A DNA stretch of 42,921 bases from Candidatus Omnitrophota bacterium (GTDB taxonomy: Bacteria > Omnitrophota > Gorgyraeia > Aquiviventales > Aquiviventaceae): positions 1-42,921 of the forward strand of contig JACPTX010000055.1 in assembly GCA_016192545.1 (NCBI GenBank). Reading direction: 5' to 3'. Numbering within the stretch: the first letter of the stretch is position 1; every line of letters starts with the position of its first letter. Positions 1 to 42,921 of this stretch are shown one piece after another. The notes under the pieces are model-generated. The model was given only the letters and a program-made list of their open reading frames with translations, did no database searches and was not told the origin of the DNA. Made by a program: the position numbers and the translations under genes.

Positions 1-183
1 CGCATCGCAGGAGAAGGCTTATCATACCACAAAACAAAGAACCCCGGACCCGCCGCCCACGTTCTTTACGTCCTCACGCGACGGATCCGGAGTTCTCACT
101 GATCCCCAGGGACATCCCGAACCTCCTTTCCCTGGTGGGGCACTTGCCCCACTTTCAGCATACCTGATTTCCCCGGACGCACC

Positions 184-197
184 ATGACCAATATCAC
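184..197. promoter_or_regulatory. FNR-like site ATGAC-CAAT-ATCAC (site F)
   Basis: Followed leftward by TATGCT (162-157), 28.5 bp from centre, and palindrome GTGGGGCA-CT-TGCCCCAC (135-152). Confidence 0.35.
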
Positions 198-329
198 ACT
201 GGGTCAACGCGGTGGTCTCCGGCACGCAGAGCCTTGATGGCGGCCTTGCGGGTCATCCGCTTCGGCCGGTTCGTCGGCAGCCGGCTCCAATACCGGCGTT
301 CCCCCTGTTGCGGCGGCTCAACCCGCCGT

Positions 330-1004
330 TCATTGACAGCCGCACACGACGTGTTTTTCCGACGGACGCGCCAGCCGGCGCGTCCCGGACGGGATGACCC
401 GCTCGAGCTGTTTCAAGAACTCCTCGCTGTCCATCCCGTGCCGCCAGGCGACTTCGTCCAGACAATCCGTGCCCTCGAAGGGGAGATTGATCAGGAACCG
501 CTCGAACACCCCCTGCGTCATCGGATACTCGTGGAGGACCCGGTTGACCGTCATGCACTCATCCAGATGGGCGCGCGGGGGGCGTGCCGGAGGGGCGGCC
601 GCCCGCTTGCCCAGTTCCCGCTCGAAGATGGGAAACAGCTCCGCCTCTTCCTCGGCCATATGGCGGCGCAGGCCCTGCACGACGCCGGTCAGGGCCGGCC
701 CGATCCGCTCGAGATGCTCCGCCGGCTCCGTCAGGAAGAGCCGGATGATCGCCTGCAGATGCTCGGGCTCGTCCCGGTGCTCGACGGCCATCTCCGCCAG
801 CACCTTCGGGTTCATGGCGGCGCGGCAGGCCATGACGAGCTCTTCCTCCCGCGCCATGTGGTTGCGCAGCTGCCGCGTCAGCGTCACGCAGACCTCGCGC
901 AGGACGTACCACGTCTCCGGGCCCATCCGCAGCATGGCCTCCACGACATCGAGTTTCGAGCGAAGGAGTTTGTGGTCCCGCTTCAACCGATTGACCGGAT
1001 TCAT
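330..1004 (-). CDS. Hemerythrin (HHE) domain protein with C-terminal DUF1858/ScdA_N-like domain
   Basis: ORF 330..1022; MNPVNRLKRDHKLL, RNHMAREEEL, EHRDEPEHL, RRHMAEEEAELFP are hemerythrin-like His/Glu motifs; C-term MTVNRVLHEYPMTQGVFERF resembles ScdA_N/DUF1858. Confidence 0.75.
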   Translation of the reverse strand: MNPVNRLKRDHKLLRSKLDVVEAMLRMGPETWYVLREVCVTLTRQLRNHMAREEELVMACRAAMNPKVLAEMAVEHRDEPEHLQAIIRLFLTEPAEHLERIGPALTGVVQGLRRHMAEEEAELFPIFERELGKRAAAPPARPPRAHLDECMTVNRVLHEYPMTQGVFERFLINLPFEGTDCLDEVAWRHGMDSEEFLKQLERVIPSGTRRLARPSEKHVVCGCQ

Positions 1005-1018
1005 CTTGCCTCTTGGGC

Positions 1019-1222
1019 TCACGCTGGGGCCCCCTGGCGGCGCGCGCTCCGCTTCACGATCGCTTCAGCCTTCAGCCAATCATCGAGCGCGTACCCCTCC
1101 ACCCGGCCGCGCCGCTCATAGAACTCGTACGCCAGCCGGGCGATCTCCTGCTGCTCCGGCGCCGGTGAGGCCGCTGGAGACCGCCGGCGTTGCTTGAGCC
1201 ACCCCCGTGCGTTCGCCATCAT
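1019..1222 (-). CDS. DUF2934 domain protein
   Basis: EIARLAYEFYERRGRVEGYALDDWLKAEAIV matches the DUF2934 pattern; internal start of ORF 1019..1300. Confidence 0.65.
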   Translation of the reverse strand: MMANARGWLKQRRRSPAASPAPEQQEIARLAYEFYERRGRVEGYALDDWLKAEAIVKRSARRQGAPA

Positions 1223-1262
1223 GTCCGCCTCCCGCGTTACGGGCCGATCCCGCGCGCCGTCG

Positions 1263-1562
1263 TCAGCCGCCCCGCACTTCCACCACGACTTCCAACTCAT
1301 GCCGGATGGCGCGCACCAGCCCCTCCCGCACGAGCGCGCCGACCGCCATCATGACCATCGGGGCCGGCCATTCCAGCTCGCGGATCAGCTGCCGCAGGGT
1401 CGTGGCCCCGCGCGCCTCCAGATAGGTCAGCGCTTCCCCTCCGACCACCCCCAGTTCAGTCATGAGCGATCGCCCTTCATGCTCCCAGTGGAGGGGCGGC
1501 TTCCTCCACTCCTCTTCCACCATCGGCAGCAACGTCTCGCTCATCGCCCACCCCCTCTTCAA
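1263..1562 (-). CDS. Small winged-helix protein (DUF2582-like)
   Basis: LGVVGGEALTYLEARGATTLRQLIRELEWPAPMVMMAVGALVREGLV looks like a wHTH. Confidence 0.5.
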   Translation of the reverse strand: MKRGWAMSETLLPMVEEEWRKPPLHWEHEGRSLMTELGVVGGEALTYLEARGATTLRQLIRELEWPAPMVMMAVGALVREGLVRAIRHELEVVVEVRGG

Positions 1563-1612
1563 GGGGTCAGACCCCTCAAGAACGACGGGTTACCCGACGG
1601 GGTCTGACCCCG
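1562..1612. repeat. Paired palindromes AGGGGTCAGACCCCT and CGGGGTCTGACCCCG
   Basis: 1562-1576 and 1598-1612; the second overlaps the 3' end of pckA. Confidence 0.9.
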
Positions 1613-3218
1613 GTTTCCAGAGCGAGGGCCGCGCCTCGCAGACCGCTAAGGGTTCGCAGTCCGCAAACTGCACGAAGTTCTCCCGGAACTTGGCCGCCAG
1701 CTCCTGCGCCTTCGCGTCGTACGCCCGGGGATTCGCCCAGGCGGCGCGCGGGTTTAAGAACTCGTCCGGCACCCCGGGGCATTTCCGGACCGCGGCAAAC
1801 CTGAAGAGCGGGTCCGGCTCGGTGGGAGCGTCGCGCAGCGCGCCGCTGAGCGCGGCCTCCACCATCGCGCGGGTGTAGCCGATCCGGATGCGGCTGCCGA
1901 TCCCGTAGGGCCCGCCGGTCCAGCCCGTGTTCACCAGCCAGCACTGCACGCGATGCCGGGCGATCTTCTCGCCGAGCAGCTTGGCGTAGACGCAGGGGTG
2001 CAGCGCCATAAACGGCGCGCCGAAGCACGCGCTGAACGTCGCCTGCGGCTCCTTGACGCCCCGCTCCGTCCCCGCGACTTTGGCCGTGTAGCCGGACACG
2101 AAGTGGTACATCGCCTCTTCAGGCGCGAGCTTCGCGATCGGGGGCATCACCCCAAAGGCATCGCACGTCAGCATCAGCACGTTGGACGGATGCCCCGCCG
2201 TGCCGGCCGTGCTGGCGTTGGGGATAAAGCCCAGCGGATAGGCCCCGCGGGTGTTCTCCGTCAAGGACTCGTCGTGCAGATCCAGCTCCCGGGTGACGGG
2301 ATCCATCGCCACGTTCTCCAGGATCGTGCCGAACCTCCGGCTCGTCGCATAGATCTCCGGCTCAGCCGTGGGTGACAGGCGGATCATCTTGGCGTAGCAA
2401 CCGTTCTCGAAATTGAACACCCCCTGGTCGCTCCATCCATGCTCATCGTCTCCGATCAGGGTCCGGCATGAATCGGCCGACAGCGAGGTCTTGCCCGTGC
2501 CCGAGAGGCCGAAGAACAGCGCGACGTCGCCGGCCGGTCCCACATTGGCCGCGCAGTGCATCGACAGGACGCGCTCGAGGGGGAGGAGATAGTTCATGAT
2601 GGTGAAGACGGATTTCTTGATTTCGCCGGCGTAGCTGGTGCCCCCGATGAGGATGAGGCGCTTGCCGAAATGGACCAGGATGAAGGTGGGGGAGTTCGTG
2701 CCGTCGCGCTCCGGCTCCGCCTGGAAATGCGGCGCATGGAGCACGGTGAATCCCGACGGGGCAGGTTCGGGCCGCTGATCCCGCTCGGCGCTGCGGAAGA
2801 GCGTCCCGGCAAACAAGCTGTGCCAGGCGGTTTCGGTGATGACGCGGATGGGGCGCCGATAGGCCGGATCCGCGCCGACCGCGCAGTCCTGCACGAACAG
2901 CTCTTTCCCCTCCAGGTACGCCAGGACGCGCTGGTGAAGCGAGTCAAACCGTTTCGCGTCGAAGGGCCGGTTGACCGCCCCCCACCAGATGTGCTCCTGG
3001 CTGGAAGGCTCCCGGACGATGAACTTGTCGTTGGGGGAACGGCCGGTATGCTGGCCGGTGCGCACGACCAGCGCCCCGCCCTGGGCCACCTGAGCCTCAT
3101 GCCGCTGCAGGATTTCGGCATAGAGCGCGGGCGCGCTGAGATTCCACAACACCCGGGCGGGATTGCGGATGCCGTGTTGGAGCAGCGCGGCGCCTGGATC
3201 ATCCGGAAACTGCGGCAT
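1590..3218 (-). CDS. pckA: Phosphoenolpyruvate carboxykinase (ATP)
   Basis: FGLSGTGKTSLSAD P-loop, LIGDDEHGWSDQGVFNFENGCYAK, length 542 aa. Confidence 0.96.
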   Translation of the reverse strand: MPQFPDDPGAALLQHGIRNPARVLWNLSAPALYAEILQRHEAQVAQGGALVVRTGQHTGRSPNDKFIVREPSSQEHIWWGAVNRPFDAKRFDSLHQRVLAYLEGKELFVQDCAVGADPAYRRPIRVITETAWHSLFAGTLFRSAERDQRPEPAPSGFTVLHAPHFQAEPERDGTNSPTFILVHFGKRLILIGGTSYAGEIKKSVFTIMNYLLPLERVLSMHCAANVGPAGDVALFFGLSGTGKTSLSADSCRTLIGDDEHGWSDQGVFNFENGCYAKMIRLSPTAEPEIYATSRRFGTILENVAMDPVTRELDLHDESLTENTRGAYPLGFIPNASTAGTAGHPSNVLMLTCDAFGVMPPIAKLAPEEAMYHFVSGYTAKVAGTERGVKEPQATFSACFGAPFMALHPCVYAKLLGEKIARHRVQCWLVNTGWTGGPYGIGSRIRIGYTRAMVEAALSGALRDAPTEPDPLFRFAAVRKCPGVPDEFLNPRAAWANPRAYDAKAQELAAKFRENFVQFADCEPLAVCEARPSLWKPGSDPVG

Positions 3219-3277
3219 CGTGCCCTCGCATGGTGGTGGGTCGCCTCCTACCCTATCGCGGACGTCCCCGCGATTCT

Positions 3278-3291
3278 ATGATGTACGTCAT
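3278..3291. promoter_or_regulatory. FNR-like site ATGAT-GTAC-GTCAT (site A)
   Basis: Upstream of pckA; -10-like TAGGGT (3255-3250) 29.5 bp from centre. Confidence 0.45.
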
Positions 3292-3346
3292 GCTCTGAAA
3301 ACGCAAGGGGAGAATGCGGGGGCGGCGGGGCGCGCTGACCGGATGA

Positions 3347-4408
3347 TCACGCAAGCGAGGTGGGGCGGGGCTCGTAGGCGCAGCAGGGCTCTTCGGCGAG
3401 ATAATCCCCTGTCGCGGCGTACGCGCGGGCGCGGCAGCCGCTGCAGATTTGCCGGAATTCGCAGACGCCGCACTTGCCTTTCAGAAAATCCGCATCCCGG
3501 AGCGTCGCCAGGATGAACGAGTGCTCCCAGATCTCCGGAAACGGCTGCTCCCGGACGCTCCCGCAGGCAACCGGCAGATAGCCGCACGGGAAGACCTCGC
3601 CCTGATGGGACACGAAACAGATGCCGGTGCCGGCGAGGCACCCCTTGGTCATCGCCGACAGATGCGAGGCCGAGCGGTACCGGCCCAAGAGGTGCTCCTG
3701 GGCCAGCACCCGGAAGTACTGCGGCGCGCAGGTGGCCCGGATGAACCGTTCCTGGGCCCGGGATTTGGCGGCGATCCACTCCAGCACCTGCTCATACTGC
3801 TCGGCGGCAAGCTGCTGCTCCTCCGGGATCTCCAGCCCGCAGCCCACCGGCACGAACATGAACAGGTGCCAGGCATCCGCCCCGATCACCTCCACCAGGT
3901 CATGCATCGCGTCCAGCTGACCCAGGTTATGCTGCGTCAGCGTCGTGTTGACCTGGAGGCTGACGTGGCGGGCGTGCAGCCGCTCAGACCCGTCGAGGGC
4001 CTTCTCAAACGCCCCCGCCTGGCCCCGAAACGCGTCATGCGTCGCCGCATCGGCGCCATCGAAGCTGATGGCCACCCGGTCGAAGCCCGCGTCTTCAATC
4101 GCATCCGCCATGGGCATGTCGATCAGCGTGCCGTTGGTCGCCAGCGCAATGGGCAGCTCCCGGGCTTTCGCATAGCGGGCCAGCTCGAACAGGTCCGGAC
4201 GCAAGAGCGGCTCTCCGCCGGAAAACACCAGCACCGGCCTCCCCACGCCGGCCAGCTCCTCGATCAATCGCCTGGCCTCACCGGTGGTCAGGTCGGCCTT
4301 CGAGAGCTCGCGGCTCACGTCCAGCCGCCGGCAGTGCCGGCAGGCGAGATTGCAGCCGGCGGTCGTTTCCCAGAACACCAGACGCAACTCAGGGAGTTGC
4401 GCGATCAT
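3347..4408 (-). CDS. Radical SAM/SPASM protein, AhbD-like (heme synthase family)
   Basis: TTAGCNLACRHCRR radical SAM motif; TKGCLAGTGICFVSHQGEVFPCGYLPV and CGVCEFRQICSGCRARAYAATGDYLAEEPCCAYEP SPASM pattern. Confidence 0.75.
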   Translation of the reverse strand: MIAQLPELRLVFWETTAGCNLACRHCRRLDVSRELSKADLTTGEARRLIEELAGVGRPVLVFSGGEPLLRPDLFELARYAKARELPIALATNGTLIDMPMADAIEDAGFDRVAISFDGADAATHDAFRGQAGAFEKALDGSERLHARHVSLQVNTTLTQHNLGQLDAMHDLVEVIGADAWHLFMFVPVGCGLEIPEEQQLAAEQYEQVLEWIAAKSRAQERFIRATCAPQYFRVLAQEHLLGRYRSASHLSAMTKGCLAGTGICFVSHQGEVFPCGYLPVACGSVREQPFPEIWEHSFILATLRDADFLKGKCGVCEFRQICSGCRARAYAATGDYLAEEPCCAYEPRPTSLA

Positions 4409-4631
4409 CACGGCTTCCCTCTTCCCGGTAGGACAGCCATGTGCTCTGGAACGGCCACTGCCCCCCATCCATCGTGAAGGCGCATCCTTGGTCGTAACAG
4501 GCGTGATCCTTATCCAGACAGTTGACGATCTGCCAGCTCCCGTCGGCTTGCTTCACCACGATCGCCCACACCTCCCGCTTCAGGAATGGGCACTGCTGGG
4601 GGAGATATTTCATATCCGCTCGTTCGCCCAT
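4389..4631 (-). CDS. Small Cys-containing conserved-looking protein of unknown function
   Basis: MGERADMKYLPQQCPFLKREVWAIVVKQADGSWQIVNCLDKDHACYDQGCAFTMDGGQWPF; overlaps the downstream AhbD-like start. Confidence 0.55.
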   Translation of the reverse strand: MGERADMKYLPQQCPFLKREVWAIVVKQADGSWQIVNCLDKDHACYDQGCAFTMDGGQWPFQSTWLSYREEGSRDDRATP

Positions 4632-4681
4632 CTTCGGTCCGCCTCCCTGCAGAGACGACGCCTCTGCCTCACGCCGAGCTG

Positions 4682-6442
4682 TCAGGCCTCTTGCCCGCGT
4701 CCGGTCACCCATTTGATCGGCGCAGGAGGAAACGGCCAGTGCCGCCTGTGACGCGACATCGGCGCATTCGCCTCATAAAACGTCGGCGGCTCGTACGTCA
4801 CCCCGGCTTTCAGGCGCTGGGCCTCCTGCCGCAGTTTCGACCAGACGAGCCGCCCGCCGAGCGGCGCGACCAATCGCGCCCTGATGCCGACTTCCCGCTT
4901 AATTTCCTCCAAGAGCCCGGAGAGCTTTCGCACCAGCTCAGGGTTGCGCTCCTGGAACCATCGCCGCGCCGCCCAGAGCGCCGCGGGGAACGTGATCGTC
5001 AGATCCCTCGCCTCCCAGGCAAAGCGGCTCCGAATGCACGGATCGGCATGATGCTTATACCGCCGCCACCCCGACAGGACGGTCCGCGCGATGCGCAGGA
5101 CGCTCGGCCCGTTCACCTCGAAATCCCGCCGAAACGCCCTCAGGATGATCTCGGTCTCCTGTCCTCTCGGGATATGCGGATGGCGGTGCCTGAAGATGAA
5201 CTGCCCGTGGACATCCCCCTCCTGATAGTCGCCGGGATCGAGGAGCGTCCTGTTGGCCAGGTGCTCCGCATACAGCGGCGTGCCGGGAATGGGCGTGTAG
5301 AGCATGAACTGGTGAAAGTCGGTGCGATGGCTGACGGCGTACTCGATGACGTCGGTGATGTTGTCGGGGGTGTGCTCCTCGAGCCCGATGATGCTGGAGC
5401 CCAGGACCCGGATCCCGTGCGACTGGAGGGTGCGCACCAGCTCACGGGTGTCAATGCCCTGCAGCTTGGCGTACCGGCTGTCCTTGCCCTCCAGCCCCAT
5501 CCACACCCACGAAATGCCCAGACGCACCAGTTGTTCGATGGGGTAGGAGCGCACCACGTGCGCCGAGCTGAAGACGTACAACGACCACGACTTGCCGTGC
5601 TCCTCCATCAGCTCCAGGAGCCGCAGGGCGCGCTTTTTGTGCAGCAGGAAGTTCTCATCCATGACAAAGAACGACCGGACCCCCATGCCCTGCTCGATGC
5701 CGCACATGACGCGGAACAGCTCATCGCCGGTCTCATAAAAATTGATGAACTTGCCCTTCCCCCCGAACATCGCGGACGTCGCGCAGAAGTTGCAGCCCAT
5801 GGGGCAGCCGACGGAGGGGAGCAGAGCGGCGGCCACGTTCCGCCCGCTGTTCGGCGCCTGGAACCCCATCACCCGCGTGCCGACGGCGGAGGAGATCAGC
5901 GGATGCCGGATCGGCTGCGTCGCGTCCTCGCCCAGGAACCGGCGGAACCACCGCACGCCCTCTCCCGGCACAACGTAGTCCGCGTCAATGTACCGGGCGA
6001 GCCCCGGCCGGTTGGCGATATGGCCCCCCACGACAATCGTGGCGTGCGGCAGATGCTCCCGCACCAGGCGGCACATCGTTTTGACCTTCTCGATATTCGG
6101 CAGGATCGAGCTGATCCCGACGACGTCATAGGGGAAACTCTGCAGCTCGCTGACGAAGCGCTCCAGCGTCGGGAAATCCAGCAGCGTGCAGGGCGCCGCG
6201 ATGTTGGCCTGGATCAGCATGATGCCCCACGAGCGGTGGAACATGCGCAGGGAAAACGGCCCCTCCGCGCGCGTGACCTGGTTCTGGTACAGCTCCATCG
6301 GATTGATCGCCCGGCTGCCGTACTCATCATCCCGGGCATACGGGCCGAACACGCTGGTCAGCAGGATGGTGGCGCGCGAGCCAAGCGGATGGACCGCCCC
6401 GGCCCGGCTGTCCGCGCGGAGCGTGTCAGTCTCAAGACTCAT
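4682..6442 (-). CDS. B12-binding-domain radical SAM protein
   Basis: N-terminal B12-binding-like region (YDVVGISSILPNIEKV, IVVGGHIANRPG) and CPMGCNFCATS radical SAM motif. Confidence 0.85.
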   Translation of the reverse strand: MSLETDTLRADSRAGAVHPLGSRATILLTSVFGPYARDDEYGSRAINPMELYQNQVTRAEGPFSLRMFHRSWGIMLIQANIAAPCTLLDFPTLERFVSELQSFPYDVVGISSILPNIEKVKTMCRLVREHLPHATIVVGGHIANRPGLARYIDADYVVPGEGVRWFRRFLGEDATQPIRHPLISSAVGTRVMGFQAPNSGRNVAAALLPSVGCPMGCNFCATSAMFGGKGKFINFYETGDELFRVMCGIEQGMGVRSFFVMDENFLLHKKRALRLLELMEEHGKSWSLYVFSSAHVVRSYPIEQLVRLGISWVWMGLEGKDSRYAKLQGIDTRELVRTLQSHGIRVLGSSIIGLEEHTPDNITDVIEYAVSHRTDFHQFMLYTPIPGTPLYAEHLANRTLLDPGDYQEGDVHGQFIFRHRHPHIPRGQETEIILRAFRRDFEVNGPSVLRIARTVLSGWRRYKHHADPCIRSRFAWEARDLTITFPAALWAARRWFQERNPELVRKLSGLLEEIKREVGIRARLVAPLGGRLVWSKLRQEAQRLKAGVTYEPPTFYEANAPMSRHRRHWPFPPAPIKWVTGRGQEA

Positions 6443-7710
6443 GCGATTTCCCCCTCCGTTAAGTAGCACGCCGGATCCGGCGCCCATGGATCCCCATGAG
6501 CCTGGAGCGCCCGGACACGAAACGACCCTCCGCACAGCGGTTTCCACCGGCAGGAGCCGCACCGGCCGGTCAACCGCGGCAGCCGGTCGCGCAGGCCCGC
6601 GAGAATCGGGTCATCGTTGTCCGTCCAGATCTCGCTGAACGGGCGCTCCCGGACGTTGCCCAGCGTATGCGTCTGCCAGAACTGGTCCGGATGGACGCCG
6701 CCGGCCGCATCAATGTTGGCGATCCCGATGCCGGAGGAATTCGCCCCGCCTCCGTTCCACTCGAGCGCCCGCAGGGTCTCCAGCGCCCGCCGGGGATCCT
6801 CCTGCTTCAATTTGAGATAGACATACACGCCGTCGACGTGGTTATCCACGGTGAGCACCTCCACGGGCAGCGACCGGTCCGCCAATGCACGGGTCCAGGC
6901 GCAAATCCGGTCAAGCGCCTCGCGCGTTTCCTGGCGGCTGAGATCATCCTCCGCCAGGCGGCTGCCCCGGCCGGAATAGACCAAGTGATAGAAACAGACC
7001 CGGTTGATGCCTTCCTGTTCGACCAGCGCGAAGATGTCCTCCAGCGCCTCGAAGTTGCGGCGGGTCAGCGTGAAGCGCAGGCCCACTTTTTGCCCCACCG
7101 CCTTCAGGTGGCGCACGCCGGCCAGGGCCGCCTCAAACGCGCCGGACCGGCCCCGGAACCGGTCGTTGATCTTCCCGAGCCCATCGAAGGAGATGCCGAC
7201 ATAACTGAAGCCGGTCCGTGCGATGCGCTCAGCCGCCGGGCGGTCAATCAGCGTGCCGTTGGTGGAGATGGTCAACCGCAGGCCGAGCCCTCTGGCATAG
7301 CCGGCCAGCTCGAAAAAGCGCGGGTGGAGCAGCGGCTCTCCGCCGGAGAGCAGGAGCGCGGGAATCTGAAACTGCGCCACGTCCTCCAGCATCCGCCGGG
7401 CTTCGTCCACGGTCAGCTCGCCGGGATACTCGCGGTTGTCGGAGTCGGAGTAGCAATGCACGCAGTGCAAGTTGCAGCGCCGGCTCATCGTCCAGACCAC
7501 GATGGGCTTGCGCGCCCGGGCAGACGCAGGCGCCTGAGGGCCGGCACCGCCGTTGCGGCGGCCCTGAGAAATCGCGCGAACGCGATTTCCAGAACTCAGT
7601 CCCGGACCCCCCTTCTTGCTTTCGCAAGAAAGCAGGGGGGTCACGGGGCCATAGCGGAGCGCGTCGCTGCCGCCGGCGAGGCCGCAGTACAGCGTCGTGA
7701 CGTCAATCAT
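6439..7710 (-). CDS. Radical SAM/SPASM protein, NirJ/AhbC family
   Basis: N-term MIDVTTLYCG..SDALRYG; KPIVVWTMSRRCNLHCVHCYSDSDNREYPGEL; GGVHPDQFWQTHTLGNVRERPFSEIW; CGSCRWKPLCGGSFRVRA. Confidence 0.82.
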   Translation of the reverse strand: MIDVTTLYCGLAGGSDALRYGPVTPLLSCESKKGGPGLSSGNRVRAISQGRRNGGAGPQAPASARARKPIVVWTMSRRCNLHCVHCYSDSDNREYPGELTVDEARRMLEDVAQFQIPALLLSGGEPLLHPRFFELAGYARGLGLRLTISTNGTLIDRPAAERIARTGFSYVGISFDGLGKINDRFRGRSGAFEAALAGVRHLKAVGQKVGLRFTLTRRNFEALEDIFALVEQEGINRVCFYHLVYSGRGSRLAEDDLSRQETREALDRICAWTRALADRSLPVEVLTVDNHVDGVYVYLKLKQEDPRRALETLRALEWNGGGANSSGIGIANIDAAGGVHPDQFWQTHTLGNVRERPFSEIWTDNDDPILAGLRDRLPRLTGRCGSCRWKPLCGGSFRVRALQAHGDPWAPDPACYLTEGEIA

Positions 7711-8918
7711 CGGCGTGCCGCGGCGCTGACCGGCCGTCGGCCGGCCGCCGCCGGCGTCGAGGGCCTCCTGACTCGGCCGGCGACGTGGCGAAGGGCGTCG
7801 AGCGCTTGCGCGATCTCCGCCTCGGCCGTGAAATACCCGGGGCTGAGCCGCACGGTCCCGGTCGGGAAGGTCCCGATGGCGCGATGCGCGCCGGGGGCGC
7901 AGTGCAGGCCGGTCCGCACCGCGACGTGGAAGGTCTGAGACAGCATCTCGCCGATCTCATCAGGGGCCACGCCCGGAATATTCAGCGACACCACGGCCAC
8001 CCGGCGGGACAGCACCGCCGGCCCGTACAGCAGAAACCGCCCGTCAGCCTGCAAGCTCACCAGGAGCTGATCCGTCAACGCCATCTCGCGCGCCCGGATC
8101 CATTCGACGCCGAACTGGAGGATGAACCGGACCGCCTCACCCAGCAGCGCGATCCCGAGGGTGTTGGGAGAGCCGGCCTCGAGCCTCAACGGCAGCTCCT
8201 CCGGTTGAAGCGGCGCCTCCGACATGACGCCGGTCCCGCCTTCCCGCCACGGCCTGACGGCCGCCCGAGGGCCGACGTAGAGCCCGCCGGTACCGGGCGG
8301 GCCCATCAGGGCCTTGTGCCCAGGAAACGCGAGCAGGTCGATGCCGGCGGGCTCGACGTCGATCGGGTACGCCCCGGCGGTCTGGGCGGCATCCACGAGC
8401 AACAGACGGCCGGCTTCGCGCACGATCCGGCCGATGGCGGCGATGGGCTGCAAGGTCCCGGTGACGTTGGAGGCGTGGAGCATGACGACCAGCCTCGTCC
8501 GGTCCGTGACGGCCCGGCGGACATCCTGCGGATCCACCAGGCCCTCGCGCGAGGTCGGCACGCGGATCACGCGGATGAGGCCGTCGCGCTCCAAGGCGTT
8601 GAGCGGCCGGTTGACCGAGTTGTGCTCCATCACCGTCGTCACGACATGATCGCCCGGCTGCAGCACGCCTTTGATCGCCATGTTGAGGGCGTCGGTGGCG
8701 TTCAAGGCGAACACGATGCGACGGGGATCAGACGCGCCGAACAGCTCCGCGACGACGCGGCGGGTCGCCTCGATCACGGCCTCGGCCTGCCGCGCCATCT
8801 CGTGGCTGCCGCGGCCCGGACAGGCGCCGTATTCTTCCAGGAACCCCCGGATCCGCTCGTACACCCGCGGAGGCTTTGGAAATGACGTGGCGGCGTTATC
8901 CAGATAGACCGCGGGCAT
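7707..8918 (-). CDS. Cysteine desulfurase family protein (class V aminotransferase)
   Basis: MPAVYLDNAATSFPKPPRV, VVTTVMEHNSVNRPLNAL, DAAQTAGAYPIDV, FPGHKALMGPPGTGGLYVG. Confidence 0.9.
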   Translation of the reverse strand: MPAVYLDNAATSFPKPPRVYERIRGFLEEYGACPGRGSHEMARQAEAVIEATRRVVAELFGASDPRRIVFALNATDALNMAIKGVLQPGDHVVTTVMEHNSVNRPLNALERDGLIRVIRVPTSREGLVDPQDVRRAVTDRTRLVVMLHASNVTGTLQPIAAIGRIVREAGRLLLVDAAQTAGAYPIDVEPAGIDLLAFPGHKALMGPPGTGGLYVGPRAAVRPWREGGTGVMSEAPLQPEELPLRLEAGSPNTLGIALLGEAVRFILQFGVEWIRAREMALTDQLLVSLQADGRFLLYGPAVLSRRVAVVSLNIPGVAPDEIGEMLSQTFHVAVRTGLHCAPGAHRAIGTFPTGTVRLSPGYFTAEAEIAQALDALRHVAGRVRRPSTPAAAGRRPVSAAARR

Positions 8919-8953
8919 GGACGCAGTGTATCGTACGAGGTCAGGAAGGTTCT

Positions 8954-8967
8954 ATGACGGAGGTCAG
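8954..8967. promoter_or_regulatory. FNR-like site ATGAC-GGAG-GTCAG (site B)
   Basis: Upstream of the cysteine desulfurase/ahb-like operon; -10-like TACACT (8930-8925) 30.5 bp from centre. Confidence 0.45.
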
Positions 8968-8974
8968 CTAGGGG

Positions 8975-10765
8975 TTACGCGGCGCACTCGCCGGGACCCA
9001 TGCCGCCCAGCGAGAAATCAGTCTCCGCGCCCCAGTCGCGGTAGGCCTCGGGCGAGGCCTCATAGGGCGGGAGACCGGTGAAGGCCTCGAACGCCTGTTT
9101 CCAATAGCCGGTTCCGACGCGCAGGGCGAAGGCCCGGAACGCTTCTTGCGGGGACTGGCGGTCTTGGCGGTAGAGCTCGAGCATCCGCACGACCGCCTCG
9201 GGGATGCGGCGCGCCGGCAGCTTGAGGATCGGCTTGCCGAATTCGGCTGTGCCCTCGTCGGTGAATCCCCCGAGCAGCAGCTGGAAATGGGGGACCAGGC
9301 GCTCGTGGATCTTCCGCGCGCCGCCGAAGAAGCCGATGTCCGCGAGATGATGCTGGCCGCAGGAATTGGGGCAGCCGCTCACCTTGATGCGGATGCGCTC
9401 AAGATCCTCGCCGGACAGGCCGGCTTCTTTCAACTTCGCTTCCAGCGCCCGTGTCAGCCCGCGCGAGGCCGAGATCCCTAACTGGCAGGTCTCCGCACCG
9501 GGACAGGAGGTCACGTCGTAGATGGTCCCGGCTTCAGGCTCGGCCAGGCCGAGAGGCTTGAGTTCGCTGTAGAGCGAGGCGAGCTGGTTGTCGCGGATCC
9601 ACGCCAGCGCGAGATTCTGTTCGATCGTGACGCGCAGCCGCCCCCCGCAGTACCGCCGGACAATCCGGGCCAGGGCCCGCATCTGCGCGGCCGTGATGTC
9701 GCCCAGCCGCAGCTTGATCGTCACGACGGAATAGCCGGCCTGCTTCTGCCCCATGACGTTGGTGAGCATCCAGCGGCTGAACAGCCCGTTCACGGAGCCG
9801 GACATCCCTCGTTCCTCGGGACTCCCTCGCTGGCGCTCGGTCGCGGGCGGTTGCTCATCCGTGTCCGTCACCTGCATGTCCGGATAGCTGTACGGCGGCA
9901 GCTGCTTGCGCTCGGCGAACACCTCCTGGCGGAACGCGTCAGGCCCCAGCCGCTTGACGACGAATTTGATCCTGGCTGTGGCCTTGTTCTTGCGGTCGCC
10001 CAGGCGGTCATGGACGCGCACGACCGCTTCGCAGGTCCGCAGGAGGTCCGTCGTCGGCGTGAACGGCTCCAGGAGGATCGCCTGCATCGGCGCGGCTCCC
10101 AACCCGCCGCCGACGTAGATCCGGAAACCCAGCGTCCGCCTGCCGCCCTCCTCGCGGATGGCCGCGACCGCGCCGATGTCGTGGATCGCGGTCCTGGCAT
10201 GATCCACCGGGCAGCCCTCAAACGCGATCTTGAATTTCCTGGGCAGCTTCTGGCTGACCGGGTTGCGCAGGAAATGGCGCGTGACGGCGGAGGCGTGCTG
10301 GGTCACGTCGAACAGCTCGGTGGGGCTGACCCCCGCGAAGTGGCACGCGGTGACGTTGCGCACGCTGTTGCCGCAGGCCTCCCGCGTGGTCAATCCGACC
10401 CGCGCGAGCGCCGCCATCGCCACGGGCGCTTCCCTCGTCGGGATCCAGTACAGCTGCATGTCCTGGCGCGTAGTGAGGTGGCCGATGCCCTTGGAATAGG
10501 TTTCCGCCAAGTCCGCGAAGCACTCGAGCTGCTCCGCGTTGAGCCGGCCCTGCGGGATTTTGATCCGCATCATGTGGATGTCCTTCACCCCGCGGATCCC
10601 GTAGGTGCCGAGCTGCAGGCGGCAGGCCTTGAACTCATCCGGGGCCATCTGCCCGAGGAAGTACCGCTCCACGGCCTGTTGGAACTGGGCGATTTCCTCC
10701 CGGCTGGCCTGCGGCACTTCCTTCAGGAACTCTTCAAGGCGCTTTTGAGCGAGCGTCTCAGTCAT
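8975..10765 (-). CDS. nirA: Siroheme nitrite/sulfite reductase (ferredoxin-type)
   Basis: LTTRQDMQLYWI, ACGNSVRNVTACHFAG, CPGAETCQLGISASRGL and KVSGCPNSCGQHHLADIGFFG siroheme/4Fe-4S ligands. Confidence 0.88.
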   Translation of the reverse strand: MTETLAQKRLEEFLKEVPQASREEIAQFQQAVERYFLGQMAPDEFKACRLQLGTYGIRGVKDIHMMRIKIPQGRLNAEQLECFADLAETYSKGIGHLTTRQDMQLYWIPTREAPVAMAALARVGLTTREACGNSVRNVTACHFAGVSPTELFDVTQHASAVTRHFLRNPVSQKLPRKFKIAFEGCPVDHARTAIHDIGAVAAIREEGGRRTLGFRIYVGGGLGAAPMQAILLEPFTPTTDLLRTCEAVVRVHDRLGDRKNKATARIKFVVKRLGPDAFRQEVFAERKQLPPYSYPDMQVTDTDEQPPATERQRGSPEERGMSGSVNGLFSRWMLTNVMGQKQAGYSVVTIKLRLGDITAAQMRALARIVRRYCGGRLRVTIEQNLALAWIRDNQLASLYSELKPLGLAEPEAGTIYDVTSCPGAETCQLGISASRGLTRALEAKLKEAGLSGEDLERIRIKVSGCPNSCGQHHLADIGFFGGARKIHERLVPHFQLLLGGFTDEGTAEFGKPILKLPARRIPEAVVRMLELYRQDRQSPQEAFRAFALRVGTGYWKQAFEAFTGLPPYEASPEAYRDWGAETDFSLGGMGPGECAA

Positions 10766-10827
10766 TTATATCCTTCAAATTCAGTAAACTTTAGTTTTGT
10801 TTTTTGCTAACAACATTGATTTAATTT

Positions 10828-10856
10828 ATCATATATAAATCCGCCGCTCTTGTCAA
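10828..10856 (-). promoter_or_regulatory. Sigma70-type promoter for the nirA-like gene
   Basis: Minus strand TTGACA (10856-10851), 17-nt spacer, TATGAT (10833-10828), in a locally AT-rich region; leader of about 55 nt to ATG at 10765. Confidence 0.8.
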
Positions 10857-10862
10857 TGATTT

Positions 10863-12128
10863 TTAGGAAACCCGAATAGGCCGCAGGAGCCGGCGCTTCG
10901 CTTCTTCGTGGACGCGCTCAAAGGCGTCTGGCGCAAGAGGCCGGGCCACGTACGGCAGGATGAAGACCAGCCAGCCCAGTCCGGCCGCCAACCAGCACAC
11001 GGCCGCCACGCCCAGCCATGGGAAGAACGCGGTGGGCGCCAGCTCGGCGAGCACGCGCGCGGCCAGCGCCCCACCCAGGCCCGCCTCGACAACGCGAAAG
11101 ACCCAGAGCGGCTGGCGCAGCCTGTGCGCCTCACCCGCATGACTGAGCACTACCATCGTCCCGACCGCAAACGTCATCAGGCTGAATCCGCCCAGGAACA
11201 CCAGATGGAGCATCATCACCCGGAAGCGCGGCACGATTCCGGCGCCCCACAATCCCGCCGCCATCAGCCAGATGGAGAGCCAGAGCAACCGCACGTACCG
11301 GTCGGGCGGCGCGGGGGGACGATGGAGCTGTGACGTCCACAGAAACTCCCCGGTGAAGACCGCCGCGCGCAACAGGTACGCCGGACCAACCGCGCCGGTT
11401 CCTTCGATCCAAAACGTGGCGAGGAACACCAACCCGGCGAGGCCGTGAAGCCGGATGCGACGGCGGCGGATGGCCTGCGCGCGCCCCGGCGTTACGCCTA
11501 GCGTCGCCGCCCGCAGCGTCTCGCGCCCCATCAGACGGGGCGCCATGAATCCCGCGACCCCGAGGATGATCCCCAACAAGAATCCCTGCTGCACCATGGG
11601 ACGCGCCATTCCGATGACCCAGGACGGCGCGATGCCCGACTGCCCCAGGATCAGCAGGACGCTGCCCGCAAGCCCGCACAGGATCGCGAACGGAATCCAC
11701 ACGAATTCCGTCGGCGGCGCCACGCTCGCCGGCTTGGCGGCGAACCGCCTGCCGGCAAACACCGCAAGCAAGACGAGCAGGCCCGCCAGACATCCCTCGG
11801 CCAGCATCCAGCGCTGTTCCCACAGGGCCGCCGCCTGCATCCCGAGCAACCCGAGCGCCAGCCCCAGCTCCAGGTTGGACGCGGGCTGTGCCGCGGCAAA
11901 CCTCGGCAGCGCCGTCATGAGAAACCCCGCGATGAAGCAGGTCATGTACGCCCCGACCTGCAGGGAGGCGTGATAGAATCCTGAATACGACTCCCGCCAG
12001 CCCAGGGCATACCCTAACCAGTGCCCCACGCCGGCGCACCCGAACACGACGGCCAGCGGGAACAGCACGCGGAACGGCTCCCGCCGCAGATCGCCCCACT
12101 GCACCATGCCGCCCTGCGCCCCCCTCAC
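10863..12128 (-). CDS. nnrS: NnrS family membrane protein
   Basis: PFRVLFPLAVVFG, YMTCFIAGFLMTALPRF, MMLHLVFLGGFSLMTFAVGTMVVLSHAGE; multi-TM; next to nirK. Confidence 0.8.
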   Translation of the reverse strand: MRGAQGGMVQWGDLRREPFRVLFPLAVVFGCAGVGHWLGYALGWRESYSGFYHASLQVGAYMTCFIAGFLMTALPRFAAAQPASNLELGLALGLLGMQAAALWEQRWMLAEGCLAGLLVLLAVFAGRRFAAKPASVAPPTEFVWIPFAILCGLAGSVLLILGQSGIAPSWVIGMARPMVQQGFLLGIILGVAGFMAPRLMGRETLRAATLGVTPGRAQAIRRRRIRLHGLAGLVFLATFWIEGTGAVGPAYLLRAAVFTGEFLWTSQLHRPPAPPDRYVRLLWLSIWLMAAGLWGAGIVPRFRVMMLHLVFLGGFSLMTFAVGTMVVLSHAGEAHRLRQPLWVFRVVEAGLGGALAARVLAELAPTAFFPWLGVAAVCWLAAGLGWLVFILPYVARPLAPDAFERVHEEAKRRLLRPIRVS

Positions 12129-13189
12129 GGATGCACGAGGCAGCCGGGGCAGGTCACGCCGTCATCCTGCGAGACGTAGAGGTCATGGCGCGGTTCCCCC
12201 TCGACGTTCAGGAAGCCGACCGCGCCCTTCTCGACCCTGAAGATCGCATGATCGACCAGCGTGTAGCTGCCCGGGACCTCGACGCCGAACTCCACGACCG
12301 CAGCACCCCCGGCCGGCACCAGCGTCGTCTGGATGCTGCGGCCTGGCGGGCTCACCAGGTCCGCCTCCCGGTAGACGCGGTCAAAAATTTCCCCGATCAC
12401 ATGGAACGAGGAGATCAGGTTCGGCCCGGCGTTGCCGAAGTAGATCCGGACCCGCTCGCCGGTCTTCGCCGTGATGGCACCCTCCCCGACCAGCGAGCCC
12501 ACGCGGCCGTTGAACACGACAAACCGCGGATGCTCCCGCACGCCCTCGTCGTGAGCATACTCAAGTTGCGTGGCGCCTTCCATGGGCTCCTTCGTATAGA
12601 ACTCGCTCTGCAGCACGTAGAACTCCCTATCCACCTTCAGCAGCCCCTTCACCGGCTCGACCAGGATGAGGCCGTACATCCCGTTGGCGATGTGGTCCAT
12701 GACCGGCGGGGCGGCGCAATGATAGATGAACAGCCCCGGATGCAGCAGCTTGAACCACGCCACCCGCTCCTCCCCCTGGGTCACCGTCGTCACCGGCGCC
12801 CCGCCGCCAGGGCCGGTCACGGCGTGGAAATCCACGTTGTGGGGCATCCCGCTGGCGTCGCTGTTGGTGTGATGGACCTCCAGCGTATCGCCCACCCGCG
12901 CGCGGATGAACGGGCCCGGCACATGGCCGTTAAAGGTCCAGAACTGATACGTGACGCCTGCCGTCAGCTCCGTTTCGTGCACGGAGGAATCGAGATGGAC
13001 CTTGACGAGTGCCGGCGTCTTGCGCGCGATCGGCGGCGGCACCTCCGGCGCAAACGTCAGCCGGGCCTCCTCCACCGGCAACGGCTTGGGCGCCTTCGCA
13101 AGCGCCTCTCCCGCCGTCCACACGCTGAGCAGGCCAATCACCACTATCACCCAGGCAGAGGAGAACGCGCGGAACACGCTTCGCATCAC
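12125..13189 (-). CDS. nirK: Copper-containing nitrite reductase
   Basis: MPHNVDFHAVTGPGGG, HPGLFIYHCAAPPVMDHIANGMYGLILVEP type 1/2 Cu ligands, ISSFHVIGEIFDRVY, YTLVDHAIFRVEKGAVGFL. Confidence 0.93.
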   Translation of the reverse strand: MMRSVFRAFSSAWVIVVIGLLSVWTAGEALAKAPKPLPVEEARLTFAPEVPPPIARKTPALVKVHLDSSVHETELTAGVTYQFWTFNGHVPGPFIRARVGDTLEVHHTNSDASGMPHNVDFHAVTGPGGGAPVTTVTQGEERVAWFKLLHPGLFIYHCAAPPVMDHIANGMYGLILVEPVKGLLKVDREFYVLQSEFYTKEPMEGATQLEYAHDEGVREHPRFVVFNGRVGSLVGEGAITAKTGERVRIYFGNAGPNLISSFHVIGEIFDRVYREADLVSPPGRSIQTTLVPAGGAAVVEFGVEVPGSYTLVDHAIFRVEKGAVGFLNVEGEPRHDLYVSQDDGVTCPGCLVHP

Positions 13190-13812
13190 CTGAAGTCCTC
13201 CTTTCGCATCTGCTTGTCCTGCTTGATCAGCAATGCCTTGGCAACATCCTCCCTGGTGTTCACGTTGAACAAGCTTAATTCTTCAGGGTCGAAGTCATGG
13301 ATGTCGTCGGCCTCAACAACAAGAGCGCGAACCTTCGGCACCAACGCCTTCACGTCCCATTGCCGATGGGACAGCTGTCGCTCAATGGCGCCAAGCGCAG
13401 TCTTTGCGTACACGGCGTGGAGCGCCTCGAGCCCCCGCGCGGTCTTCGGGATGACGAGGTCATAGCCATCGGCCTGCCCCACGAGGAAGCGAATGAGCTG
13501 CGGATTCAAAAACGGCGCGTCGCAGCCGCACACAAAGCCCAGCTCATGCGACGCCGCCCGTAACCCGGTATAGAGCCCGCCCAAGGCATGCGCATCCGGC
13601 ACGCAATCTTCCACGACCGTCGCCCTGAGGTGCCGGAAGGCCCGCGCATCCTTCACCGCCACAATGAGCTCATCCGTCACCGGGCGCAGCCGTTCAAGCA
13701 GATGCTCGATGAGCGTGGTGTCGCCCCACGGCAGAAACGCCTTGTCCCGTCCCATGCGACGGCTGTCGCCCCCAGCCAGAATGATGCCGCTCACCCCTTC
13801 ACCCCGCCCCAT
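13186..13812 (-). CDS. mobA: Molybdenum cofactor guanylyltransferase
   Basis: SGIILAGGDSRRMGRDKAFLPWG; GFVCGCDAPFLNPQLI; start could be 13893 or 13911. Confidence 0.92.
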   Translation of the reverse strand: MGRGEGVSGIILAGGDSRRMGRDKAFLPWGDTTLIEHLLERLRPVTDELIVAVKDARAFRHLRATVVEDCVPDAHALGGLYTGLRAASHELGFVCGCDAPFLNPQLIRFLVGQADGYDLVIPKTARGLEALHAVYAKTALGAIERQLSHRQWDVKALVPKVRALVVEADDIHDFDPEELSLFNVNTREDVAKALLIKQDKQMRKEDFR

Positions 13813-13903
13813 GGAAGCCGCGCCTGTGAGGGTGGGCAGAAAAGACGAAGTATTCCGAAGGCTCCTTCCCTGAGACGAGGGCTGTAAGATCATGGGGCGG
13901 GGT

Positions 13904-14698
13904 TCACGCATCGCGGCGAGGCCTGGGTGCCGCGAGCTGAGCGATCCAGATCGAGACTTCGTAGAGTGCGCACATGGGCGCGGTCATCAGCAACAGGGTC
14001 GCCACGTCCGTCGTCGGCGTGAGGATGGCCCCGACCACCAGCATGCCCACCACGGCATGACGCCATTTGCGCCGCAGCATCTGCGGGCGGATCACGCCGA
14101 GCTTCGCCAGCAGGAAGACCGCCAGCGGCCACTGAAACACCACGCCGCAGGCCAGGATCACCATCGTGGTGAACGACAAATACCGGCTGATGGAAATGAC
14201 CGGCTCAAGCTCCCCTCCGCCAAACCCCAGTAGAAACCGGAGCGACACCGGCAGGATGACCCAGTACGCGAACGCGCCTCCTGCGAGAAACAACGCGCTG
14301 CCCCACCAGATGAAGACCAACCCGTAGCCACGCTCCTTCCTCGCGAGGCCAGGCCGCACGAAGGCCCACAGTTGAGACAGGACGACCGGCACGCACAAGA
14401 CCAGTCCAGCCATCACGGCAACCTTCATGTACGCCAGGAGCGCCTCGGGCGGGCTGAAGAACGCCAGCCGCGGCAGCAGGGCTCCGGCCGGGCGCTTCAG
14501 CCAGTCAATCAGCTGGCCAGTCCACGCAAAGCTCAGCCCTGAGCCAAGCAGGATGGCGCCGACGCAGATCCACAGCCGCCGCCTGAGCTCTTCCAGATGC
14601 CCGGTGACCGGCAGGCGATCGTCCTCATCGGGTGGCGGGCGACGCTCCCTCGAGGCTATGGGCTGGCTTGGCGAGGGCTCAGCGAGTCCTGTGTCCAT
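13904..14698 (-). CDS. tatC: Twin-arginine translocase TatC
   Basis: GHLEELRRRLWICVGAIL; FVRPGLARKERGYG; SISRYLSFTTMVILACGVVFQWPLAVFLLAKLG. Confidence 0.92.
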   Translation of the reverse strand: MDTGLAEPSPSQPIASRERRPPPDEDDRLPVTGHLEELRRRLWICVGAILLGSGLSFAWTGQLIDWLKRPAGALLPRLAFFSPPEALLAYMKVAVMAGLVLCVPVVLSQLWAFVRPGLARKERGYGLVFIWWGSALFLAGGAFAYWVILPVSLRFLLGFGGGELEPVISISRYLSFTTMVILACGVVFQWPLAVFLLAKLGVIRPQMLRRKWRHAVVGMLVVGAILTPTTDVATLLLMTAPMCALYEVSIWIAQLAAPRPRRDA

Positions 14699-15095
14699 TC
14701 GTTTTCCAAATCGGGACGTCTCGTTTGATGGCCTCGATGAGAAATCGGCAGGCCTCAAAGGCCTGCTCGCGGTGAGCCGCCGCCACACCGATGAGGACAG
14801 CGACCTCCCCCACCGGCACCGTTCCCACGCGGTGCCGCACAAGCACCTGGTGAAGCCCCCAACGCGCCTTCGCCTCCTCGATGAGCCTTCCAATCATCCG
14901 ATCGGCCATCGGCTCATAGGCTTCGTAGCGCAGCGCGGCGATCGGGTGATCCGCTTCGGTTCCGCGGACAATCCCGAGGAACTCCACCGAGGCGCCATCA
15001 CGGAGGTCAACAGCCTGCTGCTGCCACGCGAAGCGATCAATGCGATCGCGCGTCAGATAGTCCATCGTCAGCCGACTTCCCGATTCGCCGCTCAT
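14679..15095 (-). CDS. moaE: Molybdopterin synthase catalytic subunit
   Basis: GASVEFLGIVRG, LRYEAYEPMADRMI, VRHRVGTVPVGEVAVLIGVAAAHREQAFEACRFLIEAIKRDVPIWKTN. Confidence 0.92.
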   Translation of the reverse strand: MSGESGSRLTMDYLTRDRIDRFAWQQQAVDLRDGASVEFLGIVRGTEADHPIAALRYEAYEPMADRMIGRLIEEAKARWGLHQVLVRHRVGTVPVGEVAVLIGVAAAHREQAFEACRFLIEAIKRDVPIWKTNGHRTR

Positions 15096-15337
15096 CCTCC
15101 GCTCACCGGCGGGATGATCACCACCTCATCGCCGTCATGCAGCTCGGCGTCGGCCGGCACATACTCGCAGTTGACCGCCAGGCGGGAGACCTCAAGCAGA
15201 GGCTCCACCTGGGGGTGACGGTTCTTCAACAACCGGAGGAGATCGCGACCTGTTGCGCCGTTCGGAAGCGGCACGGCCGTCTCCGAGCCGCCGATTCGGC
15301 CCCGAAGCTGTGCGAGGCACAGCACCTTGACAGTCAT
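15092..15337 (-). CDS. moaD: Molybdopterin synthase sulfur carrier subunit
   Basis: ThiS/MoaD-like 81 aa ending DEVVIIPPVSGG. Confidence 0.88.
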   Translation of the reverse strand: MTVKVLCLAQLRGRIGGSETAVPLPNGATGRDLLRLLKNRHPQVEPLLEVSRLAVNCEYVPADAELHDGDEVVIIPPVSGG

Positions 15338-15867
15338 TGACGGGCTGATGACTGCCGACATGGCTCGCGCTCCCTGAGCACCGAAACACAGAAGGTCGTG
15401 ATCTGCTCCAGTTCGGCCGGCAGCAGCGTGCCGGGATGCACCCCAACCCGACAGGCGTCTGCGCTGATCTCAAGACGCTCCCCCGTCCCCGGCTCCAGCT
15501 GGATGGGGGGATGGGCGGCGTCCCGTTTGCAGCCCTCAACGAGGACCAGATCGACCCGGCCTGCCATCGGCTCAAGAGCCAAATCGACCGAGAGCTCTTC
15601 GGGCGTCCGGAGGACCCACGCGGCGCGCTCCGGTGAGATCACCGCGACCGCCTCCGCCCCTGCGTGGGCATGACGCCAGCTATCTGTTCCAGGCCGGTCC
15701 GTTTCGAAGCCGTGGTGCGCGTGCTTGACCGTGCCGACGCGGATCCCCGTTGCCCGCAGTCGTGGGATCAGGCGCTCGATCAGCGTGGTCTTTCCGGAAT
15801 CCGAGGCGCCGACCACACGCACCACCCCCGGCTGTTTCTTGCCGCTACGCCCTGAATCGCAGCACAT
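15334..15867 (-). CDS. mobB: Molybdopterin-guanine dinucleotide biosynthesis protein B
   Basis: VVRVVGASDSGKTTLIERLIPRL, GTVKHAHHGFETDRPGTDSWRHAHAGA. Confidence 0.92.
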   Translation of the reverse strand: MCCDSGRSGKKQPGVVRVVGASDSGKTTLIERLIPRLRATGIRVGTVKHAHHGFETDRPGTDSWRHAHAGAEAVAVISPERAAWVLRTPEELSVDLALEPMAGRVDLVLVEGCKRDAAHPPIQLEPGTGERLEISADACRVGVHPGTLLPAELEQITTFCVSVLREREPCRQSSARQ

Positions 15868-17062
15868 CCACCTGTTCTCCTGCCGGGATCTCCTGCCGGC
15901 CTTCCGGGACTACGACGAAGGCGTTGGCCTGGGCGAGGGCCTGCATCATGGCCGAACCTTGTTTCTCCGTTGGCGTGGCCTCCAGGCGGCCGTCCGGTGA
16001 AGGCGCCACCTGAGCCGTCATGAAGTGCCGGCGCCCATCCTTCTTTGACACGACGCTCTTCAGGAGCGCTCGCGCATACCGTGGTTGCGCGTCACGTTCG
16101 CCTTCCAGGCGTCGGATGAGCGGCTCGATGAACACCAGGAAGCCCACGACGCACGAGATGGGGTTGCCCGGCAGGCCAAAGACCCAGCGGTCGTTGAGCC
16201 GTCCACACAGCAGAGGTTTGCCCGGCTTCATCGCCACCCGCCAAAACACGGTTTCCATTCCGAACGCTCCCAGGACGTGCTTCACGTGATCATGCGCCCC
16301 AACCGACACCCCTCCAGAGATGAGGAGCAGATCGGCTGACAGGCCCGCACGGATGCGCTCAGCAATCTCGGATGGCTCATCGGGGACGACCCCCAAGTCC
16401 TCACAGCGGCTGCCCGTCTCCTGGAGCAGGGTCCGCAAGACAATCCGGTTGCTGTCGTAGATCTGCCCGGGGGCCAAGGGGGCCCCCGGCGCCACAAGCT
16501 CGCTCCCCGTCGCAACGAGGCTGACCTGTGCCTGCCGATACACCAAGACCTCTGCAATCCCGCTGTTGGCCAGCAGCCCCAGCCGCTGGGCGCTGAGGCG
16601 CAGGCCGGGCTCAAGCAACACCTCATCGTGTCGCACATCTTCCCCCCGCCGACGGATGTGTTGGCCGACCGGAACCGGCGCACGGACCTCGACGCATCCA
16701 TTGCGCAGCCTTCCGTCTTCCAGCATCAGCACCGCGTCGGCTCCCGGAGGCAGCGCCGCGCCGGTCATAATCTTCACCGCTGTGCCGGGCGCGACGGGCG
16801 TCTCCTGCCACCCTCCGGCCGCCACTTCGCCGGTCACCGTCAGCCTCACGGGGTTCTCCGCGCGGGCTTCGTTGGCATTCGCAGCGCGCAGGGCATAGCC
16901 GTCCATCGCCGAGTTGTCAAACGGCGGAAGATCCATGGGGGCTCGTACCTGATCAGCCAGCACCAAACCTGCCGCCTCTTCAAGCCGCCGACGCTCGACG
17001 GGAAGGGGCCCGGCCATCGCGTGAATTTTCGCCCACGCCTCATCCACGCTGATCATCGTCAT
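15845..17062 (-). CDS. moeA: Molybdopterin molybdenumtransferase
   Basis: PPFDNSAMDGYALRA, AVKIMTGAALPPGADAV, APLAPGQIYDSNR, LISGGVSVGAHDHVK, PGKPLLCG, FGLPGNPIS. Confidence 0.95.
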   Translation of the reverse strand: MTMISVDEAWAKIHAMAGPLPVERRRLEEAAGLVLADQVRAPMDLPPFDNSAMDGYALRAANANEARAENPVRLTVTGEVAAGGWQETPVAPGTAVKIMTGAALPPGADAVLMLEDGRLRNGCVEVRAPVPVGQHIRRRGEDVRHDEVLLEPGLRLSAQRLGLLANSGIAEVLVYRQAQVSLVATGSELVAPGAPLAPGQIYDSNRIVLRTLLQETGSRCEDLGVVPDEPSEIAERIRAGLSADLLLISGGVSVGAHDHVKHVLGAFGMETVFWRVAMKPGKPLLCGRLNDRWVFGLPGNPISCVVGFLVFIEPLIRRLEGERDAQPRYARALLKSVVSKKDGRRHFMTAQVAPSPDGRLEATPTEKQGSAMMQALAQANAFVVVPEGRQEIPAGEQVDVLRFRA

Positions 17063-17811
17063 CCCACCAGCGCCATCCTGAGCAGCTTGAGAGATGCCAC
17101 GAGCAGCACGACAGCGAGCAGCCGCCTGAGCAGCGCCCCGGAGAAATGATGAGCCCCAAGGCGCGACCCGACAAGACCCCCGCCAAAAGCCGCCATGAGC
17201 AGCGGCCACAGCGTCCCATAATCCATGGCGCCGCGCGTAAAGCGTCCGGCAAGGCCCGCCGCTGAATTGACCAGGATGAAGCAGGCCGAGGTAGCGGCGG
17301 TCTGCTTCACATGGGCCCATCGCAGAAGCAACAGCAGGGGGCTCAAGAAAATCCCGCCGCCGACTCCAACAACCCCGGAGAGCCATCCGATCCCTGCCCC
17401 CACCGGCGCGGCCACCGCCCAGGCCGGTGGTTCCATCGAATCCTCTTTCCGGCGCCGTACGGCCATCACGAGGCGCAGGGCGGCAACCAACAGCGAGCCG
17501 GCCAACAGCACCGCGTACACCCGCACGGAAACCGGCGTCACGCCCCCCACGAAGGCCGCTGGAACGGAGGTCGCGAGAAACGGCCACGTCAGCCGGCCCA
17601 CGAAGTGGCCCGCCCGGGCGAACGCAAGCCACCCCATGCCGGCGACGACGAGGTTCAACGTCAGCGCGGTCGTCGCCATGTGATCCGGCGCAAGGGCCGC
17701 AGGCGCCAGCGACAGCAGCGCCAGATACCCGGAGGCTCCGCCGTGCCCGACGGAGGCGTACAGCGCCGCGACGACGAAAAGGCCAGGGACGAGCCACCAC
17801 AGGCTGTCCAT
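17059..17811 (-). CDS. Sulfite exporter TauE/SafE (TSUP) family permease
   Basis: ALYASVGHGGASGYLALLSL and WLSGVVGVGGGIFLSPLLLL repeats, multi-TM. Confidence 0.85.
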   Translation of the reverse strand: MDSLWWLVPGLFVVAALYASVGHGGASGYLALLSLAPAALAPDHMATTALTLNLVVAGMGWLAFARAGHFVGRLTWPFLATSVPAAFVGGVTPVSVRVYAVLLAGSLLVAALRLVMAVRRRKEDSMEPPAWAVAAPVGAGIGWLSGVVGVGGGIFLSPLLLLLRWAHVKQTAATSACFILVNSAAGLAGRFTRGAMDYGTLWPLLMAAFGGGLVGSRLGAHHFSGALLRRLLAVVLLVASLKLLRMALVG

Positions 17812-17813
17812 CG

Positions 17814-18452
17814 TTACGTCGGCGGACGCATCGCTTTCCGGGCCGTCACGCACAACATCCCATAGAGCGGCTCTGCGATGAAGCGAGAGGTTCCCTCGAC
17901 TGCAAGGCCCAGCTCTTCAGCCATCGCCTGGAGCTCTGCGAGGCGCGGCATGGTCGCATAGGTGCGGTCAACGGCTCTCAGCCAGTAATGCATCAGGCGG
18001 CAGTGCCAGAAATCCCGGCACCAGTCGACCACGATCAACTGCCCGCGCGGACGCAGGACCCTCACCCACTCCCGGAGCGCCTGTTTGGGCGCGTGGAGAT
18101 GGTGGAGGGTATTCGTGCACACCACGGCGTCGAATGCCTCAGCGCCGAACGGCAACGTGTCAGCCCAGCCCACGTGGAACGTGACGCCGGGACATCCGGC
18201 GAGCTTCGCCTGCGCCAACTCGATCATGGCCGGCGTCGCATCGATCCCGACGATGGTCACCTCGGGGAATCGTTCGATCGCCATCCGCTCAAACTCTCCC
18301 GTGCCACAGCCGACATCGAGCAGACGTTCCTTCCCAGACAATCTCAGGGCACCCAAGGTGTGTTCCAGCGTCTGCCTCACGTACACCCGCCAGCGGCGGT
18401 CATACTGTCGGGCAAGTCGATTATAGTGTCTCGCGACGCTGGTGGATAGCAT
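17814..18452 (-). CDS. Class I SAM-dependent methyltransferase
   Basis: RLLDVGCGTGEFERMAIERFPEVTIVGIDATPAMIELAQ; AVVCTNTLHHL. Confidence 0.85.
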   Translation of the reverse strand: MLSTSVARHYNRLARQYDRRWRVYVRQTLEHTLGALRLSGKERLLDVGCGTGEFERMAIERFPEVTIVGIDATPAMIELAQAKLAGCPGVTFHVGWADTLPFGAEAFDAVVCTNTLHHLHAPKQALREWVRVLRPRGQLIVVDWCRDFWHCRLMHYWLRAVDRTYATMPRLAELQAMAEELGLAVEGTSRFIAEPLYGMLCVTARKAMRPPT

Positions 18453-18966
18453 GGGGCTCCTCACGGCCTTTGCCTGTGAGCATCTCCAAGGCATGTGGCA
18501 GAAGCGGCAGCAGGACGCGTAGACATTCTTCAGCTCCCTGCGGACTTCCAGGGAGGTTGATGATGAGGGTACGGCCCCGCAACCCGGCAACGGCCCGTGA
18601 GAGCCACGCCAGGGGGTTGTGTTGCGCGGTCGCGGCACGCATGGCTTCGGGAAGACCTGGGATCTCCCGAGCCATCACGCCGCGCGTCGCCTCCGGCGTC
18701 ACATCCCGAGGGCCGAAGCCTGTTCCTCCGATCGTGAGAACGAGCGGCAGCTTGAACCGATCAGCCAGATCGATGAGTCGCTCCCGGATCTGCTGGCGGT
18801 CGTCTGGCGCCAACATCGATTCGCGTACGAGAAACCCCGCCCGCTCCATCAGGCGACGAATGAGCGGCGTCGCGGTGTCAGCCCGGATCCCTTGAGAGCG
18901 CGTGTCGCTGACGGTCAGAATCCCCACCTGCCACGGTTCACTCATGCGTTTCCTCGTCGCAGCCAC
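18421..18966 (-). CDS. mogA: MogA/MoaB family molybdenum cofactor protein
   Basis: VGILTVSDTRSQG; TIGGTGFGPRDVTPEATRGV; LIINLPGSPQGAEECL. Confidence 0.88.
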   Translation of the reverse strand: MAATRKRMSEPWQVGILTVSDTRSQGIRADTATPLIRRLMERAGFLVRESMLAPDDRQQIRERLIDLADRFKLPLVLTIGGTGFGPRDVTPEATRGVMAREIPGLPEAMRAATAQHNPLAWLSRAVAGLRGRTLIINLPGSPQGAEECLRVLLPLLPHALEMLTGKGREEPHAIHQRRETL

Positions 18967-19415
18967 GCGCCGCTCTTCCCCCCAGACTTACTCACCAGAT
19001 ACAGCTGTCGAATCACGAGACCCCGCTCGATGGGTTTGCACATGTCGTAGACTGTGAGAGCCGCGACGGCCGCCGCCGTCAACGCCTCCATCTCCGGGCC
19101 GGTCGGCGCTGTGGTCCTGACTTCCGCCTCGATCACGAGCCGATCGGCGTCCAGCTTGGCCCGCAGTTCAACGTGGCTCACCGGGATGGGGTGACACAGC
19201 GGTACGAGTTCCGCCGTGCGTTTTGCCGCGAGGACCCCCGCGACCTGGGCGACCGGCCACACGTCGCCCTTCGGCAGCTTGCCCGCTCTGATGGTCGCGA
19301 GCGTCCTCGGCTTCATCACCAGCTCGCATCGGGCGACGGCCGTTCGAACCGTCTGAGGCTTCGCGCTCACGTCGGCCATGCGAACGTGGCGCTGTCGGCG
19401 CGCGGTCGTTCCCAT
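18942..19415 (-). CDS. moaC: Cyclic pyranopterin monophosphate synthase
   Basis: GDVWPVAQVAGVLAAKRTAELVPLCHPIPVSHVEL; GPEMEALTAAAVAALTVYDMCKPIER. Confidence 0.94.
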   Translation of the reverse strand: MGTTARRQRHVRMADVSAKPQTVRTAVARCELVMKPRTLATIRAGKLPKGDVWPVAQVAGVLAAKRTAELVPLCHPIPVSHVELRAKLDADRLVIEAEVRTTAPTGPEMEALTAAAVAALTVYDMCKPIERGLVIRQLYLVSKSGGKSGAWLRRGNA

Positions 19416-19418
19416 CCT

Positions 19419-20396
19419 TCAGCCTCCCACGCCAGCCATGCAGAACCGCGGGGTCCCCACTTCTCGTTGCGCCATCGTGTGCTGCTCCGGCTTGCTGAGG
19501 ACGGCCTGTCGAAACAACCCCGTTAATTGCGCGCGATCGACTGCTGGGCGCACGGCTGGCAGCAGATCCACCGCTGCCGTCTCATCGAGGCAGGGGCGGA
19601 GCCGGCCGCTTGCCGTCAGCCGCAGCCGGTTACACGATGCGCAGAACGCCTGCGTCACCGCTCCGATCACGCCGACCGTCCCGGCGGCTCCCTCCCACGC
19701 ATATGCTCGTGCCGGCCCACAGCCGCCTGGGCTTGTCACCGGCTCAAGCGGCCCAAGTGCGCTCAGCCGACTCAGGATCTCCTCAGCCGGCACCAGCTTC
19801 TCCCGAGAAAAATACTCCCCGATCGGCATGAGCTCGATGAATCGAACGTGCAGCGGGCGGTCCCAGGTCAGCCGACCGAGCGTGACGATCTCATCGTCAT
19901 TCACGCCGCGCATCACCACCACATTGAGCTTGACGGGGAACAGCCCGGCGTCGAGGGCGGCGTCGATTCCGGCCCAGACATCGGCGATCGTGCCAAAGCG
20001 CGTGATCCGGCGGAACCGATCGGGATCGAGCGTGTCGAGACTGATGTTGGCCCGCGTGAGCCCCGCGCGGGCCAGCCGATGGGCCTGCTGAGCCAAGAGC
20101 ACGCCGTTCGTCGTCATGGACAGATCCTCAACGCCCGGAATCGAGGCGAGCATCTGCACGAGCTCCGCCAGGCCCTCGCGGATGAGCGGCTCCCCGCCCG
20201 TCAGCCGCACCCGGGTGATCCCGAGTGTGGCGCCGATCCGGACGACCTCGCGGATCTCTTCGAATCTCAGGATCTCCTGACGCGGAAGCCACCGGACCCC
20301 GGTCGCCGGCAGACAGTAGACACACCGCAGGTTGCACCGATCCGTCACCGAGATGCGCAGGTACTCGATGCGGCGGCCAAACCGATCACATAACAT
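19419..20396 (-). CDS. moaA: GTP 3',8-cyclase
   Basis: YLRISVTDRCNLRCVYCLPATG; VRLTGGEPLIREGL; FCASCNRLRLTASGRLRPCL; C-terminal GG. Confidence 0.95.
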   Translation of the reverse strand: MLCDRFGRRIEYLRISVTDRCNLRCVYCLPATGVRWLPRQEILRFEEIREVVRIGATLGITRVRLTGGEPLIREGLAELVQMLASIPGVEDLSMTTNGVLLAQQAHRLARAGLTRANISLDTLDPDRFRRITRFGTIADVWAGIDAALDAGLFPVKLNVVVMRGVNDDEIVTLGRLTWDRPLHVRFIELMPIGEYFSREKLVPAEEILSRLSALGPLEPVTSPGGCGPARAYAWEGAAGTVGVIGAVTQAFCASCNRLRLTASGRLRPCLDETAAVDLLPAVRPAVDRAQLTGLFRQAVLSKPEQHTMAQREVGTPRFCMAGVGG

Positions 20397-20424
20397 CTCG
20401 TTGCCTCTCACCGTGCTTCAACAC

Positions 20425-20530
20425 AACAGGCCAGCTCCTCGCAGAAAAGGAGAAGCTGGCCCGCTCACGGAAACCGCCCATCTCCTTTCCAAACACGAGG
20501 AGGCGAGGTCGTTTCCTTCCTCGCCCGGTC
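20425..20530 (-). ncRNA. Candidate Moco (molybdenum cofactor) riboswitch upstream of moaA
   Basis: Minus strand GGCGAGGAAGGAAACGACCTCGCCTCCTCGTGTTTGGAAAGGAGATGGGCGGTTTCCGTGAGCGGGCC: nested GGAAAC/GTTTCC pairing and GCCTCC...GGAAAGGAGATGGG as remembered for the Moco motif; followed by hairpin GGCCAGCT...AGCTGGCC (20429-20461) just before the moaA SD. Confidence 0.75.
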
Positions 20531-20531
20531 C

Positions 20532-20556
20532 CTTTGCTTCGCTTTGCGAAGCAAAG
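20532..20556. repeat. Perfect hairpin CTTTGCTTCGC-TTT-GCGAAGCAAAG
   Basis: 11-bp inverted repeat with 3-nt loop, read directly. Confidence 0.9.
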
Positions 20557-20591
20557 CGTTGGGACAGGGGCCCAGGCGCCATGTCTGTCTT

Positions 20592-20622
20592 GGGGTCAGA
20601 CCCCTCGCTGGGGTCAGACCCC
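20592..20622. repeat. Two tandem copies of palindrome GGGGTCAGACCCC
   Basis: 20592-20604 and 20610-20622; abuts the stop codon of the ferredoxin CDS. Confidence 0.9.
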
Positions 20623-20623
20623 G

Positions 20624-21034
20624 CTAGAGGTAGGCGCCGGGGCTCGGAGTGTGATTCAGATTGTCATCCAGCGCAAGTCGAATCGCCCCAACGTCGTTGA
20701 CGGTGCGGCACGCCTCGACGCACACGCCGCATCCATTACAGGCCGAGGCCATCACCAGCGGCCTGCCATCATCCAACATAATCGCCTCATCGCGAAGCGG
20801 ACAGCGCAGGTAACACGCTTGACAGGGGCTCGCACCCCAAGCCAAGCATCGCGTGACATCAATGACCGCAAGCCGTCGTCCGCCTACAGACGCTGTGGTC
20901 TGTGCTCCCGCGACGCCGCTCGGGGACCCCTCGGCGATGAGCTCCCTCACGCCAGCAACCATCTGACGCGGCAGCCATCTGAGGAAGGTCCGCCGGCTCA
21001 CCGCCGCGTGCTGCGTCTCGTCGAGGAGGGTCAT
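20624..21034 (-). CDS. 4Fe-4S ferredoxin-type protein with Tat-like N-terminus (NapF/NapG-like)
   Basis: SRRTFLRW; CLAWGASPCQACYLRCP and CNGCGVCVEACRTVND. Confidence 0.75.
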   Translation of the reverse strand: MTLLDETQHAAVSRRTFLRWLPRQMVAGVRELIAEGSPSGVAGAQTTASVGGRRLAVIDVTRCLAWGASPCQACYLRCPLRDEAIMLDDGRPLVMASACNGCGVCVEACRTVNDVGAIRLALDDNLNHTPSPGAYL

Positions 21035-21870
21035 GCCACGACCTCCACCCGCTGCCGCCGTGCCAGCGTCAGCAGCTCATCCTGGGTCCAGCGGTCTCGA
21101 CCGCTCACCGTTGTGGACAGCTCCCGGCGAGCAGCGGCATCCAACGATGCAAACGCCCGCTCCACTTCCTGACCACGGGCATCGTCGGTGAGAACCGCCT
21201 GCCAGCCCATGCGGCGCAGGCGGGCATGCACCCACAGATCCCACAGCACGCGGAAGCGCTCTCGGATGAGCTCGTGTTCAGGCTCGCACTCCCCGCCGAC
21301 CCCACGCCCTGTCGGAGCGCCATCGGCGCCGCCGCATTGCGGCGGGTCGCTTCCAGCGACCCCGGCAGGGCGTGGGGCGAACGCGGGATGCGGATCGTAC
21401 ACAAAGGCGGGATCAAGCATGTCGGCCACATGCATCAGCTCGTGTCGGAGGAAGGCGGTCAGCTTCCCACGGTCAAGGCAGCGAACGGCCTGCAACCCGA
21501 TCAAGAGGGTGGTCGAGACTTCCAGGGCCGGTCGCGCTTCCCCGGGCCGGCCGACGTACAGCTCCACCTGCTCATCCTTTCTATCCCAGACCCGCCGGAT
21601 GACGGCGAGCTCAAGCCGGCTCGACAGCCGAGGAAACTCCGAAAGCCGCTCAGCGAACAACTCGGACAATCTGAGCGCTTGAAAGTAGCGACGCGCCAAC
21701 TGTTGAAACGCGGCTTCTCGTTGCTGCGCATCCGGCAGCTCATACACGGCCTCGCGCGCTCGGTGGAAGGAGGAGACCGTCTGGTGGCTCCCCGCGGTGG
21801 TCAGCCGGTTCAGCTCCAGAAACACCGCCTCCTCGACAAACGCTGGGTCAAACCGAAGCTCAACAGCCAT
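21031..21870 (-). CDS. Unknown protein with HELMH (HExxH) metalloprotease-like motif, NXR-operon associated
   Basis: MAVELRFDPAFVEEAVFLELNRL...TAFLRHELMHVADMLDPAF; start ATG 21870 overlaps the chaperone stop. Confidence 0.7.
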   Translation of the reverse strand: MAVELRFDPAFVEEAVFLELNRLTTAGSHQTVSSFHRAREAVYELPDAQQREAAFQQLARRYFQALRLSELFAERLSEFPRLSSRLELAVIRRVWDRKDEQVELYVGRPGEARPALEVSTTLLIGLQAVRCLDRGKLTAFLRHELMHVADMLDPAFVYDPHPAFAPRPAGVAGSDPPQCGGADGAPTGRGVGGECEPEHELIRERFRVLWDLWVHARLRRMGWQAVLTDDARGQEVERAFASLDAAARRELSTTVSGRDRWTQDELLTLARRQRVEVVA

Positions 21871-22639
21871 CACCCGGTTTCCCCCGCTGGAGGGCGCACG
21901 CGGCGCATCCCACCGCCTCCTGCTCCTTTGGAGAGCGCAACGGCAAGTCGCAGGAGCCCAACGGAACGCCCATCCGCGCGCACTCCTGCGAAAGCCACTC
22001 CAGCAAGAATGCTCCAACGGCGGCCAGCCCCTCCCCCTCGGCTGAGCGTGTGAGCCGAAGGGCAAACGCCGGTCCCCACCGCCCGAGATGGTCGGCCAGG
22101 AAGCGCCGGCCGGCTTCCTCGCATACCTGCGCCTGTTCAGCAGCCTCCTCATCAGCTGCGCAGGCCTGCTTGTACAGGAGGTAGTGCAAAAATTCACACT
22201 CTGTGCCAATGTGATCCACCCGCTCATGCGCCCTTGCGGCTACCTGAAGCCCGAAGGCGGTATAGAAGGCGGCGATATCACTCAATTCTTGCGGCTGCCG
22301 ATGGCTGTGCTCTTCGCCGTATTCGAGCTCATAGGGTGGTGCGGTACCCTGTACCGTGTGGCCAAATATCCGCTCGTGCTGGCGTGTCAGGTCGGGAAGT
22401 GTCGTCGTGTCCAGCATCTTCATCAGGCGACCAGCCAACTCCAACAGGCGGCCATCGTCTCCGAGTCGCCCAAGCACTTCGGGCAGCCGATGGTGTTCGC
22501 GTGCCACCAACCACTTCACCGTCTCCGCGCCTGGATGGCGCAGCAGCACCGAGAGCGCGTGATACACGGCGCTCCGAGCCAGCAGCTCCTCGACTGTTCG
22601 GGCCGCCTGGGAAAATGGGGACGTTTCTATTTTTCCCAT
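21860..22639 (-). CDS. TorD/NarJ-family molybdoenzyme chaperone
   Basis: RHERIFGHTVQGTAPPYELEYGEEHSHRQPQELSDIAAFYTAFGLQVA...RVDHIGTECEFLHYLLYKQACA. Confidence 0.8.
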   Translation of the reverse strand: MGKIETSPFSQAARTVEELLARSAVYHALSVLLRHPGAETVKWLVAREHHRLPEVLGRLGDDGRLLELAGRLMKMLDTTTLPDLTRQHERIFGHTVQGTAPPYELEYGEEHSHRQPQELSDIAAFYTAFGLQVAARAHERVDHIGTECEFLHYLLYKQACAADEEAAEQAQVCEEAGRRFLADHLGRWGPAFALRLTRSAEGEGLAAVGAFLLEWLSQECARMGVPLGSCDLPLRSPKEQEAVGCAACALQRGKPGDGC

Positions 22640-22678
22640 CTTCTTCCTCTCCGGAAAAATAGAAACGTCCCCATTTTC
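22611..22678. repeat. 26-bp perfect inverted repeat with 16-nt loop (GAAAATGGGGACGTTTCTATTTTTCC)
   Basis: Left arm 22611-22636, right arm 22653-22678. Confidence 0.95.
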
Positions 22679-23944
<1,266 letters not shown>

Positions 23945-23948
23945 GGTC

Positions 23949-24221
23949 TTATCCCTCCGGCCGTACCGGATGAAAGCGTGCGCGGACCTCACGAATCACG
24001 TCGTCCACGTAGGCGTCGCCCTTCTCTCGCCAGACGAGGTAGGGCCCGCGGTAGAAGGGGTTCTTGAACATCGCCAAAAGCTGCGCATCGGACCAGCCGT
24101 CCCGCAGGAACTCCTCGACGAAGCACGCCGCCATCTCCCTCATGGACGTCTCATCCTGGGCCGGCACGAGGACCCCCTTCAGCTCGAACGGGTCGTCAGG
24201 TTCCGGCTCCTTGTACGGCAT
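23949..24221 (-). CDS. 90-aa unknown protein between nxrA- and nxrB-like genes
   Basis: MPYKEPEPDDPFELKGVLVPAQDETSMREMAACFVEEFLRDGWSDAQLLAMFKNPFYRGPYLVWREKGDAYVDDVIREV; tightly spaced. Confidence 0.7.
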   Translation of the reverse strand: MPYKEPEPDDPFELKGVLVPAQDETSMREMAACFVEEFLRDGWSDAQLLAMFKNPFYRGPYLVWREKGDAYVDDVIREVRARFHPVRPEG

Positions 24222-24226
24222 GGGGA

Positions 24227-27200
24227 TCAGGCGGCGACAAATCCGCCGTCGATGTACTTGCGCATCGTCTCGCTCTCGGCCCCCGGGGTGTAGCCGGTCG
24301 TGGCCGGCGCCCACACGCCTGTGCCGCCCAGGCCGCCGTCCTCCGCTTTGGTCACGCGCACCAGCGTCTCCTTCGGCACCGTGTTGACCGCGTGGTTGTC
24401 CGCCTCCCCGCCGAAGATGAACGCCATCGCCACCTTCGCCTTGTGGAAGAGCGAGTCCGTCTGGTGCATCGGCATGTGCCAGTTGCGCGTCACGCTCTGC
24501 TGCGAGCCGTAGCGAAAGTTGGACTGGTAGCCCAGCTCCGAGAGCGCCCGCTTGTCTTTGCGGGTCTCGTGCGCCTTGACCGACCGCTCGGTCGCGATGT
24601 AGGGGGCGTGCTTCATCATGACGATGTGGTACGGGTAAGCGGGGTTGTATTTGGCCCGCAGCATCAGCCGCGACACCTTGTAGAACGCCTCCTCGGGCTT
24701 GGCGCCGAGGTAGGGCCGGTCGGCGGGGTTGGCGTCCACGTAGACGTAATCGCCGTCGCTGATCCCGAGGTCCTTGGCCGCCTGTGGGTTGATGTGGAGC
24801 TGGTTCTCGCCGACCCACGGGGTGCGCTTGTCCATCCGGTACGGGTCGCCGAAGTTGGAGTCCCAGATCATGTGCCAGTCCACGTTGCTCCACATCGAGT
24901 GCACGCGGTGGCGGGTCTTGGGCGTCAGGCAGAAGAACTGAAAGCCCTTGTCCCATAGGAAATTAGTCGTCTGCTTGACCTGCTCCCACGGCAGCTTGAC
25001 GTTGCGCACGGTGCGCTCGTCCCAGTGCTCGGCCTGCATGGGAATCCCATAGTCGTTCGGGCGGATGTACGGATTGCTGGACACAATGACATTGGGCAGA
25101 TAGGGGGTGGCCTCCGGACCTTCCCGGTGCACGATGAAGTTCTCGCCGTAGTCGATGGCCTCCGGCACATCCGCGTACGCCTGGAGCCGGCCGTGGTCGG
25201 TGTAGAAGGGAACGTCCTCATGCACCTGCTCCCAGAACGGGATGCGCGGATAGGTGCGAAAGAGCATGAGCGCTCCGCCCGGCGGGCCGTACTTGCCCGC
25301 CATGATGTCGGAAAGTTGGTAGCCCGTCGTCGTCGTGCAGGAGTCCAGCAGACGCTGGATGTAGATCTCCCTCTTCCCCTCAAGGGCGAACTTCCAGTAA
25401 TCCCTGAAGCGCGGATCCCCGGTGACCTGTCCGAGCGCCTCTGCCATCTGTGCCAGAATGACCAGGTCATCCCGGCTGTCGAACAGCGGTGGAATGCCGC
25501 CCTTCCAGACTTGCAGGAACGGGTTGGAGCAGGAGGCGGTGACTTCCAGCCCTTCGAACTCCAGCCAGCTATTCGCCGGCAGGGCGATGTCCGCGTACTC
25601 GATGGAGGCGGTGATCTGAATGTCGATGGAGAGAATCAGCTCGACGTTCGGGTTGACGTGCTTGATCATCTCGTAGACCCACTTGGCGTTGTTGATGAGG
25701 TTCACGTTCGTGAAGAGCATCGCCTTGGTGGGAGTCGGCATGTGGGTCTTGCCGGTGAACACCTTGCGGCCCTCCCTGGGCGTGTCCACGATGAGCGGCC
25801 TGTCGCCGTGGTTCCAGTACGCGGGCTCCTCGTCCTTGAAGTAGGCGTGCGGGTGGACGTCCCGGCCATGCGCCGCGGGGTCCAGGTTCGGCTCAAACGG
25901 GTCCTCCGCGACCCAACCCTTGAAGCCCGGCCCGGTCCAGGGCGAGCCCTGAAACAGCGCCGCCTTGTAGTTGCCCGCCCAGGTGTGGCAGCCGGCGCCG
26001 GGCTTGCCGATATTGCCCGTGAGCATGAGCGGCAGGTAGGCCGCCCGGTTCATCTCCGTGGCGTGGAACCAGTGATTGATCCCCTCGCCTTGGTGAATGG
26101 CGACCGGCTTGATCGTGGCAATGTCCTTCGCCAGCCGCTCGATGAGCTCTTTCGGCGCGTGCGTGATGTCCGCCACCGCGTCGAGATCGTAGTCCTTCAG
26201 GTGGATCTGATAGAGCGACCAGAGGGTCATCACCTCAACGCGCTTGCCCTCAACGGTCTTGACCGTAAACGCCCCCTCAAGCGCCGGGCGGACGCCTCGT
26301 CGGCTCAGGCGCCTGCCGACGTCATCGCGGCTGATCGCCGCCGGTTTGCCTGCCGCGTCATCCCAGACGACGAAATCGCCGAGCTTCTCGTATTGCTGAT
26401 CCGTGAGCCCTTGAATCGTGTAGCTCGGACCGTCTTTGGACAGCCGGCCGCGATAGTGCGGGAAGATTTCATGCGCCCGCAGCCGCGTGAGGGTGTCCGT
26501 GCGGACCAGGAGGGGAAAATCGGTGAAGCCCAACACGAATTCGCGGTCGTACCATCCGCGCTCGATCATCACGCGAGCGATCCCCAGCCACAGGGCCGCG
26601 TCGGTCTGCGGCCGGATGGGGATCCAGTAGTCCGACTTCGTCGCCGGCGGGCCGTACTCCGGCGTGATCGTGACGAGCGTCGCCCCCCGCTCCATGCACT
26701 CGATGAACCAGTGGGAGTCGGGCATCTTGTTCTCGACGAGGTTCTTGCCGTCCTGGATGATCAGCTTGGAGAAGCGCAGGTCGTTGAAATCGCAGTCGGA
26801 GGCCTGCAGGCCGTGGACCCACGGATGCCCGGGCGCCTGGTCGCCGTGCCACGTGTAGTTGGACCAGCCCCGGCCGCCTTTGGCCTGATCCGGCCCGACA
26901 CCGCGCAGCCTCGCGTCCAGCAGCGCCATCGTGTTGGCCAGGCGGTACATGCCATATTTCCCGAAGACACCCAAGAGGCCCATCCCGCCGCGGAACTTCA
27001 GCGTCCGCGTCCCGGCGCCATCCATGGCCTCGATCATCTCCTCCGGATAGCCCTGGGCGCGCAATCGCTGCCTGCCGTCCTCGCCGTTGTAGCGCGTGGC
27101 GATGGCGACCAGACTCTTGGCGAGGTAGTCATAGACATTGTCCCAGGCGATCTTCTCGAAGGCATCCGTGCCGCGAGCGTCAAACTTGTACTTGGCCTTG

Positions 27201-27664
27201 TTCTCCGGCGTCAGCTCGGGAAAGCCGTCATCGGCCCATTGCTTCCAGCCGCGACGGATGATGGGGTATTTAAGCCGGTACGGGCCATAGAGGATGCGGT
27301 GGAATGTGTAGCCCTTGGCGCATTGCCTGGGATTCCAGTTCGGCGTGGCCTTGTTGCCGTAGAGATCGGAGTAGGCCTGGTAGTCGTACTGCGAGCCCAG
27401 GCGCGTGACAATCCCGTTTCGCACATACGCCAGCACCCGGCAGGCATGCGTGTCATTGGGCGAGCACACCCAGGAGAAGGTGTCGTCATAGCGGTACTGG
27501 TCGCGATAGAGCTTCTCCCAGTCCCGCGAGGGATAATAGGCGAGCGGGTTGTCAACCTCGGTCACCGGCTCAAGCGCCCAGAGCGACAGCTCGCGCGACG
27601 CGAGATACAACCCGATCCCGGCCGCCCCGGACAGCTTCAAGAATTGACGCCGCGTCACATACAT
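24227..27664 (-). CDS. nxrA: NxrA-like molybdopterin oxidoreductase (type II DMSO reductase family), Tat-exported
   Basis: TRRQFLKLSGAAGIGLYLA Tat signal; DDTFSWVCSPNDTHACRV; WSNYTWHGDQAPGHPWVHG; NFIVHREGPEATPYLPN; TPKTRHRVHS; QSNFRYGSQQSVTRNWHMPMHQTDSL. Confidence 0.92.
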   Translation of the reverse strand: MYVTRRQFLKLSGAAGIGLYLASRELSLWALEPVTEVDNPLAYYPSRDWEKLYRDQYRYDDTFSWVCSPNDTHACRVLAYVRNGIVTRLGSQYDYQAYSDLYGNKATPNWNPRQCAKGYTFHRILYGPYRLKYPIIRRGWKQWADDGFPELTPENKAKYKFDARGTDAFEKIAWDNVYDYLAKSLVAIATRYNGEDGRQRLRAQGYPEEMIEAMDGAGTRTLKFRGGMGLLGVFGKYGMYRLANTMALLDARLRGVGPDQAKGGRGWSNYTWHGDQAPGHPWVHGLQASDCDFNDLRFSKLIIQDGKNLVENKMPDSHWFIECMERGATLVTITPEYGPPATKSDYWIPIRPQTDAALWLGIARVMIERGWYDREFVLGFTDFPLLVRTDTLTRLRAHEIFPHYRGRLSKDGPSYTIQGLTDQQYEKLGDFVVWDDAAGKPAAISRDDVGRRLSRRGVRPALEGAFTVKTVEGKRVEVMTLWSLYQIHLKDYDLDAVADITHAPKELIERLAKDIATIKPVAIHQGEGINHWFHATEMNRAAYLPLMLTGNIGKPGAGCHTWAGNYKAALFQGSPWTGPGFKGWVAEDPFEPNLDPAAHGRDVHPHAYFKDEEPAYWNHGDRPLIVDTPREGRKVFTGKTHMPTPTKAMLFTNVNLINNAKWVYEMIKHVNPNVELILSIDIQITASIEYADIALPANSWLEFEGLEVTASCSNPFLQVWKGGIPPLFDSRDDLVILAQMAEALGQVTGDPRFRDYWKFALEGKREIYIQRLLDSCTTTTGYQLSDIMAGKYGPPGGALMLFRTYPRIPFWEQVHEDVPFYTDHGRLQAYADVPEAIDYGENFIVHREGPEATPYLPNVIVSSNPYIRPNDYGIPMQAEHWDERTVRNVKLPWEQVKQTTNFLWDKGFQFFCLTPKTRHRVHSMWSNVDWHMIWDSNFGDPYRMDKRTPWVGENQLHINPQAAKDLGISDGDYVYVDANPADRPYLGAKPEEAFYKVSRLMLRAKYNPAYPYHIVMMKHAPYIATERSVKAHETRKDKRALSELGYQSNFRYGSQQSVTRNWHMPMHQTDSLFHKAKVAMAFIFGGEADNHAVNTVPKETLVRVTKAEDGGLGGTGVWAPATTGYTPGAESETMRKYIDGGFVAA

Positions 27665-27666
27665 CG

Positions 27667-29241
27667 TCACCGCTCCAGGTTCAGCGTATTCCACATCGAC
27701 ACGCTCTTCTGGCCGTCTCGATCCTTCGCCTGGCCGTCCCAGACGGCGAAGGCCACGCTGACCTTCTGACCCGGACGCAACACCAGATCGCTGTCTTTAG
27801 CCGGTGCAAGCGGCCGCTGCAACACGACGCGCCACCGGCCCTCGCGCCACTCGCCGGTCGCCTGGACGCGCTGCATGGGCAAGGGCTTCGAGGTCAACGT
27901 GCCCAGCCCTTTCGCGACCGCTTCCTCCGCAGAGGAGGTGCGCGTGGGCGTCGAAAGTGGATTCTCCGCGCCCCAGCCGGCCATGTACAGCGGATCCTGC
28001 GAGGTCGTCTTCGCCTCACGCACCTCAAACGCCTCGCCGTGTCGGTAGTCGCGCTGGCCCGGGTACCAATCCACGGCGGCGTCCGGGTAGGCGGCCTCGA
28101 TATCCTGCCAGCCGGGCAGGTCTTGTTGCCAGGCGGCCTTCCAATGCCAGATCGCCACCGCCCCATGGTCGCCGCCCATCCCAAAGAACGGCGGATCAGG
28201 CTCGGTGGACAGCTGCACCGCGACCCCGTCGGAAAAGGCCTGCTGGCCCACCAGCGAGTCATCACGCGTGGGATCATCCCAAGAGCAGTGGAAGGCGAGC
28301 GCCTTGCCGTTGTGCAGCGCCTTGACTTCAAGACCCTCGAGGCGCTGATCGCGCCACCACAGCGGCGTCACCGCGACATAGACCGGCTGCGCGGTGTTCC
28401 AGACATCCGCCGAAGGATTGCTCGGAATATCGCCCCGCACCCGGCGCGCCTGGACGGTCTGGTGGCGCAGGCGCACGCGCCCCTCCACCCCTGGCGGCAC
28501 GAGCGACTGCACATAATGGATGAGGTCCCAGAGCTGCTCATCAGCGTAGACCCCGGCATAGCTTGGCATAGGACTGCCCGGCAGGCCCGCTACGACCCGA
28601 TAGTACAGATCCTGGCTCTCGGATGAGCCCTTGAAGATGCCGGCGGTCAGGTCGCGCGGCTTGATCGGAAAGCCGGCGTTGTCCGTCATGGCCTGCTGGC
28701 CGTCGCCGCGGCCCTGCGGCCCGTGGCACGAGGCGCAGGCCTGCGCAAAGAGTTGCCGTCCTCGCTCAAGGCCTTCTGAGGTCTTCGGCATCTCTGGAGG
28801 GACGTGGATGATGGAAGCCGGATCGATCGGCTCGCTCACACCCGTGAGGTGGCGGACGTAGTACACCAGGGCCCAGCGCTGTTCCGGGCTCAGACGCTCC
28901 CACGGTGGCATCGCGGAGCCGGGCATGCCGCGCGTGATCGTGAGGAAGAGATCCTCGTCCGTCGCCTCCATGCTGTTTGTCGAGACGAGCCGGAATTCGT
29001 TCTGTGTAAAATCCCGCGGCTTGGGATACAGGAGATAGGCCGCCGGCCCGTCACCAGCGCCTGTGGGGCCGTGGCAGACCGCGCACTGCTTGTTGTAGAG
29101 CTGGCGGCCCATGTCAACGAGCTGGGGGGTCGGAGACGGCCTGGCCGTCGAGCGCGTGGCGGGCGGCTCCTTCGCACACCCGGAGCCCACCGCCACCATC
29201 ACGCTCAGGATGCTGATGCGCATGCTCAACGCCGTCGTCAT
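27667..29241 (-). CDS. Diheme cytochrome c fused to ethylbenzene-dehydrogenase-type heme-b domain (NxrC-like gamma subunit)
   Basis: CAVCH and CASCH; C-terminal EB_dh-like region (VAVQLSTEPDPPFFGMGGDHGAVAIWHWKAAW, GEWREGRWRVVLQRPL). Confidence 0.82.
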   Translation of the reverse strand: MTTALSMRISILSVMVAVGSGCAKEPPATRSTARPSPTPQLVDMGRQLYNKQCAVCHGPTGAGDGPAAYLLYPKPRDFTQNEFRLVSTNSMEATDEDLFLTITRGMPGSAMPPWERLSPEQRWALVYYVRHLTGVSEPIDPASIIHVPPEMPKTSEGLERGRQLFAQACASCHGPQGRGDGQQAMTDNAGFPIKPRDLTAGIFKGSSESQDLYYRVVAGLPGSPMPSYAGVYADEQLWDLIHYVQSLVPPGVEGRVRLRHQTVQARRVRGDIPSNPSADVWNTAQPVYVAVTPLWWRDQRLEGLEVKALHNGKALAFHCSWDDPTRDDSLVGQQAFSDGVAVQLSTEPDPPFFGMGGDHGAVAIWHWKAAWQQDLPGWQDIEAAYPDAAVDWYPGQRDYRHGEAFEVREAKTTSQDPLYMAGWGAENPLSTPTRTSSAEEAVAKGLGTLTSKPLPMQRVQATGEWREGRWRVVLQRPLAPAKDSDLVLRPGQKVSVAFAVWDGQAKDRDGQKSVSMWNTLNLER

Positions 29242-29272
29242 CGGCCGATTGACCAGGGCTGCCGCGTTCGAC

Positions 29273-29482
29273 TCAGACCTTCTTACTATCGTTGACGTCT
29301 CGCTCGATCTCCTTGACGCCTTTCTTGAACTCCTGAATCGACTTCCCCAGCGACCGGGCGATCTCCGGCAGCCGCGCCGCTCCGAACAACAGCAGCACAA
29401 TCAGCAGGATGACCAACAACTCCGGGAACCCGATGTTCTGCAAGAACGCCAGCATCGGAAGGACGTCCACCATCCGCCTCAC
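29273..29482 (-). CDS. tatA: Twin-arginine translocase TatA/E
   Basis: IGFPELLVILLIVLLLFGAARLPEIARSLGKSIQEFKKGVKE. Confidence 0.92.
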   Translation of the reverse strand: MRRMVDVLPMLAFLQNIGFPELLVILLIVLLLFGAARLPEIARSLGKSIQEFKKGVKEIERDVNDSKKV

Positions 29483-29703
29483 CCCCTCTCGGCCTGTGCC
29501 TTGCCGTATCTCGCGATGAAGTGATCAATCGCTTTCAAGACCACGCGGCTCTTGGGAAACGACTCGCCGCGCTCCCACCGGTTGAGCGTGGAATAGGTCA
29601 CCCCGAGATGATACGCGCAGACCTCTTCAGACCATCCCAGCCGCCTGCGGACGACTGTGAGCTGCTGGATCTTCTCCCGGACCTCGGCCTCCGCTCCGTC
29701 CAT
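29479..29703 (-). CDS. XRE-type HTH regulator
   Basis: VRRRLGWSEEVCAYHLGVTYSTLNRWERGESFPKSRVVLKAI. Confidence 0.8.
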   Translation of the reverse strand: MDGAEAEVREKIQQLTVVRRRLGWSEEVCAYHLGVTYSTLNRWERGESFPKSRVVLKAIDHFIARYGKAQAERG

Positions 29704-29742
29704 CTCCTACGCCAAAGCCTACAGCAGATGCTGTAGGTGCGT

Positions 29743-29760
29743 CCATGACGGAGGTCATGG
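29743..29760. promoter_or_regulatory. FNR-like palindrome CCATGAC-GGAG-GTCATGG (site C)
   Basis: 7-bp perfect arms; -10-like TAGGCT (29721-29716) 30.5 bp from centre; upstream of the XRE-tatA-nxr operon. Confidence 0.6.
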
Positions 29761-29764
29761 AGAG

Positions 29765-30922
29765 TCAAAAACGCAGCTCGGCCTCCAGGTAGGCAAAATT
29801 GGCGCTGGCCCCCGCATAGATGGCTTCGATCACGCTGCCGCCGAAGACGTGGCCGTAGTAGCCGTACAGCGTCAGGAAGGGGGTTGGCGTGTACGTCACG
29901 GCAAGATCGACGAGATGCCCGAGGCCGCGCTTGCCCTGACTATGCCTTCCCACGAAGCCGAAGAGCTGTCCGCGTTCCTGAGTCGCCCCGGCGCCGCTGT
30001 ACCAGCGGTCGTTGCGTTCGGCCAGGCTGAGCCAGTGCCAATCCGCGCGGACCGTGACGTCCTTGTGGGGCTTGAGGAAACCCTGGACGAACAGGTCTGA
30101 GCTGTTCATGAGGTTGTAGAACGGGAGTTGCGCGTACTTCCTGGCGGTCGGGAGTATCTGGAAGAAGGTCCCGTGTCTCCTATCGCCTGGCTCGCTGTCG
30201 CCTGAGCCGTAGAGCCAGCCCGCCCGCACGTGTGGCTTCCATGCCGCTTGAGTCCACTGATAGCCGCCCTCCACAGCCAGGGCGATGGCGCTGTGGTCGA
30301 GCTCGTACCAGTCCCCTTCCTGAAGCGCCACCCATCCGAGCAGATCGAGCTCACCCACCGCGATGGGGTACGCGCCGGTCGCTTCCACGCCGTAGGTATT
30401 GATCGCGAGGTGGACCTTTGGGGCCGCCGCGGCTACGTTGTCCACCCGCTGCGAGACGTTACGCTCGTCGTCGTAGCGAAGATAGAAGAGTCGAGGCGCC
30501 GTGTGAGGCAGCCGGGCAGAGGGTTTTAAGGTCAGCGACGCCGCCAGCAAGCCGATGGGGTCGATGGTCTCGCCGGCTTTTTCCTCGAAGCCGCCCTGGG
30601 TGGGACGGCTGACCATCGTCGTCCAGTTGAAGCGTGGCTGATCGACACTTACCTGCACCCCGTCGAAGCTGCGCTGGAAGGCCGACCAACCAAACGGCCC
30701 AAGCAGCCGTTCAGAACCCCGGACACGCTTCACCCAATCCAGCTTCGGCTCCCCAGTCAGCGTCTCCAGGCCGTCTTGATAGGCGAAACGCCCCAGTTTC
30801 AGATGGATGCCAGGAAGCCCTGGGGCAAGAAGATCCCGGAGCTCCAGGTTGAGGTGCTTGATGAAAAAGGCCGTCGCTGAGCGGTCGCCGGTGTGCTGGA
30901 AATAGGTCGCGCCGGTTCCCAA
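29765..30922 (-). pseudogene. Alginate-export-type outer-membrane porin, apparently 5'-truncated
   Basis: LGTGATYFQHTGDRSATAFFIKHLNLELRD..LKLGRFAYQDGLETL..ERLLGPFGWSAFQRSFDGVQV; C-terminal F; no signal peptide, TTG start, no in-frame ATG between it and the fnr stop. Confidence 0.6.
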
Positions 30923-30976
30923 TGCCCCTCGCGGTGCAGGAGCGACGGCTATGTCAACTAACTTATGTCCGTGTGC

Positions 30977-31678
30977 TTAGTGATCGCTCGCCGTCTCGTT
31001 TCGGCCCGCGATCCCATATCCACCACTGACCGATCTGAGCAACGCTCGAAGCTGCTGAGGATTGAGGATGGTCATTTTGCCGCGGGAGGTGGCCACCCAC
31101 CGCTTCCGTTTGAAGCTGGAGATGGTCCGAATCGAGGTCTCCCACCGGGTGCCGGCCATATGGGACAGCTCCTGATGGGTGACCGGCACCGTCTTGCCGA
31201 AGGTGGCCCTCAAACGAAGCAGGACGTAGGCTAGGCGTCGCTCGACGGGAGCTTGTGCCAGGCTGATGGCATCCGCCATGTGGCGCATGCGGGTGTGATA
31301 GAGGGCCAGGACCTTTTCGGCAAAGCCGGGTTGATCTCGAAGGAGCCGAGCGAAGTGCGTATGAGGAACACGGATGGCTGCGGTGTCAGTCGCCGCAATG
31401 GCGGAGGCGTAGTAACGGCTCTGGCCGACGGCGGCGGAGAAGCCGCAGATGACGTCTTCCGGCGTGACCGTGAAGATTGTCACCGGGGTTCCCTGCGGGG
31501 CGCGCTTCACGAGGTAGACCCACCCCCGCTCAATCAGCCACACGGAATCGGCCGGCTGGCCCTCGTCAAAGATGGTCTGGCCCTTCTGAAACCGGCGCAG
31601 CTCACAGGCCTGCCCGAGCTGCTTCCGTTCCGATGCCGGCAGCGCTCGGAATAATGGGATCTTCGCCAGATTCAGCAT
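30977..31678 (-). CDS. Crp/Fnr family transcriptional regulator
   Basis: IPLFRALPASERKQLGQACELRRFQKGQTIFDEGQPADSVWLIERGWV; HTH VTHQELSHMAGTRWETSIRTISSFKRKRWV; lacks the FNR N-terminal Cys cluster. Confidence 0.9.
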   Translation of the reverse strand: MLNLAKIPLFRALPASERKQLGQACELRRFQKGQTIFDEGQPADSVWLIERGWVYLVKRAPQGTPVTIFTVTPEDVICGFSAAVGQSRYYASAIAATDTAAIRVPHTHFARLLRDQPGFAEKVLALYHTRMRHMADAISLAQAPVERRLAYVLLRLRATFGKTVPVTHQELSHMAGTRWETSIRTISSFKRKRWVATSRGKMTILNPQQLRALLRSVSGGYGIAGRNETASDH

Positions 31679-31715
31679 GCGTCACGTCTACCTTATGCAA
31701 TCGCGCATACACCTA

Positions 31716-31733
31716 CCATGACAGAGATCATGG
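31716..31733. promoter_or_regulatory. FNR-like palindrome CCATGAC-AGAG-ATCATGG (site D)
   Basis: Upstream of the crp/fnr gene; -10-like TAAGGT (31695-31690) 29.5 bp from centre. Confidence 0.6.
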
Positions 31734-31750
31734 ACAATGCGGTTGTTGGC

Positions 31751-32371
31751 TTATCCCCGGAGCGCGACGGCGAGGTAATAGCCTCCGACCAGGACGGCGC
31801 TCAGCGTCCCGATACGCTGGAAGCGAGGCACCCGCGTCAGGGGACTGACCCCCAACAGCGGCAAGGTATACAAGCTGGTTCCCGCAAAGAACCCGAGGAA
31901 GAAGACCGCGCCGCTTGTCAGGCCGCCCACCTGCAACAACCGCGCCACCGCCACGAGAAACGGCGGGCAGATGTTGATCCCGATCAGGAATCCCAGCGCC
32001 ACCGGCATGCGCACCATCGGCAGCCGGCGCAACGCCCAGGCACAGAGCGTCCAGTGCGGCAGGCTTTTCACCAACGCGTACAGGAGCATGAGCGCAGCCG
32101 TCGCCCCAAGCGCCAGCGACGCGGCCTGCTGCGTGAGGTGCGGCTTGAGCCACCCGCCGATCCACCCCACCCCCGCCCCGAAGAGCAGATAGGCCAGAAA
32201 CCGTCCGAGGAGGAACTCCCCGATGACCCGCGCATTGGCGCTCCACGTGGGCCTGCCCTCAGCGAACAGGTACGGAATCATAAAGGGCATGCAGGCGCCC
32301 AGGCAGTAGGGCCCGGTCGAGAGACCCAAGAGCCAACCTTCAGCAATCAGGCGAACCATGAGAAGACCCAC
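31751..32371 (-). CDS. DsbD/TauE-like transmembrane protein
   Basis: GLSTGPYCLGACMPFMIPYL, GINICPPFLVAVARLL; six predicted TM segments. Confidence 0.7.
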   Translation of the reverse strand: MGLLMVRLIAEGWLLGLSTGPYCLGACMPFMIPYLFAEGRPTWSANARVIGEFLLGRFLAYLLFGAGVGWIGGWLKPHLTQQAASLALGATAALMLLYALVKSLPHWTLCAWALRRLPMVRMPVALGFLIGINICPPFLVAVARLLQVGGLTSGAVFFLGFFAGTSLYTLPLLGVSPLTRVPRFQRIGTLSAVLVGGYYLAVALRG

Positions 32372-33486
32372 CGCCAGAGTTTGAGCAGCACTTCAGGCAC
32401 AAACAACAGCGACACGGCCCCGGCGACCAACCACGCGGACAGCAGGAACGCGATCCGCGCAACCCCCGGCGCAAGCGCGAACGGCTTGCGCCATCCCACC
32501 GCATAGTCAATCGCCCCTGTGGGGCAGGCATCCATGCACTCCCCGCAGCGGTTGCAATACGGCGACACCTGATGCTGCTTCAACCCCTCCTGGTCAATGC
32601 AAAAGGTCGGGCAGGCCTTGACGCAGAGCTGGCACTGGACGCACGCCTCCGGCTTGATGTGAACCCGGTACGGATTGACCTGACCGAAGAACGCCTGCCA
32701 GGCTCCGAAGGGGCAGATGAGCCCGCAGAAGGCGCGCTTCTTCGTCAGCCACGGCAGGACGATCAGGAAGACGACGCCGACCGTGGCAAACATCCCCAGT
32801 TGGATGATCCGCGTCGTGTTGTTCGGATCGAGAAAACCCGTGCCCAATTTGAGCGGGCAGGCCCAGAGGCAGAAAATTGGTTTGAGGGCGACGAGCGACA
32901 ATAACAGCATCGCCACGAGAATCCCGGCGGGAAGATCGCGCAACGCCTTGGGCACTCGCTCCCACTTGATGAGTGGTTTGCGCCGCAGCCGAGCGAACCC
33001 GGTGTCCAGCCCGCCGTAAAAGCAGGCCCAGGAACACCAGGCCTGGCCCAGTACCAGGGTGATGCCAAGCCACAGCGCGCCCCAGGTGAGCGGCGACCAC
33101 GCCTGCCAGGCGCCGCTCATGAGCGCGAGGTATTGCTGATAGACGTGATTGAGAAACGAGGAGGCGATCGCGATATGGCAATACGGCACCTCTTGGATGT
33201 CTTGGGTGACGAACGCGCGCCCCGTGAGTCCGATCAGGTTGGCTTTAAACTGGACGATGAAGGCCCAGGCAAGGATAATGAAGAAGACCGAGCGCCACCG
33301 GCTGATCCGCCCCGTCACGAACACGCGAGAGGCCATGACCGCCACCACAGCCGCCCAGACCCACCTGGCGAGAAGCCATGCCCCATCGGCATTGAACGTG
33401 GACAGCCACGCGAGGGCCAGAAACAGTCCGCATGCCAGCGCGGCGCTGGTTCGCCCGGAGAGGGCGGCCTGATGTTTCTGCATCAT
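32347..33486 (-). CDS. NapH/NosR-like membrane 4Fe-4S protein
   Basis: WCSWACFYGG, FCLWACP, CGLICPFGAWQ, CVQCQLCVKACP, CNRCGECMDACPTGAIDY. Confidence 0.82.
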   Translation of the reverse strand: MMQKHQAALSGRTSAALACGLFLALAWLSTFNADGAWLLARWVWAAVVAVMASRVFVTGRISRWRSVFFIILAWAFIVQFKANLIGLTGRAFVTQDIQEVPYCHIAIASSFLNHVYQQYLALMSGAWQAWSPLTWGALWLGITLVLGQAWCSWACFYGGLDTGFARLRRKPLIKWERVPKALRDLPAGILVAMLLLSLVALKPIFCLWACPLKLGTGFLDPNNTTRIIQLGMFATVGVVFLIVLPWLTKKRAFCGLICPFGAWQAFFGQVNPYRVHIKPEACVQCQLCVKACPTFCIDQEGLKQHQVSPYCNRCGECMDACPTGAIDYAVGWRKPFALAPGVARIAFLLSAWLVAGAVSLLFVPEVLLKLWRWVFSWFA

Positions 33487-35715
33487 GTGTCACGGCCTCG
33501 AGCCGCTGCGGCGCTGGCCTTCTTCGTCTATGGCGCCTGCGCGCTCATCGCGCAACTCCTCTGCCTCCAAGAACTCCTCCTCATCTTCGCAGGCTATGAG
33601 CTGTTCCTGGGCTTCTCCCTTGCCGCCTGGATGGCGTGGGTTGGGCTGGGCAGCTGGCTCGCGCGCCGGCAGCCGTCCGTCCCACTCGGCGCGCTCGCGG
33701 GGTGGGCGATCCCCCTGCTCATCGCCAACCTCATGGCCATCCGCCTGACGAAATGCGTCTTTGGGTTCGGCATGCTCATTGGGCTGTTGCCGATGCTGAT
33801 GCTCACCGTCGTCTGCCTTGCCCCGATCGGGCTGGCCGTCGGCGCCCTCTTTACCTGGGGCTGCGAGCGAAGCAGCGCCCGAGGCGGATGCGGCGTCGGC
33901 GAAGCCTACCTGTGGGACACGCTCGGCGCCGCCGTCGGCGGCATCCTCTACTCCGCGCTGCTCGCCGGCCGCGTCGAGCCCCACTGGACGGTGGTCGCCC
34001 TGGCCGCGCCGGCGGCGATGGTCACCGTGGGCCTGCTTCCGCCGCACAAGCGGCCGCTTGGCCTGGCTGTCCTGGTCCTGGCGGGTGCGTTCGCGGCCTC
34101 CGCCCTGCCTGGGTGGACGCGCCGGCTTCAATGGCGGGGCTACACGCTGCTCGCCGAGCGCACCTCGCGGTATAGCCATCTCGCCCTTGCCCAAACGGGC
34201 AGCCTGACCAGCCTCTTTGAGAACGGCCTCATCAGCGCGCACGTTCCTGACCCTGCCGCGTATGAGGAGCTGGTCCACTGGCCCCTGCTGGCCCATCCCG
34301 CCCCGCGCCGCATCCTGATCATCGGGGGCGGGGCGAGCGGCTCCCTGACGGAAATCCTGAAGCATCCTGTCGCGCAGGTTGACGACGTGGAGCTCGATCC
34401 GGCGGTCATGGAGTTGCTGAAGCCGGCGCTCGGCGCGCGCGATCGCGCGTCGCTGGATGATCCCCGCGTCCGCTTCATCCACCAAGACGGCCGCCGGTGG
34501 CTTGCACAGACTTCCGAGCGGTATGACGTCATCCTGCTGCAGCTTCCCGAGCCGCTCAACGCGCAGATCAACCGGCTCTACACCCTCGAGTCCTTCCAGC
34601 TCATTCGCCGGCGTCTGGCGCCCTCCGGCCTGTTGGCCTTCACGATCCCCTCCTCGGAGAACTACCTCTCGCCCGAAACGCTCTACTTCAATGCGAGTCT
34701 CTACCAGACGCTCAAGGCCGCGTTTACGTCCGTCGAGCCCATTCGACCTGGCTCAGGGCTCGACCCTGAGGGAACTCGAAGGGTCGAGCTGGTCGCCGGC
34801 GATCCGCTCCTGTTGCTGGCGAGCCCTGACGACGTGCGCCTGGAGCTGCCGCTGCTGCTCCGGCGCTATCAGGAGCGCCGCCTCCGCACGAGCGAAGTCG
34901 TGCCCAGTTACTTCCCGATCAAGCTTGACGAGCAGCGGCGCGCCCTGCTGCTGTCGCAATTGACCGCCACCCGCCTGACGGGCATCAACCGGGACTTCGT
35001 CCCGGTCTGCTACGCGTATGCCTGGCGTGTGTGGCTGGCGAAGTTCGTGTCCCCCGCGTACTTCCTTGGCCTGCTTGGCCTGATCGGCCTCGTCGGATGT
35101 CTCCTTCGACTGCCCTGGCAACGACGCGCGGCGCTGACACGCGCCCCAGGCCCCATGGCGCTGTTCTTCCTCGGGTGCGCCGGCATCGTCTATGAAACGG
35201 TGCTGCTCCTGGCCTTTCAGGCCATCAACGGCTACGTGTACTGGCAGCTCGGGTTCCTCTTTGCCGCCTTCATGCTCGGGCTCGCGCTCGGCAGTTGGCG
35301 TTCGGTACGTCGGTTGTCGGCGCTCACCGCCCACCACGCCCACCAACGGCTTCGCGCGCTGTTGCTCATCACCGGGCTGGAGGGCCTGGCGCTGGTCTGG
35401 CTCCTTCCCGCCCTGCAGCACCTGCCGAGCCGACTCCCCGCGCTCGTGCCTGTCGGCGCCCTGCTCCTCATCACCGGCCTCTGGCTTGGCCTCGCCTTCC
35501 CGCTCGCCACCCGCCTCAGCAGTCCTCAGCGCCCGTCGGACGTGGCCGGCATGCTCTACGCCGCTGACCTGTGGGGCGCGGGCCTTGGCGCGTTCTTCAC
35601 CGGAGCCTTCCTGGTTCCGCTCCTGGGTCTGTTGGCCACCGTCGGGGCCGCGGGGCTTGTGCTGCTCGCCGCGGCCTGGAGGCTGCCACCGCACCGGCCG
35701 GCCGTCACGAACTAA
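33472..35715 (+). CDS. Multi-TM protein with central spermidine-synthase-like domain
   Basis: FFVYGACALIAQLLCLQELLL; RILIIGGGASGSLTEILKHPVAQVDDVELDPAVMELL; YDVILLQLPEPLNAQINRLYTLESFQLIRRRL; C-terminal TM bundle. Confidence 0.85.
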   Translation: MFLHHVSRPRAAAALAFFVYGACALIAQLLCLQELLLIFAGYELFLGFSLAAWMAWVGLGSWLARRQPSVPLGALAGWAIPLLIANLMAIRLTKCVFGFGMLIGLLPMLMLTVVCLAPIGLAVGALFTWGCERSSARGGCGVGEAYLWDTLGAAVGGILYSALLAGRVEPHWTVVALAAPAAMVTVGLLPPHKRPLGLAVLVLAGAFAASALPGWTRRLQWRGYTLLAERTSRYSHLALAQTGSLTSLFENGLISAHVPDPAAYEELVHWPLLAHPAPRRILIIGGGASGSLTEILKHPVAQVDDVELDPAVMELLKPALGARDRASLDDPRVRFIHQDGRRWLAQTSERYDVILLQLPEPLNAQINRLYTLESFQLIRRRLAPSGLLAFTIPSSENYLSPETLYFNASLYQTLKAAFTSVEPIRPGSGLDPEGTRRVELVAGDPLLLLASPDDVRLELPLLLRRYQERRLRTSEVVPSYFPIKLDEQRRALLLSQLTATRLTGINRDFVPVCYAYAWRVWLAKFVSPAYFLGLLGLIGLVGCLLRLPWQRRAALTRAPGPMALFFLGCAGIVYETVLLLAFQAINGYVYWQLGFLFAAFMLGLALGSWRSVRRLSALTAHHAHQRLRALLLITGLEGLALVWLLPALQHLPSRLPALVPVGALLLITGLWLGLAFPLATRLSSPQRPSDVAGMLYAADLWGAGLGAFFTGAFLVPLLGLLATVGAAGLVLLAAAWRLPPHRPAVTN

Positions 35716-36869
35716 ACCCAGATCCCGGGAATCCTCGTGCCATCATAGGGACAGCGTCCTCCCGGAGCGAGATCGTAGCCCAGCACCGCGTAGCCATGCC
35801 GCCTGATCAGGGCGCGGCCGCAGGTCGGACAGTAGGTGTGCTCCGCGGGATGGCCATGGACGTTGCCGATGTAGACGTACCGAAGCCCCTCATGGCGCGC
35901 GATCGCGTGCGCCTGCTCAAGCGTCTCGACCGGCGTGGGCGGGAGGTTCTGGAGCCGATACTGCGGGGTGAAGCGCGAGAAGAACAGCGGCGTGTCCTTC
36001 CCCAGCTCCTGCACAACCCAGCGGCACATCCGCCGGATCTCATCTGGATGATCATTGAGCGTCGGCACCACGAGGTTGACGACCTCCATCAACACGTTGT
36101 GCCGCGCCAGTTCCTGCAGCGTTCGCAGGACAAACCGCAGCTCGCCTTTCACGACGCGTCGGTAAAACCGCTCGTTGAAGCCCTTGAGATCGATCTTGAT
36201 GATGTCAAACAATGGGACCAGCTCCGCAAGCGGCTCGGGGTTGATATAGCCACCAGAGACCAAGACGTTGCGAAGACCCGCGCGTTTGGCGAGCACAGCG
36301 GTGTCATAGACATACTCGTAGAAGACCACCGGCTCGGCGTACGTGTAGGCGATCGAGCGGCAGCCGGTCGCTAAGGCGTGATGCACGACATCGGCGGGTT
36401 GCAAGGGTTCGCCGCGGGCATGCTCCGGCTGCGCCTGGGAGATCTCCCAGTTCTGGCAGAAGGCGCATCTGAGGTTGCAGCCGACGGTGGAAAGGGAGTA
36501 CGAACGCGAACCGGGATAGAGGTGATAGACAGGCTTCTTCTCGATCGGATCGATGTGGACCGAGACCGGCTGCGCGTAGACGAGGGTATAGAGCTTCCCG
36601 CCGACGTTCTGGCGGACGTTGCAGATGCCGCGGTGGCCTTCGGGCAGGAAGCACTCGAAGGGGCAGAGCGTGCACTGCACCCCGGCGCAGGCGGTCTTCC
36701 ACCAGCGCGCCTCGCGCAGCAACGGAAGAGCCCGTTGGGCGGTCCCGCGCAGGGTCGTGGGCGGGGGGAATTTCGAGATGAGCCACGAAGCCGCCCCCGG
36801 AACCGCCAACACGCCCGCGAGCCGCAGCGCCTGCCCCAGAAACGCCCGCCGACTCACCGGCTTGTTCAT
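35712..36869 (-). CDS. amrS: AmmeMemoRadiSam-system radical SAM enzyme (AmrS-like) with Tat-like N-terminus
   Basis: VQCTLCPFECFLPEGHRGICNVR; STVGCNLRCAFCQNWEISQ; AYTYAEPVVFYEYVYDTA; N-term SRRAFLGQALRLAGVLAVPGAASW. Confidence 0.85.
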   Translation of the reverse strand: MNKPVSRRAFLGQALRLAGVLAVPGAASWLISKFPPPTTLRGTAQRALPLLREARWWKTACAGVQCTLCPFECFLPEGHRGICNVRQNVGGKLYTLVYAQPVSVHIDPIEKKPVYHLYPGSRSYSLSTVGCNLRCAFCQNWEISQAQPEHARGEPLQPADVVHHALATGCRSIAYTYAEPVVFYEYVYDTAVLAKRAGLRNVLVSGGYINPEPLAELVPLFDIIKIDLKGFNERFYRRVVKGELRFVLRTLQELARHNVLMEVVNLVVPTLNDHPDEIRRMCRWVVQELGKDTPLFFSRFTPQYRLQNLPPTPVETLEQAHAIARHEGLRYVYIGNVHGHPAEHTYCPTCGRALIRRHGYAVLGYDLAPGGRCPYDGTRIPGIWV

Positions 36870-36880
36870 CCGGAAGGGGG

Positions 36881-37591
36881 CTAGGGGGATGGAGACCCCG
36901 GCGGACGGCGCCTGACGAAAATCTCTTGACCGGCCTGGGGGTCAAGCGCCAGCTCGGTCTCGCCGACTTGAATGACGAGCGCGGGTTGGGTCTGCCGCAC
37001 GCTCAACGAGACCCCTGGCGCCACGCCGAGCGCGCTCAACCGCTGGAGATACACATGCCGCTTCGTATGGATGAACGCAAGGGTGGACTGTTCGCCGATC
37101 GCCAGGCGGGCCAACGGCACGAGGAGCGGCTGCACGCGCGCCTGGGACGCCTCGCAACAGCGGCCCGGAGGAATCGCGCGGCCGTGCGGACAGGCGGGCG
37201 GATGCCCCAGAAACGCGCAGACCGCCTCGGTCACCTCCAGGTTGAGGATGTGCTCCACCTGGCAGGCGGTGGATTCCATCGAGGCGTCGGACACCTGCAG
37301 GACGTTGCGCAGGAGCACCTCCGTCAGCCGGTGGCGCCGCACGATCTCCCGCGCCCGCGAGACGCCCGCAGGGCTCAGGCGGATCCGCCGCCCCTCCGCC
37401 AGCACCAGCCCCTCGCCAATCATCGCCTCAATCGTGTCCTGCTCGAGGCCGCCGTCCGGCTCAATGGGGTGCGGCAGGAAGCAGACCAGCTGCGTGGGCA
37501 GGCGGTCGCGGTCCAGCGGCACGAGGCCGTCCTCGGCCGCGGTCCAGCACAGCTCAAGTAATTCTTCGATAGGTTCGGAACGCACGCTCAT
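36881..37591 (-). CDS. DtxR/MntR-type metal-dependent regulator with FeoA-like domain
   Basis: LSPAGVSRAREIVRRHRLTEVLLRNVLQ, ACQVEHILNLEVTEAVCAFLGHPPACPHG; C-term SALGVAPGVSLSVRQTQPALVIQVGETELALD. Confidence 0.85.
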   Translation of the reverse strand: MSVRSEPIEELLELCWTAAEDGLVPLDRDRLPTQLVCFLPHPIEPDGGLEQDTIEAMIGEGLVLAEGRRIRLSPAGVSRAREIVRRHRLTEVLLRNVLQVSDASMESTACQVEHILNLEVTEAVCAFLGHPPACPHGRAIPPGRCCEASQARVQPLLVPLARLAIGEQSTLAFIHTKRHVYLQRLSALGVAPGVSLSVRQTQPALVIQVGETELALDPQAGQEIFVRRRPPGSPSP

Positions 37592-37760
37592 CCGGGCTCC
37601 GGTGCCGCCTCCACCACCTCGCCAGACTCGGTTCGTCCACCCATTCGTAGCCGCATCGGGGACAGCGCGTCAGCTGACAGCCGCGCGCCAGCGGACAGCG
37701 CCGGCAGGCCGCCGTCGAGTCATCCGCCTCAAACCCATAGCCGCACAAGGGACAGGCCAT
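37554..37760 (-). CDS. Small zinc-ribbon protein in feo operon
   Basis: MACPLCGYGFEADDSTAACRRCPLARGCQLTRCPRCGYEWVDEPSLARWWRR; start overlaps the feoB stop. Confidence 0.65.
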   Translation of the reverse strand: MACPLCGYGFEADDSTAACRRCPLARGCQLTRCPRCGYEWVDEPSLARWWRRHRSPDERAFRTYRRIT

Positions 37761-39748
37761 CAGACCGCAAGCCCGAGGCTGGTGAGCGCCCGGAAGACCA
37801 GCCCGCCCACTGTGAGCGCGACGCCGATCACAAACGCCGCGGTCAGGTTCGCCGTCCTCCAGCCGCGCTCTTTCACCATCATGAAATACTGCGCGATGCA
37901 CGGGATGAGCAGCGTGATGGTGACGAGCGCCGTCACGGTCTGCACGCCGGAGAGCCTCCCCTGCCGCTGCAGCGCGAAAAACCCCGCCGCCCCGAAATCC
38001 CGGCGGAGGAACCCGACCAGCAGGGCGGCGGTCGCCTCGACGGGCAGCCCCAGCCACGACACGACCAGCGGGGAGGCCGCGCGCTCCAGCACGGCCAGCA
38101 GTCCCGTCGTGTGCAGGACAAACAACACCAGCGTCCCCAGAAAGAAGAGCGGCACCGCCTCCTTGACGTACCATTCCAGGCGCCCCAGCGTCTTGAGGAG
38201 GATGTTCGACAGCTTGGGACGGCGCAACGGCGGGAGTTCGTAGAGGAACGGGCTCTCCTCCCCCGGCAAGACCCTGGCAGCCGCCTGCCCCACCACGACC
38301 ACCACCGCGGCCACCACGCCCAGCCAGACCGCCGCCGCCAGCGGCGGGCGCCCGGCGAGCATCGCCAGGATGACCCCCAGCTGCGCGGAGCACGGGATGC
38401 CGAGCGCCAGCAGCAGCGTCACCAGGACGCGGTCGCGCCTCGATTCCAGAATCCGGGTCGTCATCGTCGCCATCGTGCCGCAGCCGAGCCCCAGCACGAG
38501 CGGCAGGACCGCCTTGCCGTTCAGGCCCAGGAGGCGGCAGAACCGGTTGGCCACGACCGCCAGCCTCGGCAGATACCCCACGTCCTCGATGAAGCCGAAG
38601 CAGAGGAAAAACATCCCGACAATGGGCAGGATGATGGCGAACGCATACGGCAGCGCCATGGTCAAGAGCCCGTAGGGGCCGACGAAGAGCGCTTGCAGCC
38701 AGGCCCACGGCACGAGCCCCTCCACGACCCAGCGGATCGCGGGAATCAGGTAGCGCCCGAAGATCACCTCCTCAAAAAAGTCCACGCCGCGCTGGGCGGC
38801 CAGATCCCCGACCAGGACATACATCGCGGCCAGCGTCGCCAGCAGGACCGGCACGCCCCACACCGGATGCATGGCCAGATCCCCGGCCCGCTCCAGCCAC
38901 GGGCGGCGTGTCCGGACCGCCGTGGTCATCACCTGTGTCACGAGACGACGCGCCTCCTGGAGCCGGGCATCGCTGATCAGCCGGCTCAGGGAGACGGCGG
39001 TGCGCTCCTGCGCCTTGGCCCGAATCCGGGTCAAGGCGGCGAGGGCCTCGGCGGGCTCCTGATCCGTCAGCTGCGCGATGACGGCGGGATCACCGGCCAG
39101 CCAGAGCAGCGCCAGCGCCCGACCGGCTCGGCAGTCCTGCGGGAGGATCCGTGCCGCCTCCGCCGCCGCCTCCTCAATCACCGACGGGTAGGAGACGCGC
39201 CGGCGGGCCGCCCGCGCCTGCGGGATCGCGCGGCGCAGACGATCGAGGCCCCAGCGCTGGGTCGCGATCGTCTCGACCACCGGGACGCCCAGCAGCGCGC
39301 TGAGCCGGTCGGCATCAATCGCGATGTCCCGTTCGCGGGCTTCGTCCATCATGTTCAGCACCAGCACGGACGGGATCTCGGCTTCCGCCAACTCCAAGGC
39401 CAGCAGGACCGCCCGCAGCAGGTTCTTCGCATCCCCCACCTGCAGGACGGCGGCCTGGCGGCGCAGGAGGAGCTCCCGCGCCACGACCTCGTCCTCCGAC
39501 GACGCGGCGAGGCTGTTGAGCCCCGGCGTGTCGTAGATGCGCGCCGCCACGCCGTCCAGCGACGTCCGGCCTTCGGACACCATCACCGTCGTCCCTGGAT
39601 AGTTGGAGACGGCGGCGTAGCGTCCGGTGAGCGCGTGGAAGAGGACGCTCTTGCCGACGTTCGGGTTGCCGGTGACGATCAGGGACGCGGGCCGCCGTTC
39701 CAGGCGCGCGCTAGGGCTTGGGGGCGTCAACGCGCTGGATGGCGTCAT
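37760..39748 (-). CDS. feoB: Ferrous iron transporter FeoB
   Basis: VTGNPNVGKSVLFHALTGRYAAVSNYPGTTV, DTPGLNSL, VLNMMDEA; Gate-domain TM segments. Confidence 0.94.
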   Translation of the reverse strand: MTPSSALTPPSPSARLERRPASLIVTGNPNVGKSVLFHALTGRYAAVSNYPGTTVMVSEGRTSLDGVAARIYDTPGLNSLAASSEDEVVARELLLRRQAAVLQVGDAKNLLRAVLLALELAEAEIPSVLVLNMMDEARERDIAIDADRLSALLGVPVVETIATQRWGLDRLRRAIPQARAARRRVSYPSVIEEAAAEAARILPQDCRAGRALALLWLAGDPAVIAQLTDQEPAEALAALTRIRAKAQERTAVSLSRLISDARLQEARRLVTQVMTTAVRTRRPWLERAGDLAMHPVWGVPVLLATLAAMYVLVGDLAAQRGVDFFEEVIFGRYLIPAIRWVVEGLVPWAWLQALFVGPYGLLTMALPYAFAIILPIVGMFFLCFGFIEDVGYLPRLAVVANRFCRLLGLNGKAVLPLVLGLGCGTMATMTTRILESRRDRVLVTLLLALGIPCSAQLGVILAMLAGRPPLAAAVWLGVVAAVVVVVGQAAARVLPGEESPFLYELPPLRRPKLSNILLKTLGRLEWYVKEAVPLFFLGTLVLFVLHTTGLLAVLERAASPLVVSWLGLPVEATAALLVGFLRRDFGAAGFFALQRQGRLSGVQTVTALVTITLLIPCIAQYFMMVKERGWRTANLTAAFVIGVALTVGGLVFRALTSLGLAV

Positions 39749-40046
39749 AGACGAGGGGCAGATAGCGGTAGAGGCAGCATTCGGCGTTTTCCCTGACCTG
39801 ACAGGCCCCGAGCCAGCTTTGGTGGCCGCATTGGAGGCAGATCGTGTGCTCCACGGCGATTTCAAACCCGGCGCCGTTCCGGGGCCCGGCCGCCTTCGCC
39901 AATTCCACCAACTCCGGCAGATAGCGGTCGATCCGGCACGCGGCTTCCGTCTTGAGGGAGGAACGCGGATCGAGATTGCGGTCAAGACAAATCCCGTGGA
40001 CGTGCGTGGCCACGGCATCCCGATAGGCTTGCAACGAGTCGCTCAT
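39711..40046 (-). CDS. Small Cys-containing hypothetical protein upstream of feoB
   Basis: EHTICLQCGHQSWLGACQVRENAECCLYRYLPLVYDAIQ; good SD (GGAGGG). Confidence 0.65.
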   Translation of the reverse strand: MSDSLQAYRDAVATHVHGICLDRNLDPRSSLKTEAACRIDRYLPELVELAKAAGPRNGAGFEIAVEHTICLQCGHQSWLGACQVRENAECCLYRYLPLVYDAIQRVDAPKP

Positions 40047-40098
40047 CCCGCCCTCCTGCGCTCGTGAGCAGGCTACCAGGTTCCGTCAGGCGGGGTCT

Positions 40099-40112
40099 AT
40101 GATTTGCGTCAG
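40099..40112. promoter_or_regulatory. FNR-like site ATGAT-TTGC-GTCAG (site E)
   Basis: Upstream of the feo operon; -10-like TAGCCT (40075-40070) 30.5 bp from centre. Confidence 0.45.
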
Positions 40113-40159
40113 GAAGGAATCAGCCGGGCGGCGGGCGGTGGGTGCGGTCGGATGGACGC

Positions 40160-41680
40160 CTAAAGCCCGCTGGTGCCGGTGTGGCAGTCGCTGCAATTCA
40201 ATTCGGTGACGTCCATCCCCAGGTCCACCGGATGGCGGAAGGGCTGCTCCTGCAGCATCGAGGTCCGCGTTTCCTCCGGCGGTCCCTGGGCCAGGATGGT
40301 GTGGCAGGCGTTGCAATCCTTGGTGATGACCTTCCCGTCCCGGCTCCGATGCAAGCCGTCGTGGCACCGGAAGCAGCCCAGTGCGTTCAAGTGCCCGACG
40401 TGATTGGGATGCGCCCGCCAGTCGGCCTGCATGTCTGGAAAGATGTTCCGCGAGAAGATGCGCTGGAGCTCTTCGGTCGCATGCTGGATGGCCAGGGCTT
40501 TCTCGCGGGCCAGCTCCGGATACTCCGCCTGATAGAACCTCGAGAGGCCGGCCAGGATGGCGGCGTGCGCCTCCTCCTCGGAGGCGTGCTCCTGCGCCAA
40601 CAGCCGGATGGCCTCCCGCTTCAAGTAGGGGAGCCCGCGGTCCAGGCGGCCGGTGTCAAAGACCTGCTCCACGGCGCGGTCCGGCGGGAAAAAGACGTGC
40701 GAGGGCCGGTTGTGGCAGTCAACACAGTCCATGCGACGGACCGGGGCCCCGGTGAGCTGCTCAGGCGTCAGGGGCTGCTCGGTGGACATGTAGTCCGTCA
40801 CGCGGCCTTCAGGATCCACGACGCGCACCCAGGGGATGATCTCGCGCGACTCATCCGCCGCGACATAGGAGATCTCGTTCTTGATGTTCATGTGCCAGTG
40901 GATGCCCGCCGGCGCCCCGAGTTTCGGATCCCCGCCGCCCACCTTCATGAGCATCTGGATCTGCCAGGGGCTGTTGTGCTCGTCGGCCAGATAGTGGGAA
41001 AAGGTCTTCTGCTGCGCGCCGAAGAATTTCGCCGGCCAGTGGCACTGCTCGCATGTCTCCTGCGCCGGACGCAGATTCTTGACGGGCGTCGGGATCGGCT
41101 GGGGGTACTTCCGGAACGCCACCGCGTACACCTGATACGCCCCCGTGATCTTTGAGCGAACGAACCAGCTCGCCCCCGGCCCCACATGACACTGGGTGCA
41201 GGCCACCCGGGCATGCGGGGAGTGCTGGTAGGCGGTGTATTCCGGCTTCATCACCTGGTGGCACACCAGGCCGCAGAATTTCACCGACTCGGTAAAGTGA
41301 TAGGCCTGGTAGCCGGTGACCGACAGCAGCACGACCACGATCATGCTCGCGGCGAGGGCCCCGACGACCGCGACCTGGTGAGCGGGCTGGTTGAGGTCGA
41401 GACGGGGCAGGGGCGGCACGATCTGGTCGGGCCGCCGCCTGCGTCGGTGGCGCTCCCAGACCACCCCCAGGATGATCAGACCCACCCCGCCGGCGGCGAC
41501 GAACGGCAGCACCAGGTAGATGAGGACCGCCAGATACGGGTGGGCGCGACGGCTGAACATGTCGATGAACATCATCGGCAGGCCAAACGCCGTGCTGACG
41601 GACGCCACCGCCATCCCGAGGAAGCTGAGTGGGTTGCGCAGGAGGCTCGGAGGCTTGGCGGCGGGAGGAGGGATGGTCAT
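40160..41680 (-). CDS. Membrane-anchored NapC/NirT-like heptaheme cytochrome c
   Basis: Seven CXXCH (CGLVCH, CTQCH, CEQCH, CVDCH, CFRCH, CNACH, CSDCH read as heme motifs) and N-terminal TM segments. Confidence 0.82.
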   Translation of the reverse strand: MTIPPPAAKPPSLLRNPLSFLGMAVASVSTAFGLPMMFIDMFSRRAHPYLAVLIYLVLPFVAAGGVGLIILGVVWERHRRRRRPDQIVPPLPRLDLNQPAHQVAVVGALAASMIVVVLLSVTGYQAYHFTESVKFCGLVCHQVMKPEYTAYQHSPHARVACTQCHVGPGASWFVRSKITGAYQVYAVAFRKYPQPIPTPVKNLRPAQETCEQCHWPAKFFGAQQKTFSHYLADEHNSPWQIQMLMKVGGGDPKLGAPAGIHWHMNIKNEISYVAADESREIIPWVRVVDPEGRVTDYMSTEQPLTPEQLTGAPVRRMDCVDCHNRPSHVFFPPDRAVEQVFDTGRLDRGLPYLKREAIRLLAQEHASEEEAHAAILAGLSRFYQAEYPELAREKALAIQHATEELQRIFSRNIFPDMQADWRAHPNHVGHLNALGCFRCHDGLHRSRDGKVITKDCNACHTILAQGPPEETRTSMLQEQPFRHPVDLGMDVTELNCSDCHTGTSGL

Positions 41681-41701
41681 GGGCGTTGCAGAAAGACGGG
41701 C

Positions 41702-42921
41702 TTACCGAGGAGGCGTCGTGCGGTCCATCTCCCGGATCTTGATCAGCAACCCGACGACGAGCAAGGCGATGATGCCCAGCGTCACCCACAGCCCGTGGCG
41801 GCGGAAATGAAATTCCCCGATGGCCTGCTGGCCCGCCTCCTCAGCCCGGCTGGCATGCTGGACGCCTTCCTCGGCGATCGGCTCCAAGGCGGAGGCGGAA
41901 AAGGAGTGGATGTAGGTGCGGGTCTGCGTCAGCTTGGCCTGCGCCTCGTGGACTTCGAACTGCGCCTCGCCGACGTCCATCCCGAGGTGGGCGGCGTGCG
42001 CGACCGTGGCCTCCGCGCGGGCCGCCTCGGCCTTCAGCCGCTCGATCGCCCCGCGCATCCGCTGGGCGGTGACGAACCCCTGCGAGCCCGGTTCATGACA
42101 CGTCACGCACAGCGCCTGCGGTCCGGTGCCCAGCATGTCGTCGCTGGGCCGCTGGATCAAATGCTTGCCGTGGCACACCTCGCACTCTGGAAGCCCAAAG
42201 GCCTCATGGGCCACCTTGTGCGGACTCTTCGCAAACAGATCACGCGTCAGGCCGTGGCACTGGGCGCAGACGTTGCCGATGGCGACGGCTTTGGGCCTTG
42301 AGGCCTCATGCGAGCCGTGGCAACTGGCGCAGTGGGGCGCGGCGCGATCCCCCCGGACGAGCAGCGCCTGCCCGTGTACGCTCTGCGAGTACTCCCGGTG
42401 CTGCGTCGCGGGAAGCCCGTGCCGCTCCATCAGCGTCGCATCCGCGTGGCACGTCGCGCAGGTCCCAGGGATGTTTGTCATGTAGACGGGTGAACGCGGG
42501 TCCCGCTTTCCGCGAATGCCATGGGCGCCATGGCAGCTCGTGCAGACCGCGACATCGACATCCCCTTGACTGAGCCGCTTGCTGTGCTGGCTGATGAGAT
42601 ACTTCGCGTACTGGTCGGTCGGCAGGTTTGGGTTGTACTTGCGCATGTAGGCCGGGTCGCCGTGACAACGCGCGCAGAACTGGGGGATGTCCTGCCGGGC
42701 GGGTGCGCCGAGGAACCCGTTGGCCGGATCCATGGCGACCGCCGGGTCCACGGAGGCGGAATCCCCCCCGTGGCAGTCCGCGCACGACAACCCCCGCTGG
42801 GCGTGGATGTCGTTGGCGAACAGGGCGGCCGGGCCGCGCGCCTCGCCCTCCATCTGGCGGTGGCACTCGACGCAGCTGTTCGATGGCGGCTCAGCCCTCG
42901 CCAGGCCGGGCGCCAGCGCCA
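41702..42921 (-). CDS. Multiheme cytochrome c with C-terminal TM helix (continues past right edge)
   Basis: At least nine CXXCH, including CVECH upstream of the ORF-track start; C-term LWVTLGIIALLVVGLLIKI; open at window end. Confidence 0.85.
   Translation of the reverse strand, partial: ALAPGLARAEPPSNSCVECHRQMEGEARGPAALFANDIHAQRGLSCADCHGGDSASVDPAVAMDPANGFLGAPARQDIPQFCARCHGDPAYMRKYNPNLPTDQYAKYLISQHSKRLSQGDVDVAVCTSCHGAHGIRGKRDPRSPVYMTNIPGTCATCHADATLMERHGLPATQHREYSQSVHGQALLVRGDRAAPHCASCHGSHEASRPKAVAIGNVCAQCHGLTRDLFAKSPHKVAHEAFGLPECEVCHGKHLIQRPSDDMLGTGPQALCVTCHEPGSQGFVTAQRMRGAIERLKAEAARAEATVAHAAHLGMDVGEAQFEVHEAQAKLTQTRTYIHSFSASALEPIAEEGVQHASRAEEAGQQAIGEFHFRRHGLWVTLGIIALLVVGLLIKIREMDRTTPPR

Follow-up and report, generated by a model that had tools for sequence, protein, structure and literature searches.

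The window examined here, a stretch of 42,921 nucleotides from an Omnitrophota genome (G000), carries at 6439–7710 (−) a gene for a radical SAM/SPASM protein that was assigned from its NirJ1/AhbC profile scores and an alignment with 11 homologues. The product scored 502 bits against NirJ1 and 483 bits against AhbC (NCBIfam); since both values fall below the curated cut-off of 650, the gene is called NirJ/AhbC-like. All conserved residues, e.g., CNLHCVHC, were present in the alignment. This gene and a cysteine desulfurase gene are flanked by genes for a B12-binding-type radical SAM protein (4682–6562, −) and a NirA-like nitrite/sulfite reductase (8975–10765, −), and a second NirJ-like radical SAM gene with 37% identity to the first is located nearby (3377–4507, −).

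The NirJ/AhbC-like protein contains an extra segment between its conserved N-terminus MIDVTTLYCGLAGGSDALRYG and the radical SAM core RKPIVVWTMSRRCNLHC, and the frame of 6439–7710 (−) stays open throughout despite the insert, as the initial annotation had stated. The extra stretch recognized in that annotation is real, but the inserted part is confined to 87 nt or 29 codons (7562–7648, −), and the RRNGGAGPQAPASARAR that follows it (7511–7561, −) lies outside the insert and is a native linker, the length of which differs among relatives. In agreement with an insertion, ten relatives (65–77% identical) lacked the segment and had only a variable-length linker between RYG and the core, while the remainder aligned end to end. 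Excision of the 87 nt generates the junction LRYG-RRNGG, as in these empty homologues, and the element itself scored 66.9 bits against the covariance model R1 described below. The AlphaFold model of the protein was poor overall (mean pLDDT 56.8), with no confident structure for residues 1–69 and the first barrel strand at residue 70. This placement agrees with a linker insert that does no harm, and the enzyme is probably still produced and active, its disordered linker ahead of the radical SAM barrel being longer; we infer that the insert is translated and neutral. The kept frame and the otherwise intact gene would also suit an adaptive addition of 29 residues to the enzyme in place of tolerated selfish DNA. 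That reading is nevertheless very improbable, for the insert occupies a linker whose length is free to vary between relatives, its region is predicted to be disordered, and two other proteins, an M20 peptidase and NuoC, obtain unrelated peptides from the same element.

Structure of the Inserted Element

The minus-strand DNA of the 87-nt element is CCCCGTGACCCCCCTGCTTTCTTGCGAAAGCAAGAAGGGGGGTCCGGGACTGAGTTCTGGAAATCGCGTTCGCGCGATTTCTCAGGG, which is read in the NirJ/AhbC-like gene as PVTPLLSCESKKGGPGLSSGNRVRAISQG with the flanking bases included. Folding and covariation divided it into two hairpin units. Unit 1 (CCCCGTGA...TCCGGG) spans 7601–7648 (−) and holds a further hairpin within its tip, while unit 2 (TCTGGAAATCGCG-TTCG-CGCGATTTCTCAGGG) spans 7562–7593 (−) and repeats the plan of unit 1 in inverted form. 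Between the two inverted units stands the conserved centre ACT-G-AGT (7594–7600, −), which is near GGRAYTNARTCC in most of the 135 copies. The nested hairpin CCCCCCTGCTTTCTTGC-GAAAGCAAGAAGGGGGG (CCCCCC...GGGGGG) at 7607–7640 (−) is of a solo type and scored 61.6 bits against a second model, R2; solo copies of it were found in G000 (contig C7) and in the genomes G017, G020, and G021. Both hairpins that the initial annotation had placed here are present, and the 101-nt region folded with −59.5 kcal/mol versus −37.1 ± 4.0 kcal/mol for shuffled sequences (z = −5.6), a value reached by 0 of 200 shuffles. They are not arranged back to back, however, as the 38-nt hairpin (7605–7642) is nested in the tip of unit 1, also occurs on its own, and is not a neighbour of equal rank. 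Four of the six frames of the 87-nt element are free of stop codons versus 2.4–2.5 in shuffles (P about 0.16–0.19), which is not notable, and the idea that the element is unusually stop-free was rejected.

A hairpin nested in unit 1 was also observed at a locus of G021 (L011, contig C125), where it is the exact reverse complement of window 7607–7640 of G000, the two genomes representing two genera. It looks as if the nested hairpin had been flipped, or inserted in either orientation, between G000 and G021. Elsewhere in the window stand a perfect 26-bp inverted repeat GAAAATGGGGACGTTTCTATTTTTCC with a 16-nt spacer (22611–22678), which is a palindrome of a different type from the element, and a Moco (molybdenum/tungsten cofactor) riboswitch (Rfam RF01055, 60.2 bits; 20468–20661, −).

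Copies in the Host Genome

The G000 genome is a metagenome-type assembly of 1.35 Mb in 67 contigs with 86% completeness. A genome-wide search, which the initial annotation had put forward as a check, located the element elsewhere in G000 as well, so that it occupies four core sites, with one solo hairpin in addition. With the segment also lacking from homologues, neither of the two refuting conditions named in that annotation held. Three of the core sites are full copies that are 96–100% identical and lie at unrelated loci, all touching genes, namely the NirJ-like gene, an M20 peptidase gene (contig C8), and an M16 peptidase gene (contig C5). Excising exactly 87 bp yielded the expected junction at all three gene sites. 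For the M20 gene the junction reads RWQ-QDPFGGEIV (RWQ-QDPFGGEIVDDAIWGRGALD), and for the M16 gene a C-terminus VVVAP-ANGR* is obtained, where relatives end in forms like VVISPNGH (VVISPNGHTTAN*). The M16 copy is located at the 3′ end of the gene, where the element provides a TGA stop and the last few residues are replaced. The M20 copy is in frame, and the NirJ-like and M20 genes use different forward frames of the element. The fourth core copy (L098, contig C3 near 44393) is a 65-nt form located within an outer hairpin, and this outer hairpin itself stands between copies of another repeat, GGAAAACAGGTACCGGTTCTGGTTTTTCC.

The M20 gene with its insertion corresponds to 485–2053 (−) of the locus L003 on contig C8. 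No homologue of it was detected at E ≤ 1e−40 in 40 relatives or at E ≤ 1e−50 in 285 Omnitrophota genomes. Since no close M20 relative was found, its empty site was judged against solved M20 structures; at the cut-offs used, the gene may be a recent acquisition.

An assembly or binning artefact would be imaginable for a metagenome-type assembly of 67 contigs, in which mis-joins are possible at repeats. It is, however, highly improbable, because the same gene stands on both sides of the element in all three cases, excision restores the frame, and the same family is present in other genomes. The insertion in the NirJ-like gene is real.

Distribution in the Phylum Omnitrophota

The covariance model R1 of the element core was constructed from six rows, one of which (“x”) is chimeric, having been trimmed by hand from the nirJ copy and the locus L010. 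It matched the genomes G017, G020, G021, and G028, the last of which belongs to the same class and another family, and at E ≤ 1e−6 it matched 20 of the 285 Omnitrophota genomes of a phylum sample. The exact core was found by a scan of genome contigs only in two named Omnitrophota genomes of the same family as the host. Across 150 aligned matches, some of them copies counted on both strands, 97.1% of cells were paired and two-sided changes occurred in 23 of 25 pairs, in an alignment that was fitted to the structure and thereby favours pairing. Two-sided cells numbered 556 versus 157 in shuffles, and slid controls collapsed. The variants listed for the host family are 63, 66, 84, or 87 nt long. 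Lengths in the phylum as a whole span all three classes, by which selection for a length divisible by three was rejected as a general rule.

Copies outside G000 are mostly located outside coding genes, and some stand directly upstream of genes (cold-shock, LuxC, and outer membrane efflux). Genic copies were screened by collecting ORFs that run through the element, followed by Pfam assignment of the candidates, a rough procedure that misses broken genes and 3′-end cases like M16. Outside G000 it detected one further clear in-frame case in the nuoC gene of G021, in which the core is nested in an outer hairpin and approximately 36 residues are added between TAVDYP and RIEVVYH, where relatives have none. 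The NuoC frame uses the element strand opposite to that read in NirJ and M20. In G178 (L265, contig C10), a pseudopilin-like gene gains a C-terminal extension from a core copy located at its 3′ end. The genic proportion was 3 of 4 copies in G000 versus 2 of 131 elsewhere (Fisher P about 1e−4), a comparison biased by the broken and 3′-end genes that the screen misses.

The strong covariation, together with the mostly extragenic placement and the copies directly upstream of genes, could be expected for a conserved structured RNA such as a terminator, mRNA stabilizer, or regulator, the genic location of which would be incidental. We consider this unlikely, since palindromic DNA covaries in the same way even where it plays no part as RNA, and the element is near-symmetric on both strands, is inserted precisely, and stands in coding sequence in either orientation. 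A common neighbour gene of the copies was not seen. A known structured RNA was rejected as a candidate: no Rfam family reached the gathering level at the element, and elsewhere in the loci only sub-threshold matches to microRNA models appeared.

Comparison with Known Palindromic Elements

In-frame palindromic insertions were once deemed unique to Rickettsia and were later recognized in a small number of bacteria rich in REPs. That clean cases accompanied by empty sites occur in a distant, uncultured phylum suggests that in-frame palindromic insertion is general. The initial annotation had recognized here the arrangement of Rickettsia palindromic elements (RPEs), which enter unrelated protein genes in frame and leave them unbroken (PMC10969869, PMC3767692), and which are reported to be 100–150 bp long. 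The likeness holds for the arrangement itself, as RPE-1 to RPE-10 and the Wolbachia palindromic elements are also dispersed palindromes located in frame in unrelated genes (here NirJ and M20 in G000, and NuoC in G021) that stay readable. It does not show the element to be an RPE. Unlike these, the present element forms a phylum-wide family of its own in Omnitrophota instead of Rickettsiales (Rickettsia/Wolbachia), is shorter (63–87 nt), and is built as a double-hairpin unit around a centre of its own. It also encodes no conserved peptide, given the two forward frames used in NirJ and M20 and the other strand in NuoC, and most of its copies, those outside G000 in particular, are extragenic.

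Work on GTAG- and CGTC-tagged REPs (Di Nocera 2013, PMC3733652) offers a closer precedent than RPEs; in that study, REP dimers inside genes add 20–30 residues, REP ends provide stop codons, dimers occur within larger palindromes, and RPE-4 and RPE-6 are equated with CGTC REPs. The Omnitrophota element shares with such dimers the pairing of inverted hairpin units, here facing inward and about 1 nt apart, and the occasional location in a larger palindrome, in a gene, or at a position giving a stop codon. It differs by having ACT-N-AGT at the centre instead of the tag, by bulged stems of 11–12 bp versus 8–9 bp for CGTC, and by its Omnitrophota hosts. Mitochondrial double-hairpin or repetitive hairpin-forming elements also place hairpins in genes at non-critical sites (PMC2800124); being mitochondrial and unrelated, they resemble the present element in plan only. 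The element hence works like an RPE or an intragenic REP dimer and is a member of neither as defined. No published family of palindromic repeats was apparent for Omnitrophota in a literature search on this phylum and palindromic repeats. Since in-frame and palindrome-nested REP dimers have already been described (Di Nocera 2013), the kind of element is known, and the Omnitrophota repeat is best described as an undescribed family with unusually clean in-frame insertions.

Insertion Sites and Proposed Movement

Nearly every host-family copy is preceded by G and followed by C, and in many cases the copy occupies a G^C step next to a larger hairpin's loop, e.g., TTTTGCTTCG^CAAAA and TTCTTG^CGAAAGCAAGAA. 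At L011 the nesting is three levels deep. No clear target-site duplication was detected, a possible repeat of 3–5 nt being present only at the M20 copy; the insertion boundary is ambiguous by 1–2 nt, and the data fit equally well with no duplication or with a 2-nt GC.

The copies are precisely inserted and dispersed, have empty sites, and make up a structured family. The insert in NirJ is very likely a single copy of a small palindromic repeat, non-autonomous and composed of two inverted REP-like units around ACT-N-AGT, which was inserted precisely into a tolerant linker and has spread in Omnitrophota by transposition-like copying. It is a short and probably mobile stretch of palindromic DNA. 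Its movement would have been recent and performed in trans by an enzyme with a preference for the G^C step, which in many cases would adjoin the loop of a hairpin already present. Because its length of 87 nt is divisible by three and four of its six frames are stop-free, an element copied in this manner into a tolerant linker or loop would lengthen the protein by 29 residues and leave it unbroken. Genic copies that survive would be those in linkers, loops, or ends, where 21–29 extra residues are harmless. The NirJ, M20, M16, and NuoC insertions make a set for testing what it costs an enzyme to gain about 20–30 residues.

The enzyme could be sought among the RAYT (TnpA-REP) HUH proteins if the element belonged to the REP/REPIN class, and the host's RAYT would then have been lost or would lie in the missing part of the assembly. 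REPINs with RAYT transposases (PMC3116915) are likewise short, symmetric, and non-autonomous with many copies per genome; they differ from the Omnitrophota case in that G000 and G017 have no RAYT and copies are located inside genes. The pairing of inverted hairpin units that carry a bulged base, the mostly extragenic placement, and the several to tens of copies all agree with this class, for which palindrome-nested and intragenic dimers encoding 20–30 residues are described (PMC3733652), and Y1 enzymes were found in 30 of 40 related genomes. The feet of the hairpins do not as a rule carry a GTAG or CGTC tag, however, neither word occurring anywhere in 115 of the 135 copies. Further, the Y1/RAYT domain PF01797 was detected neither in G000 nor in G017 (93% complete), both of which bear the element, nor on any of the listed element-bearing contigs of G020, G021, and G028. 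The PF01797 search thus gave no support to RAYT as the mover, although with G000 only 86% complete, absences of genes from it are weak evidence, and membership in the REP/REPIN class is a possibility to which we give rather less than even weight. No recurrent transposase cluster was present among 430 ORFs beside the copies.

Returning to a non-autonomous repeat moved in trans, we tentatively extend it to an old, phylum-wide double-hairpin family of Omnitrophota and perhaps their phages. A non-RAYT activity would insert it at G^C with preference for the tips of existing hairpins, so building nested palindromes, and genic hits would add ready-made in-frame peptides of 21–29 residues. Nested copies record the order of insertion and could reveal both the target rule and the enzyme behind the movement. 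Collections of plasmid and phage records gave no match to the element. Elements were found on three virus-labelled IMG/VR contigs (L275, L276, and L277) with 1–4 copies, which suggests as a lead that phages may carry the element between hosts. These contigs carry genes for a phage-type integrase, ParB, a methyltransferase, and DUF5131, and a DUF5131-like ORF with one copy reading through it lies at the margin of the fetched L277 locus.
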